Below, piece after piece: positions 1-64,000 of a stretch of 64,000 bases of DNA (within the stretch, counting starts at the first letter, position 1; each line of letters opens with the position of its first letter). The translations under genes were made by a program, and so were the position numbers. This DNA comes from Clostridia bacterium (GTDB lineage Bacteria; Bacillota; Clostridia; Oscillospirales; Acutalibacteraceae). Location: assembly GCA_017399535.1 (NCBI GenBank), contig JAFQBX010000022.1, forward strand, positions 1-64,000, in the 5' to 3' direction. The notes below the pieces were generated by a model, which ran no database searches, had not been told where the DNA came from, and saw nothing but the letters and a program-made list of their open reading frames with translations.

Positions 1-35
1 ATAGGTATTACCCCAAATATGAACTCATAAAAGCC

Positions 36-73
36 AAACAGCTCGGAGATCGTTGTGACCTCGGAGCTGTTTT
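36..73 (+). terminator. Rho-independent terminator-like hairpin
   Basis: A 9-bp stem (AAACAGCTC at 36-44, GAGCTGTTT at 64-72) ends in a short T-run. It probably ends a transcript entering from outside the window. Two short open frames run in from base 1 (stops at 28-30 and 82-84), but neither is long enough to identify a gene. Confidence 0.6.
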
Positions 74-87
74 CATCTGTATATAAA

Positions 88-125
88 GAAAAATCCGACC
101 ATCTTTTCGATGATCGGATTTTCTC
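88..125 (+). terminator. Second terminator-like hairpin
   Basis: AAATCCGA (91-98) pairs with TCGGATTT (114-121), with a T-rich tail. The stem is also A/T-flanked on the other strand, so it could stop transcription in both directions. Together with the hairpin at 36-73 it insulates the left edge. Confidence 0.6.
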
Positions 126-278
126 TTTTCCCGTACCGGCTTTCACCCATTGGTCAATTTTTGTCCCTTTGAGCGAAAAACCTTGATAAATAAGGGTTTT
201 CGGTGTTTTTTTTGTTTTTGCTTACTTACAGAAATTTACAGCCAAAACCGGCTTTTTTCATCTGATTTCGCCTATTTC

Positions 279-326
279 GTGGTTAAATCAGGGTCAAAAT
301 CAGGGTCAAAATCATGGTCAAAAATG
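279..326. repeat. Four degenerate 12-bp tandem repeats
   Basis: Units of form GGGTCAAAATCA follow each other at 279-290, 291-302, 303-314 and 315-326. The middle two are identical and the outer two differ at a few positions. Twelve-base periodicity would encode a four-residue repeat in any frame, or could be an iteron-like protein binding array. No function can be assigned. Confidence 0.6.
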
Positions 327-666
327 AGCGGAAAACACGCGGGAAATGAGTAAGACGGCGACATGATTTTCCCATTTCTCGTTTATTTTATTTATTTAAT
401 AAAAGTTACGAAAATTCTGCACAACTCGCATTTTTCTAATATTCCGAAAAGCAAAATATAAAACTCTAATAAATGATGTTTATATCTTATCAAATTTATC
501 GAAACATTGTATAACATAATGTTACAAGGGAAACTATGCCCATTAGTTAAAAAACAATATCTCTATAACTTTGTAAAGGTAGTGAATATAGATGATTGAA
601 ATGTCGATTAACTTTCAAAAGCATAAAATACCGTTTTGCAGTCGTAAATTTAGAACATAATCAAAT

Positions 667-696
667 AAAAAACGCCCGGTTTTCCGGGCGTTTTCT
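667..696 (+). terminator. Strong GC-rich terminator
   Basis: AAAACGCCCGG and CCGGGCGTTTT form a tight stem with a two-base loop, with A-rich and T-rich flanks that would work on either strand. No certain gene precedes it; the closest candidate is the 22-codon frame at 592-660. Confidence 0.8.
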
Positions 697-920
697 TGTG
701 TCAATATTACTTTTAATCAACTATAGGTCAAGTAAATTTATTTAGCTATAAACCAAATAAGGTGACTAAAACATCTTTGTGTGAGTGATAATGAATTTTA
801 TTTGAGACTATTTTTTCATTTCTGTTCGATGTATATTATATTACAGAGTATTAAACAGTTGGTTGTAATTCACAACCAACTCAATTCTCTCCGCAAAACC
901 CTTTTTCTCCCCTCAATCAT

Positions 921-949
921 TTGACAACTTCACTTTTTAATGCTACAAT
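921..949 (+). promoter_or_regulatory. Consensus sigma-A promoter
   Basis: TTGACA (921-926), a 17-base spacer and TACAAT (944-949) make a near-perfect vegetative promoter. It points at the Ser-rich ORF at 1047, which would have a leader of about 90 bases. Confidence 0.8.
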
Positions 950-1046
950 AAAAGTAAGAGGAAAAAATTAGAAGTTTTTTCTCTTTTGAAATCAAATTTA
1001 TCTGTCATATTATTTTCAATCAATCACTTAATGTGATTAAAATAAT

Positions 1047-1538
1047 TTGACGAAAGGAGAAAAAGAAAAAGTAAATTCGTCCGAAATTTCGTCCACTTCT
1101 TCTATTGTGGAAAACATAAGCGAAAACAGTGAAGTTGAAAATAACGAAGCAGACGCTTCTGAAGATATAAGCGAAGATGAATCGAGCAATGAGAGTTCAA
1201 AAGAGACTTCTTCGAAAAAAGAAACGAGTTCAAAAAATACTTCCTCGAAAAAGCCTTCAAATACGAGTTCTAAGGTGACAAGTTCTAAGGCGCCGACAAG
1301 CTCTAAAGTGACAAGTTCAAAAGAGGAAAGTTCAAAGGTCGAAAGTTCGAAGGAGGAGAGTTCGAAAGCTCCTTCTGAAACAAGCAGCAAAGAAACGAGC
1401 AGCACGTTTACTCCGTCAACAAAAGAAACTTGCCCTTATTGTGGAAAGTGGTATGTTGATACACAAACATGGATTAAGATGGGCAGTGATCCCAAATATT
1501 GTAATGGTGGATGCCATATAATCTGGGGAACCGGCTGA
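1047..1538 (+). CDS. Ser/Lys/Glu-rich surface-type protein with C-terminal Cys pairs; N-terminus missing
   Basis: The 163-residue frame is almost entirely Ser, Lys, Glu and Thr in short SSK/SKE-type repeats (about residues 5-125). It ends in a compact Cys-rich tail with CPYCGKW and CNGGCH, which could bind a metal. Function is unknown. Such linkers usually join a lipoprotein or secretion signal to a small domain, but here no signal peptide exists. The only possible start is TTG at 1047, which has no ribosome site. A good AAAGGAG site at 1053-1059 instead lies inside the frame with no start codon behind it. Promoter, ribosome site and terminator are all intact, so I infer loss of the start codon and signal peptide by a small deletion. 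It could be a recent pseudogene. Confidence 0.45.
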   Translation: MTKGEKEKVNSSEISSTSSIVENISENSEVENNEADASEDISEDESSNESSKETSSKKETSSKNTSSKKPSNTSSKVTSSKAPTSSKVTSSKEESSKVESSKEESSKAPSETSSKETSSTFTPSTKETCPYCGKWYVDTQTWIKMGSDPKYCNGGCHIIWGTG

Positions 1539-1568
1539 TACATTTTCAAAAACATTTTTAATCAATCT

Positions 1569-1606
1569 AAAAACCTCATCAATTAAAAAGTTGGTGAGGT
1601 TTTTTC
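1569..1606 (+). terminator. Terminator of the Ser-rich gene
   Basis: AACCTCATCAA pairs with TTGGTGAGGTT, followed by six T. The rest of the gap, about 1607-1838, is AT-rich and shows no feature I can name. Confidence 0.8.
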
Positions 1607-1838
1607 TTTATTATAACTGTTTCTTTCATACTTAAACTAATAGAATTATAATTACCGGATGGTGGCTAAATGAATTATATGTTTCAAACAGATTTAATTT
1701 CTTTGTACTCTTTTTTAATTAAATGGTATAAGCAATAAAGCGAGAATCACTGCTCGAATTTATCTAGCGAAAAGCAGATTAAATTCAAATACGTCGAGAA
1801 CATGTGCTAAACTGCGAGTGAAATACGGTCGCAATTTG

Positions 1839-1867
1839 TTGAATGTTAAATTATTTTGTGTTATAGT
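1839..1867 (+). promoter_or_regulatory. Promoter of mgsA
   Basis: TTGAAT (1839-1844), a 17-base spacer and TATAGT (1862-1867) precede mgsA by about 80 bases. Confidence 0.6.
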
Positions 1868-1948
1868 AAGCATATCGTTGTATAATAAAAAATCAGAGAT
1901 GTCCTGTCACGTGGCGTGTCTGATTGTTATTAAAAAAGGAGTATAGAT

Positions 1949-2356
1949 ATGAAAATTGCACTTATAGCACACGATAAAAAGAAACAGGAGATAATTGAAC
2001 TTGCAAAAAAGTATAAGGACGTTCTTGCAAAATACGATTTGTATGCTACGGGAACAACCGGCACTCTGATTATGGGCGAAACAGGACTCAAAATCGAAAG
2101 AATGAAGAGTGGCCCTAAGGGTGGCGACCAGCAGATAGGCGCTATGCTCGCAAACGGTGAGCTTGACCTGATTGTTTTTCTTCGCGACCCTCTTACTGCA
2201 CAGCCGCACGAACCGGACGTTTCGGCGCTTCTCCGCTTGGGCGACGTGCAGAAAATTCCGCTTGCAACCAACGTAAACAGCGCAACCATTATGCTGGAAG
2301 CGTTGAAGGACGAAACCTTTTTTAACATGGTAAAGGGCTCTAATCCTGACGATTGA
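1949..2356 (+). CDS. mgsA: Methylglyoxal synthase
   Basis: A cytosolic enzyme converting dihydroxyacetone phosphate to methylglyoxal and phosphate, a bypass that releases phosphate when sugar phosphates accumulate. The 135-residue protein has the normal family length. Family hallmarks are visible: the N-terminal ALIAHDKKK, the phosphate-binding TGTTG (about residues 34-38), the [10 protein letters not shown] stretch with the catalytic Asp, and [14 protein letters not shown]. The ATG is preceded by a clear AAAAAAGGAG site. It stands alone between its own promoter and an inverted-repeat element. The DHAP-producing aldolase pathway at 20 kb is a plausible metabolic link but is not adjacent. Confidence 0.95.
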
Positions 2357-2364
2357 TAATAAGA

Positions 2365-2542
2365 AAAGGCATCGCTTGGGCGGTACGCTATAGTGATCAA
2401 TTGCCTATAAACGGCGTTTATTCCAGCCGCTTTGCGTTAAAAATGCTCGAAATACACAAAATTTTTTTATGAAGTTGAGCGGAAAAGTGGACGTTCAAAA
2501 CCATTTTATCACTATGGCGTACCGCCCTTCGTCGGTGCCTTT
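2365..2542. mobile_element. 178-bp element with terminal inverted repeats (MITE-like)
   Basis: The left end (2365-2397) and right end (2508-2542) are near-perfect inverted copies. Both start AAAGGCA, then after 6-8 divergent bases share a 20-bp block beginning GGGCGGTACG that differs at one base. The interior of about 110 bases has no ORF. This fits a miniature inverted-repeat element. A long transcript hairpin ending the mgsA message is the alternative. I found no convincing target-site duplication. Confidence 0.6.
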
Positions 2543-2620
2543 GTCTATATGAGTGACAGCGATATCGGATTTGACATATGATAATTGTTGGGAAAAGCGA
2601 AAAAATTTTTTAAAAAACTC

Positions 2621-2649
2621 TTGACTTTTGTACTTTAAGGCGCTAGAAT
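2621..2649 (+). promoter_or_regulatory. Promoter of the T-box operon
   Basis: TTGACT (2621-2626), a 17-base spacer and TAGAAT (2644-2649) start a leader of about 350 bases that contains the T-box RNA. Confidence 0.75.
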
Positions 2650-2669
2650 AACTGTAAATTTGAATATCA

Positions 2670-2945
2670 CAATAACGACTATGATGAAGACGGTCGGAAA
2701 GATAATGCGTTTCAGAGAGTTGCCGTGTGGTGCGAGGCAATAGTAAATCCTTCCAATGACCCATCCCTTCTGAGTCGGAGGACCAAAAGGCATTTGCCGA
2801 GTAGACTCCTTCCGTATTGCTGCGTAAAGGCAAAGGGCTTGTTAGAGCTCGGAAAGTGACGGAAAAGAATTTTCCGTAATTTGAGTGGTACCGCGGGTTT
2901 AATAACTCGTCTCAAAGAAAGAATCTTTGAGACGAGTTTTTTGTT
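2670..2945 (+). promoter_or_regulatory. T-box riboswitch leader with terminator
   Basis: The T-box sequence AGTGGTACCGCGG lies at 2884-2896. It is followed by a perfect terminator (AACTCGTCTCAAAG at 2904-2917, CTTTGAGACGAGTT at 2925-2938, then T-run). Upstream, Stem I shows its base pair block CGACT/AGTCG (2676 and 2773), the ATGATGA / CTGAG kink-turn signature, and a distal arm beginning CAGAGAG. T-boxes read the charging state of a specific tRNA: uncharged tRNA favours the antiterminator and turns the operon on. UGGU in the T-box would match a tRNA with discriminator A. I could not fix the specifier codon: AUG, AUC or a Pro codon near 2755-2765 would agree with A73, while GAC would not. Confidence 0.88.
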
Positions 2946-3002
2946 TTATTCAAATTTGTAGCCATTACCCAATATGTTAATATTGAAAGGAGACAACAGA
3001 AA

Positions 3003-5306
3003 ATGGATTACAGTTTGAAAGAGGTCGCAGGCAGAATAAAGGACCTGCGCGAAGCAAAGGGATACACACAGGAGCAGCTTGCCAAGCTCACAGGTGTATC
3101 GGTAGAGGATTACAAGGTTTTGGAACAGGGCGAAACCGATTTTAGCTTTACCTTTATTTATAAGTGCGCAAAGGCGTGTGGAGTCGAGGTAGTTGACCTT
3201 CTCGAAGGCACAAGCACCACATTAAGCTCGTTCGCCATCACCAGAAAGGGCGACGGACTTAAAATTTTAAAGCAGCACGGCGTTGAATACAACAACCTTG
3301 CACCTAAATTCAAGGATAAGCTTGCCGAGCCGTTTTTGGTCAAATTCCCGTATCTCCCCGAAGAACAAGATGCACCCATGAAGCTCAATTCTCACAATGG
3401 TCAGGAATTCGACGTTATCGTAAAGGGCTCGCTTAAGGTTCAGGTCGGCAATCACGTTGACGTCCTTCACGAAGGCGACTCGATATTTTATAACAGCTTG
3501 ATTCCCCACGGCATGATAGCAGTTAGCGAGGGCGGATGCGAATTCCACGCAGTTGTCCTCAATCCGCAGGACGGTCTCGTCAGCGAGGAATACCCCGAAG
3601 CCCCCTATGTCGTTTCCAAATCGGTCGAAAAGGAAGCAACCACCGCAACGGTTGCCGATAATTTTGTGGAATCCTTCTATGACGAAAACGGCGTATTCAG
3701 CGGCATTAAATTCAAGAACGAGGACAAATTCAATTTTGCCTTCGACTGCGTTGACGCTATCGCCGAAAAGAATCCCGATAAGCTCGCAATGATGTGGGTT
3801 GCGAACGATAAATCCGACCGCAAGTTTACATTCAGCGATTTGAAAAAATATTCGGCAAAAACCGCCAACTACTTTGAATCGCTCGGCATCAAAAAGGGCG
3901 ATACAGTAATGCTTGTTCTCAAGCGCCACTATCAGTTCTGGTTCTGTATGCTTGCGCTTCATAAGCTCGGTGCAATCGCAATCCCCGCTACAAATCAGCT
4001 CGTTGAGCACGATTTTACTTATAGATATAAGGCGGCGAAGGTAAAGGCAATCGTTTGTACCGCCGACGGAGAGGTTTCCACCGAAGCCGAAAAGGCAGCG
4101 GCAGAATTTCCTGATATGGTAAAGATTTTGGTCGGCGGAAAGAAGGACGGCTGGAACGACTTTAACGTTGAAATGGAGCGTTTCAGTACACATTATTTCC
4201 GTACCGAAGACACTCCCTGCGGTGACGACCCGATGCTTATGCTCTTTACCTCGGGTACCACAGGTTATCCCCGTATCGCAACCCATTCGTATAAATACGC
4301 TCTCGGTCATTATCCGACCGCAAAGCATTGGCATAACGTAAATCCCGACGGATTGCACTTTACCATCTCCGACACCGGCTGGGGTAAGGCGCTTTGGGGT
4401 AAGCTTTACGGACAGTGGCTCTGCGAAGCAGGTGTATTTACCTACGACTTTGACAGATTCCATTCCGAAGACATTTTGCCCATGTTTGCAAAATATCATA
4501 TCACTACCTTCTGCGCACCCCCTACAATGTACCGTTTCTTTATCAAGGAGGACCTGTCAAAGTACGACCTTTCCTCTATCGAATACGCAACTACCGCCGG
4601 TGAAGCCCTCAATCCCGAGGTGTTCAACCAGTTTAAAAAGGCGACAGGACTCACCATCATGGAGGGCTTTGGTCAGACCGAAACCACCCTTTCTATCGCA
4701 AACTTTGTCGGCTCAAAGCCGAAAATCGGCTCAATGGGTCGTCCGAGTCCCCTTTACGACGTGGTTGTTCTCGACGCCGACGGAAACGAGTGTAAAACGG
4801 GTGACACGGGTGAAATCTGCATCCGCGTAAAGGACGGAGAAGCGCCCTGCGGCCTCTTTATCGGCTACTATCTCGATGAGGAAAAGACAAACGAGGTATG
4901 GCACGACGGCTATTATCACACCGGCGACACCGCGACAATGGATGAAGAGGGCTATCTCTGGTACGTTGGACGTATCGACGACGTAATCAAGTCGTCGGGC
5001 TACCGCATCGGACCCTTCGAAATCGAGAGTGTCATCATGGAGCTGCCCTACGTATTGGAATGTGCAATCACCCCCGTGCCCGATGAGGTTCGCGGTCAGA
5101 TTGTAAAGGCGACCATCGTACTTGTAAAAGGAACCGAAGGCACCGACCAGCTTAAAAAGGAAATCCAGGAATACGTAAAGACACATACTGCTCCTTATAA
5201 ATATCCGAGAATCGTTGAATTCGTTGACGAATTGCCAAAGACCATCAGCGGCAAGGTAAGACGCGTCGAAATCCGTAAAAACGATATGGAAAAATTGAGC
5301 AAATAA
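3003..5306 (+). CDS. XRE-cupin-AMP-forming acyl-CoA ligase fusion
   Basis: A 767-residue protein in three parts. Residues about 8-66 are an XRE helix-turn-helix. Residues about 115-185 are a cupin (HNGQEFDVIVKG, then HEGD and IPHG), the usual XRE-cupin regulator fold. Residues about 230-765 are an adenylate-forming ligase with the P-loop FTSGTTGYPR, GFGQTET, YHTGD, VGRIDDVIKSSGYRIGP and the C-terminal catalytic Lys region PKTISGKVRR. It should activate a carboxylic acid to its CoA thioester via an acyl-AMP. The ligase resembles the medium-chain/aromatic acyl-CoA synthetase branch, but the substrate is unknown. The cupin-HTH may sense the same ligand or bind DNA. Start ATG has a GAAAGGAG site. 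A T-box leader precedes it and an ACT-domain protein follows, suggesting an amino-acid-derived acid. Confidence 0.88.
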   Translation: MDYSLKEVAGRIKDLREAKGYTQEQLAKLTGVSVEDYKVLEQGETDFSFTFIYKCAKACGVEVVDLLEGTSTTLSSFAITRKGDGLKILKQHGVEYNNLAPKFKDKLAEPFLVKFPYLPEEQDAPMKLNSHNGQEFDVIVKGSLKVQVGNHVDVLHEGDSIFYNSLIPHGMIAVSEGGCEFHAVVLNPQDGLVSEEYPEAPYVVSKSVEKEATTATVADNFVESFYDENGVFSGIKFKNEDKFNFAFDCVDAIAEKNPDKLAMMWVANDKSDRKFTFSDLKKYSAKTANYFESLGIKKGDTVMLVLKRHYQFWFCMLALHKLGAIAIPATNQLVEHDFTYRYKAAKVKAIVCTADGEVSTEAEKAAAEFPDMVKILVGGKKDGWNDFNVEMERFSTHYFRTEDTPCGDDPMLMLFTSGTTGYPRIATHSYKYALGHYPTAKHWHNVNPDGLHFTISDTGWGKALWGKLYGQWLCEAGVFTYDFDRFHSEDILPMFAKYHITTFCAPPTMYRFFIKEDLSKYDLSSIEYATTAGEALNPEVFNQFKKATGLTIMEGFGQTETTLSIANFVGSKPKIGSMGRPSPLYDVVVLDADGNECKTGDTGEICIRVKDGEAPCGLFIGYYLDEEKTNEVWHDGYYHTGDTATMDEEGYLWYVGRIDDVIKSSGYRIGPFEIESVIMELPYVLECAITPVPDEVRGQIVKATIVLVKGTEGTDQLKKEIQEYVKTHTAPYKYPRIVEFVDELPKTISGKVRRVEIRKNDMEKLSK

Positions 5307-5311
5307 GCTTT

Positions 5312-5348
5312 TTAAGCCGCAGGGAATCAAAATTTCCTTGCGGCTTAA
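5312..5348 (+). terminator. Intercistronic hairpin
   Basis: TTAAGCCGCAGGGAA pairs with TTCCTTGCGGCTTAA but the T-run is poor. It probably attenuates or stabilises the message between the ligase and the ACT-MBL gene rather than fully ending it. Confidence 0.5.
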
Positions 5349-5369
5349 ATTGAAAACGAGGTGACTAAG

Positions 5370-6806
5370 TTGAAAAAGACGTATGTAACTTCTATGCCAA
5401 ACCATATTGGAGCGTTTTTAAAGGCAAGCAAGTGCTTTTCTGCACTCGGAGTCAATATTACCCGCGTCAGCTATAACAAGGCGGTGGATTCCCACACCCT
5501 GTTTATTGACGCGGAAGGTACCGAGGAGCAGCTTAAAAAGGCGGATACCGAGCTTCAAAAAATAGGGTATTTGCAAAATAACGCGGCTAAAACGAGCATT
5601 GTTTTAATCGAGTTTTGTCTGCGCGACGTCCCGGGAAGCGTAACCGATGTGCTCGAGCTTATAAACGAGTTTAATTTCAATATTTCCTACATCAGCTCGC
5701 AAGAAAACGGGACGGATTATCAGTATTTTAAAATGGGCTTGTACGTTGATGATTATAATAAGGTTTCCGATTTCTTAAAGGAAGCGGAAAAGCTGTGCAA
5801 GGCCCGTGTAATAAATTACAACAGCTCCGAAAAGGTGTATGATAACAGCATTTTTTATAATGCCTACGTTCAGGGGCTTTCTCAAACAATGGGATTGCCC
5901 GAGAAGGTGAGTCGTGAGCTTTTGGTGCACGTAAATCTTGCAATGCAGACACTCGACGAGCAGGGACTGTCGCCCTATCGTACCTTTGACAGTATCAGCC
6001 GATTTGCCGAGCTGCTCGGCGAGTCGAAGGGTGACGGCTTTAATCCCCGCATAAGCACCCATAAAATAGCCGACAATACCGAAATAATCCTCATCGAGCC
6101 ACCCTGCGGCAGTAATACGATAATTATAAAAAGTAATGGTAGCGTGTTGTTTGTCGATAGCGGCTACGCGTGTTACAGGGACGAGATGACGGAGGTGTTC
6201 AGAAAGATACTTCCCGACTTTGATAGTATGAAAAAAACAATTCTCGTAACCCATGCCGACGTTGACCATTGTGGATTGCTTCCGTTGTTTGATAAGGTGA
6301 TCGCAAGTAAAAAAACGGCAAACTGCCTTGTAAACGAATATCACGGCAGGGACGGATACAGGGAATCGAACCCTCTCCACAAGCCGTACATAAACATTTG
6401 CAAAGCCCTGACCTCGTATAAAGCCGTAACCCCCGAAAAGATAACAGCGCCGTGGAAGGACCTGTCGACTTTGACCGAACCGATTACACAAATAGGACTC
6501 TTTGATTTTGGAGAGCTGCACTTTGAGGTGTATGAGGGTAAGGGAGGGCATCTGCCGGGCGAAATTGTGCTGATAGATTATTCAAAGCATATCGCAGTCA
6601 CGGGAGATGTTTATATCAACACCCACGGGCTTACTGCCGAGCAGGCGGAATATAATCAGTATGCGCCGATACTTATGACCTCGGTGGATACCGATCCGAG
6701 CTTGTGCTCGGAGGAAAGAAAGGCGATTATGGGACGGCTTGGCGTCGGCAAGTGGCAGATTTTTGGAGCGCACGGATTTAAAAAGGACTATTTGGTTAAT
6801 TTGTAA
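5370..6806 (+). CDS. Double ACT domain fused to a metallo-beta-lactamase-fold protein
   Basis: The N-terminal ~145 residues hold two tandem ACT domains (starting TSMPNHIGAFLKASKCFSAL and IVLIEFCLRDVPGSVTDVLE), which normally bind amino acids. Residues about 225-475 are a metallo-beta-lactamase fold with the metal site THADVDHCG (HxDxDH), GGHLPGE and an Asp in VTGDVYI. ACT modules usually provide allosteric control, so this is likely an amino-acid-responsive hydrolase; thioester hydrolysis would fit the neighbouring CoA ligase, but that is inference. I chose TTG 5370 because GAGGTGA sits five bases upstream; GTG 5361 would lie inside that ribosome site. It shares the T-box operon. Confidence 0.8.
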   Translation: MKKTYVTSMPNHIGAFLKASKCFSALGVNITRVSYNKAVDSHTLFIDAEGTEEQLKKADTELQKIGYLQNNAAKTSIVLIEFCLRDVPGSVTDVLELINEFNFNISYISSQENGTDYQYFKMGLYVDDYNKVSDFLKEAEKLCKARVINYNSSEKVYDNSIFYNAYVQGLSQTMGLPEKVSRELLVHVNLAMQTLDEQGLSPYRTFDSISRFAELLGESKGDGFNPRISTHKIADNTEIILIEPPCGSNTIIIKSNGSVLFVDSGYACYRDEMTEVFRKILPDFDSMKKTILVTHADVDHCGLLPLFDKVIASKKTANCLVNEYHGRDGYRESNPLHKPYINICKALTSYKAVTPEKITAPWKDLSTLTEPITQIGLFDFGELHFEVYEGKGGHLPGEIVLIDYSKHIAVTGDVYINTHGLTAEQAEYNQYAPILMTSVDTDPSLCSEERKAIMGRLGVGKWQIFGAHGFKKDYLVNL

Positions 6807-6829
6807 GTTCAAAAGTAAATAACACATTA

Positions 6830-6867
6830 AAAAAGGTGTACCTTGTTTTTTAGGTACACCTTTTTTG
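6830..6867 (+). terminator. Bidirectional terminator
   Basis: AAAAAGGTGTACC and GGTACACCTTTTTT form a stem with A and T flanks on both sides. It ends the T-box operon and, on the other strand, the LysR gene. Confidence 0.88.
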
Positions 6868-6876
6868 TGACTTTCG

Positions 6877-7767
6877 TTATGAGGAAAATTCTTTTTCCTT
6901 AACATAGTCGATGAACGCCTTCAAGCTTTTTGAAATCCACTTGTTTTTATGATAAATGAGCTGTTTCCATATTTCGATGTTCAAATCCTTAACGTCGAGG
7001 TAGCAAAGCTGTCCCGATTCAATCAGCGGCTTTGTTACAAAATCGGGCAGATATGAAATCATATTGCTTCCTGCAACCATGGACGTGATAATATCCGTTC
7101 TGCCGATTTCGAGGACGGGTACAATTTCGAGCGATTTTTTCGCCAGCTCCTTGTCAAAAACGCGGCGGTATCCTTGACCGTATTCGGTTAGGACAAACGG
7201 CTCGTTGACAATATCTTCGATTGATAAATTTTTCTTTCCGGCAAATCTCGAGTCGGCGCTTGCGACAAAGTGCATTGGCAGAAGCTCCTCTTTTGCGATA
7301 ACGTAATCCTTATTATACAGATGCTGATCGAGGGTAATGATAACGTCGGCTTCGTTATGGTCGAGCATATCGAGCATTACCGTCGAGTCGCCGGTAGAAA
7401 ACTGAATAGAAATATAAGGGTATTTTTGATGAAAATCGATGTAGTTGGAGTTTATCATTTCCTCGCATACCGAGTCAGGCGAGACAATATGAATATGCCC
7501 CTTTAAATCCTGTTCACCGCCGAGACCCTCTTTGTAATCGTCTATCAAAGCACGAATCTGATGCGCGTAGGAAATAAGCTTGTGACCGCGCTCGGTCAGC
7601 GTTATGGTGTGATTTATTCGGTCAAACAGTAGGCAGTTCAGTTCATCTTCGAGCTGCTTTATCTGGAACGAAACGGTTGACTGTGAATATCCGAGCTGTT
7701 CGGCGGCTTTTGTGAAGCTGCCAAGCTCGGCTACGTGAATAAAGGTAATCAAATTTCTCAGTTCCAT
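6877..7767 (-). CDS. LysR-family transcriptional regulator
   Basis: A 296-residue LysR protein of standard length. An N-terminal winged helix-turn-helix (MELRNLITFIHVAELGSFT, then AAEQLGYSQSTVSFQIKQLE) is followed by a substrate-binding domain from about residue 88. LysR proteins bind a small co-inducer and regulate divergent genes. This one is divergent from the ABC importer at 7904-10681, and a T-N11-A palindrome sits in the gap at 7785-7799. Start ATG is supported by AGGAGG eight bases upstream. The effector is probably the transporter's substrate, which is unknown. Confidence 0.92.
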   Translation of the reverse strand: MELRNLITFIHVAELGSFTKAAEQLGYSQSTVSFQIKQLEDELNCLLFDRINHTITLTERGHKLISYAHQIRALIDDYKEGLGGEQDLKGHIHIVSPDSVCEEMINSNYIDFHQKYPYISIQFSTGDSTVMLDMLDHNEADVIITLDQHLYNKDYVIAKEELLPMHFVASADSRFAGKKNLSIEDIVNEPFVLTEYGQGYRRVFDKELAKKSLEIVPVLEIGRTDIITSMVAGSNMISYLPDFVTKPLIESGQLCYLDVKDLNIEIWKQLIYHKNKWISKSLKAFIDYVKEKEFSS

Positions 7768-7784
7768 TTTTACATCCTCCTACC

Positions 7785-7799
7785 ATCGAAAAATTCGAT
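7785..7799. promoter_or_regulatory. Candidate LysR operator (T-N11-A palindrome)
   Basis: ATCGAAAAATTCGAT is a perfect 15-bp palindrome with the T-N11-A form typical of LysR boxes. It lies between the divergent starts, just upstream of the importer promoter. Confidence 0.65.
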
Positions 7800-7821
7800 A
7801 GCAAACATTAAAATCATTCGT

Positions 7822-7850
7822 TTGACTAATGGTCATTTGTATTATATATT
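7822..7850 (+). promoter_or_regulatory. Promoter of the ABC importer operon
   Basis: TTGACT (7822-7827), 17 bases, TATATT (7845-7850). Its -35 lies 23 bases after the LysR palindrome, a suitable position for activation. Confidence 0.65.
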
Positions 7851-7903
7851 GAAAATAACAAAAATGCAAGGCGCAAATTCGCCTTCACAAAAGGAGAATT
7901 ATT

Positions 7904-8878
7904 ATGAAAAAAGTAATATCTGTTATTTTAGCACTTACTCTTTGTATAGGTTGTATGTTTTCATTTACTTCATGCTCTGAGGACAAGACCGATGCAAAAT
8001 ATAAAATCGGTATTGTTCAGCTTGTAGAGCATGTTGCGCTTGATGCCGCAACCGAGGGTTTTAAACAGGCAATAATTGACGAGCTTGGCGAGGATGCTGT
8101 TGAATTTGACCTTCAAAACGGTCAGGGCGACGCCGCAACCTGCTCGACCATTGCCAACCAGTTTGTATCAAACAATGTTGATTTAATCATGGCAAACGCT
8201 ACACCTGCTTTACAGGCAGCCGCAGCGGCAACGGGTGATATTCCGATTCTCGGCACATCGGTAACAGAATACGGCGTAGCGCTCGAAATCAAGGATTTCG
8301 GCGGTACAGTAGGCGGAAACATTTCGGGCACGTCCGACCTTGCTCCTCTCGATAAGCAGGCGGCGATGATTACCGAATGGTGCCCCGAAGCAAAGACGGT
8401 CGGACTCCTTTACTGCTCAAAGGAAGCAAACAGTCAGTACCAGGTTGACGTTGTAAAGGCCGAGCTCGAAAAGAAGGGCATAACCGCTAAACTTTATCCC
8501 TTCACCGATTCCAATGACCTGGCTCAGATTTGCACAACCGCCGCTGACAACTGCGACGTAATCTACGTTCCTACCGATAACACTGTTGCAGAAAATACAG
8601 GTATTATTGATAACATCTGCGAACCGAAAAAGATTCCTGTAATCGCAGGTGAAGAGGGTATCTGCTCGGGTTGCGGTATTGCTACCCTTTCAATAAGCTA
8701 TTACGACCTCGGCTACACTACCGGTAAAATGGCGGTAAGAATTCTCAAAGACGGCGCTGACATTTCGACAATGCCCATCGAATACGCCGAAAAGCAGACT
8801 CCCAAGTACAATAAGCAGAATTGCGAAGCGCTTGGACTCACACCGCTTGAAGGTTACACCGCCATCGAAGCAAACTAA
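7904..8878 (+). CDS. ABC transporter substrate-binding lipoprotein (TrpX-like, ABC_sub_bind family)
   Basis: A 324-residue lipoprotein with a signal peptide ending FTSCSED; the Cys at about residue 25 is the lipidation site. The mature part shows the periplasmic-binding fold of the ABC_sub_bind family: YKIGIVQLVEHVALDAATEG near the start, NVDLIMANATPALQAA, and NCDVIYVPTDNTVAEN. This family serves TrpXYZ-type importers, some for tryptophan or tyrosine, so an amino acid or related aromatic is possible but not shown. It heads the operon with permease and ATPase. A hairpin at 8891-8921 probably lowers expression of the downstream genes relative to this one. Start ATG has AAAAGGAG. Confidence 0.9.
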   Translation: MKKVISVILALTLCIGCMFSFTSCSEDKTDAKYKIGIVQLVEHVALDAATEGFKQAIIDELGEDAVEFDLQNGQGDAATCSTIANQFVSNNVDLIMANATPALQAAAAATGDIPILGTSVTEYGVALEIKDFGGTVGGNISGTSDLAPLDKQAAMITEWCPEAKTVGLLYCSKEANSQYQVDVVKAELEKKGITAKLYPFTDSNDLAQICTTAADNCDVIYVPTDNTVAENTGIIDNICEPKKIPVIAGEEGICSGCGIATLSISYYDLGYTTGKMAVRILKDGADISTMPIEYAEKQTPKYNKQNCEALGLTPLEGYTAIEAN

Positions 8879-8890
8879 TTTATAATATTT

Positions 8891-8921
8891 AAGCCGGAGA
8901 GAAGGGGACTCTCTCCGGCTG
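8891..8921 (+). terminator. Leaky intra-operon hairpin
   Basis: AGCCGGAGAG pairs with CTCTCCGGCT; the following T-run is broken by C residues. Such hairpins after binding-protein genes commonly set higher dose of the binding protein. Confidence 0.65.
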
Positions 8922-8958
8922 TTTCCCTATTTTATTATGTCTAATAAAGGTGAATTTT

Positions 8959-9891
8959 ATGGAACTTTTTATGCAGCTTTTTAATGCCCTTCCCGGTTCG
9001 ATTTCGCAGGGACTGGTGTGGGGAATTATGGCAATCGGTATTTATATTACATACCGCATTCTCGACATTGCCGACCTTACGGTTGACGGCTCGTTTGCGA
9101 CGGGAGGAGCCGTTGCAGTCGTGCTTATACTTAACGGTTGGAATTTGTGGCTTGCCATGCTTGTCGCATTTGTTGCGGGACTGATTGCGGGTGCCATTAC
9201 GGGACTCCTTCACACGCTTATGGGCATTCCGCCTATTTTGGCGGGTATTCTCACCCAGCTTTCGCTCTATTCCATCAATCTCAAAATCATGGGAAAGGCA
9301 AACCAATCTGTCAACGTAAATCAAACCGATTTGCTTATTTCACTCCGCTGGGTAAAGGAGCTTGCCTTCCATAACCCGCTTATTACCGTAGGCGTTGTTT
9401 TAATCGTGGTAATAGCGATTCTTTATTGGTTCTTCGGTACCGAAATGGGCTGTGCCATTCGAGCAACCGGCAGCAATCTGAGCATGAGTCGTGCACAGGG
9501 CATCAACACCAATTTCAATAAGGTGCTCGGAATTATGCTTTCAAACGGACTTGTGGCATTTTCGGGTGCTTTTCTCGCCCAGTATCAAGGGTTTGCCGAC
9601 GTAAAAATGGGACAGGGCGCTATTGTTATCGGTCTTGCCGCAGTTATCATCGGCGAAGCGCTTTTTGGCAAGCTGTTTAAGAATTTTGCGTTAAAGCTTT
9701 TGGCGGTTGCCTTTGGCTCGATTATCTACTACATCGTTATCCAGGCGGTTATCACCATAGGACTCGATGCCAATTTACTGAAACTGCTTTCGGCGGCGAT
9801 TGTTGCTATTTTCCTTGCCGTACCGTATTGGAAGAGACAATATACCGAAAAGCATATTAGAAAATCGAAGGGGGGAAAGGCAAATGCTTGA
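8959..9891 (+). CDS. ABC transporter permease (TrpY-like, LivH fold)
   Basis: A 310-residue, strongly hydrophobic protein with about eight or nine membrane segments and the branched-chain-permease (BPD_transp_2) signature, including YRILDIADLTVDGSFATG near the N-terminus and GCAIRATGSN about residue 165. It forms the channel for the importer with the preceding lipoprotein and the following ATPase, whose gene it overlaps by 8 bases. I placed the start at ATG 8959, five bases after AAAGGTGA; GTG 8950 is inside that ribosome site. Confidence 0.9.
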   Translation: MELFMQLFNALPGSISQGLVWGIMAIGIYITYRILDIADLTVDGSFATGGAVAVVLILNGWNLWLAMLVAFVAGLIAGAITGLLHTLMGIPPILAGILTQLSLYSINLKIMGKANQSVNVNQTDLLISLRWVKELAFHNPLITVGVVLIVVIAILYWFFGTEMGCAIRATGSNLSMSRAQGINTNFNKVLGIMLSNGLVAFSGAFLAQYQGFADVKMGQGAIVIGLAAVIIGEALFGKLFKNFALKLLAVAFGSIIYYIVIQAVITIGLDANLLKLLSAAIVAIFLAVPYWKRQYTEKHIRKSKGGKANA

Positions 9892-10681
9892 TATTATTAA
9901 CGTTGAAAAAACCTTTAACCCCGGCACAATTAACGAAAAGAAGGCGCTTAACGGTATTAACCTGCATCTCGACGAGGGTGATTTTGTTACCGTTATCGGC
10001 GGCAACGGCGCAGGAAAGTCCACCATGCTTAATATGATTGCGGGTGTCTATCCCGTTGATTGCGGAAGCATTGTAATCGACGGCGTTGACGTTACGGCGC
10101 TGCCCGAATATAAGCGCGCAAAATATTTGGGACGCGTATTTCAGGACCCGATGACAGGCACAGCCGCCGATATGCAGATTGAAGAAAATCTCGCACTTGC
10201 CGCCCGTCGAGGAAAGAAAAGATGGCTTCGTCCCGGTATCACTGCCAAGGAAAGAGCCGAATACAAGCAACTTCTTAAAATTCTCGACCTCGGGCTCGAA
10301 AAAAGACTAACCGCAAAGGTGGGACTTCTTTCGGGAGGTCAGCGTCAGGCGTTAACCTTGCTCATGGCAACGCTTAAAAAGCCGAAGCTTCTCCTTCTCG
10401 ACGAGCATACGGCAGCCCTCGACCCAAAAACTGCAAAAAAGGTGCTTGACATTACCGAGGAAATCGTTGCCAAGGATAATCTGATAACCGTTATGATTAC
10501 GCACAATATGGCGGACGCCATAAGGGTCGGCAACCGACTCATAATGATGCACGAAGGTCAAATTGTAGTCGACGTAAAGGGAGAGGAAAAGAAAAAACTC
10601 ACCATTGAACAGCTACTTCAAATGTTCGAAAAATCCAGCGGAAGCCGGTTTACCAGCGATAAGGTTATGCTTTCTAAATAA
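9884..10681 (+). CDS. ABC transporter ATP-binding protein (TrpZ-like)
   Basis: A 265-residue ATPase with Walker A GGNGAGKST (about residue 41), a Q-loop in GRVFQDP, the signature LSGGQRQALTL, Walker B LLLLDEHTAALDP and a switch His in MITHNM. The signature and Walker B are typical of importer ATPases of this family. The start ATG 9884 overlaps the permease end and follows GGGGGAAAGG. A terminator directly follows. Confidence 0.93.
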   Translation: MLDIINVEKTFNPGTINEKKALNGINLHLDEGDFVTVIGGNGAGKSTMLNMIAGVYPVDCGSIVIDGVDVTALPEYKRAKYLGRVFQDPMTGTAADMQIEENLALAARRGKKRWLRPGITAKERAEYKQLLKILDLGLEKRLTAKVGLLSGGQRQALTLLMATLKKPKLLLLDEHTAALDPKTAKKVLDITEEIVAKDNLITVMITHNMADAIRVGNRLIMMHEGQIVVDVKGEEKKKLTIEQLLQMFEKSSGSRFTSDKVMLSK

Positions 10682-10684
10682 ATT

Positions 10685-10730
10685 AAAAAATCCACTCGTA
10701 AGGGCGATATACCCTTGTGAGTGGATTTTT
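10685..10730. terminator. Bidirectional terminator
   Basis: AAAAATCCACTC and GAGTGGATTTTT, with an inner second stem, separate two convergent operons. Confidence 0.88.
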
Positions 10731-10732
10731 AT

Positions 10733-11626
10733 TTATACCTTCTTTTTCATCGCGTTCATTAGTACGTATATGCCGACCAGCACGGCTACCGAGCCGCCGA
10801 GAACGAGATACATTGTCGGTACGCTTATTTGACTGCCGAAGAAATATAGGTTGCAGTCGAGCGAATCGGTTATCGAGCCGACAATTTCTGCGGGAACACC
10901 CTGACTTTGCATTTCGGACAATGCGCCTCGCAAGGAGTGTGTGCGAATGAGCGACGTTCCGTAGGTACCGGGGAGGAAGGTAATTACCTTTTGAAGCCCA
11001 TCGCTGAATGACGAAATCGGCATATATGCGCCGCAAATAAAGCCGTATCCGGCGCTGATAATTGTACCCACCGCCGACATTTGCCCCTGGGTCGAAAGAA
11101 AAAAGTTGATAACCGACGAAATCGCCGTGCCAAAGAAAGAGAGCAGTACGACGTCGAGCAAAAGAAGCAGTACGTCCGACACCGACATATACCAGCCGAT
11201 TGCCCCAACGTAAACGAGGCAGATGACAGTTGCCGAAAGGCAGATTATCAGCGTAGACAAAAGGGTTGCCGCGTAATAGCTGATGGCAAGTGCCGACGGT
11301 TTTACGGGCGAAATTTTGAGGTCCTTAATGCTTCCGTTTGACCTGTCCTGAACCATCAGATTGTTTGCGCAAAAAGCAACGGTTACGCACGACACCGCCA
11401 GAATGGAGGAAATAAGCTGACCTCCGACCAGACCGTTTATGACCTTTTCGGGCAGCGTTATCGTGTCGGGGAGCCCTGCGTAAAAGGAATCCTCGTAAAT
11501 GTTTCCGAGAAATGTCGCGTATAAAATCAGGAGAATGCCGGGCGTAATAAGCGCGGTAAAAAACATTCCCTTATCCTTAAAAAACAGCTTCATATTTCGC
11601 TTTATCATAGCAAAAATGGTATTCAT
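10733..11626 (-). CDS. ABC-2 type transporter permease
   Basis: A 297-residue integral membrane protein of the ABC-2 family with an N-terminal amphipathic stretch (MIKRNMKLFFKDKGMFF), one early membrane segment, a large outside loop and five later segments. It works with the ATPase encoded immediately upstream; the two genes overlap by 4 bases (start of this one at 11626, stop of the other at 11623). Such pairs export drugs, antimicrobial peptides or lipids. Substrate unknown. Confidence 0.9.
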   Translation of the reverse strand: MNTIFAMIKRNMKLFFKDKGMFFTALITPGILLILYATFLGNIYEDSFYAGLPDTITLPEKVINGLVGGQLISSILAVSCVTVAFCANNLMVQDRSNGSIKDLKISPVKPSALAISYYAATLLSTLIICLSATVICLVYVGAIGWYMSVSDVLLLLLDVVLLSFFGTAISSVINFFLSTQGQMSAVGTIISAGYGFICGAYMPISSFSDGLQKVITFLPGTYGTSLIRTHSLRGALSEMQSQGVPAEIVGSITDSLDCNLYFFGSQISVPTMYLVLGGSVAVLVGIYVLMNAMKKKV

Positions 11627-12537
11627 TTTACCGCACCTCCTTCTAATTTTTTGCCCGTGACGTTGAGGAATACGTCATCCATTCTTCCCTTTGTGATTTC
11701 GTAATCGGTGAAAAGGTCGGGATGCTCTATAATCAGCTCGGTCGCTTTTGCGGTATTCGGCACCGAAAGGCGAAATCCACCTTGTATTTTTTCATATTCG
11801 AGTGAAAGCGATTTCACCCTTTCCTCGTCCACGCCGTAGAGGGTGATAAAATCCTGAGTATACGTGTTTTTGAGCATCAGCGGAGTACCCTCAGCGGCAA
11901 TTTTGCCGCCGTCAAGAATAACGATATAGTCGGCCTCTGCCGCCTCCTCCATATAGTGCGTGGTGAGAAACACCGTCATATTTTCTGTCCTGCGAAGGTC
12001 GGAAATGACCCTCCAAATATTTTTTCTCGTCTGGGGGTCGAGGCCGGTGGTCGGCTCGTCGAGAATGAGGATTTTCGGGCGATTTATGAGGGCACGTGCT
12101 ATGTCAATTCGCCTTCTTTGACCGCCCGAAAGCTTGCCAATCGGTCTTTTTAACAGGTCCTCAAATTCGAGCAACTGTGCAAGCTCGTTCAGTCGCTTCT
12201 TGAAGGCCGGGCCGAACAAACCGTATAATGCCGCTCGGCTTTGAAGATTGTCGTATACGCTCAGAGCCGAGTCAAGCACCGAATTCTGAAAAACAACGCC
12301 GAGCTCACGCTTGATATGGTCGAGGTTACTGTCCAAATTGACGTCGTCGATTACGATTTTTCCGTCGTCCTTTGACAGCTGACCGCACATTATGTTTATG
12401 GTGGTGGATTTTCCTGCTCCGTTTATGCCGAGAAAGGCAAAAAGCTCACCTTCCTTTACGCAAAAGCTCAAATCCTGAACCGCCTTTACGTCACCGAAGC
12501 TTTTGCTCAGGTGGTCGATTTTGATAATATTTTTCAT
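11623..12537 (-). CDS. ABC-2 transporter ATP-binding protein
   Basis: A 304-residue ATPase with Walker A GINGAGKST, signature LSGGQRRRIDIA, Walker B ILILDEPTTGLDP and the switch TTHYMEEA. The extra C-terminal ~80 residues are typical of DrrA/NodI/CcmA-type exporters. Two ATGs are possible: the one at 12543 touches the AGGAGG ribosome site, so I prefer ATG 12537 at six bases spacing. A promoter and a 13-bp palindrome lie upstream. Confidence 0.92.
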   Translation of the reverse strand: MKNIIKIDHLSKSFGDVKAVQDLSFCVKEGELFAFLGINGAGKSTTINIMCGQLSKDDGKIVIDDVNLDSNLDHIKRELGVVFQNSVLDSALSVYDNLQSRAALYGLFGPAFKKRLNELAQLLEFEDLLKRPIGKLSGGQRRRIDIARALINRPKILILDEPTTGLDPQTRKNIWRVISDLRRTENMTVFLTTHYMEEAAEADYIVILDGGKIAAEGTPLMLKNTYTQDFITLYGVDEERVKSLSLEYEKIQGGFRLSVPNTAKATELIIEHPDLFTDYEITKGRMDDVFLNVTGKKLEGGAVK

Positions 12538-12558
12538 GTTCATCCTCCTTACGAAGTC

Positions 12559-12599
12559 ATCACACTGTGATTTATAGCATAAAACGGCACCGATTTCAA
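12559..12599 (-). promoter_or_regulatory. Promoter with palindromic operator for the ABC-2 operon
   Basis: On the minus strand TTGAAA (12599-12594), 17 bases, TATAAA (12576-12571). Just downstream lies the perfect palindrome ATCACACTGTGAT (12559-12571), touching the -10. This is a good repressor site; GntR/YtrA-type repressors often control such exporters, but none is encoded next to it. Confidence 0.65.
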
Positions 12600-12708
12600 C
12601 AGCATTTAACCAAGCGGTAGTTTTGTAGCCCTATTCGGTAAAAAAACGTCCGCAATTTTTTCAGCGCGATAAAAATTTTTGTTAATGGGTGGCGAATACA
12701 AAAAAATC

Positions 12709-12737
12709 TTGTATTTTGAGGTGTGTTATATTATAAT
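12709..12737 (+). promoter_or_regulatory. Promoter of the large surface protein
   Basis: TTGTAT (12709-12714), 17 bases, TATAAT (12732-12737). It lies about 110 bases before the start codon. Confidence 0.65.
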
Positions 12738-12758
12738 TTTTAAGTCAAAAATTATAAT
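12730..12758. repeat. 12-bp inverted repeat over the -10 box
   Basis: ATTATAATTTTT (12730-12741) and its exact reverse complement (12747-12758) flank a 5-base spacer. The left arm contains the -10 box, so it could be an operator or form a hairpin at the transcript's 5-prime end. Confidence 0.6.
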
Positions 12759-12849
12759 GATTATAAAAGAGGAAATCTCCTTGATAAAAAAAATAAAAAC
12801 ACAGCGGCAAACAGCCGATTTTTTACAATCTATATACGGAGGAAATAAT

Positions 12850-15150
12850 ATGAAAATGAAATGTAGGATTTTGAATAGAATATGCAGTATTGTGCTTGCG
12901 CTTGTGCTGGTGGCAGGACTTGTGCCGATGATGAGCTTGACGGCAAATGCTGTTGAAGTGAAGCATGCAGAAACAGGCATTAAATTCACAGCAAATGCGA
13001 TCTATTGCACCGAATGTGATTCTCCGTCCATGCCTATAAAAGCGCTTGAGATTGTGGAGGTTTCTTTTCCTAAAAAGAATGAAATAACCATCAAATATCG
13101 CTATAAACTTGAGCATAGCGGCTCTGACAAGTGTCGGGCAGGATATTGGGTCGATAAGGAACTGAATGACTTTTTTCACTGTGACGAAACTTATGAAAAT
13201 ACATACCTCACAATGTACCATGTTTTGAAGGTCACACGTAAAGCAGGTCATATTTGCACCTGGGAATCCACCGGTAACAATCAGCATAGCGGAAGGTGTC
13301 TTTGCTGTAAAGAAACAGTTACCGAGGACTGTGTCGGAGATGCCACCTGCACGACGTCGGCTACCTGCAAAATATGTAAATCCTCGTATATAGACACCGA
13401 CAATCACAAGCCCGAGTCCCTTTGGACAACCGACACGGAAGCAAAAACCCATTACCATGCATGCGAGAATGGCTGTGGACAGCGGCTTGACGAAGACGAC
13501 TGCGCCTATTCCGAGGCAACCTGTGAGGCGGCATCTGCCTGTGAAACCTGTAAACACACCTATGCGGAAAAGAAGTCACACAACTACACCGTGACAAAGG
13601 TGGACGGCGAAACGCTCGAACAAAGATGTGGTAGGGGTTGCGGACATCACGCTATTGCCTCCTTGTCAGCCGTTGACTCCGTTTATACCGGCGCTCCGAT
13701 TACAAATACTGCCTCGGTTAATTATTCGGGCGATGCTTGGGCGGGGAAAAAGCCGGAATTGAACTTTACGGATAACCTAAATGTAGGTCTCGCCACCGCA
13801 TCCCTTACCGCCGACGGCGAAAGTATTATAAAGATTTTCAGAATTAACAAGGGTAGTGGCTCGGTTACCAATATCAGCGATATTAGCAAGACCTATGATG
13901 GCACGGCGGTAACGGCTCCAACCTTTGACAAGCTGAGCAGCGGCGACGCCACCATCGAGTATAAGGAACTAAACGCTGACGACAGCACCTATACCACCAC
14001 CCCTCCCGTCGACGTAGGCGATTATGTTGTTCGCGTGACTGTTGCAGGCGACGATAATTGCAGAGAAGCATCGGCAACCGACGCGTTTTCAATCGCACGA
14101 GCTTCCCTTGAGGATGCGACACTTACTCTTTCAGACGACACCTTCACCTATAATGGCGAGTCGCAGAAGCCCGGCGTTACCGTAACTATGAATGGCGTAA
14201 CCCTGATAGAAGGTGTTGATTATCTTTCATACGTTAAGGGCGAGGATAGCGTAAAGACCTGGACTAATGGTTTGCCGACTAAATTCTTTGGTCCGGCAGA
14301 GGACACAACGGATTGCATTGATGTCGGTAAATATTATGTAATTATTTCGGGCAAGGACAACTATCTCACCGAAACTGAAACCACCCTCTTTGCTGAATAT
14401 GAAATTAAAAAGGCAGAAAATTCGTGGACTACTGCTCCGTCAATCGAGGATTGGGCCTTTGGGCAGAAGGCAAGTAAACCCACCGCCAAAGCTAAATTCG
14501 GCACGGTCAGTGTCAAGTACAGCGGCACTGCTAACGACGGCACTGAGTGGGATAATGAAACCGCACCGACAAAGCCCGGCGACTACACTGCTACCTTTAC
14601 CGTCGAGGGTACAAAGAATTACACAGGTCTGGAAAAGAGTGTCGATTTCACCGTCAAAAACATTGAGGAAATGACCTTTGATAACGTAACACCCGATGAC
14701 AAGTCCGACTTGAAAGGGTTAAAGTCCGAGTTGGAAAATTCGCTTGAAGAAAACGGTGATAGCTACACCGACGACGAAAAGCAGGCAATCGAGGACGCCC
14801 TCGACCGAATTGACGATGCACTCGAAATTATTGATAACGTGGAAGCGGTCGAGCAGATGATCGAAAATCTGCCCGAAACCATTACAAAGAATGACAAGGA
14901 CGCAATCAATGCGGCCGACAAGGCGTACAAAGCCCTCACAAAATACGAAAAATCGTTGGTCAATGAGGACGCAAAAAAAGCCCTTGACAAAGCAAAGTCG
15001 GCTCTTGCCAAGCTTAACAAAGCCTCTAACAGCGGCTCACCAAACACCGGTGACGCCAGAAACCTTTGGCTGTGGACCGCGCTTCTGTTTGTCAGCGGCT
15101 CATGCATTTTTGGCTTTACACGCAACGAGTGTAAGAAAAAGGTAAAATAA
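12850..15150 (+). CDS. Large secreted surface protein with Cys-rich repeats, MBG-like repeats and cell-wall-anchor-like tail
   Basis: A 766-residue protein. A signal peptide (hydrophobic core VLALVLVAGLVPMM, cleavage near TANA) is followed by a domain of about 80 residues, then two Cys-rich segments (about residues 130-235) with HICTWE, CLCCKE, CKICKS, CENGCG and CETCKH that probably bind zinc or form disulfides. Residues about 260-600 contain repeats with YTGA, TYDGT, TYNGES and tail motifs like those of MBG/YDG surface repeats. Residues about 610-715 are acidic and helical. The C-terminus has SPNTGD, a hydrophobic segment and a Lys/Arg tail, as in LPXTG sortase substrates but with a non-canonical motif. 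Start ATG 12850 has GGAGG seven bases upstream; upstream in-frame codons lie in the promoter. Likely a wall-attached adhesin. Confidence 0.85.
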   Translation: MKMKCRILNRICSIVLALVLVAGLVPMMSLTANAVEVKHAETGIKFTANAIYCTECDSPSMPIKALEIVEVSFPKKNEITIKYRYKLEHSGSDKCRAGYWVDKELNDFFHCDETYENTYLTMYHVLKVTRKAGHICTWESTGNNQHSGRCLCCKETVTEDCVGDATCTTSATCKICKSSYIDTDNHKPESLWTTDTEAKTHYHACENGCGQRLDEDDCAYSEATCEAASACETCKHTYAEKKSHNYTVTKVDGETLEQRCGRGCGHHAIASLSAVDSVYTGAPITNTASVNYSGDAWAGKKPELNFTDNLNVGLATASLTADGESIIKIFRINKGSGSVTNISDISKTYDGTAVTAPTFDKLSSGDATIEYKELNADDSTYTTTPPVDVGDYVVRVTVAGDDNCREASATDAFSIARASLEDATLTLSDDTFTYNGESQKPGVTVTMNGVTLIEGVDYLSYVKGEDSVKTWTNGLPTKFFGPAEDTTDCIDVGKYYVIISGKDNYLTETETTLFAEYEIKKAENSWTTAPSIEDWAFGQKASKPTAKAKFGTVSVKYSGTANDGTEWDNETAPTKPGDYTATFTVEGTKNYTGLEKSVDFTVKNIEEMTFDNVTPDDKSDLKGLKSELENSLEENGDSYTDDEKQAIEDALDRIDDALEIIDNVEAVEQMIENLPETITKNDKDAINAADKAYKALTKYEKSLVNEDAKKALDKAKSALAKLNKASNSGSPNTGDARNLWLWTALLFVSGSCIFGFTRNECKKKVK

Positions 15151-15152
15151 AT

Positions 15153-15194
15153 AAAAGAACAGTCCGAAACAGAATCGTTTCGGACTGTTCTTTT
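15153..15194. terminator. Bidirectional terminator
   Basis: AAAAGAACAGTCCGAAAC pairs exactly with GTTTCGGACTGTTCTTTT around a 6-base loop, ending both the surface gene and the RpiR gene. Confidence 0.92.
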
Positions 15195-15209
15195 ATATTT
15201 TATAAATTC

Positions 15210-16046
15210 TCAATATTTTTTTGTTAAAAGTGAGTGTTCGGTTTCCTGAATTGATTTCAGGGTGCCTTCCGAGCGGTGATATACAACATAAAAATACAGG
15301 GTATCGATTATTGCGAGTTGGGCAATTCGCGAATTAAGTGCAAGTACGTTATATTTCGTCTCCTCGGAAGCGGTTGCCAGAACGATGTCACTTTGCTTTA
15401 AAATGTGTGATTTACCGCTATTGGTTATAGCGATTGTTGTAGCATTATGCTCCTTTGCAATTTTGAGTGCTTCGACAACGTCCTTTGACGAGCCGGAGTG
15501 AGAAATACCGATTGCAATATCATTTTCCTTTAAATGAGATGCGGCAATTGCCTGCATGTGATTGTCGGTATAGGCGATGGCGTTGAGTCCCGCACGCATG
15601 AATTTGTGGCTCGCGTCAAGGGCAATCGCCGAGGAGTTTCCTAAACCGAATATTACAATTTTATCCGCTACGCAGAGCTTTTCGGCTGCTTGTTTGAGCA
15701 AATCTTCCTTTAACGATTCCTTTGTTTTTTCTAACGAGAGGTAAATATCGTTACAAACCTTTTGATAAATGTCAAAAGGGGTATCTGCTTCTGTGATATG
15801 GGTGCTTGCAGGTGAACCGCCGCTTTCGGCAGCGAGCAGGAATTTTAATTCCTGAAATCCGTTAAGGTTTAACCTTTTTGCGAATCTGACTATGGTTGCT
15901 TCACCGCATTCGCATTGTTCGGCAAGCTCAATTATTGATAACGAAATAATTTTACCCGGATTTTCAAAAATCCAGTCGGCAATTCTTTTTTCTGCTTTGC
16001 CCATTTTGTCGTAAAGCAGCTTAATTTGCAGTGAAATTCTATCCAT
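15210..16046 (-). CDS. RpiR/MurR-family transcriptional regulator
   Basis: A 278-residue regulator with an N-terminal RpiR helix-turn-helix (SIIELAEQCECGEATIVRFA, about residues 36-55) and a C-terminal SIS sugar-phosphate-binding domain (about residues 110-250, including IFGLGNSSAIALDA and GISHSGSSKDVVEA). It should sense a phosphorylated sugar intermediate. It is transcribed away from the catabolic operon at 16220-25642. A perfect 18-bp palindrome lies 12 bases upstream of its own start, and two further copies of the core lie at the operon promoter, so it probably represses both itself and the operon. Confidence 0.93.
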   Translation of the reverse strand: MDRISLQIKLLYDKMGKAEKRIADWIFENPGKIISLSIIELAEQCECGEATIVRFAKRLNLNGFQELKFLLAAESGGSPASTHITEADTPFDIYQKVCNDIYLSLEKTKESLKEDLLKQAAEKLCVADKIVIFGLGNSSAIALDASHKFMRAGLNAIAYTDNHMQAIAASHLKENDIAIGISHSGSSKDVVEALKIAKEHNATTIAITNSGKSHILKQSDIVLATASEETKYNVLALNSRIAQLAIIDTLYFYVVYHRSEGTLKSIQETEHSLLTKKY

Positions 16047-16057
16047 TCTTTACCTCT

Positions 16058-16075
16058 TATGAAAATATTTTCATA
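16058..16075. promoter_or_regulatory. RpiR operator 1 (perfect 18-bp palindrome)
   Basis: TATGAAAATATTTTCATA is a perfect palindrome next to the rpiR start. Its core GAAAATATTTTC recurs at 16137 and 16190. Confidence 0.8.
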
Positions 16076-16134
16076 TATTACAATTATACACGATAATAAA
16101 ATTATGTCAAATTGAAGTTTTTTTATTTTTCATG

Positions 16135-16163
16135 TTGAAAATATTTTCGTAATATAGTATGAT
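16135..16163 (+). promoter_or_regulatory. Operon promoter overlapping RpiR operator 2
   Basis: TTGAAA (16135-16140), 17 bases, TATGAT (16158-16163). The operator core GAAAATATTTTC (16137-16148) covers most of the -35 box, a position suited to repression. Confidence 0.8.
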
Positions 16164-16189
16164 AATTAGGTAAGAACACGCAAGAAAAT

Positions 16190-16201
16190 GAAAATATTTT
16201 T
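16190..16201. promoter_or_regulatory. RpiR operator 3
   Basis: GAAAATATTTTT matches the operator core at 11 of 12 positions and lies just after the expected transcription start, 18 bases before the first start codon. Confidence 0.65.
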
Positions 16202-16219
16202 AAAGAGGCGGTTGATAAT

Positions 16220-17623
16220 ATGTTGGATTATAAAGTGAAGATCGGACTTGTTCCAATGCGTCGCAATACAACCGATAGACCGAAGGGTACCTTTCTCACA
16301 TGGCATTCGGCAGAAGAGAGAGGAAAAAAATTCGTAAAATACATCGAGGATAAATATACAACCGAAAAGGTTACATTCGTCAATTCAAAAGGACTTGGCC
16401 ATAATGACCTTATTTTCGACGATACTTCTGCCGCCGAAATCATACAGCGGTTTAAGGATAATGACGTAGATGCGGTGTTTATTATAAACTGCAATTTCGG
16501 TAACGAAGAGGCGGCAGCTGACATAGCAAAGGCGATTGGCAAGCCGGTACTCATTTGGGCACCGCTTGATGACGAGTATTACGTTGACGGTATGCGTCCT
16601 ACCGATTCGCAGTGTGGACTTTTTGCCGTTTCACGTCAAATGCAGCGCTATCATATTCCTTTTTCTCACCTGCCTTGTTGCCGCGTGGAAAGTGACGAGT
16701 TCAGAAGGGGTTTTAACCTTTTCACCCATGTTGCCTGCATGGTCAAAAACTTTAAGGGCTTGCGTATAGGCCAGGTTGGCATTCGTCCGGCACCTTTTTA
16801 TTCGGTAATCTGGAATGAAGGGGAATTGATGGAGAAGTTTGGAATAAAGATTGTTCCAATCAATTTGGCAATGATTGAGCAGAGAATGAAAACTGCCGCA
16901 GTAGATTATACTGACGAAATTGCCGAGTACGAGCGATATTTTATGACCCATTTCGAGCTCGACGATTTAACCCCCAAATACATAAAGCCGATGGCCACCC
17001 TGACAGCTATGTATAAGCATCTGTTTGAGGAATATAAGCTCGACGTTATTTCAGCAGAATGCTGGACGGCAACGCCCATGATGTTTGATGGATTAGCTCC
17101 TTGCGCAGTTTACGGACTGCTTAACGAAATGGGTTATATGGTTGCCTGCGAAAGCGATCTTCACGCCGCTATAACAATGGTACTGCTGAAAAGCGCCACA
17201 TTAGGTGCCGGTAGACCGCTTTTCGGTGAATTTACAGTACGACATCCCGAAAATAAAAATGCCGAGCTTCTGTGGCATTGCGGACCCTTCCCGGTAAGCA
17301 GTAAGGCACCGGGAACGAGAGCGCGGCTGGTTAATCAGCGTTCGTGGTTCAGGGCAAAGGACGGCAACTACACCGTCGCTCGTATCGACCAGGAACACGG
17401 CGATTATATGGTTTTGCCCCTCGTTTGCAACACTACCGAAGGACCGCAAACCCACGGCACGTATCTTTGGGCCGAGTTTGATGATTTGCAGGCGGTAGAG
17501 GATCGGCTGATCGACGGACCATACATTCACCACTTTGTCGAAATGCCCGGCAATTTTGTGAAAGAGTTTAAGGAGTTTTGTAAATACTTCCCCAACCTCA
17601 AGGTTGACGAAAGCGTTAAATAA
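16220..17623 (+). CDS. L-fucose/L-arabinose isomerase-family protein
   Basis: A 467-residue protein of the fucose-isomerase fold, first gene of the operon. An N-terminal region (VKIGLVPMRR) precedes a Rossmann-like segment with NDVDAVFIINCNFGNEEAA. Candidate metal ligands sit in SAECWTATP (about residue 275), CESDLHAAI (about 310) and later His residues. The family interconverts aldoses and ketoses with Mn2+ or related metals. Some members in sugar-acid operons have no known reaction. Ribosome site GAGGCGG, nine bases from ATG. I infer it makes a ketose substrate for the FGGY kinase or modifies a pathway intermediate; the substrate is unknown. Confidence 0.82.
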   Translation: MLDYKVKIGLVPMRRNTTDRPKGTFLTWHSAEERGKKFVKYIEDKYTTEKVTFVNSKGLGHNDLIFDDTSAAEIIQRFKDNDVDAVFIINCNFGNEEAAADIAKAIGKPVLIWAPLDDEYYVDGMRPTDSQCGLFAVSRQMQRYHIPFSHLPCCRVESDEFRRGFNLFTHVACMVKNFKGLRIGQVGIRPAPFYSVIWNEGELMEKFGIKIVPINLAMIEQRMKTAAVDYTDEIAEYERYFMTHFELDDLTPKYIKPMATLTAMYKHLFEEYKLDVISAECWTATPMMFDGLAPCAVYGLLNEMGYMVACESDLHAAITMVLLKSATLGAGRPLFGEFTVRHPENKNAELLWHCGPFPVSSKAPGTRARLVNQRSWFRAKDGNYTVARIDQEHGDYMVLPLVCNTTEGPQTHGTYLWAEFDDLQAVEDRLIDGPYIHHFVEMPGNFVKEFKEFCKYFPNLKVDESVK

Positions 17624-17654
17624 TCACGCACATATTTAAAGGAGATATATAGAA

Positions 17655-19091
17655 ATGCAGTACCAAATGAATGAATTTTTATTCGCTATGATTTTGACCG
17701 AGCTGGAGGACGCAGTTGGTAAAGAAAACTGCTCAACCCGTGCTATTGACAAGGTTACACATAGCGTTGACTATTATTGGCTTTCGCGCATGTGGGCCGA
17801 CCGCGGTTGCCGTATGCCCGAGGCGGATATCGTTGTCTGTCCCGAAAATGCACAGGAAGTTTCAAAGGTGTTAAAAATCGCCAATTATTACAAGCTTCCC
17901 GTTACCACATGGGGAGCGGGCGGCGGTACACAGGGCGGCGCTATTCCCGTTGCCGGCGGTATCATTCTTGATACAAAGAGAATGAACAAAATTTACGAAG
18001 TTAACACAGAGGGCATGTATATCGAATGCGGTACAGGAGCCATCTATAAGCATATCGAGTACGCCGCAAACGAGGTTGGCAAGGCAACCATGCACTATCC
18101 CTCTTCGCTTACCTGCTCGACGGTCGGCGGCTTTTTGGCCCATCGCGGAATCGGTGTAGTTTCGACCAAGTATGGCAAGATTGACGACATGGTGCTTAAA
18201 ATGGAGGTCGTTTTGCCTAACGGCGACATTATCGAGACCAGCTCGGCGCCAAAACACGCCGCAGGTCCCGACCTTAATCAGATATTCATCGGCTCCGAGG
18301 GTACTCTCGGCGTAATTACAAAGGCACAGATTCGTATTTTCGACCAGCCGGAAGAAAGGCGTTTCCGCGGCTTCTTATTCCAGGATATGCACGGCGCATT
18401 CCAGGCATCGCGTGAGCTTTTGCAGAAATTCAAGCCGTCGGTTATGCGCCTTTATGACGAAGCCGAAACCGCTTCACTTATCAAGAAAATCGTTGGCGTT
18501 GAGCGCAAGGGCGCATTTATGAACATCGCCTATGAGGGCGTAAAGGAAATGGTCGAGGTTGAGGAAAAAATTCTCCTCGAAACCTTTGCAAAGTATGGCG
18601 CCGAGGATTTGGGCAGCGAATATGGCGAAAAATGGTGGAAGGAAAAGATAACCTTCTTCTATCCCGGTCACATGATGGACATCCCACAGATGTTCGGTAC
18701 AATGGACACCATCGCGCCCTACGGAAAGATTGAAGAAATTTATTGGGCAATGAAGGAAGCCATCGAAACCAACTTCCCGCAGGCGAAGTTTATTGCACAC
18801 TTCTCGCATTGGTACGAGTGGGGTTCAATGATTTACGACCGCTTTATCGTCGAGGGCAAGGACGTTCCCGAGGATCCGGTCGAGGCATTGCGTTTGCATC
18901 AGGCAATCTGGACCTGCGGTGTCAGAGCGGCTCTTGCTCACGGTGGCGTTGTAAACGACCACCACGGCGTAGGAATCAAGCTTGGTCGCTTGATGAAGGA
19001 GCAGTACGGCCCCGCAATGCAGGTATTCGAAGGACTTAAAAAGTCACTTGACCCCAACGGAATAATGAATCCGTTTAAGTTGGGACTTTAA
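17655..19091 (+). CDS. FAD-binding oxidoreductase (GlcD / alkyl-DHAP-synthase-like)
   Basis: A 478-residue VAO/PCMH-fold flavoprotein. The FAD domain is recognisable from PVTTWGAGGGTQGGAIPVAG (about residues 82-101), STVGGFLAHRGIG and FIGSEGTLGVITKA. The C-terminal substrate domain has GGVVNDHHGVGIKLGRLM (about residues 434-451), close to alkyl-DHAP synthase and D-lactate/glycolate dehydrogenases, and ends in the family's DPNGIMNPFK. It oxidises a 2-hydroxy acid or polyol and passes electrons to other carriers. The next gene encodes an iron-sulfur protein and the last gene of the operon a fused Etf, so I infer electrons go through these rather than to oxygen. Spacing 31 bases from the previous gene, ribosome site AAAGGAG. 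Confidence 0.88.
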   Translation: MQYQMNEFLFAMILTELEDAVGKENCSTRAIDKVTHSVDYYWLSRMWADRGCRMPEADIVVCPENAQEVSKVLKIANYYKLPVTTWGAGGGTQGGAIPVAGGIILDTKRMNKIYEVNTEGMYIECGTGAIYKHIEYAANEVGKATMHYPSSLTCSTVGGFLAHRGIGVVSTKYGKIDDMVLKMEVVLPNGDIIETSSAPKHAAGPDLNQIFIGSEGTLGVITKAQIRIFDQPEERRFRGFLFQDMHGAFQASRELLQKFKPSVMRLYDEAETASLIKKIVGVERKGAFMNIAYEGVKEMVEVEEKILLETFAKYGAEDLGSEYGEKWWKEKITFFYPGHMMDIPQMFGTMDTIAPYGKIEEIYWAMKEAIETNFPQAKFIAHFSHWYEWGSMIYDRFIVEGKDVPEDPVEALRLHQAIWTCGVRAALAHGGVVNDHHGVGIKLGRLMKEQYGPAMQVFEGLKKSLDPNGIMNPFKLGL

Positions 19092-19112
19092 TAGAACGGG
19101 AGGGAAATAGCT

Positions 19113-20201
19113 ATGATAATGTCAGAAAAATGTAAACAGCACGTTGATTCCTGCCGTTTTTGTTGGATGTGCCATCACATTTGCCCCATCGGTAACGCTA
19201 CCGGTCAGGAAAGAAACACCGCCAGAGCGAGAGCGCTCGGCATCTCGCTTGTAAATCGCGAGGCGATTGAATTGGCGGAAATTATGGATAATATCTACGA
19301 GTGCTGCACCTGCGGAGCTTGCGTTCACGACTGTATCACCGGTTGGGATCCCGTAATGTTCACAAAGGAAGCACGTTTGCAGGCGGCTTTGGAGGGCGTA
19401 ACCCCCGATTATATCAAGGTTTTGGTCGCTAACTGCCTCGAAACAGGCAACGCCTATGGCAAAACTGCCACCTGCGACACTCTCACCGCGGCAATCAAGG
19501 CACACGCTGATAAAAAGGACACCCTTCTTCTTCTCGGCGTTGATGCAAAGTTTATGGCTTGCGAGCAGGCGGTTAAAGCAATCAAGGTGCTTGACAAGGC
19601 CGCCGTTGACTTCACAGTTTTAGATAACGAACCTGCTAGCGGAGCACAGCTCGATTTCCTTATCGGCGCCGCTAACGAAACAAAGCAGCAGATGACCGCC
19701 TGCGCAAAGGTGCTCGGCGAGTATAAAACGGTTGTCGTTTACGACCCGACCGATGCAAAGGTTATCAAGCAGCTTTATAAAGAATACGGCATCGAGGTTG
19801 ATGCCGAGGTTGTTACATACACATCCTTTGTTGCTTCTCTTTTAAAGGACGGCAAGTTAGAAGCAAAGAACAGCGGCGAATCGGTCGTTTTCCAGGATCC
19901 GTATCAGCTTTCACGCGACCTTAATGAAACCGAGGAAGCTCGCGAAATCATCATGTCCTATGCCGTTCTCGGCGAAATGCTTCTGAATCGTGCCGAAACC
20001 GTCTGGGCAGGTAATATCCTTATGGCGCAGTATATTCCCGATATTGTAAAGAAGGTAGCCGAGCGCAGAATTTTCAACGCTACATCAATCGGCGCCGATA
20101 TCATTGTTACCGCTTGCGTTGGCGAATACGTTTCGCTGAAAGCCGTAGAGCAGGATAAGGTAAGGATTATTTCTATCGAAGATTTGATTTTAGGTGAGTA
20201 A
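19113..20201 (+). CDS. Two-[4Fe-4S] GlcF/HdrD-like protein with degenerate CCG domains
   Basis: A 362-residue protein. Residues about 10-75 carry two ferredoxin-type cluster motifs, CRFCWMCHHICP and CCTCGACVHDC. The remaining 280 residues align by eye to the two CCG domains of GlcF/HdrD-type proteins, but the diagnostic cysteines are gone: the usual DPCHL is DPYQL, and no CCG triplet remains. It would therefore carry electrons through two clusters but lack the non-cubane cluster site. It is encoded directly after the FAD enzyme, as GlcF follows GlcD. Start ATG 19113 has GGGAGGG eight bases upstream. Confidence 0.85.
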   Translation: MIMSEKCKQHVDSCRFCWMCHHICPIGNATGQERNTARARALGISLVNREAIELAEIMDNIYECCTCGACVHDCITGWDPVMFTKEARLQAALEGVTPDYIKVLVANCLETGNAYGKTATCDTLTAAIKAHADKKDTLLLLGVDAKFMACEQAVKAIKVLDKAAVDFTVLDNEPASGAQLDFLIGAANETKQQMTACAKVLGEYKTVVVYDPTDAKVIKQLYKEYGIEVDAEVVTYTSFVASLLKDGKLEAKNSGESVVFQDPYQLSRDLNETEEAREIIMSYAVLGEMLLNRAETVWAGNILMAQYIPDIVKKVAERRIFNATSIGADIIVTACVGEYVSLKAVEQDKVRIISIEDLILGE

Positions 20202-20204
20202 TAA

Positions 20205-21044
20205 ATGTTAGTAAACTTAAAATACGTGCTTAATTTGGCGGAAAAGGGCGGCTTCTGCATCCCTGCCTTTAACGTGTATAATATGGAAAGCGTAATGGGC
20301 GTTATCAAGGCGGCCGAGGAAACAAAAGCACCCATCATTATGCAGGTTTATCCCCGACTGATGAAGGAGGAAACGGGCTATTACCTTTCTCCCGTTATTC
20401 TTGCGGCAGCAAAAAAGGCATCCGTTCCCGTTTGTTTCCACCTCGACCACGGTCCGAGCGAGCTCGAAACCACACGCTCCATTCGTTATGGCGCTACCGG
20501 AATTATGCTCGACGGCTCGACCCTGCCGTTTGAGGAGAATATCGCTTTGACCAAGCGTGTGGTCGAAACCTGCGAGTTCGTTGATGTTCAGGTCGAGGGA
20601 GAGCTCGGTCACGTCGGCACAACGGCTGACAAGGATATGGACGAGTTTACCACTCCCGAGGACGCAAAGCGCTTTGTAGAGGACACGGGTGTAGCTTGTC
20701 TGGCGGTTGCTGTCGGCACTGCACACGGCAAGTATAAAAAACCGCCAAAGCTCGACATCGAGCGTATCGAGGCGATTCGTGCCGCTACCAATAATACTGC
20801 GCTCGTTTTGCACGGCGGCTCGGGCGTCCCTGATGAAGAAATTAAAAAGGCGGTAAAGGCAGGAGTTCGCAAAATGAACTTTGCTACAGATATTTGCTAT
20901 ACCTTCCTCGATAGCTGTCATGAGGAGCTTCACAATCCCGACAGAGCGGTTGCTATTGATAATTTTATGAAAAATCCCATCCAAGCGGTTAAGAATTTCT
21001 GCATTTCCAGAATTCAGCTTGTCGGTGCGGACGGAAAGGCGTAA
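20205..21044 (+). CDS. Class II (zinc) ketose-bisphosphate-type aldolase
   Basis: A 279-residue class II aldolase of the FbaA/GatY/IolJ type. Visible features are AFNVYNMESV, the catalytic Asp and zinc ligand in FHLDHG (about residue 83), GELGHVG, the ligand His in GTAHGKY, LHGGSG (phosphate and potassium site) and MNFATD. It cleaves a ketose 1-phosphate or bisphosphate to DHAP and an aldehyde. The flanking PfkB kinase and IolB-like protein suggest an IolJ-like step on a phosphorylated keto acid or ketose, but this cannot be told from sequence. It starts 3 bases after the iron-sulfur gene. Confidence 0.9.
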   Translation: MLVNLKYVLNLAEKGGFCIPAFNVYNMESVMGVIKAAEETKAPIIMQVYPRLMKEETGYYLSPVILAAAKKASVPVCFHLDHGPSELETTRSIRYGATGIMLDGSTLPFEENIALTKRVVETCEFVDVQVEGELGHVGTTADKDMDEFTTPEDAKRFVEDTGVACLAVAVGTAHGKYKKPPKLDIERIEAIRAATNNTALVLHGGSGVPDEEIKKAVKAGVRKMNFATDICYTFLDSCHEELHNPDRAVAIDNFMKNPIQAVKNFCISRIQLVGADGKA

Positions 21045-21047
21045 TCT

Positions 21048-21959
21048 ATGGTTAAAATAGTAGGAATAGGAGCAAACGTTTTTGACACTCTCTATAATAT
21101 CCCTACATACCCGACCGAAGATACTAAAATGAGAGCCACCGCCTGTAAAACAGCGGGTGGCGGACCGGTTGCAACGGGACTCGTCGCGGCGCAAAAATTG
21201 GGCGAAACTACAGCCTATATCGGCGTTTTATCGGATGATAACGGCGGTCGGTTTTTAAAAGCTGACTTTGAAAAATACGGGGTCAAAACCGACTTAATCG
21301 AGGTCAAATCAGGGTATCGTTCCTTTGCGTCGGTGCTGTGGCTTTGTGCCGATACGGCTAGTCGCACCTGCGTTTTTGATAAGGGGGATTTACCGCCTCT
21401 CGTTTTAACCGATGAGCAAAAGCAGGGGGTTCGTGACGCCGAAATTCTGATGGTTGACGGAAACGAAATGGACGCAGCGGTGGATGCTGCCGCTATTGCT
21501 CGCGATAGCGGGACAAAGGTGCTTTACGATTGTGGCGGATTGTACGAAGGGGTCGAGCGATTACTGGCCCTGACCGATATAATGATTCCGTCGGAGGAGT
21601 TTGCGCTTGGTCATACGGGCTGCGCTACGGCAGCGGAAGCGGCAAAAAAGCTTTTTGACCTCTATTCGCCCGAAATCGTTGTAATCACTCAGGGTAAGCG
21701 CGGCGGCATAATTTACGACGGCGAAAAGGTCACCGAATACCCGATTTATCCTGCCGACGTGGTCGACTCAAACGGTTCCGGTGACGTGTTCCACGGAGCG
21801 TTTGCGGCAGCGCTTGTAAAGGGGTTTGACTACCTTAAATGTTGTCATTTTTCGAGCGCGGTGTCGGCTCTCAAATGTACCGGTATCGGAGCCCGAGAAA
21901 GTGTACCCGACTTTGAAACGGTAAAGAATTACTTAAAGGAGAACGGCTATGAACTTTAA
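21048..21959 (+). CDS. PfkB/ribokinase-family carbohydrate kinase
   Basis: A 303-residue kinase with the N-terminal GIGANVFDTLY, the GGGPVATG motif (about residue 40) and the catalytic loop DSNGSGDVFHGAF (about residues 244-256; the Asp is the base). The family includes IolC, 2-keto-3-deoxygluconate kinase and ribokinase. In this operon it would supply the phosphorylated substrate for the adjacent aldolase. It starts 3 bases after the aldolase gene and overlaps the next gene by 11 bases, so translation is likely coupled. Confidence 0.9.
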   Translation: MVKIVGIGANVFDTLYNIPTYPTEDTKMRATACKTAGGGPVATGLVAAQKLGETTAYIGVLSDDNGGRFLKADFEKYGVKTDLIEVKSGYRSFASVLWLCADTASRTCVFDKGDLPPLVLTDEQKQGVRDAEILMVDGNEMDAAVDAAAIARDSGTKVLYDCGGLYEGVERLLALTDIMIPSEEFALGHTGCATAAEAAKKLFDLYSPEIVVITQGKRGGIIYDGEKVTEYPIYPADVVDSNGSGDVFHGAFAAALVKGFDYLKCCHFSSAVSALKCTGIGARESVPDFETVKNYLKENGYEL

Positions 21960-22743
21960 GAAATCATATAAATCAGCAGGTGGATATACACCCATTTGTA
22001 AAATAGGTGAAAGCAGTCTCAAAAAGCTTGAATTTGGAATTATCGAGCTCGAACCGGGACGAAAGTGGCTTTTTGACACCGAGGATAAAGAGTTTGCATT
22101 CATAATGCTCGAAGGTTACTGCAATTTAGAGGTAAACGGCGAGGTTTATAAGAATATCGGCAACAGACAAACTGTTTTTGAAAATCGAAAGGCAGAAAGC
22201 TTTTATATGCCGAGGGAACAACAGCTTGCAATAGAAGCCGTGACCAAGGTTAAAATTGCCGTTTGCGGTACACCCGTTAATGAAAAAACCGAGCATCAGG
22301 TGTTTCGCGAATCTCACGTTAAGTTAAAGATGCTGGGCGAAGTGCCTTATCAGCGCGAAACCAGCTTTATTATCGACGGCGATTCCAATGCAAAGGTGCT
22401 TACAATTGGCGAATGCTATTGCACAGAGGGCAACTGGGCAGGGTTCCCTCCTCACAAGCACGACGTCAATAATATGCCACACGAATGTATTGCCGAGGAG
22501 ATTTATTATTTCCTCTTTAACCCCAAGCAGGGCTTTGCAGTGCAGTGTCTTTATACCGACGATGGCTTGATTGACGAGGCGTATAGGGTAAAGAATGACG
22601 AGCTCGTCGAGTTCCCGAGGGGTTATCATACCACCGTTTCCACACCCGGATACCAAACCTATTTTCTGTGGGTTATGGCGGGTGATTATCAGGGCTTTAA
22701 CCGAAGCTCTGACCCCGACCACGCGTGGATTGAAAATAGATAA
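21949..22743 (+). CDS. IolB/KduI-family cupin isomerase (5-deoxy-glucuronate-isomerase-like)
   Basis: A 264-residue bicupin of normal IolB length. IolB converts 5-deoxy-D-glucuronate to its 2-keto acid in inositol breakdown. The second cupin has the metal-binding residues in PPHKHD (about residue 166), EEIYYF and a later RGYHTT, matching the family. Together with the PfkB kinase and class II aldolase just upstream it reproduces the IolB-IolC-IolJ sequence. There are no IolG, IolE or IolD genes here, so the upstream chemistry must differ or be encoded elsewhere. ATG overlaps the kinase end; ribosome site AAAGGAG. Confidence 0.85.
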   Translation: MNFKKSYKSAGGYTPICKIGESSLKKLEFGIIELEPGRKWLFDTEDKEFAFIMLEGYCNLEVNGEVYKNIGNRQTVFENRKAESFYMPREQQLAIEAVTKVKIAVCGTPVNEKTEHQVFRESHVKLKMLGEVPYQRETSFIIDGDSNAKVLTIGECYCTEGNWAGFPPHKHDVNNMPHECIAEEIYYFLFNPKQGFAVQCLYTDDGLIDEAYRVKNDELVEFPRGYHTTVSTPGYQTYFLWVMAGDYQGFNRSSDPDHAWIENR

Positions 22744-22752
22744 TGTTTTTGA

Positions 22753-22790
22753 TACAATAGAGATATGCGAGATAGCATATCTCTATTGTG
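22753..22790 (+). repeat. Long perfect hairpin inside the operon
   Basis: ACAATAGAGATATGC (22754-22768) and its exact reverse complement (22775-22789) surround a 6-base loop, GAGATA. There is no T-run, so it is not a simple terminator. It lies in the only long gap of the operon, between the IolB-like and FGGY genes. Possible roles are an RNA processing or stability element, or a protein binding site. Confidence 0.7.
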
Positions 22791-22817
22791 GCATTTATGA
22801 AAAGGAAGAAATATGAA

Positions 22818-24293
22818 ATGAAATATCTATTAGGTATCGATTTCGGTGGCGGCGCTTCAAAGGCGACGTTAATCAATACGGAAGGCGAGATTATCGCCGA
22901 AAACACGGTAGAATATCCTACTCTTTATCCCGAAATCGGCGCTTGTGAACAGGCACCGCAGGACTGGATAGACGCCCTTTGCGAAAATAGTAAGGCGCTG
23001 ATTTCAAAAAGCGGCATTGACGCAGGGGATATTTTGGCGGTAGCACTCGACTCGGCTACGCATACTTTCGTTGTTTGTGATGAAAATTATAAGCCGCTTC
23101 GTAACGCTGTTCATTGGACCGACACGCGCTCAAAGCAGCAGGTAAACAAGCTGAATAGCAAATTTGGCGACGAAATTTTCGCTAAAACGTATCATAAGCC
23201 GAGCACAATTTGGACCCTGCCGCAGCTTATTTGGCTGAGCGAAAAGGAGCCCGAAACCTTTGCTAAAATCAAATATATTTTCTTCGAAAAGGATTATATC
23301 CGCTACTTTTTGACCGACGTTTTCTGCACCGATTATATCGAGGCGGAGGGCAGTATGCTTTTTGACTGCAATACTATGCAGTGGGACAAAAAGCTTTGCG
23401 ATTTGGCAGGGATTACTGCCGATATGTTGCCGCCTGTTGTAAAGCCCACCGACGTCATCGGCAAGGTTACTTTGGCGGCGGCGAAGGCGACCGGACTAAG
23501 TGAAGGCACCCCCGTTATCTGCGGCACTACAGATACGGTGATGGAGGTGTTCGCCTCCGGTGCGGTGAAAAAGGGTCAAATGACCTTAAAGCTTGCTACT
23601 GCGGGACGAATTTGCGTCATTACGGATAAAACATATCCCGATATTAACCTAATCAACTATTCCCATTTTATTGATGGCTTGTATTATCCCGGCACGGCGA
23701 CAAAGTCGTGTGCGGCATCATACCGTTGGTTTAGAGATACCTTTGGCGGCGATTATAAGGAGCTTGATACGGCGGCATCAGAGGTGCCAATCGGTTGCGA
23801 CGGACTCGTTTTCCACCCCTACCTGAATGGGGAGCTGACACCCTACGCCAATCCGAATTTGTGCGCCGATTTCGTCGGAGTCAGAGCGTCTCATACAAAG
23901 CCGTATTTCACTCGCGCAGTGCTCGAAGGGGTCGCGATGAGTATGCTCGATTGCAAAAAGACACTCGACGGATTAAATGTTCCGCACGACAGCTCGGCTA
24001 TGATTATCGGCGGCGGCGGAAAAAGTTCCTTGTGGCGTCAAATTGTTTCGGATGCGCTTGGAATGGAGCTTGTCGAGATGAAATATACCGACTCATCATT
24101 AGGTAGCGCAATGCTTGCGGGAATTGCCGTAGGCGTATTCGAAAACGCCGAGCAGGCGGTAAAAAAATGCAACAAAGTCACTTCGACAACCCTTCCAAAT
24201 CACGAAAACACAGTAAAATATAACGAACTTTTCAGAAAATATAAAGCAATTCAAAAGGCGCTTGAACCAATTTACAACGGTGAATGTTTATGA
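22818..24293 (+). CDS. FGGY-family carbohydrate kinase (xylulokinase-like)
   Basis: A 491-residue sugar kinase. FGGY features: LLGIDFGGGASKATLIN at the N-terminus, the HWTDTR loop (about residue 98), the catalytic Asp in CGTTDTVMEVFASG (about residue 240), and the C-terminal ATP site MIIGGGGKSSLWRQI. The family phosphorylates ketoses and polyols such as xylulose, ribulose, fuculose or erythritol. The fucose-isomerase-like protein in the same operon could supply a ketose. Start ATG 22818 lies nine bases after GGAAG; the upstream in-frame ATG at 22797 lies in the intergenic gap. Confidence 0.9.
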   Translation: MKYLLGIDFGGGASKATLINTEGEIIAENTVEYPTLYPEIGACEQAPQDWIDALCENSKALISKSGIDAGDILAVALDSATHTFVVCDENYKPLRNAVHWTDTRSKQQVNKLNSKFGDEIFAKTYHKPSTIWTLPQLIWLSEKEPETFAKIKYIFFEKDYIRYFLTDVFCTDYIEAEGSMLFDCNTMQWDKKLCDLAGITADMLPPVVKPTDVIGKVTLAAAKATGLSEGTPVICGTTDTVMEVFASGAVKKGQMTLKLATAGRICVITDKTYPDINLINYSHFIDGLYYPGTATKSCAASYRWFRDTFGGDYKELDTAASEVPIGCDGLVFHPYLNGELTPYANPNLCADFVGVRASHTKPYFTRAVLEGVAMSMLDCKKTLDGLNVPHDSSAMIIGGGGKSSLWRQIVSDALGMELVEMKYTDSSLGSAMLAGIAVGVFENAEQAVKKCNKVTSTTLPNHENTVKYNELFRKYKAIQKALEPIYNGECL

Positions 24294-25642
24294 AAATTTT
24301 AGTGTGTGTAAAGGTTGTAAAAGGGGAGCTCAATCCCTTTGATGAGTCGGCGCTTGAATGCGCGTTGCAGTTGTCCGACGACGTTACGGTCGTATCCATG
24401 GGCCCAAAAAGCAGCGAAAGCGCATTAAAGCCGCTGACACGACTAGGCGCAAAGGTGGTTTTGATAAGCGATAATTGCTTCGCCGGCTCAGACACCCTTG
24501 CAACGTCGTACATACTGTCGACAGCGATAAAGGGAATGGAATATGACCTAATCCTTTGCGGCAGGCAGAGCATCGACGGAGATACCGCCCAGGTCGGCCC
24601 AATGCTTTCGCAGATGCTCGGAATTCCGCTGATAACAAACGCGCTCAAAATTGAGGTTAATGATGATAGCGTTTTTGCCGCCACCCGTTTGGGCGACGAA
24701 AGCGTAAAGTTGCCTGCACTAGTCGCGTTGGAGCGAGGATATGTTTTACGTTTTCCGAGCATTTTTTCAAAGGTTGGCGAGGTAAAAATCCTTGATAATG
24801 AGGCGCTTGGATGCGATCTGCAAAAATGTGGATTGACCGGTTCACCGACAAAGGTGCTGGAAACGTTTGAAAATGAGCGGGGAAGGCGAAAATGCAGGTT
24901 TATTTTGATGGATGAACTGCTACCGCTTATCGATGAGCTGATAAAACAGAATAATGTCGAATCGCAAAAAACGTACGATGGTACAAAATTCAAAAGTGTA
25001 TGGGCGGTCGGCGAGGAAGTGTATGAAAAGGCAAAGGAAATTGCCGAAGAGGTCATTTTAATTGAAAAATCAGATCCTCAAACAATATATGAAAAGGCGA
25101 TTGCCGAAAAGCCCGACGTAATTCTGTGGAACGCTGATTTTTGGGGCAGAAAAAACGCTCCCATAGTTGCCGCCATGCTGAATACGGGGCTTTGTGCCGA
25201 CTGCACTGCGCTCGAAACTGACGGCAAAAATCTGATAATGTACCGTCCTGCGCAGGGCGGCAACATAACGGCAAAGATAAAGTGCGTTACCAAGCCACAA
25301 ATGGCAACCGTCAGGACAAAAAGCGACAGCTCCGACATTATCATTTCGGGCGGCAAAGGGGTTGCCGACAGTATTGATAAGCTGTACGAATTAGCAGAGA
25401 AGCTGGGTGCCGAAATCGGCGCATCGAGAGGGCTTGTCGATATGAACAGGATGCCTTACGATAAGCAAATCGGATTAACAGGAAAGACGGTCAGCCCCAA
25501 AATTTATATTGCTGTTGGCATTTCGGGAGCGATACACCACACCTGCGCGGTAGAGGGAAGTACGACTGTTATCGCAATAAATCCAGACAAGGATGCGAGA
25601 ATTTTTGATTACGCCGACTACGGCATTGTCGAAAGATTTTAA
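24290..25642 (+). CDS. Fused electron-transfer flavoprotein EtfB-EtfA
   Basis: A 450-residue single chain. Residues 1 to about 225 are EtfB, with MKILVCVKVV, VSMGP and GRQSIDGDTAQVGP; the last motif resembles EtfB of the electron-bifurcating groups. Residues about 230-450 are EtfA with the C-terminal FAD site GLTGKTVSPKIYIAVGISGA, then INPDKDARIF and ADYGIVERF. The chain binds two flavins in related proteins. It would link the GlcD-like dehydrogenase to NAD and perhaps ferredoxin. No extra ferredoxin domain is present, unlike LctC-type EtfA. The start overlaps the FGGY stop as ATGA; an in-frame ATG six bases earlier is also possible. Fusion in this order is uncommon; most Etf are two genes. 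Confidence 0.88.
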   Translation: MKILVCVKVVKGELNPFDESALECALQLSDDVTVVSMGPKSSESALKPLTRLGAKVVLISDNCFAGSDTLATSYILSTAIKGMEYDLILCGRQSIDGDTAQVGPMLSQMLGIPLITNALKIEVNDDSVFAATRLGDESVKLPALVALERGYVLRFPSIFSKVGEVKILDNEALGCDLQKCGLTGSPTKVLETFENERGRRKCRFILMDELLPLIDELIKQNNVESQKTYDGTKFKSVWAVGEEVYEKAKEIAEEVILIEKSDPQTIYEKAIAEKPDVILWNADFWGRKNAPIVAAMLNTGLCADCTALETDGKNLIMYRPAQGGNITAKIKCVTKPQMATVRTKSDSSDIIISGGKGVADSIDKLYELAEKLGAEIGASRGLVDMNRMPYDKQIGLTGKTVSPKIYIAVGISGAIHHTCAVEGSTTVIAINPDKDARIFDYADYGIVERF

Positions 25643-25653
25643 ATTCTGAATAA

Positions 25654-25695
25654 TAAAAAGAGACAGGGAGAAAAAATCTCTCTGCCTCTTTTTTT
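25654..25695. terminator. Bidirectional terminator
   Basis: AAAAAGAGACAGGGAGA and TCTCTCTGCCTCTTTTT close the catabolic operon and, on the minus strand, the AGCS symporter gene. Confidence 0.88.
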
Positions 25696-25707
25696 ATATG
25701 CTTAAAA

Positions 25708-27264
25708 TTAGTCCTCAGAAATTACGCGTGCAATTTCAGCCGCCTGAATTTCGGGGTCAACGTTATACATCGGCTCGATGTTTTCCTTTTTCTTAACTCG
25801 TCTCAGATAGTTTCGGGTAATCTTTACAACCAGCGGAGAGAGGGCGAGTACACCGATAAGGTTCGGAATCATCATTAGTCCGTTGAAGGTATCCGAAATG
25901 TCCCAAGCGAGTGACGACGTAAGGATTGCGCCAAAGATAACCGTGCATACGTGGATGATGCGGAAGACAAAGGTTGTCTTTGCGCCAAAGAGGTATTCCC
26001 ATGCCTTTGAGCCATAGTGAGACCAGCCGAGAACGGTGGTAAAGGCAAAGAGGAACATAGCAACAGCAATAAACTTTGCACCTATGCCGCCCCATGAGAA
26101 TACCGAGTTGAATGCGCCGCCAACGAGGGTTGCATCGGTATAACCTTCTGCAATTTCGCCTGTTACAGCGTTGAATACGCCGCCGTTAAGTCCACCTGCG
26201 GTGAGGATAACGAGAGCGGTCATTGTGCATACAACCATTGTGTCGGCAAATACTTCAAAGATGCCCCACATACCCTGCTTAACCGGCTCCTTAACGTTTG
26301 AGTTCGAGTGAACCATAACCGACGAACCGAGACCTGCCTCGTTCGAGAAAACACCACGTTTGAAGCCCTGGGTAACAACCTTTCCGATAACGGCACCGAT
26401 ACCGCCGCCAACGAATGCTTCGGGGCTGAATGCGTTAACGAAAATTGCCTTAAATGCGGGGATGACATTCGCATAGTTGATAGCGATGATGACGAGACTG
26501 CCTGCAACGAAAAGTACCACCATAAAGGGTACGATTTTTTCTGCAACGTTAGCAATTCTCTTTAATCCGCCGAGTGTAATGAGGGCGGTGAGGAGCATAA
26601 TGAGTGCGCCGAGAATGATATTATAAAGCGAAACGCCCGAGAAAACCTCGATTGATGAAAGGGCAGATACGTCGAATGCCTGAGCAACGTTGGTAACGAT
26701 TTTGTTAACCTGACCCATGCTTCCGATACCGAATGATGCAAGCATCGCAAATATACAGAAAAGCACGGCGAGGGCCTTGCCGACCCATTTCATGCCCTTT
26801 TTCTTGCCGAGACCGTCGGCGAGATAGTACATAGCACCACCCGACCATTCGCCCTTTTCGTTCTTTCTGCGGTAATAGATACCGAGAACGTTTTCGGCGT
26901 AGTTGGTCATCATGCCAAAGAATGCGGCAACCCACATCCAGAAAACAGCACCTGCACCACCGATGCAGATAGCGGCGGCAACACCGGCGATATTACCTGT
27001 ACCTACCGTAGCGGCAAGCGCGGTACACAGCGCCTGGAAGGGAGAAATCGAGCCCTTTTCCTTGCTGTGCTTGATTACGTCCTTGCTAAAAAGACTGCCG
27101 AGTGTGTGCTTGAACCACAGACCGATGTGTGATACCTGAAAGAATTTGGTGAGTATGGTAACGATTATACCCGTACCAACCAAAAGGAGCAGACCGAAAG
27201 CACCCCAAACGACGCTGTTAATTTCGCCGTTTACACTTTCAATCGTTTGCAAAATTTTGTCCAT
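25708..27264 (-). CDS. Sodium:alanine/glycine symporter (AGCS family)
   Basis: A 518-residue membrane transporter with about ten to eleven segments. AGCS signatures are GTGNIAGVAAAICIGGAGAV (about residues 93-112), NEAGLGSSVMVHS and the FTTVLGWSHYG stretch. It imports small neutral amino acids with sodium. A glycine riboswitch and terminator in its leader make glycine the likely substrate or signal. Start ATG has GGGAGG in range. Transcribed as a single gene. Confidence 0.95.
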   Translation of the reverse strand: MDKILQTIESVNGEINSVVWGAFGLLLLVGTGIIVTILTKFFQVSHIGLWFKHTLGSLFSKDVIKHSKEKGSISPFQALCTALAATVGTGNIAGVAAAICIGGAGAVFWMWVAAFFGMMTNYAENVLGIYYRRKNEKGEWSGGAMYYLADGLGKKKGMKWVGKALAVLFCIFAMLASFGIGSMGQVNKIVTNVAQAFDVSALSSIEVFSGVSLYNIILGALIMLLTALITLGGLKRIANVAEKIVPFMVVLFVAGSLVIIAINYANVIPAFKAIFVNAFSPEAFVGGGIGAVIGKVVTQGFKRGVFSNEAGLGSSVMVHSNSNVKEPVKQGMWGIFEVFADTMVVCTMTALVILTAGGLNGGVFNAVTGEIAEGYTDATLVGGAFNSVFSWGGIGAKFIAVAMFLFAFTTVLGWSHYGSKAWEYLFGAKTTFVFRIIHVCTVIFGAILTSSLAWDISDTFNGLMMIPNLIGVLALSPLVVKITRNYLRRVKKKENIEPMYNVDPEIQAAEIARVISED

Positions 27265-27308
27265 TTTGAAATGAACCTCCCTAAAAAATATTTATCAACC
27301 GAACAAAA

Positions 27309-27344
27309 CAAAAAAATCACCACTAACCAATCGGATAGCGGTGA
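27309..27344 (-). terminator. Riboswitch expression-platform terminator
   Basis: On the minus strand TCACCGCTA pairs with TAGTGGTGA, followed by a long T-run. It lies between the glycine aptamer and the ribosome site, so ligand binding decides read-through. Confidence 0.8.
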
Positions 27345-27384
27345 AAAAATGGAAATGACAGAATGTGTGCATTCTATGTAAAAT

Positions 27385-27485
27385 AAATTGATCTGTCCTT
27401 TTGCCTGAGAGATTGCGGTTTTTAAAAAAACCATTGCCCCTTCGGCATTCGCATAAAGCGAACTTCTCCAGATTGCTATCCGTCA
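27385..27485 (-). promoter_or_regulatory. Glycine riboswitch
   Basis: Read on the minus strand, the leader contains CTGGAGAAGTTCGC, then GCCGAAGGGGCAA, then the very diagnostic AATCTCTCAGGCAAAAGGAC. This is the conserved core of a glycine aptamer. Only one complete aptamer is clear; the 60 bases before it may form a rudimentary partner. It controls the AGCS symporter through the terminator at 27309-27344. Confidence 0.92.
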
Positions 27486-27591
27486 ACAGTCGTTGTCATA
27501 TCACCGCCCGAAAGGGTTATCCCTATCGAAAAAAGGCGAAACGGCTTAACTTCTGCTGATTTCATTTAGCTTTATTCAGTTATACCTGTTA

Positions 27592-27620
27592 ATCATACTA
27601 CCTTTCGACACAAAAGTCAA
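27592..27620 (-). promoter_or_regulatory. Promoter of the glycine-riboswitch transcript
   Basis: Minus strand TTGACT (27620-27615), 17 bases, TATGAT (27597-27592), just upstream of the riboswitch. Confidence 0.75.
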
Positions 27621-27718
27621 GGGGTTTACAATTTAATCGAGAAAACGAAACTGTCACGTGCGAAAAGTCCTAACAAAACCCAAGTTGTTATTTTTCCAAA
27701 ATATTCCTATTCCGCCCG

Positions 27719-27748
27719 TTGACAAGCGTGGCGAAATGGTTGTAAAAT
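27719..27748 (+). promoter_or_regulatory. Promoter of the 27.8-28.8 kb pair
   Basis: TTGACA (27719-27724), 18 bases, TAAAAT (27743-27748), 43 bases before the first start codon. Confidence 0.65.
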
Positions 27749-27790
27749 GTAATTAAGACGACAACCCAATCGATATAATGAGGTGACGAT

Positions 27791-28252
27791 GTGTATAGTG
27801 GGTTAAAATTCCCGTCGTGTATGGGCTGGTTTGTGTTTGTTGCTTTTGGTGTTTATTTTATTCTTATTAGGGGTAATTTTGCGAGGTTTGTTATAAAAGA
27901 TAGAACATCAAAAGAGCATAAAAAACACATAGACGAGCTTTTTGATAGGACGTTAAAGGAGCATCTTATTGCCTTTGGTAGATGGATTTTGTGTATGGGT
28001 TATCCCGATGAACGAAAAAAGAAAGGATACCGTTTTTTTGTTTTCTTTAATTATCTGTATTTATTTATATGTGCACTGTTTTTAATTATATGGATACTTG
28101 CCTTTTTTATAGAAGGACTTCAGATTTGGTGTATTAAATATACGCTAATAAAAATGAAATATATAGATGCGCCTTTTATGGTGATTATAGCTATTATGCA
28201 GGCCCGTCATAATTTAAAGAAACAGAAAAAGAACAAGTGGCGCAATTTTTGA
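27791..28252 (+). CDS. Small membrane protein of unknown function
   Basis: A 153-residue protein with a hydrophobic N-terminal segment (WFVFVAFGVYFILI), a basic middle part (KDRTSKEHKKHIDELF) and two further segments around residues 80-130. No family recognised. GTG 27791 follows GAGGTGA at four bases, the same pattern as the next gene. The gene is clearly more AT-rich than the surrounding operons, which suggests separate acquisition. It shares a promoter with the lipoprotein gene that follows 29 bases later. Confidence 0.65.
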   Translation: MYSGLKFPSCMGWFVFVAFGVYFILIRGNFARFVIKDRTSKEHKKHIDELFDRTLKEHLIAFGRWILCMGYPDERKKKGYRFFVFFNYLYLFICALFLIIWILAFFIEGLQIWCIKYTLIKMKYIDAPFMVIIAIMQARHNLKKQKKNKWRNF

Positions 28253-28281
28253 TGACGTTTGTAAAACAATGAGGTGACGGT

Positions 28282-28812
28282 ATGCGAAAGAATGTATTGT
28301 TGTTTATTTTGTTATGTTTAATCGTAACCTGTTTTTCCGGATGTTTTATTTCCGATTACAACGATTATGGTAACAAGAAAATCAGAGAATCAAATGTCAC
28401 AACCTTTGAAGAGGACTATAAATTGTTGCAAAACGTGACAAGTATTTTAATGTCGGATGATTATAAAAATTATGAATCTATAACTTTTTATCAATCTTCT
28501 ATGCTTGTTCGAAAAGAAAATCAAATAAAAATAATTGATAACGATATTGATTCAATGGAGGATATCCCTTTAAAAAATGTAATTTTAGAATTACGTAAAA
28601 AAGGGTATGATACAATTTCAAAGCGGGGAACTATAATCTATTTTCAACGTTGGACTGACATATTTACTTGGGATGCCGGTTTTGCCTTGTCGATTAACGG
28701 TTCCGATGAATTGGATATTCAGTATTTAACATATCAAAAAGCGCTTGAAATGGCAAATTGGTATTACTATGAATCTGATTATAATGAGTGGAGATCACGG
28801 GAATACCGATAA
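28282..28812 (+). CDS. Lipoprotein of unknown function
   Basis: A 176-residue protein with a lipoprotein signal (hydrophobic LLFILLCLIVTC, lipobox FSGC, Cys at about residue 21). The mature part is Tyr/Asp/Glu-rich with no domain I recognise. It is AT-rich like its upstream neighbour, has GAGGTGA four bases before ATG, and ends at a terminator. The pair may be a small envelope module; nothing in the context gives its job. Confidence 0.7.
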   Translation: MRKNVLLFILLCLIVTCFSGCFISDYNDYGNKKIRESNVTTFEEDYKLLQNVTSILMSDDYKNYESITFYQSSMLVRKENQIKIIDNDIDSMEDIPLKNVILELRKKGYDTISKRGTIIYFQRWTDIFTWDAGFALSINGSDELDIQYLTYQKALEMANWYYYESDYNEWRSREYR

Positions 28813-28842
28813 ATAGCGTGGTTTCAAAATATATAAAATTAC

Positions 28843-28880
28843 CCACCGACCTTGCATTTGATTGCTGGGTCGGTTTTTTC
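28843..28880 (+). terminator. Terminator
   Basis: ACCGACC pairs with GGTCGGT, followed by six T, after the lipoprotein gene. Confidence 0.75.
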
Positions 28881-28909
28881 TTGAAATAATTTATCTAATA
28901 TGTTAGTAT
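28881..28909 (+). promoter_or_regulatory. Promoter of the AIM24-family gene
   Basis: TTGAAA (28881-28886), 17 bases, TAGTAT (28904-28909), directly after the preceding terminator. Confidence 0.55.
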
Positions 28910-28960
28910 AAATTTGAGGGGGGACCTCGTTATAATCACAGAAAAAAGGAGTTGCTTTTT

Positions 28961-29686
28961 ATGATAAAATATCAAATTGAGGGTGGAAATTTACCCGTCG
29001 TAATCTGCTATCCCGAGCAGGGACAGACACTTTGCACCGAAAGCGGAGCAATGAGCTGGATGTCGCCGAATATGCGAATGGAAACCAACACAGGTGGCGG
29101 AATTAAAAAGGTTTTTGGCCGACTTTTTTCAGGCGAATCAATCTTTTTGAACGAATATACCGCCGAGGGCGGCTCGGGCATGATTGCCTTTGCGTCGAGC
29201 TTTCCCGGCTCAATCATTCCCTACCAGGTCACCGACGGAAACGGGATTATCGTGCAAAAGCGCGGATTTCTCGCTATGGAAAAGGGGCTCGACCTCTCGG
29301 TTTATTTCCAAAAGAAGCTCGGTAGCGGCTTTTTCGGCGGCGAGGGCTTTATTATGCAGAAAATCAGCGGCAACGGAATGGTGTTTATCGAAATCGACGG
29401 CTATTGCAAGGAGTATGAGCTGGGCGTCGGCGAAAGCATCATTGTCGATACCGGTTATCTCGCCGCAATGAGCGAAAGCTGTACAATGGATATTCAGACC
29501 GTAAAAGGCGTTAAAAATATGTTCTTTGGCGGTGAGGGCTTCTTCCACACGCGAATAACCGGACCGGGAAAGGTCTATATCCAGTCGATGCCTGTCATCA
29601 ACACGGCACAGGTGCTCACCCCGTATCTCAAAATCGGCTCGAATGATAACAATGGCGGAGGAATAAACATCCGCCTCGGCGACTGA
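28961..29686 (+). CDS. AIM24 / TIGR00266-family protein
   Basis: A 241-residue beta-rich protein with the family's Gly-rich repeats: GAMSWMSPNM and GGIKKVFGRLFSGES near the start, then FGGEGFIMQKISG and FGGEGFFHTRITGPG in two internal copies. Family members are widespread in bacteria and their biochemical role is not established. Start ATG 28961 follows AAAAAAGGAG. Single gene between its own promoter and terminator. Confidence 0.88.
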   Translation: MIKYQIEGGNLPVVICYPEQGQTLCTESGAMSWMSPNMRMETNTGGGIKKVFGRLFSGESIFLNEYTAEGGSGMIAFASSFPGSIIPYQVTDGNGIIVQKRGFLAMEKGLDLSVYFQKKLGSGFFGGEGFIMQKISGNGMVFIEIDGYCKEYELGVGESIIVDTGYLAAMSESCTMDIQTVKGVKNMFFGGEGFFHTRITGPGKVYIQSMPVINTAQVLTPYLKIGSNDNNGGGINIRLGD

Positions 29687-29705
29687 TAAATAAGCTGAAT
29701 TAAAC

Positions 29706-29750
29706 AAATCCCCTTTTCACCTTTTTGTTCGGGTGAAAAGGGGATTTTTT
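29706..29750 (+). terminator. Strong terminator of the AIM24 gene
   Basis: AAATCCCCTTTTCACC pairs with GGTGAAAAGGGGATTT plus T-run. Confidence 0.9.
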
Positions 29751-29764
29751 ATCAATTTATATTA

Positions 29765-29800
29765 CAAAAAGCGCGGATGCGATTTTCGTCACATCCGCGC
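29765..29800 (-). terminator. Terminator of the opp operon
   Basis: GCGCGGATG and CATCCGCGC; on the minus strand the stem is followed by five T. It faces the AIM24 terminator across a short gap. Confidence 0.85.
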
Positions 29801-29838
29801 CCTGTTAGTTTAGTTCAGCTTTATTCTTCGCCTTTTAA

Positions 29839-31623
29839 TTATTCAGCGAGAGAAGCGTACATAAAGTACTTGAAGCCAAGCGGTGAAGAGAAGAATCCGT
29901 CGATCTTATCGCTGCACATATAGATATCTGTGTAGTAGTAGATCGGGCAGATAGCTCCGGTCTCCATAAGGATATCTTCTGCCTGGTGCATGAGGTCAAA
30001 GCGCTTTTCAGCGTCGGTTGAGCTCTTAACCTCGGCGATGAGCTTGTCATACGAATCAGCCCATGTCAAGTTATCCTGACCGTTGTAGCTGTAAGCAGCG
30101 TACTTTCCATGTTCTCCACGACCGAACTGGGTATCGTTGTTACCCGAATCGGTGATCCACATATCGAGGAAGGAGATAGGATCGTTGTAGTCGCCTAACC
30201 AACCGTTACGAGCGATTGAATAGTCGCCATTCTTACGTGTGTTAAGGAAGGTAGCCCATTCCTGAACCTCAACCTTGATTGTGATGCCGTAAGCACCCCA
30301 AGCGGTCTGGAGGTAGGTAGCGATAGCTTCGTGACTGGTACCTTCATTTGTGATGTAGGTGAGGGTCGGGAAGCCAACGAGCTTGTTATCCTTTACAGAG
30401 AACTTCTTTGAAGAATCTGCAACTTCCTTAAAGAGAGCGAGTGCAGCGTCGCAGTTGGCGGTATAATCGTCCTTTTCAACGCTGTAATAGCCCTTACCAT
30501 CGCGGTTTACACCGTTCTTTGAAATGAATTCGGAGCCGTCGGGCTCGGTGAGACCCATAGCAACGAAGCCGGCAGCAGGAACCTGACCTGCCTGACCGAT
30601 TTCTTCAGCGATGTAGTTACGGTCAATGATGAGACCGAGTGCCTGACGGATCTTGGCCTGTTCTTCCTGTGTGAAGCCCTTGAGAGCGGTATCATTTACG
30701 TTGAATGAAACGTAGTAGGTACCGAGCTGACCTTCGATAAAGAACTGATCCTTTAAAGCGCCTGTTTTGAGTGATTCGATTTCGTCATTGGGAACGGAGT
30801 CGATAAAGAGGTATGTGCCGCTCTGATAGTTTGTTAAGAGAGAAACGTCGTCGTCATTGAATGCGAAAACGATTTTGTCAGTAACAACCTTGTCAGCGTT
30901 ATAGAAGTATTCATTCTTTTCCATAACCATCTGAGTCTGGGTGAATTCGGTAACCTTGTAAGCGCCGTTTCCGATGTAGGTGTCGGCTGAGGTAGCCCAA
31001 GCTTCACCGTGCTTTTCAACTAAATCCTTGCGAACAGGCATGTAAGCAGGGAATGCGCAAAGTTCGTGGATGTAAGGAACGTCAACGGTGAGAACTACGG
31101 TAATCTTGTTTCCGTCAGCGGTAACGTTGAGCTTAGCGTCGGGGTTAACGAGGTTGCCGTCGGCATCAGTTTCGTTCATTTCGGCATAACCGTCGATAAC
31201 TTCGAACATGTAGCCGTAGTCAGCAGCGGTTACGGGGCTTGCAGCGCGGTTCCAAGCATAGACAAAGTCTTCTGCTGTGAGGTCGGTGCCGTCGCTCCAC
31301 TTTAAGCCCTCTCTGAGTGTGTAGGTGTAAGAGGTCTTGCCATCTTCGAGTAATACACCTTCGGGAAGTGAGTCAGCACACTGGGGAACCAACTCTAAGT
31401 CACCCTTATCGTTCTGTTCGTAGCCAACGAGGCCGGCGAAAGCGTGAACGATGTAGGTAGCGCCGTCAACTGCGGAGTTAAGCGCAGGGTCAACGGTGTC
31501 CGGGTATGCGCCGACGTTGAGGGTCATAACCTTTTCGTCAGCGTTTGTGCCACATGAGTTTAAGCACATCATGCAGCCGAGCAACATTGCTACTACGAGC
31601 AATACACTCATCAGTTTTTTCAT
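29839..31623 (-). CDS. oppA: Oligopeptide ABC transporter substrate-binding lipoprotein
   Basis: A 594-residue SBP_bac_5 lipoprotein: signal peptide with lipobox LNSCG (Cys at about residue 25), then the family pattern EGLKWSDGTDLTAEDFVYAW (about residues 105-124) and a C-terminal domain containing RNGWLGDYNDP. It binds peptides outside the membrane. The true start is ATG 31623, with AGGAGG seven bases upstream; longer frames upstream are not supported. Last gene of an operon in the order B-C-D-F-A; placing the abundant binding protein last with its own strong ribosome site suggests an additional promoter or processed message in the 71-base gap after oppF. Confidence 0.93.
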   Translation of the reverse strand: MKKLMSVLLVVAMLLGCMMCLNSCGTNADEKVMTLNVGAYPDTVDPALNSAVDGATYIVHAFAGLVGYEQNDKGDLELVPQCADSLPEGVLLEDGKTSYTYTLREGLKWSDGTDLTAEDFVYAWNRAASPVTAADYGYMFEVIDGYAEMNETDADGNLVNPDAKLNVTADGNKITVVLTVDVPYIHELCAFPAYMPVRKDLVEKHGEAWATSADTYIGNGAYKVTEFTQTQMVMEKNEYFYNADKVVTDKIVFAFNDDDVSLLTNYQSGTYLFIDSVPNDEIESLKTGALKDQFFIEGQLGTYYVSFNVNDTALKGFTQEEQAKIRQALGLIIDRNYIAEEIGQAGQVPAAGFVAMGLTEPDGSEFISKNGVNRDGKGYYSVEKDDYTANCDAALALFKEVADSSKKFSVKDNKLVGFPTLTYITNEGTSHEAIATYLQTAWGAYGITIKVEVQEWATFLNTRKNGDYSIARNGWLGDYNDPISFLDMWITDSGNNDTQFGRGEHGKYAAYSYNGQDNLTWADSYDKLIAEVKSSTDAEKRFDLMHQAEDILMETGAICPIYYYTDIYMCSDKIDGFFSSPLGFKYFMYASLAE

Positions 31624-31694
31624 GGTATTTCCTCCTTTGATTTTAATTATAACTCGTCGTAACGAGTACAATTTACTCATAATTTTTGCCGTTT

Positions 31695-32663
31695 TTAAAG
31701 GTTGTGGCAGGCAACAAAGCGTCCCGGCTGAACTTCTTTCAGTTCGGGCATTGTTTCGGCGCATTTTTCGGTTGCCTTCGGGCAACGTGTGCGGAAGGGA
31801 CAGCCGCTCGGCATATGAAGGGGACTGGGGACGTCACCTTCGAGGTGAATGCGCTTGTTTGCTCTGGCGATGTTCGGGTCGGGGACGGGAACGGCCGACA
31901 GAAGCGAGATGGTATACGGATGAATCGGATTATGATACAGGTCATTTGAAGGACCGATTTCAACCAATTTACCGAGATACATTACGGCAATTCGTGTAGA
32001 AATATGCTTTACTACTAAAAGGTCGTGCGCGATAAAGAGATAGGTAAGTCCAAGCTTTTTCTGCAAATCCTCGAACATATTGATGACCTGCGCCTGAATC
32101 GAAACGTCGAGTGCCGAAACCGGCTCGTCACAGATGATGAATTTTGGGTCAACGGCAAGTGCACGCGCGATACCGATACGCTGTCTCTGACCGCCCGAGA
32201 ATTCGTGAGCATAGCGGGTAGCGTGCTCGGGCGAAAGACCGACAAGGTCCATCAAATACTTAATCTTTTCGGCTCTTTCCTTTTTATTCGAATATAACTT
32301 GTGAACGTCGAGGGGCTCTCCGATAATGTCGCTGACGGTCATTCGGGGGTCGAGTGACGAATATGGGTCCTGAAAAACCATCTGTGCTTGCTTGCGGAAT
32401 TCGTTAATCGACTTTTTACTCTTAATAAGCTGGCCGTCGAACCAAACCTCACCTGCCGTCGGCTTGTAAAGCTGGAGAATTGTACGACCAACGGTGGTCT
32501 TTCCGCATCCGGATTCGCCAACCAAGCCGAGTGTTTCGCCCTCTTTTATTGAGAAAGAAACGTCGTCAACCGCCTTTAATTTAAGCGATTTGAGGAACCC
32601 GTTCGGCACGTCAAAGTGCTGTTTCAGATTCTTTACTTCGAGAAGATTCTTTTGCTCATTCAT
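31695..32663 (-). CDS. oppF: Oligopeptide ABC transporter ATPase
   Basis: A 322-residue ATPase with Walker A GESGCGKTT, Q-loop MVFQDPYSSLDPR, signature FSGGQRQRIGIARAL, Walker B FIICDEPVSALDV and the C-terminal oligopeptide/dipeptide domain with the CPFRTRCP cysteine motif typical of OppD/OppF. Its start overlaps the end of oppD by 8 bases. It pairs with OppD to power import. Confidence 0.94.
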   Translation of the reverse strand: MNEQKNLLEVKNLKQHFDVPNGFLKSLKLKAVDDVSFSIKEGETLGLVGESGCGKTTVGRTILQLYKPTAGEVWFDGQLIKSKKSINEFRKQAQMVFQDPYSSLDPRMTVSDIIGEPLDVHKLYSNKKERAEKIKYLMDLVGLSPEHATRYAHEFSGGQRQRIGIARALAVDPKFIICDEPVSALDVSIQAQVINMFEDLQKKLGLTYLFIAHDLLVVKHISTRIAVMYLGKLVEIGPSNDLYHNPIHPYTISLLSAVPVPDPNIARANKRIHLEGDVPSPLHMPSGCPFRTRCPKATEKCAETMPELKEVQPGRFVACHNL

Positions 32664-33678
32664 TGTTATACATCTCCTCTACTTCTTTTTCGGTGAGTTC
32701 GCCTGCCGCGATGGCATCCTTTATGTTATGCCAGCAGCTTGCGATGTGATTGTCGTTAATTTTCATTTCCTTTGCCTTGTATCCGAGGCAAATCTTCATC
32801 GCGTTGTCGCAACGTGACGAGAAGGGACAACCATCGGGCATATTGAGCAGGTCAACCGGTGTACCGCCGATGGGCTCGAGTCGTCTGTCGTCGTCCGAAA
32901 CGGTCGGAATCGAACGAAGCAGTCCCTTTGTATACTCATGCTTCGGATTGTAGAAAATTTCGTCGGCAGTACCTCTTTCACAAACCTCACCTGCGTACAT
33001 AACGATTACCTCGTCGCACATTTCGGCTACAACGCCGAGGTCGTGGGTGATGAGGATAACCGACATTCCGAGCTGGGCTTGGAGGTCGCGGATAAGGTCG
33101 AGAATCTGTGCCTGAATGGTAACGTCGAGAGCGGTTGTCGGCTCGTCGGCGATGAGAATATCGGGTTCGCAGGCGAGAGCCATAGCGATCATAACGCGCT
33201 GTCTCATACCGCCGGAAAATTCGTGCGGATACTGCTTAATGCGCTTTTCGGGTTCGTTCACGCCAACGAGTTTAAGCATTTCGATAGCGCGTTCCTTTGC
33301 CTCTACTTTATCTCTGCCTGTGTGAAGCATAATTGCTTCCATAAGCTGATTTCCTATTGTGAAAACGGGGTTTAAGCTGGTCATCGGGTCCTGGAAAATG
33401 ATGCTGATTTTATTTCCTCTGATTTTGCTCATTTCCTCTTTTGACGCGCCGACAAGCTCCTGCCCTGCATAAATTATGCTGCCGTCAACAATTTTTCCGG
33501 GATTGGCCAGAATTTGTAGAATGGAGTAGGCGGTTACGCTCTTTCCTGAGCCCGATTCGCCTACTATTCCGAGCACCTTACCCTTTTCGAGCGAAAATGA
33601 AACGCCGTTTACCGCCTTTACCTCTCCGGCGGGAGTGAAAAAGGAGGTGTGTAGATTGGTAACTTTGAGTAATTCCAT
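32656..33678 (-). CDS. oppD: Oligopeptide ABC transporter ATPase
   Basis: A 340-residue ATPase. Walker A GESGSGKSV, signature FSGGMRQRVMIAMAL, Walker B ILIADEPTTALDV, switch ITHDLG, and the CPFSSRC motif in the C-terminal family domain. The FSGGMRQR form is typical of OppD. Start ATG has AGGAGG in range. Fourth Cys of the tail motif is displaced (CDNAMKIC). Confidence 0.94.
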   Translation of the reverse strand: MELLKVTNLHTSFFTPAGEVKAVNGVSFSLEKGKVLGIVGESGSGKSVTAYSILQILANPGKIVDGSIIYAGQELVGASKEEMSKIRGNKISIIFQDPMTSLNPVFTIGNQLMEAIMLHTGRDKVEAKERAIEMLKLVGVNEPEKRIKQYPHEFSGGMRQRVMIAMALACEPDILIADEPTTALDVTIQAQILDLIRDLQAQLGMSVILITHDLGVVAEMCDEVIVMYAGEVCERGTADEIFYNPKHEYTKGLLRSIPTVSDDDRRLEPIGGTPVDLLNMPDGCPFSSRCDNAMKICLGYKAKEMKINDNHIASCWHNIKDAIAAGELTEKEVEEMYNNE

Positions 33679-33693
33679 ATAGTTAACTCCTCC

Positions 33694-34776
33694 TTATTTC
33701 TTAAGCTTCGGGTCGAATGCATCGCGCAGTCCGTCACCCAAAAGGTTGAGCGACAGAACGATGAGAAAAATAGTTATCGCAGGGATAATCAAGCGATAGC
33801 TGTATGTGAAAATTCCGGGACGTGCCTCGGCTGCGAGTGAGCCCAAGCTCGGCATCGGCATATTTACGCCGAGTCCGAGGAAGGACAGATAGCTTTCGGT
33901 AAAGATTGCCGACGGAATTTGAAGTGCGGTTGAAATAATGATTACGCTGATACAGTTGGGCAGCATGTGACGGCGAATAATGTGACCGCCCTTTGCGCCG
34001 ATTGAACGCGCGTTGAGAACGTAGTCCTGCTGCTTTATGGTGAGTATCTGACCGCGAATCAGACGAGCCATACCAACCCAGTAGAGAAGGGCGAATACGA
34101 TAAAGATACTTATCATACCTACACCGAGCTTTTCGAGTCCGGTGCCTTCGATAACGGGTTCGAGCGTCTGCTTTAATACTGTGGCGAGGAGAATAATCAT
34201 GAGCAGGTCGGGCAGTGAATAGATAATATCGACTATTCGCATCATGATAAGGTCGATTTTGCCTCCGTAGTAGCCCGAAATTGCGCCGTAAATCGCACCG
34301 ATAATGAGGACGATTATACTAGCAAAGAAGCCAACGATGAGTGAAATTCGTGTACCGTAAATTACACGGATTGCGTAGTCGCGTCCGTGAGCGTCGGTGC
34401 CGAAAATATGCGGAAAAATGGATTCACCGTTTTCTATACGTTCGAGCTCGGTTGCGCCATATTCAAAGGGCTTGAGGTTATTGTACGACGAGTCAACGCT
34501 CTGACCCGCGGTAACGCCAAGCTGCTGCTCGTAGCTGTACGGATAAATCATCGGTACAAATGTGGCTATCAGAACGATGAGAACAACGATGATAAGGCAG
34601 GCCATAGCCAGCTTGTTTTTAGCCAGGCGACGCATACCGTCCTTAAAGAAGGTGGTGCTCTCTCTCATTCTCTGTTGTAAAAACTTTTCCTCGTCGGTTG
34701 CCTTTTCGAATTTCGAAAGGTCGAGCTGAAGCGACAGAGGGTTCTTTTTCGGTAATGAAGTTGTATTCTTTTTCAT
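33694..34776 (-). CDS. oppC: Oligopeptide ABC transporter permease
   Basis: A 360-residue permease with about six membrane segments, an N-terminal cytoplasmic stretch before the first segment (LAMACLIIVVLIVLIATF), and the EAA-like loop around RSIGAKGGHIIRRHMLPN that contacts the ATPases. Together with OppB it forms the channel. Start ATG follows AAAAGGGGG. Confidence 0.93.
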   Translation of the reverse strand: MKKNTTSLPKKNPLSLQLDLSKFEKATDEEKFLQQRMRESTTFFKDGMRRLAKNKLAMACLIIVVLIVLIATFVPMIYPYSYEQQLGVTAGQSVDSSYNNLKPFEYGATELERIENGESIFPHIFGTDAHGRDYAIRVIYGTRISLIVGFFASIIVLIIGAIYGAISGYYGGKIDLIMMRIVDIIYSLPDLLMIILLATVLKQTLEPVIEGTGLEKLGVGMISIFIVFALLYWVGMARLIRGQILTIKQQDYVLNARSIGAKGGHIIRRHMLPNCISVIIISTALQIPSAIFTESYLSFLGLGVNMPMPSLGSLAAEARPGIFTYSYRLIIPAITIFLIVLSLNLLGDGLRDAFDPKLKK

Positions 34777-34794
34777 ATCAAAAACCCCCTTTTC

Positions 34795-35730
34795 TTATGA
34801 AAGATCCACGCGAGGATCAAAGATTTTGTAAGCGATGTCGGATAAAAGCGTCATAATAACCATGAGTGCGGCGAGGAATATGGTGGTACCCATAACCATC
34901 GGATAGTCGCGGTTGATTATGCTCGAGAAAAAGTAGTTGCCGATGCCGGGAACCGAGAAGATACTTTCTACTACCAAGCTACCCGTGAGAATGTAAGCAA
35001 TCATCGGACCTACATAGGTGATAACGGGAGTAACCGCATTCTTTAACGAGTGCTTGAAAATGACCTTAGCGGGTGAAACACCCTTTGCTCTGGCTGTGCG
35101 GATATAGTCCTGACCGAGAACGTCGAGCATACTCGAACGGGTCAGACGGGTGATGTATGCCATCGGGTACAAGCTGAGTGAAATTACCGGTAAAACGAGT
35201 CCTGCCGAGGTTGAGCCGTTCGGCGGGAATATTGGCCACCATACGCAGAAGGCAAGCAGTAACAATGTCGCAATAACGAATGACGGCATAGCAACGCTAC
35301 CTGTCGAGAGGACCATTATAATCTTGTCAATCCATTTGTTGTGGAATACGGCGGCAAGTGAACCGAGGACGAGACCGACAATAATAGCCAGTCCTGCCGC
35401 TTCGAGACCGAGCATACCGCTGGTCTTAAATCCTTCTAAAATGAGGTCGGTAACGGTGCGACCGCGATTCTTTATCGAGGGACCGAAATCGAATTTAACA
35501 ACGTCCGAAAGATATGTCGTATACTGCTCCATTATGGGCTTGTCCAGTCCGTACTTGGCTTCGAGCTGTGCGGTAACGGCAGGACTCGGCGATTTTTCGC
35601 TGAGGAACGGACCGCCGGGGATTGCCTTCATAGCAAAGAATGTGATTGTGATAACAAGAAATACTGTAAACAGCGCCAACAGCACACGCTTTACAATATA
35701 AAATGCCAGTTTGGAATTCAAAACCTTCAT
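34795..35730 (-). CDS. oppB: Oligopeptide ABC transporter permease
   Basis: First gene of the operon. About 311 residues with an N-terminal membrane segment (LLALFTVFLVITITFFAMKA) and PGGPF, five further segments, and the EAA loop RTARAKGVSPAKVIFKHSLKNA, shown here in part only by its first residues RTARAKGVSP. The start is uncertain: ATG 35730 directly abuts AAGGAG with no spacing, so TTG 35721, nine bases from that site, is a good alternative. Confidence 0.92.
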   Translation of the reverse strand: MKVLNSKLAFYIVKRVLLALFTVFLVITITFFAMKAIPGGPFLSEKSPSPAVTAQLEAKYGLDKPIMEQYTTYLSDVVKFDFGPSIKNRGRTVTDLILEGFKTSGMLGLEAAGLAIIVGLVLGSLAAVFHNKWIDKIIMVLSTGSVAMPSFVIATLLLLAFCVWWPIFPPNGSTSAGLVLPVISLSLYPMAYITRLTRSSMLDVLGQDYIRTARAKGVSPAKVIFKHSLKNAVTPVITYVGPMIAYILTGSLVVESIFSVPGIGNYFFSSIINRDYPMVMGTTIFLAALMVIMTLLSDIAYKIFDPRVDLS

Positions 35731-35809
35731 CTCCTTAGTAGTGGGTAAAATGCTGAAAAACAATATTTATTTCGCCTAAGGTCAGGCGGTAAATTACTGT
35801 ATTTAAGAA

Positions 35810-35818
35810 ATTATAACA
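35810..35818 (-). promoter_or_regulatory. Extended -10 promoter of the opp operon
   Basis: On the minus strand TGTTATAAT is a consensus extended -10 element, about 80 bases before oppB. No good -35 box is seen, which extended -10 promoters can do without. Confidence 0.5.
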
Positions 35819-35896
35819 CATAATCGTTAAAAAAGAAACAATTATTTCAAATTTAACTAAAATTGACGAAAAAAAGCCGTTAATTTGGTAAAAATA

Positions 35897-36967
35897 TCAA
35901 AGAATAATTAGCTTTTTGTCACTTTTGGTTAGATTTTGGCAGCCGTTTTCGGTAACATAAAGCATATCCTCGATACGTACACCGAATTTATTTTCGATAT
36001 AAATGCCCGGTTCGTTGGTGAAAATCATTCCGGGACGGAGAATGGCGTCGCAGCGGGTATTGAAGCAGGGGTTTTCGTGAATTTCGATGCCTACGCTGTG
36101 ACCGAGTCCGTGACCGAAGCAGCCCTCATACCCCGCAGAATAGATAATATCACGTGCAATCTTATCAATATCCTTGCAAACGGCACCTGCCTTAACCGCC
36201 TTTTCAGCGGCAAGCTGTGCGCGTAAAACGGTGTCGTACACTTCAATTTGCTTTTCCGAAACAGAGCCGACTGCAACCGTCCTGGTCATGTCCGAGTGGT
36301 ATCCGCCGCAAACCGCACCAAAGTCCATTGTGATAAAGTCGCCCTTTTCGACCTTTTTGTCGGTCGGGACTCCGTGAGGAAGTGACGAATTCTTTCCCGA
36401 AACGACGATAAAGTCAAATGAAACCCCTTCGCTGCCGAGTCGTCGCATATAGAACTCCATATCAAGCATAATGTCACGCTCGGTGCGACCCGGCTCAATT
36501 CTTTCGAGAATGTATGAAAATGTATCGTCGGTCATTTTTTGCGCCGATTGGATAAATTCGAGCTCCTTTGCCGTTTTTATGGCTCGCATATCCTCGGTCA
36601 ATTTATCAAACTTATCGTCGGTGACTATCTCGATTCCGGTCAAAGCGGCTTTGAGGGCAGAGAGTCGGCTGACCGAGGTGGAATATGTTTCGATAAAAAT
36701 GGTTTTTATCTCATTTTTTTCACAAAGCTCGCGAATTTCCTCGTCGGTGCGACTGCTGAGTATAACGGTACAGTCGGTGACGGTCGCCTTTGCCTTTTCG
36801 ACGTAGCGAAAATCGATTAAAAAATACGCCTCGTTCTTTGTAATCAAAACGGCACCTGCACTCGATTCAAAGCCGGTGTAATAAAAGCGATTTTTATCGC
36901 TCGCAACCAAAAAAGCCGCGTCGGCAGAAAGCTCGTTTTGTATTTTTGTAATTCTTTCTCTAATCAT
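35897..36967 (-). CDS. Xaa-Pro peptidase (M24B)
   Basis: A 356-residue metallopeptidase with an N-terminal creatinase-like domain (to about residue 120) and the pita-bread catalytic domain. Metal ligands are visible in ITMDFGAVCGGYHSDMTRT (two Asp), GHGLGHSVGIEIHE (His), FTNEPGIY (Glu) and GVRIEDM (Glu). It removes N-terminal residues next to proline in the cytosol. Located next to the oligopeptide importer but with its own leader; together they would support peptide use. Ribosome site TAGGAG. Confidence 0.92.
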   Translation of the reverse strand: MIRERITKIQNELSADAAFLVASDKNRFYYTGFESSAGAVLITKNEAYFLIDFRYVEKAKATVTDCTVILSSRTDEEIRELCEKNEIKTIFIETYSTSVSRLSALKAALTGIEIVTDDKFDKLTEDMRAIKTAKELEFIQSAQKMTDDTFSYILERIEPGRTERDIMLDMEFYMRRLGSEGVSFDFIVVSGKNSSLPHGVPTDKKVEKGDFITMDFGAVCGGYHSDMTRTVAVGSVSEKQIEVYDTVLRAQLAAEKAVKAGAVCKDIDKIARDIIYSAGYEGCFGHGLGHSVGIEIHENPCFNTRCDAILRPGMIFTNEPGIYIENKFGVRIEDMLYVTENGCQNLTKSDKKLIIL

Positions 36968-37160
36968 ATATAGTTCTCCTATATAAATTTATTTTATATT
37001 ATAACAAAAACTATTATATATTGCAAGTTGCTGAAAAAATTGTCCGAGCCGCCAATATTCGCCACCATTAAGCTCTGCGCAAAGGGCACAAATATTAAAA
37101 AAACGCCACCCGAAAAAGTGTGTTTTACGGGTGACATTACGTATTGGTGAAAAAATTGTA

Positions 37161-37403
37161 TCAGTCATCAATAATATTTTCTCGGTCAAAAAGTGGGGAA
37201 TCAAAAAATTCGCCGAGAGTGATTTCTAATCCTTCGCAGAGTTCGTAAATAATGCGCAGTTTCATGCTGGGGAATGTGCAGTTAATTATGGTGCTGAGGG
37301 TGGATTGAGGAACGCCGCTTTTGAGTGAAAGGGCATATTGGGTCATTTTTCTTTGTTTGCAAAGCTCGGTTATTCTCTTCGAAACGGCTTCATTTAATTT
37401 CAT
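37161..37403 (-). CDS. Small XRE-family DNA-binding protein
   Basis: An 80-residue single-domain helix-turn-helix protein (RITELCKQRKMTQYALS, then GVPQSTLSTIINC). ATG 37403 is preferred over an upstream TTG because of spacing to GAGGT. It begins 5 bases after the pyk stop, so it is probably co-transcribed with pyk. No effector domain; target unknown. Confidence 0.8.
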   Translation of the reverse strand: MKLNEAVSKRITELCKQRKMTQYALSLKSGVPQSTLSTIINCTFPSMKLRIIYELCEGLEITLGEFFDSPLFDRENIIDD

Positions 37404-37408
37404 ATAAA

Positions 37409-38821
37409 TCAAATAACCTCAATTTTAATCAAATTAGTATTACCCGATTCGCCGGTTGTTACGCCGCCGGTGATAACGATTTTGTCCTCGGGTTTGAGAT
37501 TCAGTTCCTTTTCCGCAATCTTTTTCGCCGTGTAGAAAAGCACGTCGGTGGAGCTGAACTTTTCGCAAATGGCCGGGATAACGCCCCACGAAAGAGCAAG
37601 TTTTCGCCACGTAGTTTCGTCGGTGGTGAGTCCGATTATATCGACGGGTGAGCGGAATCGCGAAACCATTCGTGCCGTCATGCCCGAAAGTGAGCAGGCG
37701 ACAATGGCAACGGCGTCAATGTCGATTGCCATTCCGCAGGTAGCGTGAGAAATTGCGTCAACAGTGTTTCGCGTTTCGAATTCTGCGTTGTGAAAGCGCT
37801 TTTTATAATTGATGTTGCGCTCGGTGGTTTCGGCGATTTTAGCCATCGACTCGACCGCCTGAACGGGATATTTTCCTGCCGCCGTCTCGCCCGAAAGCAT
37901 AATGGCGCTTGTCCCGTCGTAAACTGCGTTTGCAACGTCGGAAATTTCGGCTCGGGTGGGTCGCGGATTGTGAATCATCGATTCGAGCATTTCGGTAGCG
38001 GTGATGACCCTTTTACCAAGCATACGGCATTTTGTAATCAGCTTTTTCTGAATAGCGGGGAGCATTTCGTATGCGATTTCGACTCCCATGTCACCGCGAG
38101 CAACCATTATGCCGTCGCAGTGCTGACAAATTTCCTCGATGTTATCGAATCCCGATTGATTTTCAATCTTTGCAATCAGCTCGATTTCGTTTGCGCCGAG
38201 GGTTTCCAAAAAGTCATGAACGTCAATCAAATCCTGTTTGTTCGAAACGAATGAGCAGGCAATGAAATCCACCCCGTTTTCGATGCCGAAGCGAATATCC
38301 TCTTTATCCTGGTCGGAAAGATATTTTTGCTTCATTACTTTACCGGGGAAGCTCATGCTTTTTCTGTCCGAAAGCTCGCCGCCGCAAACAACGGTGGTGT
38401 GAATATTTTTTCCCTCAACCTCGGTGACTTTAAAGGAAAGCAGTCCGTTATTGAGCAGTATCGTGTCACCTGCCGAAAGGTCGTTTGTCAGCTTTTCGTA
38501 GCTGACCGAAACCCTTTTTTCGTTGCCGATGATATTCTCGGTCGTAAAGGTGAAGCTGTCGCCGTCATTTAGCATAACGCGACCATTTTCAAAGGTTTTG
38601 ATTCGGTATTCGGGACCCTTTGTGTCGAGCATAATCGCAATCGGCAGATTGAGGTCCTGACGTACCTTTTTAATAAGGTCGATGCGCCTTTTGTGGTCCT
38701 CGTGGGTGTTGTGTGAAAAGTTGAGTCGGGCAACGTTCATTCCTGCTTTGCATAAGCCGATTAGGGTTTCTTCACTTTCGCTTGCGGGACCGATTGTACA
38801 AACAATTTTTGTCTTTCTCAT
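37409..38821 (-). CDS. pyk: Pyruvate kinase
   Basis: A 470-residue glycolytic enzyme making pyruvate and ATP from phosphoenolpyruvate and ADP. Features: MRKTKIVCTIGPAS, NFSHNTHEDH, MLDTKGPEYR (the common form is GPEIR), the catalytic Lys/Glu region ELIAKIENQSG, VARGDMGVEI, and TATEMLESM. Length is that of the short form with one C-terminal domain. Start ATG 38821 has TGGAGG six bases away; the longer frame starts in the preceding gene's end. Confidence 0.95.
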   Translation of the reverse strand: MRKTKIVCTIGPASESEETLIGLCKAGMNVARLNFSHNTHEDHKRRIDLIKKVRQDLNLPIAIMLDTKGPEYRIKTFENGRVMLNDGDSFTFTTENIIGNEKRVSVSYEKLTNDLSAGDTILLNNGLLSFKVTEVEGKNIHTTVVCGGELSDRKSMSFPGKVMKQKYLSDQDKEDIRFGIENGVDFIACSFVSNKQDLIDVHDFLETLGANEIELIAKIENQSGFDNIEEICQHCDGIMVARGDMGVEIAYEMLPAIQKKLITKCRMLGKRVITATEMLESMIHNPRPTRAEISDVANAVYDGTSAIMLSGETAAGKYPVQAVESMAKIAETTERNINYKKRFHNAEFETRNTVDAISHATCGMAIDIDAVAIVACSLSGMTARMVSRFRSPVDIIGLTTDETTWRKLALSWGVIPAICEKFSSTDVLFYTAKKIAEKELNLKPEDKIVITGGVTTGESGNTNLIKIEVI

Positions 38822-38864
38822 ATTTCCTCCATAGAAAAGTCGTGTTATACCGATTTTGTGTTTT

Positions 38865-39968
38865 TTAGCCGTTTTTATTCGTCTTGTCAAGTGTTTTCAG
38901 AATTTTTGACATTTCGATAAGCTGCTTTCGCGACGAAACGCCCAGCTTGCCGTAAATATTCTTATTATGATATTTAAGCGTATTTTCCTTTATATCCAGT
39001 ATCGAGAGAATTTCCTTTGTGCTTTTTCCCTCAACATAATAGCCGTAAACCGTCCTTTCGGTCTGGGTCAGAGAATCCAGCCCCGAAACAAATAGGTCGT
39101 ATTGCGCCTTGAACTCGTCCGAAAGCAAAATTGTCGGTTGCTCGCCGTTTTTTGCCTCGTTTTCTTTTATCAGTTGGCTCAGCTGCTCGCTTGTCACCTG
39201 CTTCGAAAGGGTGATTCGTCTTTCACTTTCTTGCAACAGCATATATAGCCCGAGCAGAAACAGTTCGCTTATGATATATGAAATTGATAAAATCTCGAAT
39301 TCGATTTGAACCAGCTGCTCGATAAGCCAAACGCCGGTATTTACAAAAACGGCGAATGCCAAGATAATCGAGTGTGCCGTCGAATCGAGCTTCTTTTTGC
39401 TGATGGCGTAGCTGATTGTACCTATCATTGCTCCAAAATACGAGAGCAGATAGAACAGATAAACGGGATGCAAGGGACCGTAAATCTTGTTAAGTATTGT
39501 AATTCCGCCGACCTTTTCAATCCAAACCTGTTTGTAATAAATGTCCAGTATTCCGCCGCTTGCCGCAAGTAAAAAAATGGCAACTCCCAACGAAAAGAGA
39601 AAAATCGGAACCCACTTTTTATACTCAATTTTTGTCACTTTGAGTACAATCATCATCACCGACATGGGCAAAAATACCGAGCCGAGATAGGCGAGTCGGT
39701 TTGCCATAAGTGCACCTTCGACCGACGACGAAACGGATAGCCAATAGTAGCCGAAATTGACAACCGACACCGACGAAAAGAGGAAGAGAAGCCACTTTTC
39801 CTTCTTATGAACGAGCAGACAGTAGCCAACAAGAAGCACCAGAGCCAAAATTGCCGCAGCTCCGTAAACTATGACCAAGCTTGCGTTTTTTTCTCCCACG
39901 GCGGTACAGCCGGAGAGAGAAATTGCTGCCATAATCATAGCCGCTATATTAAAAATAAATTTCTTCAT
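38865..39968 (-). CDS. Membrane-bound LuxR-type regulator with 7TM sensor region
   Basis: A 367-residue protein. The first ~245 residues contain about seven membrane segments like the 7TM region of certain histidine kinases. A short linker leads to a LuxR/GerE helix-turn-helix at about residues 295-360 (LTQTERTVYGYYVEGKSTKE, then IKENTLKYHNKNIYGKLGVS). There is no kinase or receiver domain, so it appears to bind DNA while anchored in the membrane. It is followed on the same strand by pyk after 43 bases, so it may regulate that operon. Start ATG 39968 has GGAGG ten bases upstream. Confidence 0.85.
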   Translation of the reverse strand: MKKFIFNIAAMIMAAISLSGCTAVGEKNASLVIVYGAAAILALVLLVGYCLLVHKKEKWLLFLFSSVSVVNFGYYWLSVSSSVEGALMANRLAYLGSVFLPMSVMMIVLKVTKIEYKKWVPIFLFSLGVAIFLLAASGGILDIYYKQVWIEKVGGITILNKIYGPLHPVYLFYLLSYFGAMIGTISYAISKKKLDSTAHSIILAFAVFVNTGVWLIEQLVQIEFEILSISYIISELFLLGLYMLLQESERRITLSKQVTSEQLSQLIKENEAKNGEQPTILLSDEFKAQYDLFVSGLDSLTQTERTVYGYYVEGKSTKEILSILDIKENTLKYHNKNIYGKLGVSSRKQLIEMSKILKTLDKTNKNG

Positions 39969-40287
39969 ATCCCAAAATCCTCCCAAACCGACAAATCGGT
40001 CGGCTACCCAAGATAATCGCATCACAGCGAACAAAAAGTGTCCTTTCCCACCCTTTTTTGTGAAAAAGTGTGGGGTGGTGAATATATAGATTTTGTATAA
40101 TTACTGTAACGAGAGGGTATAAATCGGTTTTATCAGCCGCACATTGAGCCGCTATGCCCTTTTAAAACAGCCGTTTAATCGGCACAATTTGCATTTATTT
40201 AATTTTACCATATCTTTTCACCTCGGTCAAGGCATCGGGGCATCATTCGCGGCACATTTCAAAAAAAGCAGGAGGAATTACCATATT
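39969..40287. other. Divergent gap between 7TM-LuxR and the Ig-like surface gene
   Basis: About 320 bases holding both promoters. A hairpin near 40048-40080 (CCCACCC against GGGGTGG) and a TATAAT-like box at 40096-40101 are visible. There is no ORF with coding character. Confidence 0.4.
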
Positions 40288-41253
40288 ATGAAAAAGCTTG
40301 TGACAGCCGTAATTCTCGTTTTGTTTGTTTTGGTTATTACCCTTTCGGCACATGCGGCAGGTCAGCCGACCATTACCTTGCAGCCGCAAAGCCCCAACTA
40401 CCCCGAATACAGTTGCGCTGTATATACGGTAAAGGCGGAGGGAAGCAACCTCAGCGCTACATGGTATCTCCAATATAACGGAAAAACCTATAACACGTCA
40501 AAAACCATTGAGGGTATGCAGCCGTGGGAAGCGTATGCAGGCGAAACCTATGGTGCAACCCGTGATAAAAACACCTTCTATTTTTCCTTCAACGGAATCG
40601 AAAAGGAACTTGACGGAGCACGACTTTACTGCGTTATCGAGGATGGACATTATGACGTAAAGAGCGCCGTTGCTTATGTTAGCGTTGTAGGCGGAGATGA
40701 GGGAATGCCGCCCGAAATTTCTGTACCTGCTTCAGTCACCGCCAAAAAGGGCGAGTCGGTAGATGTTCGTTGCATAGCAAAGGCACCGTCGGGAGAGCAG
40801 CTTACATACCATTGGTACGAAACCTCGACAGGCAAGCTCGCCGATATAAAGGCGCTCCCCGACGAAAGTGAATACAGCGATTATATTACCTGCGACACGA
40901 GCAAGGTTGGTACTCGTTACTATGTATGTATGGTCAGAGCGTCGGGTGGAGGCGCCGCATATTCGAGCGTTATTCCCGTAACCGTGACCGATAAAAAGGA
41001 CACCTCTTCCGCGTCAGAAAAGGACGAGAGTGAAGCAGAGTCGACCGAGCAAAGTTTGGACGAAAGCATAAGCGCAGCCGAGTCGACAGTGTCCGCCGAA
41101 TCGACCGAATCCACTCAACCGACCGAGTCCGTCTCATCGAATGACGACAACAGCGGCAATTTGGTAAAGACTTTGCTTATCGTGATAATCTGCCTTCTCA
41201 TAGCGGCTATCACAGTCGGCATCATCGTGATTATCAATATGAAAAAGAAATAA
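40288..41253 (+). CDS. Surface protein with Ig-like domains and C-terminal anchor
   Basis: A 321-residue protein: signal peptide (VTAVILVLFVLVITLSAHA, cleavage near AHAAG), two Ig-like domains (residues about 24-125 and 135-225, with YTVKAEGSNLSATWYLQ and the YTCxV-like YYVCMVRA), a Ser/Glu/Thr-rich stalk (about 230-285) and a C-terminal membrane segment followed by NMKKK. There is no LPXTG motif, so it is probably membrane-anchored. Start ATG 40288 lies 12 bases after AGGAGG, slightly far. Likely involved in surface binding; ligand unknown. Confidence 0.82.
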   Translation: MKKLVTAVILVLFVLVITLSAHAAGQPTITLQPQSPNYPEYSCAVYTVKAEGSNLSATWYLQYNGKTYNTSKTIEGMQPWEAYAGETYGATRDKNTFYFSFNGIEKELDGARLYCVIEDGHYDVKSAVAYVSVVGGDEGMPPEISVPASVTAKKGESVDVRCIAKAPSGEQLTYHWYETSTGKLADIKALPDESEYSDYITCDTSKVGTRYYVCMVRASGGGAAYSSVIPVTVTDKKDTSSASEKDESEAESTEQSLDESISAAESTVSAESTESTQPTESVSSNDDNSGNLVKTLLIVIICLLIAAITVGIIVIINMKKK

Positions 41254-41269
41254 ACCTCGCTGAATAAAA

Positions 41270-41300
41270 AAAGGACGGAGAAAACGCTCTCCGTCCTTTT
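41270..41300. terminator. Bidirectional terminator
   Basis: AAGGACGGAGA and TCTCCGTCCTT with A and T runs on both sides, between two convergent genes. Confidence 0.9.
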
Positions 41301-41305
41301 TTGTG

Positions 41306-41776
41306 TTATTTGGTTTTCATCAGATAATCAAGCAATCCTTTGCATCCGTCGAAAATGTCGCGGTAGGTGGTTTCAAAATCGCCGGTATACCACGGGTCAG
41401 CCACGTCGCCGCCTCGGTCGGTGAAGCTCATCAGTTTTTTAATTTTGTTCCTCTTGTCATCGCCGAGTATTCTCAAAAGATTGCGCAGGTTATTCGAATC
41501 CATTACGACCAGCAAATCGTATTTATCATAGTCGGACGGTTTTATTTGCACGGCTCTTTTTCCGTCGCAGGAAAGTCCGTGCTTTGCAAGCTCTCTGCGT
41601 GCAGGGGGATAAACGGGATTTCCCACTCCGCCGTATATTTCCTCGGTGCTTGTCGCGCATGATGAAATGAAAAATTCACCCGACAGTCCCTCTTTTTCGG
41701 CCATGTCCTTGAATATAAATTCCGCCATCGGCGAACGACAAATATTGCCGTGGCAGACAAACATTATTTTAGTCAT
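41306..41776 (-). CDS. Low-molecular-weight protein-tyrosine-phosphatase
   Basis: A 156-residue cytosolic phosphatase. The active-site P-loop is VCHGNICRSPMAE (CX5R) near residue 8, and the general acid Asp lies in DVADPWYTG at about residue 126. Family members dephosphorylate tyrosine kinases of polysaccharide export or arginine-phosphorylated proteins; no kinase is nearby to decide. Confidence 0.94.
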   Translation of the reverse strand: MTKIMFVCHGNICRSPMAEFIFKDMAEKEGLSGEFFISSCATSTEEIYGGVGNPVYPPARRELAKHGLSCDGKRAVQIKPSDYDKYDLLVVMDSNNLRNLLRILGDDKRNKIKKLMSFTDRGGDVADPWYTGDFETTYRDIFDGCKGLLDYLMKTK

Positions 41777-41868
41777 ATCCCCAATAAACCTCGCTTTCGT
41801 AAGTATGTATTATATCATACTAATTGACGGGAGTAAACCCTCGCCCTATATTTAACCTAAACTCCGTA

Positions 41869-41896
41869 TTGAATATTTTGGCAATTAAGTTATAAT
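41869..41896 (+). promoter_or_regulatory. Promoter of nagA
   Basis: TTGAAT (41869-41874), 16 bases, TATAAT (41891-41896), 44 bases before the GTG start. Confidence 0.7.
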
Positions 41897-41940
41897 AAAC
41901 GTAAACGAACACTTCTATAAAGAAAGGTGGCGGATTATCA

Positions 41941-43062
41941 GTGCGACTGACGGGCGGAAGGATTTTGAATTCCGATTTTGTGCTCGAAGAAAGGGATTTG
42001 TATATCCAAAATGGTCGTCTCGGCTTTTCGGGTGACGATGGCGAAACCCTCGGTATTTCGGGGCTTACGGTTATTCCGGGGCTTATTGACCTGCACATTC
42101 ACGGTTTTGGTGGCATCGATCTTACGGGAGCCACCGCCGACCAGGTCGAAAGGGTTTGCTGCATGCTTGTAAAACGCGGTGTAACCTCTTTTGCCGCCAC
42201 CACCCTCACTACCGAGATAGAAATTATGCTAAAATCCCTCGAAACGCTCGGTACAGCTATTGAGAAGGGTACAGACGGTGCCGAAATGGTTGGAATAAAT
42301 ATGGAAGGCCCCTTTATTTCGCCCGAGCGTCACGGCGCTATGGATAAAAAGCACTTTTGGCCATTTGATGAGCGAGTGCTCGATACGTTTATTTCTCGGT
42401 CGAGGAACAATATTAAAATTATGACAGTTGCCCCTGAAATTGAAGCGAATTTGAACGGAATTTCGACCATTCGGGACAGGGGAATTGTCGCTTCCGTCGG
42501 TCATACCGACGCATCAGCCGACATTGTTACTGCCGCAATCGAAAAGGGCGCAACCCACGCAACCCACCTTTTTAACGCGATGAGTTCCCTCGGACACAGA
42601 GAGCCGGGAGCGGTCGGAGCAATTCTCGACAGTGATGCTACCGTCGAGCTTATCTGCGACGGAAAGCACATTGATAGCCGTGTAATTCGCCTTGTTTACA
42701 AGCTTGTCGGCAGAGAGCGGCTCTGTATCATCAGCGACGATGTCAGCACGGCAGGAATGCCCGACGGCGAATACGAAATTCAGGGTGAGCGCGTAGCCGT
42801 AAAGGACGGTACCTGCACCCTTACCGACGGCACCCTGTACGGAAATGTGAATTCCCTTTTCGATTGTGTTCGCCGCTCGGTAAAGGATTTCGGTCTTCCC
42901 ATTGAGGACGCAGTGTATTGCGCGTCTGCCGTACCGTCGAGGATACTCGGTATCGCGGATAAAAAGGGGCGCATCGCCGAGGGAATGGACGCCGACCTCG
43001 TGATTATAAACGACGATTTCGAAATTAAATACGTCATCAAAAACGGCAATATAATTGGTTGA
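41941..43062 (+). CDS. nagA: N-acetylglucosamine-6-phosphate deacetylase
   Basis: A 373-residue amidohydrolase that removes acetate from GlcNAc-6-phosphate in amino-sugar recycling. Features: DLHIHGFGGID (HxH), MEGPFISPERHGAM with the metal-binding Glu, VGHTDA, THLFNAMSSLGHREPG, DGKHID and the catalytic Asp in ISDDVSTAG. GTG start with AAAGGTGG upstream. No nagB lies beside it. A single transcription unit with promoter and terminator. Confidence 0.93.
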   Translation: MRLTGGRILNSDFVLEERDLYIQNGRLGFSGDDGETLGISGLTVIPGLIDLHIHGFGGIDLTGATADQVERVCCMLVKRGVTSFAATTLTTEIEIMLKSLETLGTAIEKGTDGAEMVGINMEGPFISPERHGAMDKKHFWPFDERVLDTFISRSRNNIKIMTVAPEIEANLNGISTIRDRGIVASVGHTDASADIVTAAIEKGATHATHLFNAMSSLGHREPGAVGAILDSDATVELICDGKHIDSRVIRLVYKLVGRERLCIISDDVSTAGMPDGEYEIQGERVAVKDGTCTLTDGTLYGNVNSLFDCVRRSVKDFGLPIEDAVYCASAVPSRILGIADKKGRIAEGMDADLVIINDDFEIKYVIKNGNIIG

Positions 43063-43071
43063 TAAGACAGT

Positions 43072-43110
43072 AAAATCCCGATTGCACAGTGTTTGTAATC
43101 GGGATTTTCT
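43072..43110. terminator. Bidirectional terminator
   Basis: AAAATCCCGATT pairs with AATCGGGATTTT between nagA and the ThuA gene. Confidence 0.88.
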
Positions 43111-43125
43111 TATATATTTTAAAAT

Positions 43126-43839
43126 TTAATAATCTGCTTTTTGGATATGGGGACACTTTAAAATACTATCGCTTCTTAATATCGGAGCTGCCCAATTTAC
43201 AGCGTTTTTTATTACCAGCTGAACATACTTGTTGTAATAGGTTGGATATGTTTCGTGACCGGGCTGGAAGTAAAATATTTTTCCGTTTCCGCGCTTAAAG
43301 GTGACGCCCGTTCTGAAACATTCTCCGCCCTCGTACCAGCCGATAAAAACGGTTTCCATCGGCTCGGGGATAGAAAAGGGCTCGCAATAGGTTTCTTCAT
43401 GCTCGACATCAAAGAATCTGTCGATTCCCTTTGCGATGGGGTGGCTCGGGTCGCATACCCAGTTGCGAAGCAGGTCGCCATCCTCGCGCCAACCGAGATT
43501 GCAGGGAGTGCCCGTCAGCCGTTTAAATATCTTTGAATGGTGAGCCGAGTGAAGCGCAATCAGTCCCATGCCCGAAACGACGGCGTTGCATACTCTTTCG
43601 ACGATTCTATCGGGAACGGCATCGTGACGCACATGCCCCCACCAGATAAGCACGTCGGTGTTTTTCAGCACCTCTTCGGTCAGCCCACATTCATCGTCCG
43701 AAAGCACAGCCGTTCTTACCTCGAAATCCTCTTTTAAAAACGAGGCAAGCTGACCGTGTATTCCTTCGGGATACAGCTTTTTGACAATTGGGTCGTTCTG
43801 TTCGTGATGATACTCGTTCCAAATTGTTACTCTGAGCAT
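43126..43839 (-). CDS. ThuA-domain protein
   Basis: A 237-residue ThuA-like glutamine-amidotransferase-fold protein. Recognisable parts: VTIWNEYHHEQ at the N-terminus, VLIWWGHVRHDAVPD, LIALHSAHHSKIF, GWREDGDL and the C-terminal FYFQPGHETYPTYYN. ThuA proteins occur with trehalose and other disaccharide oxidation pathways; the reaction is not firmly known. It is monocistronic here, near nagA, so a role in carbohydrate use is plausible. Confidence 0.88.
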   Translation of the reverse strand: MLRVTIWNEYHHEQNDPIVKKLYPEGIHGQLASFLKEDFEVRTAVLSDDECGLTEEVLKNTDVLIWWGHVRHDAVPDRIVERVCNAVVSGMGLIALHSAHHSKIFKRLTGTPCNLGWREDGDLLRNWVCDPSHPIAKGIDRFFDVEHEETYCEPFSIPEPMETVFIGWYEGGECFRTGVTFKRGNGKIFYFQPGHETYPTYYNKYVQLVIKNAVNWAAPILRSDSILKCPHIQKADY

Positions 43840-43883
43840 TTTTTACCGCTATCTCCTTTTAGATATGGTCAAAAAGCGATTTT

Positions 43884-44027
43884 TCACTCGTCCTTTTTGC
43901 TCTTTTTACCGAGTCGGTTGAGCAGCACGGTGATAAGGATGAGGACGCCCATAACGATGAGAATGCTGAGCATACCTATACCCATATATTTCAGATTATC
44001 GACAAAAGCCATTGGATTGAAATTCAT
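43884..44027 (-). CDS. oadG: OadG-type small subunit of sodium-pumping decarboxylase
   Basis: A 47-residue protein: short N-terminus (MNFNPMAFVDNLKYMG), one membrane segment (MLSILIVMGVLILITVLL) and a charged tail NRLGKKSKKDE. This is the architecture of gamma subunits of sodium-translocating decarboxylases, which assemble alpha and beta subunits. It begins 15 bases after the oadB stop. I chose ATG 44027 because GGGAGG lies nine bases upstream; ATG 44033 is only three bases away. The tail is short compared with many OadG. Confidence 0.8.
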   Translation of the reverse strand: MNFNPMAFVDNLKYMGIGMLSILIVMGVLILITVLLNRLGKKSKKDE

Positions 44028-44042
44028 ACACATTGTCCTCCC

Positions 44043-45149
44043 TTACATAAAGAAGTTGAGTATCAAACCGCCTGCGATAACCGAGGCAATCTGACCCGAA
44101 ACGTTTACGCCGATTGAATGCATAAGCAGGAAGTTCTGCGGGTCCTCTTCGAGTCCCATTTTGTGAACGATTCGTCCTGACATGGGGAATGCGGAAATAC
44201 CTGCCGCACCAATCATCGGGTTTACCTTCTTTTTGAGGAAAAGGTTGAGAATCTTTGCAAATACAACTCCGCCTACGGTATCGAAAATAAAGGCAAAAAG
44301 ACCGAGTCCGAGAATGAGTAGCGTGTCAAGCGCAAGGAAGTTTTCGGCCTGCATCTGGGACGCGATGGTGATACCGAGGAATATGGTAACGAGGTTTGCA
44401 AGCACCTTCTGCGCTGTTTCCGAAAGGGAATTGAGTACACCACATTCGCGAATGAGATTACCAAACATGAGGAAGCCAACCAGCGAAACCGATGCCGGAG
44501 CGACAAGTCCTGCGATAACGGTGATTACAATCGGGAAAAGGATACGAGTGCTCTTTTTAACCTCTTTTTGCTCATAAGGCATACGAATCATACGCTCTTT
44601 TTTAGTTGTCAGCAGCTTGATTACAGGCGGCTGAATGATAGGTACGAGAGCCATATACGAATATGCCGCAACCATGATTGCGCCGAGATAATTTGAATTC
44701 AGCTTGTTTGCTACGACGATGGAGGTCGGGCCGTCAGCGGCACCGATAATTGCTATCGAAGCGGCATCTTTAAGGTCAAAGAACATCGATGCGGCACAGA
44801 GGGTAAAGAAGATACCGAACTGGGCAGCGGCACCGAAAATCATAAGCTTCGGATTAGAAAGCAGAGGGCCAAAGTCGATCATTGCACCGATACCGATGAA
44901 TAGAATGAGCGGAAATAATTCGTTTGCAATTCCTGCTTCAAACAGGGTGGTCAAAGCGCCTTCCTCTTCGCCATGGGTGATGGCGCCCGAAAGCGGCAGG
45001 TTGACCAGAATTGCGCCAAAGCCGATCGGGAGCAAAAGGGTGGGCTCCATTTCCTTTTTAATTGCGAGGTAAATGAGAATGCCGCCGATTGCCCACATGA
45101 CAATTTGTTGCCACGTGACATTAAGCAGGTTTTCGTACAGGATTTCCAT
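44043..45149 (-). CDS. oadB: Sodium-translocating decarboxylase beta subunit
   Basis: A 368-residue membrane protein of the OadB/MmdB/GcdB family that couples decarboxylation of a biotin-bound carboxyl group to sodium export. Conserved features include the essential Asp in GAADGPTSIVVANKL (about residue 137) and the later FGNLIREC and FDTVGGVVFAK segments. Only the gamma subunit follows; the carboxyltransferase alpha subunit and the biotin carrier are not in the window. The leader carries a yybP-ykoY-type riboswitch and attenuator, an unexpected control for this family. Start ATG has AAAAGGAG. Confidence 0.92.
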   Translation of the reverse strand: MEILYENLLNVTWQQIVMWAIGGILIYLAIKKEMEPTLLLPIGFGAILVNLPLSGAITHGEEEGALTTLFEAGIANELFPLILFIGIGAMIDFGPLLSNPKLMIFGAAAQFGIFFTLCAASMFFDLKDAASIAIIGAADGPTSIVVANKLNSNYLGAIMVAAYSYMALVPIIQPPVIKLLTTKKERMIRMPYEQKEVKKSTRILFPIVITVIAGLVAPASVSLVGFLMFGNLIRECGVLNSLSETAQKVLANLVTIFLGITIASQMQAENFLALDTLLILGLGLFAFIFDTVGGVVFAKILNLFLKKKVNPMIGAAGISAFPMSGRIVHKMGLEEDPQNFLLMHSIGVNVSGQIASVIAGGLILNFFM

Positions 45150-45183
45150 ATCGTTTCTCCTTTTTTAATGTGTTTAAAGAAAT

Positions 45184-45244
45184 AAAAAAAGACGCTCATT
45201 ACCCATTTTTTGCATTAAAAAAGCAAAGTCGGGTAATAAGAGTC
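45184..45244 (-). terminator. Attenuator terminator of the Mn-type riboswitch
   Basis: On the minus strand GACTCTTATTACCC pairs with GGGTAATGAGCGTC (two G-U pairs), followed by seven T. The first strand overlaps the 3-prime half of the aptamer's P1 (CTCTT), so a folded aptamer should block the terminator and switch expression on. Confidence 0.8.
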
Positions 45245-45336
45245 TTGCTTTTTAATACAAAGGCGGGTTTTTTAGCCGTATTGACGCCGATTTGTCGCAG
45301 CAAAAATTCCTTTTGCTGCAAGCTACTCCCTCTTAA
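45236..45336 (-). promoter_or_regulatory. yybP-ykoY (Mn2+) riboswitch
   Basis: Minus-strand leader of oadB. P1 is AAGAG with CTCTT. The 5-prime conserved block is AGAGGGAGTAGC and the 3-prime block is AGCAAGACTCTT, the diagnostic four-way-junction ends of the yybP-ykoY motif. Between them are a perfect hairpin (GCAGCAAAA / TTTTGCTGC), a GACAAA... TTTGT pairing and GGCGTCAATACGG, resembling the internal GTCGTCAATTCG of known members. These RNAs bind Mn2+ and usually control manganese exporters. The overlap with the terminator predicts an ON switch. Confidence 0.82.
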
Positions 45337-45363
45337 TATAACCAATTATTTACTTATAGCACG

Positions 45364-45392
45364 ATTTTATCACAGCCGTATTAAAAAATCAA
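45364..45392 (-). promoter_or_regulatory. Promoter of the riboswitch-oadBG transcript
   Basis: Minus strand TTGATT (45392-45387), 17 bases, TAAAAT (45369-45364), starting the leader about 25 bases before the aptamer. Confidence 0.65.
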
Positions 45393-45415
45393 GGCACTTT
45401 TGCATATAAAAAATC

Positions 45416-45446
45416 GGGGTCGCCGCTAAAAACGACGACCTCGTAT
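45416..45446 (-). terminator. Terminator of degV
   Basis: GGTCGTCG and CGGCGACC around a T-rich loop, followed on the minus strand by a T-run. Confidence 0.75.
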
Positions 45447-45450
45447 ATTT

Positions 45451-46323
45451 TTATCTTTCACTTGCAAAGAAGAAGAGCGCCATTGTTCCCGGTCCCGAGT
45501 GGGTTCCGATTACGGGGCCGACAAAGTTGATTATAACCTCTTTTACCGGCAATGCCTTTAAAATTTCGGACTTTACGTATTCGGCGTCGTCGATGCAGTC
45601 GCCGTGGCTGATGAAAACGGTCTGACCCTCGGGGTTTATGATGGTTTCCTTCATCCGCTTTACGAGCGCGTCAAGTGATGCCTGACGTCCGCGAACAACG
45701 CCTGTTTTAACAAGTTTACCCTCGTTGTCGCAGTGCATCAGCGGCTTTACACCAAGAGCGCTGCCGATGATGGCCGTTGTTTTCGATACGCGACCGCCTC
45801 TTTGCAAATGGTGCAGGTCGTTTACGGTGAAAAGGTGTGACTGACTGAGCTTATTTTGCTCCACCCAATCGCGAACCTCGTCAATCGAAGCTCCGTTTTT
45901 CTGCATATTAGCGGCGTTATATACCAGCATTCCCTGACCGAGCGATGCCGCAAGGGTATCAACGCAGTAAATCTTTCGGTCGGGATATTTTTCGCTCATT
46001 TCGTCGGCAACGATTTTTCCCGTGTTAAAGGTGCCGCTGAGGGCTGACGAAAAGCCGAGATAAAGGATATCATATCCTTCGTTGAGCCATTTTGTGAATA
46101 TGTCGTTAAAATCCTCAATGTTTGCTGCTGCCGTTTTTGCCATTAGTCCGCCGCGAAGCATATTGTAGTAGTCGGTCGGGCTGATTTCACGTCCGTCGAG
46201 ATAGTTTTTGTATACCTTATCCTCGGCGAGCACCGAAAGACAGAGCACATCGAGGTCGAGCTGTTCAGCAAGTTCTGCCGTCAGGTCGCAGGAGGAGTCG
46301 GTGATAATTTTAAATTTACTCAT
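45451..46323 (-). CDS. DegV-family fatty-acid-binding protein
   Basis: A 290-residue DegV protein. The N-terminal pattern KIITDSSCDLTAELAEQ, YLGFSSALSGTFNT and FTVNDLHHLQRGGR are family hallmarks. The fold binds a fatty acid; FakB-type members feed exogenous fatty acids to a kinase. No FakA kinase is next to it. ATG start with AAGGATG. Confidence 0.93.
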   Translation of the reverse strand: MSKFKIITDSSCDLTAELAEQLDLDVLCLSVLAEDKVYKNYLDGREISPTDYYNMLRGGLMAKTAAANIEDFNDIFTKWLNEGYDILYLGFSSALSGTFNTGKIVADEMSEKYPDRKIYCVDTLAASLGQGMLVYNAANMQKNGASIDEVRDWVEQNKLSQSHLFTVNDLHHLQRGGRVSKTTAIIGSALGVKPLMHCDNEGKLVKTGVVRGRQASLDALVKRMKETIINPEGQTVFISHGDCIDDAEYVKSEILKALPVKEVIINFVGPVIGTHSGPGTMALFFFASER

Positions 46324-46690
46324 GGTAAAAAAGCATCCTTTCGGAAAATTTATGTTTAGAATTGAAAAATTGTGTTAGTATAAGCGCTTTCGGTGTTTGC
46401 GGCGTGTCGCTTTTTATTCTGAATTTGCAAATGACCGATTTGCCGCGGCGAAAGCTCTGTATGATAATATTAAACCGATATTAGAGCAATGTCACCCTAC
46501 ATAATAATTTTTTGGCTCTATGTTTGGTTTTCATGCGGTAGAGTTGCGTTTTTTAAACTCTCCTGTCAGTAGAAAATACAAGAGTGCTTGATTTATAAAG
46601 GATTTCCGCCCGTTTTTGTCTGCAAAAAATCGGTCGGTAGAGAAGAAAATTAGAATCTCTACCATCGGGAGAGTCGGAAAAATTAAGGGG
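46324..46690. other. Divergent gap upstream of degV and the XRE membrane gene
   Basis: No ORF with coding character. A hairpin GGTAGAGA / TCTCTACC lies at about 46635-46664. A second short inverted repeat, GAGTT / AACTC, is at about 46542-46560. The degV promoter must lie here but I could not fix it. Confidence 0.35.
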
Positions 46691-46719
46691 TTGCGAAAAC
46701 AGTTCTATTATGGTATAAT
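46691..46719 (+). promoter_or_regulatory. Promoter of the XRE membrane gene
   Basis: TTGCGA (46691-46696), 17 bases, TATAAT (46714-46719), 29 bases before the start codon. Confidence 0.7.
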
Positions 46720-46748
46720 GAAAAAAAGACTAAAAAGGAGATGAGCTT

Positions 46749-47378
46749 GTGGAAGATTTAAAGCCGATTATAGCAAAGAATATAATTGATCTGCGCCGCA
46801 ATGCTGACATTACCCAAGCTCAGCTTGCCGAAAAGCTTAATTATTCCGACAAGGCAGTGTCAAAATGGGAACGCGGTGAAGCAATCCCCAGCGTTGCCAC
46901 GTTAAAGGAAATAGCCGATCATTTTGGCGTTACGGTTGATTACCTTATTTCCGAAGAACACGAAGCCGAAAATCAAATAAAGCGCGAATTTACCGAACGT
47001 CAGCGGCGAAACCGTCTTATAATCACCCTGCTTAGTAACACGATTGTATGGCTTGTAGCGACGATAGTTTACGTCAGTATCAGCGTTTCTACCGAATTTC
47101 GATTGTCAAAGGCGTGGCTGGTATTTGTTTTCGCGGTGCCGATTTCTTGCATAATCACCCTCATTTTCAATTCTATTTGGGGTAGAAATAAGCTGAATTT
47201 TCTTATTATATCCTTGCTTTTATGGACGGTGCTTGTTTCACTTTGTCTTGTTTTGTTCCTCTCGTTGCAAAAGGCGTACTTCTGGCTTGTGCTCGCGATT
47301 GGAATACCGTCTCAGATAATTATTTTACTTTCATCAGGATTAAAAATCCGTCGAAAAAAGAAAAAACGCGCAAAATAA
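46749..47378 (+). CDS. XRE-family regulator with four membrane segments
   Basis: A 209-residue protein with an N-terminal helix-turn-helix (ITQAQLAEKLNYSDKAVSKW, residues about 20-39), a short linker with Arg-rich ERQRRNR, and four hydrophobic segments from about residue 92 to 203, ending in KIRRKKKKRAK. The membrane part probably senses an envelope signal or holds the regulator at the membrane. GTG start six bases after AAGGAGA. Single gene with its own promoter and terminator. Confidence 0.85.
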   Translation: MEDLKPIIAKNIIDLRRNADITQAQLAEKLNYSDKAVSKWERGEAIPSVATLKEIADHFGVTVDYLISEEHEAENQIKREFTERQRRNRLIITLLSNTIVWLVATIVYVSISVSTEFRLSKAWLVFVFAVPISCIITLIFNSIWGRNKLNFLIISLLLWTVLVSLCLVLFLSLQKAYFWLVLAIGIPSQIIILLSSGLKIRRKKKKRAK

Positions 47379-47387
47379 AAAATATAT

Positions 47388-47432
47388 AAAAAAACGACCT
47401 CAAAACCGATATTGGCTTTGAGGTCGTTTTTT
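47388..47432. terminator. Bidirectional terminator
   Basis: AAAACGACCTCAAA pairs with TTTGAGGTCGTTTT, flanked by A and T runs, between the XRE gene and the small ORF on the other strand. Confidence 0.9.
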
Positions 47433-47445
47433 CTTTTGTGATAAA

Positions 47446-47580
47446 TTAGAGGTTGTCGGTAGCATCCTCGATTCCGGGAGCATCGGGAATGTTATCGTCG
47501 CCTACTGTTGTGCTGGCGGTCATGATGTCGTCGGTTTCGTATTCAACGAGGTTCATTTCGGGTGCAAAATACTTTTTCAT
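47446..47580 (-). CDS. 44-residue peptide, unknown
   Basis: A short gene too small for routine gene calling: MKKYFAPEMNLVEYETDD, then IMTASTTVGDDN and an acidic Pro/Gly/Asp tail ending TDNL. The ribosome site AAGGA is ten bases upstream of ATG, and a strong terminator follows the stop. The KPE-like start and EDIMTAS-type middle resemble short proteins common in gut Clostridia whose function I do not know. The shape (conserved leader-like start, small-residue tail) could be a peptide precursor, but no modifying enzyme or exporter is beside it. It lies upstream of uvrC's end on the same strand. Confidence 0.6.
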   Translation of the reverse strand: MKKYFAPEMNLVEYETDDIMTASTTVGDDNIPDAPGIEDATDNL

Positions 47581-47646
47581 ATATAATCAATCCTTTTCCA
47601 AAATTGTTACTTAACAAATTTATAATACATTAAATGATGCTTTCTG

Positions 47647-49479
47647 TCAACTGTTTTTTCTGAAATGGTCGTAAATCGACCTTGCGGCTGTGTGGTTCAT
47701 ACCCTTTACTCGCAGAAGGTCATCTATTTCGGCGTGGCTGATATTTTCTATCGTGCCAAAGTGACGGAGCAGTTGCTTTGCCCTCGTTTCGCCGATGCCG
47801 TCGATTTTTGTCAGCGAGGAGCCGACCTTTGCCGACCGTTTTTTGCGGTGATATCCGATGGCAAAGCGGTGGACCTCCTCCTGAATGGTCGCGGCGAGGG
47901 TATAGGCGGCCTTGGTCGATTTGAGTGCGATTTCGCCGCTTGACGAAACTATCGCACGTGTTCGGTGCTTGTCGTCTTTGACGAGTCCGAATAGCGCTAC
48001 GTCGAATCCATGCTTTGATAAAATGGGAGCAACCGCATCAACCTGACCGCGTCCGCCGTCGAGCAGAATGAGGTCGGGAAGGGTGCTGAAATAGCCGTCC
48101 TCGCCCTTTTTATATTCCATTATTCGCCGCTCGACAACCTCTGCTATAGCGGCGCAGTCGTCCTGGTTCAAAAGTGTCTTAATCGCAAATTTTCGGTATC
48201 CGCTTTTGAAAGGAACGCCGTCCTTGAACACCACCATTCCGGCAACAATATCGTCGCCTGCGGTGTGCGAAATGTCGTAGGATTCAATGATTCGGGGGAT
48301 TTTTTTCAGCCCGAGCAGTTTTTTCAGCTCGTCGAGTGCGGCTGTACTGTGTGTGCGTTTGCCGAGCTTGTCGGCGAGATGCTCCTCGGCGTTTTCCTTG
48401 CACATATTGACGAGATGCAGTTGTTCGCCCTTTTTGGGCACCGTGATGTTCACCTTTTTGCCCAGCTTTTCGGTCAAAAAGCGTTCCACAAGCTCGCGGT
48501 CGGCAACCTCGCCGTCGAGGGTCAGCCGTCGCGGAATTTCTGCACCACCCGAATAAAAGCCGAGTATAAATTCATACCGCATTTGGCTATCGTCATCGTA
48601 CCCGTCAAAGAAAAAGTTTTCTCTGTCGGTGAGCAGTCCTCCGCGAAAACGGAACAGCTCAACGCAACATTTTTCATCAAAATTGGCGAGTGCGATGATG
48701 TCTTGCTCGGCGACCGCCGACTCGACTACCTTCTGCTTTTCGCCCATTCCTTTGAGGGCGTTTATTTGGTCGCGCAGTCGTGCCGCCCTTTCGAATTCGA
48801 GTCGTTCGGCGGCTTCATTCATTTGAGCCGTGAGCATTTTTACCGTGTCGGTGCTTCCTTTTTTCAGAAAGTCGACCGCGGCCGCTGCCGCCTCGTCATA
48901 ATCGGCTCTGCTAATTTTGTTACAGCAAGGAGCCGAGCATTGACCAATGTGATAGTTGAGACAGGGACGACCACCGCGTTTTTTCATAAAATCCGATGCC
49001 GTTTTGTTACACTGCGGCAGTTTAAAGGTTTTCAGCGCGGCGTCAACCGACCTTTTCACCACGTAGGAGGAATAATACGGGCCGAGGTATTCGGCTCCGT
49101 CATTTTTTATCATTTTTGCCGCCTTGATTGTGGTGTATGGCGGCGGTGTCACGCGGATATAGTGAAAGCCCTTTGCGTCCTTTAAAAGTATGTTATACTT
49201 GGGCATATTTTGCTTTATTAGCGAGCATTCGAGCACAAGCGCCTCAAACTCATTGCCGCAGAGAATGTAGTCGAAATCCTCTGCATTTTCGACCATTTGA
49301 CGTACCTTTTCGGCGTGACGGTTTTGGGTGCCGAAATACTGACTGACGCGGTTTTGCAGTTTTTTTGCTTTGCCGATATAGATGATTTTCCCTGCCGCAT
49401 TTTTCATAATATACACGCCGGGTGTCAGCGGCAATCGTCTCGCCTTTGCAAGCAATCGGCTCAGTCGTTCATCAGCCAT
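47647..49479 (-). CDS. uvrC: Excinuclease ABC subunit C
   Basis: A 610-residue nucleotide-excision-repair endonuclease. N-terminal GIY-YIG nuclease (GVYIMKNAAGKIIYIGKA, residues about 21-38), a Cys cluster (CLNYHIGQCSAPC), a UVR motif near residue 205-240, the RNase H-like nuclease with ESYDISHTAGDDIVAGMV and LILLDGGRGQVDA, and C-terminal helix-hairpin-helix repeats (IDGIGETRAKQLLRHFG). Full length. Confidence 0.96.
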   Translation of the reverse strand: MADERLSRLLAKARRLPLTPGVYIMKNAAGKIIYIGKAKKLQNRVSQYFGTQNRHAEKVRQMVENAEDFDYILCGNEFEALVLECSLIKQNMPKYNILLKDAKGFHYIRVTPPPYTTIKAAKMIKNDGAEYLGPYYSSYVVKRSVDAALKTFKLPQCNKTASDFMKKRGGRPCLNYHIGQCSAPCCNKISRADYDEAAAAAVDFLKKGSTDTVKMLTAQMNEAAERLEFERAARLRDQINALKGMGEKQKVVESAVAEQDIIALANFDEKCCVELFRFRGGLLTDRENFFFDGYDDDSQMRYEFILGFYSGGAEIPRRLTLDGEVADRELVERFLTEKLGKKVNITVPKKGEQLHLVNMCKENAEEHLADKLGKRTHSTAALDELKKLLGLKKIPRIIESYDISHTAGDDIVAGMVVFKDGVPFKSGYRKFAIKTLLNQDDCAAIAEVVERRIMEYKKGEDGYFSTLPDLILLDGGRGQVDAVAPILSKHGFDVALFGLVKDDKHRTRAIVSSSGEIALKSTKAAYTLAATIQEEVHRFAIGYHRKKRSAKVGSSLTKIDGIGETRAKQLLRHFGTIENISHAEIDDLLRVKGMNHTAARSIYDHFRKNS

Positions 49480-49522
49480 TTTTCGTCACCTGCCTTTATA
49501 AAAAAAGTTTTAATTTCGTCGA

Positions 49523-50380
49523 TTAAATTCCGTTGTATTCGCCGTCCTCGATTTTCTTTGCGAGAGCTGCCTTTACCGAGTCGGAATCCTCGCGATAGGT
49601 CATGCCGTACCATTTGTCGTGGCTTTGAAGCACCTTTACCGTGGCGGTGCCTTCTTTGAGCATCTTGTCGGCGGCAAAGGGGAGATAAAACTCGTCTTTT
49701 TGGAGATCTGCCGTATTAAGAAAGTTATCAAAATCCGCCTTTAACGCGGGGAAAAGCTCGGTAGTAAAGCCCCAGAAATTCATTGACGCGAGTGTGTCCT
49801 CGGGAAGTTTGGTCCAGTTTTCGCCGTCGTCGGTGTATTTCATGTCCTTGATTTTTGTGATTTCGGTTACGCTTTTGAGCATATCGCCGTCAAGCTCGCA
49901 AATTCCGCGCGAAACCGTGCCGTTGTCGGTGAGCGTGTTTTTGAGGTCAAAGGCAACCATAGCAAAATCGGTGCCCTTTGCATCTTTGAGATGATTATAA
50001 ATCTGCTTAAACGCGCTCTTTCCGTAATAGTCGTCGGCGTTGATAACGGCAAAGGGCTCGTTTACCTTACCCATACAGCACAAAACGGCGTGACCGGTGC
50101 CAAAGGGTTTTTTGCGTCCTTCGGGCAGAATCGAGGTATCCTGATAAACGTATTCAACCTCAATCTTTTTCGAAAGGCGGTCGCCGATAACCGCGCGGAA
50201 ATCGGCTTCGTTTTCCTCACGGATTATAAAAACAACCTTTGTAAATCCGGCGGCAATAGCGTCATACACCGAAAAATCGAGCAGTATTTCGCCATTCGGA
50301 CCTACCGGGCTAATCTGCTTACATCCGCCGAAACGGCTACCCATTCCTGCCGCCATTACTACGAGTGTTACCTTGTTCAT
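49523..50380 (-). CDS. Sugar nucleotidyltransferase-fold protein
   Basis: A 285-residue GT-A-type nucleotidyltransferase. N-terminal VVMAAGMGSRFGGCKQ is the nucleotide-binding loop, with AVINADDYYG the metal-binding Asp motif and GTGHAVLC near residue 100. It should transfer NTP onto a sugar phosphate (UTP or similar), but the substrate cannot be told. It is followed by uvrC on the same strand. ATG with AAAAGGAG. Confidence 0.85.
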   Translation of the reverse strand: MNKVTLVVMAAGMGSRFGGCKQISPVGPNGEILLDFSVYDAIAAGFTKVVFIIREENEADFRAVIGDRLSKKIEVEYVYQDTSILPEGRKKPFGTGHAVLCCMGKVNEPFAVINADDYYGKSAFKQIYNHLKDAKGTDFAMVAFDLKNTLTDNGTVSRGICELDGDMLKSVTEITKIKDMKYTDDGENWTKLPEDTLASMNFWGFTTELFPALKADFDNFLNTADLQKDEFYLPFAADKMLKEGTATVKVLQSHDKWYGMTYREDSDSVKAALAKKIEDGEYNGI

Positions 50381-50457
50381 ATCAAAAATACTCCTTTTAA
50401 GTTACTAAACTTTTATCAAATTATACTACACTCTTGTCAAAATTACAATTACAAACA

Positions 50458-50487
50458 AAAAAATCCGCCCGATATAAACCGAGCGGA
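50458..50487 (-). terminator. Terminator of prs
   Basis: CCGCTCGG and CCGGGCGG-like arms (read ATCCGCTCGG / CGGGCGGAT) with a run of seven T on the minus strand. Confidence 0.85.
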
Positions 50488-50503
50488 TAAATTTATGCGA
50501 TTT

Positions 50504-51604
50504 TTAGTCGAGATTAAGGAGCTTCTTAATCTTGTTAATCGGGCTGAGAAGGTCGCTGATGGAATGGTCGTGGTTGATGGTGTCGATGATGAGTGCGATG
50601 TACTTTGACATATCAACCTGAACGTACCAGGGCTTTTCGAGCAATTCGGGCTTTGCATAAACGAGGTTGGTTGAGAAAACCTTGTCGATATAGCCGCTTT
50701 CGTATGCCTTGTCAAAGTTGTCAAAGCCCTCGACAAAGAGACCGAATGTAACGAATACAAAGATGCGTCTTGCTTTCTTTGCCTTTAACTTTTCGGCGAT
50801 GTCGATAACCGAGTCGCCCGATGAAATCATATCGTCAACGATGATAATGTCCTTGCCCTCAACGTCCTGACCGAGAAATTCGTGAGCTTCAATCGGGTTA
50901 CGTCCGTTTACGATAACCGAGTAATTTCTTCTCTTATAGAACATACCGAGGGGAAGACCGAGTACCGATGAGTAATAGATACAGCGGCTCATTCCACCCT
51001 CGTCGGGAGAAACGATCATAACGTTGTCGCGGTCAAGCTTGATATCGGGAACGTTTTTGATGAGTGCCTTGATCATCTGGTATGTGGGGTGAACGTTTTC
51101 GAATCCTTCGAGCGGGATAGCGTTCTGAACGCGGGCATCGTGAGCGTCGAAGGTGATGATATTGGTAACGCCCATAGCGGTAAGCTCCTGTAATGCGAGA
51201 GCGCAGTCGAGCGATTCGCGAGCAACACGTCTATGCTGACGTCCTTCGTAAAGCATGGGCATAATAACTGTAATACGTCTTGCCTTACCGCCCATAGCGG
51301 CAATAATTCTCTTAATATCCTGGAAGTGATCGTCGGGACTCATCGGAACGTCCATTCCGTACATGCGGTATGTAACGCCGTAATTGAAGCAGTCACAGAT
51401 GATGAAAAGGTCGTAACCTCTGACGGTGTGCTTGATGAGGGCCTTTGCTTCGCCCGAGCCGAATCGCGGACAAACCGACGGGATAACAAAAGTATCCTCC
51501 TCTGCCTCTCTCCATTCTGTCAGATATGTGTCAACCTTTCCTGAAAGAGCGTCACAGCCGGGCATACTGATTATACCAAGCTTGCCAAAAATCTCGTCAG
51601 ACAT
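50504..51604 (-). CDS. prs: Ribose-phosphate pyrophosphokinase
   Basis: A 366-residue PRPP synthetase, longer than the usual ~315 residues. The PRPP-binding signature IIIVDDMISSGDSVIDIAEK is at about residues 255-274. The flexible-loop region reads GGMSRCIYYSSVLGLPL where classical enzymes have GGVVRAR, and MPMLYEGRQHRRVARESL replaces the usual PYARQDRK segment. It supplies PRPP for nucleotide and amino-acid synthesis. The divergences mark it as the variant branch found in many Clostridia; PRPP synthesis is still the best call. Confidence 0.88.
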   Translation of the reverse strand: MSDEIFGKLGIISMPGCDALSGKVDTYLTEWREAEEDTFVIPSVCPRFGSGEAKALIKHTVRGYDLFIICDCFNYGVTYRMYGMDVPMSPDDHFQDIKRIIAAMGGKARRITVIMPMLYEGRQHRRVARESLDCALALQELTAMGVTNIITFDAHDARVQNAIPLEGFENVHPTYQMIKALIKNVPDIKLDRDNVMIVSPDEGGMSRCIYYSSVLGLPLGMFYKRRNYSVIVNGRNPIEAHEFLGQDVEGKDIIIVDDMISSGDSVIDIAEKLKAKKARRIFVFVTFGLFVEGFDNFDKAYESGYIDKVFSTNLVYAKPELLEKPWYVQVDMSKYIALIIDTINHDHSISDLLSPINKIKKLLNLD

Positions 51605-51725
51605 TTTTTCTCGTCCCCTTTATTTATTGTTTTGCAGAGTGTCTGCATTATTTCACAAATACAGTATAACACAGGTTAATAAAAAAAGAAATATGGTATT
51701 ATATACAATATTTTCTGTTATTATG

Positions 51726-52631
51726 TCAAATAATTTCTACGGAATGTTTTTTAAGCATAAAGACGGGGCGGTAGGAGAGTTTTGATTTGCGCAGTCCCTC
51801 TACGCCGTCGTCCTCCTCGCGATTGATGTATTTCACGTCGGTAGCATACATTTTGGCAAAGCTTTGGACCACCGCCTGATAAATTCCGTTGTATTCGGTG
51901 AGCGCCTTTTCGACGTGGATAAAGAGCGTGTCGCCGATTTTTTCGCCTATCGAAATGGCAATCACCCTGTCGCCGTCGAGCATAATTCCACCCCTCAAAT
52001 CGAGGTCAAAATATTTGTCAATCAGCTCCAAATCGGCGCAGCATTCATCCTGACCGGAAGGGGTTTTGTCGCAGTTTTCGGCAACGTAATTTTTCAGAAA
52101 TTCAGCGGCAATATCAAAATTTTTCTTCGTAATCGGCTTAAAAACCGCATTCGGACAAGCGCGGCTGAATTTGTTAACGTTATTGCGCTGAGCGCTGAAT
52201 TTTTTACCCGCGAATTCGATAAGGTCGGTCGCCTCGTAAACATAGTCGTCCCAGTCCTCAAAATGCTCGGCAACAACCCTTTCTTCGCCAAAAATCGAGC
52301 GTAAAAGGTCGACCGCCTCTTCGGGCACGTCGCTGAAAATGCACCGTTCGTTTTTTTGTTTACATTCGGTATAAATTGCCCTTGCCACTGCCGCCGAATC
52401 GCCGCTTCCGACCGGCACCGAAAAGCAGTGACCTTCACCCTCGTAATCTGCCGAAAGTGTGAGCATATTTTCGCTTTCGCACAGCTGTAAATTATATAGC
52501 TTTTGCCACATAATTGCGCTGCCGACGGTGAAGCCACAGGTGCGATAATCCTGCATTTGAAAGTATTTTTTGAGCGTGTCTGCATCGCCGGTTGTGATGG
52601 GTTTAAAATCGAGCTTTATTTCTGTCGTCAT
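51726..52631 (-). CDS. DUF2156-family acyltransferase-like protein
   Basis: A 301-residue protein of the DUF2156 family (GNAT-like double fold, related to the C-terminal half of phosphatidylglycerol lysyltransferases). Features: LDFKPITTGDADTLKKYF at the start, GKKFSAQRNNVNKFSRACPN (about residues 141-160) and the end INREEDDGVEGLRKSKLSYR. It may transfer an aminoacyl or acyl group; no membrane domain is attached, so lipid modification is uncertain. ATG with GGAGT upstream. Confidence 0.85.
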   Translation of the reverse strand: MTTEIKLDFKPITTGDADTLKKYFQMQDYRTCGFTVGSAIMWQKLYNLQLCESENMLTLSADYEGEGHCFSVPVGSGDSAAVARAIYTECKQKNERCIFSDVPEEAVDLLRSIFGEERVVAEHFEDWDDYVYEATDLIEFAGKKFSAQRNNVNKFSRACPNAVFKPITKKNFDIAAEFLKNYVAENCDKTPSGQDECCADLELIDKYFDLDLRGGIMLDGDRVIAISIGEKIGDTLFIHVEKALTEYNGIYQAVVQSFAKMYATDVKYINREEDDGVEGLRKSKLSYRPVFMLKKHSVEII

Positions 52632-52739
52632 ATCGGTTTTTTACTCCGTTTATTTTTAAAAAATTTCGTCCTGATACAGTAATTATATTTTCCTTTGATC
52701 GCTCTGTCAATTCAAAGTGGACAAAATTTGTTTATTTAC

Positions 52740-52768
52740 TTGATATATATATTTATATTTGCTATAAT
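52740..52768 (+). promoter_or_regulatory. Promoter of the thyX operon
   Basis: TTGATA (52740-52745), 17 bases, TATAAT (52763-52768), 59 bases before thyX. It probably serves the whole run thyX to the U32 gene (52.8-58.6 kb). Confidence 0.8.
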
Positions 52769-52826
52769 GGGTAAAAATATATTTTGGCGGATTATTGCCG
52801 CTTTATGAGAGGAAAGATTAGAAAAT

Positions 52827-53597
52827 ATGAAGGTTGCCCTCCTTGCTCATACACCCTGTCCCGAAATAACCGTCGCCATGGCGGCAAAACTTTGCTATTC
52901 TGCGGCTGATATTGATACCATTCACGATGGCCTTGATGAAGAAAAGGCGGCAGGATTTGTCGATATGCTCGCACAAATCGGTCACGAAAGTCCTATCGAA
53001 CACGCCACCTTCACCTTTGGAATCGAAGGGGTTTCGCGAGCACTTTTGGCTCAAATAACCCGTCACCGCATCGCTTCATTCAGCGTTCAGAGTCAGCGCT
53101 ATGTAAAAGAGGCACAGTTCGAATACGTGCTTCCTCCCGAAATTGCAGGGGATAAAGAAGCCGAGCAGATTTTTATTCAGTCGATGGAAAACGCGCAAAA
53201 GGATTATGACCGCCTGACCGAAATTCTCATGCAAAAGCATAAAAAAGAAATGATGGACGGCGGCATGGAGGAAAAGGCGGCATCTCGCGCAGCCGAAAAG
53301 AAGGCGATTGAGGACGCCCGTTTTGTGCTGCCGAATGCCTGCACGACAAAGATGATTGTCACCATGAATGCGCGTAGCTTATTCAACTTTTTCTCGCACC
53401 GTTGCTGTAACCGAGCTCAGTGGGAGATTCGTGAGCTTGCTACCGAAATGTACCGACTCTGTGTCGAGGTTGCGCCTAATCTCTTTTCACGCTCGGGTCC
53501 TCCTTGCGTGAGAGGTAAATGCACCGAGGGTAAAATGACCTGCGGTAAAGCGGCTGAGGTAAAGCAGCTTTTTGAAGAAATGGCGGCAAAAAAATGA
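52827..53597 (+). CDS. thyX: FAD-dependent thymidylate synthase
   Basis: A 256-residue flavoenzyme methylating dUMP to dTMP with methylenetetrahydrofolate and NADPH. The ThyX motif RHRIASFSVQSQRY (about residues 75-88) and the C-terminal SHRCCNRAQWEIRELATEM are clear. The tail holds extra Cys pairs (CVRGKCTEGKMTC). No thyA is in the window. Ribosome site GAGGAAAG; overlaps tmk by 4 bases. Confidence 0.96.
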   Translation: MKVALLAHTPCPEITVAMAAKLCYSAADIDTIHDGLDEEKAAGFVDMLAQIGHESPIEHATFTFGIEGVSRALLAQITRHRIASFSVQSQRYVKEAQFEYVLPPEIAGDKEAEQIFIQSMENAQKDYDRLTEILMQKHKKEMMDGGMEEKAASRAAEKKAIEDARFVLPNACTTKMIVTMNARSLFNFFSHRCCNRAQWEIRELATEMYRLCVEVAPNLFSRSGPPCVRGKCTEGKMTCGKAAEVKQLFEEMAAKK

Positions 53598-54256
53598 GAG
53601 GTAAGCTGATAGTTATCGAGGGGCTTGACGGAAGCGGAAAGTCAACCCAAACCGAAATATTGCAAAAGCGACTCGGCGATGCCGTCCGATTTGTAAAATT
53701 CCCCGACTATGACGACCCGTCAAGTACACTGGTCAAAATGTATTTGAAGGGTGAATTCGGCTCGTCGGCGGATGATGTAAACGCCTATGCGACCTCGCTT
53801 TTATTCACTGTCGACCGATTTGCCAGCTTCAAGCGTCATTGGGGCGAGGATTATTTAAACGGCAGATCGATTTTATGCGACCGATATACCACCTCAAATG
53901 CCGTGCATCAGATGTCAAAAATGCCACGCGAGGAATGGGAAACCTACCTCGATTGGCTGTACGAAACCGAGTTTAAAAAGGTCGCGATTCCCCGTCCTGA
54001 CGCCGTAATCTTTCTCGATGTGCCCGTAAAGGTGTCACAGCGGCTAATGAGCGAGCGTTATCTCGGCGACGAGGGGAAAAAGGACATTCACGAAAAGGAC
54101 GTTGACTATCTCGAGCATTGTTACAGATGTGCGCTTTTTGCCGCCGAGTATCTCGGCTGGAATGTAATTCGTTGCACCGACGGCGAAAATATGCGATCGA
54201 TTGACGATATCGCCGACGAAATTTTCAGCATAGTCGAAAAGGCACTTGCCGAATAG
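53594..54256 (+). CDS. tmk: Thymidylate kinase
   Basis: A 220-residue kinase making dTDP from dTMP. P-loop IEGLDGSGKST at residues about 7-17, a DR-type motif in LCDRYTTSNAVHQ (about residue 95-107) and a lid region around MSERYLGDEGKKDIHE. ATGA overlap with thyX couples the two successive steps of dTTP synthesis. Confidence 0.92.
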   Translation: MRGKLIVIEGLDGSGKSTQTEILQKRLGDAVRFVKFPDYDDPSSTLVKMYLKGEFGSSADDVNAYATSLLFTVDRFASFKRHWGEDYLNGRSILCDRYTTSNAVHQMSKMPREEWETYLDWLYETEFKKVAIPRPDAVIFLDVPVKVSQRLMSERYLGDEGKKDIHEKDVDYLEHCYRCALFAAEYLGWNVIRCTDGENMRSIDDIADEIFSIVEKALAE

Positions 54257-54290
54257 TCCCGTTTTTTTACTGATTAGGAGAGATTAAGTA

Positions 54291-54836
54291 ATGATATATT
54301 GTTTTCTTGCCGGCGGATTTGAAGAAATTGAGGCAATAGCTCCGATTGACATTCTTCGCCGTGCCGAGCTTGACGTAACCGTCGTCGGAGTCGGCGGACT
54401 TGCCATTGTCGGCTCACATGGGATTGCCGTTGGCGCCGATATAACCGATAGCGAGGTTGGGCTTCCCGACGATATCGAAGCGGTTATTTTGCCCGGCGGA
54501 ATGCCCGGCACCTTGAATTTGGAAAGAAGCGAGGTCGTTTCCCGCTTTATCGAAAAGGCGGCCGAAAAGGGCGCACTCATCGGAGCCATTTGTGCCGCAC
54601 CGTCAATTTTGGGCAAGCGCGGATTGCTTTCGGGAAGAAAGGCGACCTGCTTTGACGGATTCGAGTGCTTTTTGGAAGGAGCCGAGGTTGTCGATCAGCC
54701 GGCGGTCACCGACGGAAACATAATCACCGCCCGAGGAGCCGGAGCAGCCATTGAATTCGGGTTGCAGATGGTCGCCTATTTAAAGGGCGAAAAGGAGTCA
54801 AAGGTACTCAGAAAGGGCATGAAATGTCCCCAATAG
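54291..54836 (+). CDS. DJ-1/PfpI-family protein
   Basis: A 181-residue protein of the DJ-1 branch. Conserved features: LAGGFEEIEAIAPIDILRRA with the acidic residue near the active site, ILPGGMPG, and the reactive Cys in GAICAAPSIL (about residue 104). Family activities include glyoxalase, chaperone and deglycase functions; methylglyoxal made by MgsA would be a possible substrate, but this is speculation. It overlaps the next gene by 13 bases. Confidence 0.9.
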   Translation: MIYCFLAGGFEEIEAIAPIDILRRAELDVTVVGVGGLAIVGSHGIAVGADITDSEVGLPDDIEAVILPGGMPGTLNLERSEVVSRFIEKAAEKGALIGAICAAPSILGKRGLLSGRKATCFDGFECFLEGAEVVDQPAVTDGNIITARGAGAAIEFGLQMVAYLKGEKESKVLRKGMKCPQ

Positions 54837-55444
54837 ATTTACGCGAATACAAGGCCGATTTGCGAGCAAAGCGTAGGCGGCGGAGAGAGTCACTTTCCCT
54901 CGAGTATAAGAAGGAGCTTGACCGCCGAGTTGCCGAAAGGGTAACCTCGCTTTATCAGTACAAGAATGCAAAAACGGTCATGATATATGCCTCAACTGAG
55001 ATTGAGGTCGACACCTTCGAGATAATCGAGCGAGCCCTCGCCGACGGAAAGAGAATTGCTCTGCCCCGATGCATAAAGGGAACTCGAAATATGGAATTTC
55101 ACTATATTTCGGGGCTCGACGATTTGGAAAGGGGCTCATTTAACGTCCTTGAACCAAAGGAAACACTCGAAATTGTCACCGATTACAGCGATACGCTGAT
55201 GATAGTACCTGCCTTGTCGCTGGATAGCTTCGGCTATCGGCTCGGCTATGGCGGCGGTTACTACGACCGCTATTTAGCGCGGTATGATTTTGATACCGTG
55301 GGAATATGCTATGCCGAGGACTATATGTACCGAATGTTACACGGTCGATATGACTGTCCGCTCGGACTTATCGTAACCGACCGTTTTATACGGCGCCCAA
55401 GCAAGCCGTTTTTTAAGAAAAAAGAGAGAAATCAGGAGGATTAG
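54824..55444 (+). CDS. 5-formyltetrahydrofolate cyclo-ligase
   Basis: A 206-residue enzyme regenerating 5,10-methenyltetrahydrofolate from 5-formyl-THF with ATP. Features: KADLRAKRRRRRESLS at the N-terminus (substrate region), IALPRCIKG, and the C-terminal phosphate loop YRLGYGGGYYDRYLA. It lies in an operon with thyX, another folate-dependent enzyme. Confidence 0.93.
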   Translation: MSPIDLREYKADLRAKRRRRRESLSLEYKKELDRRVAERVTSLYQYKNAKTVMIYASTEIEVDTFEIIERALADGKRIALPRCIKGTRNMEFHYISGLDDLERGSFNVLEPKETLEIVTDYSDTLMIVPALSLDSFGYRLGYGGGYYDRYLARYDFDTVGICYAEDYMYRMLHGRYDCPLGLIVTDRFIRRPSKPFFKKKERNQED

Positions 55445-55445
55445 T

Positions 55446-57344
55446 ATGGACGAGAAGAAGGAGTTTGATTTTCAGCCCGAAAAGGTTGGCGAAGCCGAGC
55501 CAGCCCAGGTTGAAAAGGACTATAATTTCGACCTCTTTACCCCGAACAGAGGTAAAAATATCGACAGCGGTCGTTTGGACAGGGAGGTAAAGGCGCGACG
55601 CGAAGCGGCAAAACGCGAAAAGAGAGCCGTTCGTCAAAAGCCGAAGATGGAAAAGGCGGTGCCGTCAGAGCTTCCGACCGACATTGATACCGATATTGAG
55701 TTCGATACCGAGCCGATGCTTGATGCTGAGCCGATGCTTGATGCTGAGCCGATGCTTGATGCCGAGCCGATGCCGAACATCGAGCCCGAAGTAAAGCCCG
55801 AGCCCGAAATGGAGCCGGTACTCAATTCCGAGCCCGAAATGGAGCCGGCATTTGATGCCGAGCCGACCTCTGATGCTTCAACAAAGCCCGAACCCGAAAA
55901 AATTCAGGGCATCGAGCTCGACGACGATTTTCAAATCGGCAGCATGCTCGCAAAGGACACAGACACTTCCAATAATGCACCCGTAGCGAGAATTAGACGC
56001 ACTTCACGTCCTGCCGCACAAAGACCTGCCCGTAGGAAAGAAGGAAAGGTCGGCTTTGTCGAGTATTTCCTCGCCCATAAGACAAAGTTTATCACCGCCC
56101 TCGTTTTAGCCGCCATAGCGATTATCGGAATAATTGCCGTTTTCAGCGATATGCGAATGGACATTTTCGGCTTTACGAATAATACCGTAATGATGCTTCT
56201 GCTTATTTTTGCCGTTGTTCTTATGGTGCTTTGCTCCTTTACAAAGGAAAGACATCGTGTAATTCACGCATTCCTCTGGGTGCTTGTCATACTTATTGTC
56301 GCAGGAAGCTTTGCCGCATTTACTCTCAGCGGTGTATGCGACTTTTTCGGAATCAGCCGCGGAAGAACCATTTCCGACTTTACCATTCCCGAGGACGGAA
56401 ACTGGGGAACGGCTAAAATCGCCGAGGAACTGTACGAAGAAGGAATCATCAATCACCCGACACTTTTCCGCATTTATTCAAAGATAAAGGGTAACGATGG
56501 CTCGTATCAGTGGGGCAACTATGAGCTTAATTCCGAAATGGACTACGGTACCATTATGTATAATCTCAAACAGGGCAACCACGCCGTAACAGTACAGGTT
56601 CGAATTCCCGAGGGCGCCAATGTTGATAAGATTATATCCCTTCTCGAAGAAAACGGTGTATGTACTCGTGACCAGTTTATCACCGCCATGGAGGAAATGG
56701 AATACAAATATTCGTGGATAAATCAGATTCCCGAGAACAGCGTGCGTTATCGCTTCGAGGGCTATCTCTATCCCGATACCTATAATTTCTATGCCGACGA
56801 GCCCTCTGTAAATAATGCAAAGAGAGCGATTGATAAGATGCTCAACGGCTTTGATGCACGCCTTCCTGAGAATTGGAAGGAGCTTGTAAAGGCGGTGGGC
56901 GAACGTCTCGGCAAAAATGATATGACACTCAACGACTGTATGGCAATCGGCTCCATTCTCGAACTCGAGGCCAGCGGCAATTATAACGAAATGCGAAACG
57001 TCGCATCGGTATTCTACAATCGACTCACTTGGTCGGAGCCGAAATTCCTTGGCTCAACGCCGACCTATTACTATCCCGATAACCGTTATAATACCAATGC
57101 AGGACCGATGACGGTTACTAACGAGGACGGAACGAAGAAGACATATCCGGCAGGTAGCGAGGGAATCCCCCCCGGACCGCAGTGTTCACTTACCGAGGCA
57201 TCAATTCTTGCCTGCTTGCAGCCGTCGGATACCAGCTACACCTATTTCGTAACCGACAAGGATATGAATTTCTATTACAATAAGTCATATACAGCCCATC
57301 TTAACACAATCGCAAAGCTTCGTCGCGAAGGAAAGTGGGCATAA
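55446..57344 (+). CDS. mltG: Endolytic peptidoglycan transglycosylase (MltG-like) with long acidic N-terminal tail and extra membrane segments
   Basis: A 632-residue protein. Residues 1-190 form a charged cytosolic tail with a repetitive acidic part (EPMLDA three times at residues about 89-106, then EPE-rich stretches). Three hydrophobic segments follow (about 203-223, 240-257 and 265-290), whereas typical MltG has one. The catalytic YceG domain covers about 300-630, with the active Glu in GSILELEASGNYNEMRNVAS and the family end PDNRYNTN, EGIPPGPQCSLTEASI. It cleaves nascent glycan strands to set their length. ATG has AGGAGG six bases upstream. Confidence 0.92.
   Translation: MDEKKEFDFQPEKVGEAEPAQVEKDYNFDLFTPNRGKNIDSGRLDREVKARREAAKREKRAVRQKPKMEKAVPSELPTDIDTDIEFDTEPMLDAEPMLDAEPMLDAEPMPNIEPEVKPEPEMEPVLNSEPEMEPAFDAEPTSDASTKPEPEKIQGIELDDDFQIGSMLAKDTDTSNNAPVARIRRTSRPAAQRPARRKEGKVGFVEYFLAHKTKFITALVLAAIAIIGIIAVFSDMRMDIFGFTNNTVMMLLLIFAVVLMVLCSFTKERHRVIHAFLWVLVILIVAGSFAAFTLSGVCDFFGISRGRTISDFTIPEDGNWGTAKIAEELYEEGIINHPTLFRIYSKIKGNDGSYQWGNYELNSEMDYGTIMYNLKQGNHAVTVQVRIPEGANVDKIISLLEENGVCTRDQFITAMEEMEYKYSWINQIPENSVRYRFEGYLYPDTYNFYADEPSVNNAKRAIDKMLNGFDARLPENWKELVKAVGERLGKNDMTLNDCMAIGSILELEASGNYNEMRNVASVFYNRLTWSEPKFLGSTPTYYYPDNRYNTNAGPMTVTNEDGTKKTYPAGSEGIPPGPQCSLTEASILACLQPSDTSYTYFVTDKDMNFYYNKSYTAHLNTIAKLRREGKWA
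55710..55775 (+). repeat. 18-bp in-frame tandem repeat in mltG
   Basis: GAGCCGATGCTTGATGCT occurs three times from 55710 (third copy one base different), followed by a partial fourth copy. It encodes the hexapeptide EPMLDA in the cytosolic tail. Nearly identical DNA copies indicate recent expansion and possible length variation by slippage. Confidence 0.9.
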
Positions 57345-58568
57345 ATGAAGGCAAATGAATTAGAGCTGCTTTGCCCTGCCGGCGACATAACCCGACTCAA
57401 ATGCGCCGTTGATTTCGGCGCCGATGCGGTTTATTTCGCAGGCACAGAATTCGGTATGAGGGCAGGGGCAGAGAATTTTACCCCCGAAAAAATGGCTGAG
57501 GGTATCGAATATGCCCATTCTCGCGGAGTCAGAGCGCATATCACCGTAAATACCCTCATGCATCCGGGCGAAATGACACAGCTCCCCGATTTCATCGCAA
57601 CTGCACGCGATGCGGGGGCTGATGCCTTTATCGTGACCGACCTCGGTGCGATGAAAATGGTACGCGAAATTGCGCCCGAAATCGAGATTCACGCATCCGT
57701 TCAGATGGGCGTTGTCAATGCCGAAGCGGCAACCGTGCTTCACGAAATGGGCGCAAAGAGGATTGTCGTTGCACGTGAGCTTACCCTTGACGAAATTGCC
57801 GAAATCCGAGCAAAAACGCCCAAATCACTTGAACTCGAAGCGTTTGCTCACGGAGCGGTGTGTATGTCATATTCGGGACGCTGTCTGCTTTCGATGTATA
57901 TGACGGGTCGCGATGCCAATCGAGGCGACTGCGCTCAGCCGTGCCGTTGGAGCTACTCACTTGTGGAGCAAAAGCGCCCGGGCGAGCTTTACGACATTTC
58001 CGAAACCGACAAGGGTAGCTATATCCTTAACGCAAACGATATGTGTATGGCCGAGCATATTGCCGCTATGGCGAATGCAGGCATAACCTCATTTAAAATC
58101 GAGGGAAGGGCAAAGTCACATTATTACGTCGCCGTTACCACCAACGCATACCGAGGTGCAATCGACGCCTATTATGCCGACAGTACGGCACCCGTGCCCG
58201 AATGGGTTATGCAGGAGCTTAATAAGATTAGCCACCGCACCTATTCGACGGGATTTTATTTTGGCCGTCAGCCGAATATGCAAACCTACGAAAATGGCGG
58301 ATACATTCGCGATTATGCCGTTGCCGCCGTGGTCGAAGGGTACGAAAACGGGCTTGTCATTGCCCGGCTGAAAAATAAATTTTTCAGCGGCACCGAGCTT
58401 GACTGTCTCGAACCTGGAAGCGCACCTTTCATGGTCAAAACCGATTTGCTTTACGACGGCGAGGACAATCTTATCGAAAGTGCACCCCATCCCATGCAGA
58501 TAATAAAAATTCCCTATCACCGCGAAATAAAGTCGGGTTCACTCCTTCGAATGAAGGCGGAGGATTAA
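57345..58568 (+). CDS. Peptidase U32-family protein (TrhP-like)
   Basis: A 407-residue U32 protein. Family marks: ELLCPAGDITRLKCAVDFGA, VYFAGTEFGMRAGAENF, AFAHGAVCMSYSGRCLLSMY, GDCAQPCRWSY with cysteines that ligate a cluster in relatives, and SFKIEGRAKSHYYV. U32 proteins of this length include the TrhP-type tRNA uridine hydroxylases; an older label is collagenase-like peptidase. It starts directly after the mltG stop, in the same operon. Confidence 0.88.
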   Translation: MKANELELLCPAGDITRLKCAVDFGADAVYFAGTEFGMRAGAENFTPEKMAEGIEYAHSRGVRAHITVNTLMHPGEMTQLPDFIATARDAGADAFIVTDLGAMKMVREIAPEIEIHASVQMGVVNAEAATVLHEMGAKRIVVARELTLDEIAEIRAKTPKSLELEAFAHGAVCMSYSGRCLLSMYMTGRDANRGDCAQPCRWSYSLVEQKRPGELYDISETDKGSYILNANDMCMAEHIAAMANAGITSFKIEGRAKSHYYVAVTTNAYRGAIDAYYADSTAPVPEWVMQELNKISHRTYSTGFYFGRQPNMQTYENGGYIRDYAVAAVVEGYENGLVIARLKNKFFSGTELDCLEPGSAPFMVKTDLLYDGEDNLIESAPHPMQIIKIPYHREIKSGSLLRMKAED

Positions 58569-58570
58569 AT

Positions 58571-58882
58571 AAAAAACGGTTGGTAGAGGAGCGTTCGCAT
58601 AGGGATAATTCGCCTAAAACAGAGTCTTTTTGAAGTTTAATATGTTACAACACCGCAGTACGCGACAGCGTTACTGCGGTGTTGTGTTTCTTGTACTATT
58701 AAAAATCCATCTGTTTAGGTGCTTTGCAGTTTTGTAGCAATAAATTTGGCTCGGTCTCGAAACTATCAAGCCGCAGTAATACTCTGTGTATTACTGCGGC
58801 TTTGTTGCTAAGAGTTGTGTCAAATTTATGCGAAAAACTAATTTCTCCCTGTGTGAGCGCTCCTAAAAGCCAACCGTTTTTT
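58571..58882. repeat. 312-bp inverted-repeat element with two related internal hairpins
   Basis: AAAAAACGGTTGG (58571-58583) is repeated inverted at 58870-58882, and GGAGCG (58588-58593) is repeated inverted at 58858-58863. Inside are two strong hairpins: CAACACCGCAGTA with TACTGCGGTGTTG (58648-58684), and a 15-bp stem from AAGCCGCAGTAATAC (58768-58802). Both share CCGCAGTA/TACTGCGG. The element fills the whole gap between two convergent genes, with no ORF. It could be a MITE, a structured RNA or a complex bidirectional terminator. Confidence 0.7.
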
Positions 58883-58890
58883 CTATTACA

Positions 58891-59787
58891 CTATTTTTTA
58901 TTTGGGACTATCAGTTCAATCGCATCGCGGATATTCTTAATTGAGATTTTCTCGCTGCCGATTTGTCTTTCGCCGTCAAGAGACCAGTCAATGCTTTCGT
59001 CGGCAACAATCTCGATTTCACTTGCGCTGAAAAGGGTCAGCATTTCGCTGTTTTCATACTTCTGGATGTTCAGATTATGAAGTATGGTTGCCCATTCGGC
59101 AATATTTTTCGGCGATTTTACGAGCAATACTTCAAAAAGACCGTCATTCATATCGACGTATTTTTCGTCGATTTTAACCAATCCGCCGAGCGAGGTTGAA
59201 TTACAAATTCCGACAAAGAGATAGTCGTCCTCGTATTTTTCGCCATTAGCGGTGAGGGCTAAATGCACCGGCTTTATATCCAGTACGGTGGACAGCCCCT
59301 GCAACACGTATGCAAGGTGACCTAGCGAATTTTTGAGATTGGTTGGGGTGGAATATGACGTGTCGGTAAAGGCACCGCATGATGCAACGTAGGTAAAATT
59401 TCGTCCGTTGAAGGAACCCACGTCGAATTTTTGTGCCCTGCCCGAAATGATGTCCTTTGCGGCGGTCATAATTATCTTCGACAGACCGAGTGAAGCACCG
59501 AAATCGTTGGTCGAGCCGGCGGGAATGTACCCGATTTGGCATTTAAGCCCGGCATCAATAACTCCCGAAACCACCTCGTTATAGGTGCCGTCGCCGCCGA
59601 TACAAGTGATTAAATCGTGACCGTCGCCGAGTTGACGGACAATTTCGTATCCGTTAAGCTCGCGTGTGGTGGTTTGTACCGTGCAGGTATATCCGCTTTC
59701 GCAAAAAAGCGTGATAATATCGGTCATAAATTTGTTTGCTTTTTTTACACCGGCGCAAGGATTAAGAATGATTAACGCTTTTTTCAT
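58891..59787 (-). CDS. Diacylglycerol/lipid kinase family protein
   Basis: A 298-residue kinase of the DagK/YegS/LCB5 family. The N-terminal LIILNPCAGVKKANKF, the catalytic CIGGDGTYNEVVSG (about residues 60-73) and PAGSTNDFGASLGL are characteristic. It phosphorylates diacylglycerol or a similar lipid at the membrane face. Start ATG 59787 lies five bases after GAGGG; the longer frame begins inside the ppa region and has no ribosome site. Confidence 0.9.
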   Translation of the reverse strand: MKKALIILNPCAGVKKANKFMTDIITLFCESGYTCTVQTTTRELNGYEIVRQLGDGHDLITCIGGDGTYNEVVSGVIDAGLKCQIGYIPAGSTNDFGASLGLSKIIMTAAKDIISGRAQKFDVGSFNGRNFTYVASCGAFTDTSYSTPTNLKNSLGHLAYVLQGLSTVLDIKPVHLALTANGEKYEDDYLFVGICNSTSLGGLVKIDEKYVDMNDGLFEVLLVKSPKNIAEWATILHNLNIQKYENSEMLTLFSASEIEIVADESIDWSLDGERQIGSEKISIKNIRDAIELIVPNKK

Positions 59788-59809
59788 ATAATCCCTCGTA
59801 AAAGATAAA

Positions 59810-60355
59810 TTATTTTTCGCCTTTGCCAAAGGTGAGGTTGTATTTTTCGATGGATTTTTCTATAATTTCGACGGCAGTTTTCGGGTTAACAATCTCCTGA
59901 ACGGTCGTCTTTTTATGTTCAAGCTGCTTGTAAACCGAAAAGAAGTGAGCCATTTCCTCAAAAAGATGCTTGGGCAGCTCGGAAATATCCTTATAAACGT
60001 TATAGTTCGGGTCGTCGAAGGGAATTGCAATAATTTTTTCGTCGTTTTCGTCATTATCGGTCATTTTTATAGCGCCGATAGCGTAGCAACGAATGAGTGT
60101 CATCGGATAAACCGAAACCGAGCTCAGAATGAGTACGTCGAGCGGGTCGTTATCGTCGCCGTATGTGCGTGGAATGAATCCATAGTTTGCAGGGTAATGG
60201 GTAGAGGTGTGAAGAACGCGGTCCATTCGGAGAAGTCCCGTTTCCTTATCGAGCTCATATTTGATTTTACAGTCCTTTGGAATTTCGACAACGGCCATAA
60301 AACTCTTTGCCGTGATTCTTTCGGGAGAAATATCGTGCCAAATGTTCAAATTCAC
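59810..60355 (-). CDS. ppa: Inorganic pyrophosphatase (family I)
   Basis: A 181-residue soluble pyrophosphatase. Family I features: VVEIPKDCKIKYELDKETG, HTSTHYPANYGFIPRTYGDDNDPLDVL, whose central part YPANYGFIPRT and DDNDPLD hold the active-site Asp residues, and later IAIPFDDPN. It drives biosynthetic reactions by removing pyrophosphate. GTG start after AGGAG. It precedes the lipid kinase by 22 bases on the same strand. Confidence 0.94.
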   Translation of the reverse strand: MNLNIWHDISPERITAKSFMAVVEIPKDCKIKYELDKETGLLRMDRVLHTSTHYPANYGFIPRTYGDDNDPLDVLILSSVSVYPMTLIRCYAIGAIKMTDNDENDEKIIAIPFDDPNYNVYKDISELPKHLFEEMAHFFSVYKQLEHKKTTVQEIVNPKTAVEIIEKSIEKYNLTFGKGEK

Positions 60356-60458
60356 TCATCTCCTATTATGATGTTATTCGATTATAGCATTAAAAATAAT
60401 TGCTTTCAAGTGGCTAAAAAACTAATTTACAAATTTAATATGCTTTTTTTGAGGAAAA

Positions 60459-60491
60459 AATATCCGTCAGGCATAATGCACCCGACGGATT
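60459..60491 (-). terminator. Terminator of the 76-residue gene
   Basis: AATCCGTCGGGTGCAT and ATGCCTGACGGAT-type arms, with T-run on the minus strand. Confidence 0.8.
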
Positions 60492-60504
60492 ATTTTTTAG
60501 TAGC

Positions 60505-60735
60505 TTAGTGTTCAGCAATCCAAGCGTCAACCTTGGTTTTTGCGATTCTCTTTATATCTTCGGTCGGATGAATTGAATCAGCGCCGCCATTGACGTAGAT
60601 AAAGTATGCACCGCTTTCGGTCTGATAGAGAGTTTCTTCGTAGCCGGTCGGGTCGCCAAATTGGCCCGAAACAAACTTTCTGATAATGGTTGACTTTTCG
60701 GTATCGTAAACTACCTTACAAATTGTCTTTGTCAT
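60505..60735 (-). CDS. Small conserved-looking protein, unknown
   Basis: A 76-residue acidic/basic mixed protein (MTKTICKVVYDTEKS, GQFGDPTGYEETLYQTES, HPTEDIKRIAKTKVDAW). It has no membrane segment and no motif I recognise. It has a consensus promoter, an AGGAGG site and a terminator, so it is a real, probably well-expressed gene. Single unit. Confidence 0.78.
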   Translation of the reverse strand: MTKTICKVVYDTEKSTIIRKFVSGQFGDPTGYEETLYQTESGAYFIYVNGGADSIHPTEDIKRIAKTKVDAWIAEH

Positions 60736-60769
60736 GGTTATCGCTCCTCCTGTAAGTATTTATATAACT

Positions 60770-60798
60770 ATTATAAAAAATATAGTCCTATATGTCAA
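60770..60798 (-). promoter_or_regulatory. Consensus promoter of the 76-residue gene
   Basis: Minus strand TTGACA (60798-60793), 17 bases, TATAAT (60775-60770): a perfect sigma-A promoter. Confidence 0.85.
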
Positions 60799-60968
60799 AC
60801 TGTATAAATTAAATTCAATGTTTTACACTATTTTGAACCAAACATACTTTATTCCGATGTTAAAGTTGCATAATATTATTTCCATATAATTGAACAATTC
60901 GACAGTTTTTACTTTTTTAGAGAAACGGTTGCTTTTTCCATTAACCCAATGCGCTGAAATAAGCGGAA

Positions 60969-61517
60969 TTATCCCTGACTTGACGTTTCGGATGAAGTGG
61001 CTTCGGAGGATGTCGGTGTAGATGAAGCATCGTCAGCGAATTTTACGTAAGCGCCGCTAACCCAGCCGAGCTTACCCTTATAATCAACGAAATAGAAGCT
61101 GCCTGTTTCGCCCTTTACCGAGATTTCGGCACCTTTCGGAATCATCATGATTGTTGTATAGTTTGATGAGCTGGGGTTGGTTCTCATTGTGAGGGGGTCG
61201 GTCTGAGTATTAACATACGCCTTTTTGGGAGTGTTATAGTTCTTTTCCGGATAGGTCACGTCGAGATTGTCGTCCTCTTCCTCGCTTGATTCCTCGTCGC
61301 TTGATGCGTCTTCGCCGGAAGCGTCGTTCGATTCGGGCTGACTTGACGACTCGGGCTGACTTGATGATTCGGGGAGTGACGAAGTGTCTTCGCTCGATGT
61401 TCCCGCAACCCCTGCAACTACTTCGAGAAGCGAATCGCCGCTCGATGAGGTACAAGCACAAAGTGATCCTAAAAGCATCATAATTGCGATAGCAAGGCAA
61501 ATAATTCGTTTGTTCAT
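60969..61517 (-). CDS. SH3b-domain lipoprotein
   Basis: A 182-residue lipoprotein. Signal peptide with lipobox LCAC (Cys at about residue 23), a Ser/Glu/Asp-rich linker with repeated SSQPES, and a C-terminal bacterial SH3 domain (about residues 100-165: VNTQTDPLTMRTNPS, GKLGWVSGAYVKF). SH3b domains usually bind cell-wall peptides. It lies downstream of a PBP and FtsW-type gene on the same strand, which suggests a wall-related role. Start ATG 61517 is preferred because GAAGGGAAAG lies before it. Confidence 0.85.
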   Translation of the reverse strand: MNKRIICLAIAIMMLLGSLCACTSSSGDSLLEVVAGVAGTSSEDTSSLPESSSQPESSSQPESNDASGEDASSDEESSEEEDDNLDVTYPEKNYNTPKKAYVNTQTDPLTMRTNPSSSNYTTIMMIPKGAEISVKGETGSFYFVDYKGKLGWVSGAYVKFADDASSTPTSSEATSSETSSQG

Positions 61518-61588
61518 ATTTATCTTTCCCTTCATAAAAAAATTACTTTTGCTGTAATTTAATAAACTTTATATCAAAAAGCCCTTTT

Positions 61589-62941
61589 TTAAAAAAGCTC
61601 TTTTGCCGCCTGTAACGTTTTGTTTGCGACCGTTCGCGCAACGCCTACACCTGCACCTGCATTTTCGGCAACTACGACGAAGGCGAGGGGATAGTCGTCA
61701 TTCATATTGAATCCGACAAACCAGGAATGCGGCGTTACTCCTTCGTCAACCTCGGCCGTTCCCGTTTTTGCGCATATATTCAGTCCGGGAAAACGGTGGT
61801 CGCCGTAGGTGGATGAAACGGTGTATCGCATCATTTCTTTCAGCTTGTTTGCCGTCGATTTTGAAAAAAGCTGCGAGGTGTAATCGATTGAACTGCTGCC
61901 GATTTTTACTCCGTCGGCGGTGGTTACCGATTCAATAAGGTATGGCTTTACAGCTCTTCCTTCGTTTGCGATTGCTCCCATTACGGTAAGGTAGCCGAGC
62001 GGATTAACGAGGTCGGTATATTGTCCCATTCCTGCCCAGCCGAGATCCACCTTTCGTATATTCGAAAGGTCAATTCGACCTTGCTTTGCCTTTATTCCGT
62101 CGATTTCTGCCGCCGAATTAAGTCCCAGCTTGTCCGCATATTTTTGCAGTGTTTCGGCGCCGAGGTCGATTGCAAGCTGTGAAAAATACGCGTTACATGA
62201 TTTCGCCAGTGCCTCGCGTAAGGTAATTTCGCCGTGCTTTGACATACACGAAATGGTCTCGCCCTCTACCGTTGTGCCGTGGTCGCAGATATAGGTGCGA
62301 GTTTCGGCATCGTCGAGTGTTTCAAGGGCGGCTATCGCCGTCACCAGCTTAAAGGTCGAGCCGGGCGGATATGACGAGGATAAAAAGCGGTTGATATAGA
62401 TTCCCTCGTCCTCTTTGCCCTCTTCTGTCGGGTCGTAGGTCGGGGAAGAAACCATGCACAGAACCTCGCCTGTTTTATAGTTATACACGCCGACGGCACC
62501 GCTATAATTGCCGAGCGCCTTTAACGCGACGGTGTTAACCTTTGCGCTGAGGGTAAGCTCGATATTATTGCCGCCCGATTTGGCGGAAAAGAGACCTGTC
62601 ACGCGGTTATATCCCGTGAGGGTGTCCCAATGGCTTGTCGAAAGCCCCGTTTTGATAAATCCTTTAAAGTCGCCGACAGCGTGAATGGTACTCACCCGAG
62701 TATAAAAATCGGGGTTGTAGATTCGATTACCCTCCTCCGTTGTCGCAAGAACAACTCCGTCGCGGTCGGTGATATCACCTGCGTTTACGAGTGTACCATT
62801 CTTATAAATATGTCTGTTTGCGGGGAAGCTTGTCCAATCGTCGCCGTTAGCGAACGAGAGGTAGCATAGCGCAAAAAGACCGACCGAAAAAGCTATCGTA
62901 AACAGTAATAAAAACATTGAACGGAGTGACATTTGCTTCAT
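61589..62941 (-). CDS. Class B penicillin-binding protein (transpeptidase)
   Basis: A 450-residue transpeptidase with one N-terminal membrane segment and a short dimerisation region. Catalytic motifs are SSYPPGSTFKLVTA (SxxK, Ser at about residue 199), KSCNAYFSQ (SxN) and CAKTGTAEV (KTG). It overlaps the FtsW-type gene by 4 bases, the classical pairing of a SEDS glycosyltransferase with its class B PBP. The compact size matches the PbpA-type partners found beside FtsW/RodA in Firmicutes. Confidence 0.93.
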   Translation of the reverse strand: MKQMSLRSMFLLLFTIAFSVGLFALCYLSFANGDDWTSFPANRHIYKNGTLVNAGDITDRDGVVLATTEEGNRIYNPDFYTRVSTIHAVGDFKGFIKTGLSTSHWDTLTGYNRVTGLFSAKSGGNNIELTLSAKVNTVALKALGNYSGAVGVYNYKTGEVLCMVSSPTYDPTEEGKEDEGIYINRFLSSSYPPGSTFKLVTAIAALETLDDAETRTYICDHGTTVEGETISCMSKHGEITLREALAKSCNAYFSQLAIDLGAETLQKYADKLGLNSAAEIDGIKAKQGRIDLSNIRKVDLGWAGMGQYTDLVNPLGYLTVMGAIANEGRAVKPYLIESVTTADGVKIGSSSIDYTSQLFSKSTANKLKEMMRYTVSSTYGDHRFPGLNICAKTGTAEVDEGVTPHSWFVGFNMNDDYPLAFVVVAENAGAGVGVARTVANKTLQAAKELF

Positions 62942-64000
62942 TCTACGTCACCTCCGAGTCCTGCCGCTTTTATAAAAGCGAGCATTCCCATACTTGCCAT
63001 AATTGACGAGCCGCCGTTTGAAATCAGCGGCAACGTAACCCCCGTCAGCGGCAAAAGGTCGGTCGAACCGAATATATTGAGAGCCGCTTGAAACAGAAAC
63101 ATTCCCGATGCGGCGGCTGCTGCAATCGAATAATAAACCGAGCGAGTCATTTCAGCCCTTTTTATTGCGTACAGGGTGAATAGAATTAACACGGCAACGC
63201 AGCAAAGCCCAATTATCAGTCCCCATTCTTCGACAACAAAGCCAAAAACGAGGTCGGTATCCGCCGCGGCGACGAGGTCGAGGTTTCCTTCCCCTCCGCC
63301 AACGCCGAATAGTCCGCCGCTGCCAATCGCAATCATTGTATTGACCTGCTGATAGCCGCTTGTATACGCGTTTTCCCACGCGTGCAGATAGGTGGCAAAT
63401 CGGTTTGCAACATAGGGTTTGAGGGCGATAATGGCTACCGCGCCGATTACTGCCGCGCCGATAAAAAGGATAATTGCTTTAAGGTCGCCCGAGCGCATGA
63501 ATACGATAATCAGCATACCGATAAAGAATACCGACGCCGTACCGAAATCTCGCATAATGAAAAGCGGCAACAGGCAGGCACCCGAAAAGCAGGTGAAAAG
63601 CACTAAATTTCGCGTGGTAATCAGTCGGTTGAGTGAGGCACATCCTGCGAAAATATACGCAATTTTAACAAATTCGGACGGCTGAACGGTGATAAAGCCG
63701 AGGTCAATCCAGTTTTTTGCTCCGTTGAGCTCGGTGCCGAATAAAATGTTAAAGAAAAGCAGTCCCACACCGACAACGCCTACTGCATAGCGCAGTTTCA
63801 TCGTGAGCGAAAGATTTTTTAACACGAAATAGAGCAGAATGAAAACCACAAGCCCGAGCATCATCGCGATAAACTGCTTATAAAGTGAATCGGGCATAGC
63901 ACTTGCCGCAACCGCGAGTCCGAATGTGCAGAGAAAGAAGCCGCAAAGCTCGATTCCGACATTCTCGAACTTCATTATTTTCAGATAAATCCACTCGACC
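62938..64000 (-). CDS. FtsW/RodA/SpoVE-family SEDS protein (5-prime end outside window)
   Basis: A SEDS-family polytopic membrane protein, at least 345 residues from ATG 63975, polymerising glycan strands with the PBP encoded just downstream. Features: FVKIAYIFAG in the conserved loop, RDFGTASVFF with the essential Asp of the family, GSGGLFGVGGGEG, and the C-terminal PLTGVTLPLISNGGSS. The frame stays open to the window edge (upstream codons read EWIYLKI), and ATG 63975 has no ribosome site, so the real start lies outside the window. Confidence 0.92.
   Translation of the reverse strand, partial: VEWIYLKIMKFENVGIELCGFFLCTFGLAVAASAMPDSLYKQFIAMMLGLVVFILLYFVLKNLSLTMKLRYAVGVVGVGLLFFNILFGTELNGAKNWIDLGFITVQPSEFVKIAYIFAGCASLNRLITTRNLVLFTCFSGACLLPLFIMRDFGTASVFFIGMLIIVFMRSGDLKAIILFIGAAVIGAVAIIALKPYVANRFATYLHAWENAYTSGYQQVNTMIAIGSGGLFGVGGGEGNLDLVAAADTDLVFGFVVEEWGLIIGLCCVAVLILFTLYAIKRAEMTRSVYYSIAAAAASGMFLFQAALNIFGSTDLLPLTGVTLPLISNGGSSIMASMGMLAFIKAAGLGGDVE

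Follow-up and report, generated by a model that had tools for sequence, protein, structure and literature searches.

A conserved operon of herbivore-gut Clostridia combines predicted sugar-splitting enzymes with an alkyl-DHAP synthase-type flavoprotein, an Fe-S protein and a fused Etf

Electron bifurcation and confurcation linked to Etf proteins are known so far for lactate, acyl-CoA and quinone chemistry. The LctBCD system of Acetobacterium woodii joins a FAD_binding_4/FAD-oxidase_C flavoprotein to an Etf of the bifurcating group, with a ferredoxin domain on EtfA. Its NAD+-linked oxidation of lactate requires ferredoxin owing to the redox potential (PMC9232219). Among aldolytic sugar routes, sulfo-EMP2 employs a DUF4867 protein (SqvB), a FucI-like isomerase (SqvD) and a class II aldolase (SqiA) (PMC9594981). 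The uncharacterised E. coli cluster ygcNOPQRSUWE holds a flavoprotein of the alkyl-DHAP synthase (AGPS) type (YgcU), an Etf (YgcQR) and an FGGY kinase (YgcE) in one neighbourhood. Here we describe an operon, located in a 64,000-nucleotide stretch of DNA (hereafter the window), whose individual parts are recognisable from such systems and whose combination is without description in the literature searched: the open-licence PMC papers contained no account of the gene set, of ygcU/E/N/Q, or of AGPS with Etf.

Eight ORFs lie tightly packed on the + strand at 16220-25642, and a gene for an RpiR/MurR-type regulator (15210-16046, - strand; HTH_6 and SIS domains, Pfam PF01418 and PF01380) points away from them, as described in the initial annotation, whose gaps of 3-74 bases were nonetheless inexact: the junctions run from +74 down to -11 bases, with overlaps of 11 bases at PfkB/IolB and 10 bases at FGGY/EtfBA. 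The +74 junction lies upstream of FGGY, provided that this gene starts at the ATG at 22818. Pfam families recovered were FAD_binding_4/FAD-oxidase_C, aldolase (PF01116), PfkB, KduI/IolB, FGGY and fused Etf, and the isomerase-like first protein (FucIL) had no Pfam match; the families originally named hold at superfamily level, that of FucIL through its AlphaFold fold. On the flanks, a Na+ (sodium):alanine symporter gene (AGCS, 25708-27264) is convergent to the operon and shows no sign of membership, and a large surface-type protein is encoded at 12679-15150; it ends in SPNTGD and a membrane segment, much like a cell-wall sorting signal, and is followed by a bidirectional terminator-like hairpin of 20 pairs (15151-15196).

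The 173-base gap between regulator and operon contains GAAAATATTTTC at 16061-16072 and 16137-16148 (exact) and at 16190-16201 (one mismatch), and with at most one mismatch these are the three copies in the whole 64 kb, none falling outside the gap. Most related loci also have a divergent regulator, of RpiR or AraC type, and in 12 of 30 loci the gap beside the regulator contains GAAAN4TTTC, whereas 0.55 would be expected. This confinement, together with the enrichment in relatives, makes GAAAATATTTTC a candidate RpiR operator. Identified purely by consensus match are a promoter-like TTGAAA-17-TATGAT (16135-16163, + strand), which overlaps the second operator copy, and a terminator-like hairpin after the operon (25664-25684, + strand).

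A flavoprotein profile recovered 286 relatives from GTDB representative contigs, of which the best 80, 86-100% identical, were taken; these MAG sequences stem from ruminant, deer, goat, sheep, rabbit and related sources, and a few from elsewhere. Genes were counted in the 56 loci that extend 9.9 kb or more downstream, all of them MAGs and mostly from herbivore gut; as they were picked by close similarity of the flavoprotein (annotated GlcD-like), the counts describe an ortholog group. The Fe-S, IolB and FGGY genes are each found in 56/56 of these loci, the aldolase (FBA), PfkB and Etf genes each in 55/56, and FucIL, the movable part of the operon, in 36/56. Because all seven genes from GlcD to EtfBA are kept in 54 of the 56, the arrangement is one conserved unit and not a product of chance. 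The proposal of a single operon tying a flavin electron-transfer set to sugar enzymes is thus upheld, and homologous operons do not generally lack the Fe-S or Etf genes. The operon is nevertheless accessory: within the order, 5 of 117 genomes have it. The flavoprotein gene occurs twice in one MAG in two cases (L088/L097 and L044/L104; JAFTVH, CAMFSU), so that two versions of the operon may coexist in some genomes.

Additional genes in relatives are mostly inserted at the IolB/FGGY junction and include DUF4867 (28 of the 80 loci; not in the window), a mutarotase (18 loci), NagA (9), a NagB-like gene (8), an AEC carrier (7) and ManA (5). In the window this junction carries a hairpin read from the sequence, CAATAGAGATATGC-GAGATA-GCATATCTCTATTG (22755-22788, + strand), with a perfect 14-bp stem and no T-run, which may mark transcript processing. 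FucIL, FBA and PfkB form a unit by themselves in locus L115, and L037 has GlcD, Fe-S, IolB, FGGY and Etf genes without these three, which suggests that the operon is made of two modules.

The second gene (17655-19091) encodes the flavoprotein. GlcD and Etf had initially been likened to the lactate dehydrogenase/Etf complexes: a hydroxy-acid dehydrogenase would act as in LctBCD, and a cyclitol, deoxy sugar or sugar acid would be degraded through inositol-like lower-pathway steps (IolB, IolC, IolJ). By profile against the PDB, the best solved relatives of the protein are instead alkyl-DHAP synthases (156 and 148 bits), followed by D-lactate dehydrogenase (122) and LctD (106). In the AGPS alignment, R265 corresponds to R419, Y394 to Y578, and H436/H437 to H616/H617, the last two residues of the HHH motif, so that the catalytic Arg, Tyr and His residues of AGPS are present. 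We take R419 and Y578 to be the mutated AGPS positions, judging from differences among PDB chains 4bc7 and 4bca and from AGPS numbering. RLYD (RFYD in one), HxSHxY/F and HHG are conserved among 13 AGPS-type proteins and missing from two GlcD-type controls, and in the window protein AHFSHWYEW and NDHHG stand where the metal-binding His motifs of GlcD/D-LDH would be. A GlcD of the lactate/glycolate type is ruled out by these active-site residues and by the absence of the GlcD/LDH metal motif, and an active site of the AGPS kind does not indicate a hydroxy-acid substrate.

The window protein thus shares fold family and Arg/Tyr/His-His residues with alkyl-DHAP synthase, but the first His of HHH is Asp or Glu in its clade (Asp in the window protein, NDHHG), no ether-lipid genes were recognised, and its operon context with Fe-S and Etf proteins implies a net redox reaction. 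This genomic context would argue against ether-lipid synthesis from acyl-DHAP; a search of the genome with the flavoprotein found no second relative. AGPS-type genes stand beside FGGY or glycerol kinases in L161, L162, L166 (a glp operon), L168, Mesorhizobium, Labrenzia, Microbacterium and E. coli ygc. L168 is a ygc-like cluster of Bacillota with a GlpP-like gene, SDR, FGGY, EtfB and EtfA, and its GlpP-like antiterminator gene suggests a glycerol-3-phosphate-like signal. From the kinase neighbourhoods and the DHAP-type site we propose a (phospho-)polyol substrate, the flavoprotein being a presumed (phospho)polyol or sugar dehydrogenase. In four other loci of Bacillota (L163, L164, L165, L167), an AGPS-type flavoprotein and a two-cluster Fe-S protein form a stand-alone pair with no kinase. 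The E. coli relative YgcU (30% identity, 192 bits) lies with YgcQR and YgcE (L112, 8658-19375, ygcN-ygcE); the ygc cluster differs from the window operon in that it includes a transporter, an SDR and, as a separate pair, FixC/FixX-like proteins, and lacks isomerase, aldolase and IolB.

The protein encoded next (19113-20201) has CxxCxxCxxxC motifs at residues 14 and 64, as expected of two [4Fe-4S] clusters, and none of the eight cluster Cys varies among 29 sequences. A PDB sequence search gave nothing useful, its top matches being pentatricopeptide repeats. Foldseek placed its predicted model (pLDDT 73, with residues 1-78, including the cluster region, mostly below 50) closest to mycobacterial EtfD, then LutA and HdrB, consistent with an EtfD/HdrB-like C-terminal fold that lacks the CCG cysteines. 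The last gene (24284-25642) encodes a fused EtfB-EtfA, whose relatives carry the GDTAQ and RPxxGN/GS motifs. Both halves score higher against bifurcating than non-bifurcating Etfs, and the margin is wide for the EtfB half (88-133 versus 30-46 bits); by sequence, EtfBA is thus closest to the bifurcating/confurcating group. Association of this Etf with another dehydrogenase is not indicated, since family searches of the genome identified it as the sole Etf-alpha and found no acyl-CoA dehydrogenase. RnfC is present.

The DHAP/glycerol-3-P couple has a redox potential similar to that of the lactate case, which makes confurcation plausible here too. The window operon resembles LctBCD in its flavoprotein domains and Etf group, but differs in the AGPS-type active site, the fused EtfBA, the separate two-cluster Fe-S protein in place of a ferredoxin domain on EtfA, and the linkage to sugar enzymes. 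The idea of flavin-based electron transfer is therefore strengthened, and the lactate-type character of the flavoprotein is not. Relatives at 58-71% GlcD identity (L161, L162) have no EtfBA in the regions examined; an electron acceptor of this kind is therefore not universal.

The inositol part of the initial proposal fared less well. The IolB-family isomerase (21949-22743) does pass its curated model (TIGR04378, 220 bits, cut-off 205) and is 35-36% identical to annotated IolB proteins. In contrast, the PfkB-family sugar kinase (21048-21959; PF00294, 130 bits) reaches 96 bits against the IolC domain (TIGR04382), whose cut-off is 300, the genome (93.6% complete) has no match to IolD or MmsA, and its IolE-like and IolG-like scores, 56 of 290 and 119 of 355 bits, are far below cut-off. 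Given the missing IolD/MmsA and the IolC score, an inositol lower pathway is not supported beyond IolB. The combined hydroxy-acid and inositol scheme retains the IolB match and the LctBC grouping of the Etf, Gfo/Idh and xylose-isomerase-like TIM genes (weakly like IolG/IolE) occur near some relatives, and a TRAP-type transporter in L162, read by eye, would fit an acid; set against the AGPS-type active site and the missing steps, we nevertheless regard it as unlikely. The FGGY kinase (22818-24293, from the ATG of MKYLLG; an alternative GTG start at 22788 is possible) is xylulokinase-like, scoring 373 bits against TIGR01312, just short of the cut-off of 380, and its nearest solved structures are gluconate and xylulose kinases.

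The other module begins with FucIL (16220-17623), for which a PDB sequence search gave no useful match. In its AlphaFold model (mean pLDDT 89.6) this predicted aldose-ketose isomerase adopts the arabinose/fucose isomerase fold, with TM about 0.8 to arabinose isomerases and a further match to fucose isomerase, and E280, D313 and H353 are invariant among 29 close relatives. The class II ketose-phosphate aldolase (20205-21044; PF01116, 295 bits) passes the cbbA subfamily model (252 bits, cut-off 215.6) and does not reach finer equivalogs. Isomerase, PfkB kinase and class II aldolase, joined in many relatives by DUF4867 and a mutarotase, match an aldolytic route of the sulfo-EMP2 or apiose type. 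The first of these comparisons raises the possibility of sulfoglycolysis, with sulfoquinovose as substrate, FucIL as SqvD, DUF4867 as SqvB, the PF01263 protein as a YihR-type mutarotase, FBA as SqiA, and PfkB as a YihV-type kinase; the flavin module would then process released glycerol or C3 sulfonate. The family composition (SqvB, SqvD, SqiA, YihR) fits sulfo-EMP/sulfo-EMP2, and chloroplast sulfolipid is abundant in herbivore guts. However, FucIL scores 103 bits against the SftI model NF048012, far short of the cut-off of 700 for SqvD/SftI, and is more similar to a subgroup that neighbours transketolase genes; the kinase of the window is of the PfkB and not the PfkA family; and neither SLA reductase, a sulfonate exporter nor other sulfonate-specific genes were recognised in the operons. 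Moreover, L113 and L114 combine FucIL-FBA-PfkB with DUF4867 and with ALDH, glycerate-kinase-like and enolase-like genes (these three read by eye), which suggests a glyceraldehyde-type C3 product. We consider sulfoglycolysis improbable, a shade more so than the hydroxy-acid scheme. FucIL homologues at 35% identity adjoin FGGY and two-subunit transketolase genes in L122 and L123, clusters that are probably D-apiose pathways of the ApsD kind.

The aldolase also matches tagatose-bisphosphate aldolase models, as would be expected if the operon served galactose or N-acetylhexosamines, FucIL yielding tagatose, PfkB and FBA completing the tagatose route, NagA and NagB-like enzymes feeding in amino sugars and the redox module serving a separate polyol. 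About nine loci have NagA and NagB-like genes within or next to the operon, and candidate GH2, GH4, GH31 and GH110-like glycosidases (by eye) lie near some operons; but most loci, and the window itself, lack such neighbours, and no sugar-specific model was passed, so that this use, too, seems unlikely.

The reading that we favour, tentatively and at a little under even chances, joins two parts under one RpiR-type regulator: an aldolytic sugar pathway and, coupled to it, an FGGY/AGPS-type/Fe-S/EtfBA module for the confurcating oxidation of a phospho-polyol or a similar compound. In the first module (FucIL, PfkB and class II aldolase, to which relatives often add DUF4867 and mutarotase), an aldose would be converted to a ketose, phosphorylated at C1 and split into DHAP and a three-carbon aldehyde, as in sulfo-EMP2. 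The second (AGPS-type flavoprotein, Fe-S protein, EtfBA, FGGY kinase and presumably IolB) would oxidise a polyol, phosphorylated or not, that FGGY makes or uses, possibly in a physical complex. The AGPS-type FAD would pass electrons to the two-cluster protein and this in turn to EtfBA, from which they probably reach NAD+ at the expense of reduced ferredoxin. We count in its favour the 54/56 loci, the AGPS residues, the kinase neighbourhoods, the Etf group, the sole Etf-alpha, the lack of an acyl-CoA dehydrogenase, RnfC, the EtfD match, the FucIL-FBA-PfkB unit and the family likeness to sulfo-EMP2. Counted against it are the lack of EtfBA near L161/L162 and of a kinase in L163, L164, L165 and L167, a FGGY that scores xylulokinase-like and not as glycerol kinase, the distance of FucIL from the SftI cut-off, the absence of a firm place for IolB in the scheme, and the fact that AGPS itself is not a net oxidoreductase.

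It is possible, if somewhat doubtful, that the operon encodes an electron-confurcating (or bifurcating) complex of a class not yet described: the AGPS-type flavoprotein would oxidise a sugar- or polyol-phosphate and deliver the electrons by way of the EtfD-like Fe-S protein to the fused EtfBA, all as part of an unreported sugar-splitting pathway of herbivore-gut Clostridia. The same logic would then explain E. coli ygc. The operon is compact and widespread in genomes from ruminant and other herbivore guts, and its common theme of flavoprotein, kinase and Etf offers a handle on the unsolved ygc genes of E. coli. If true, a sugar- or polyol-linked Etf would be a new route by which fermenting gut bacteria balance NADH and ferredoxin.
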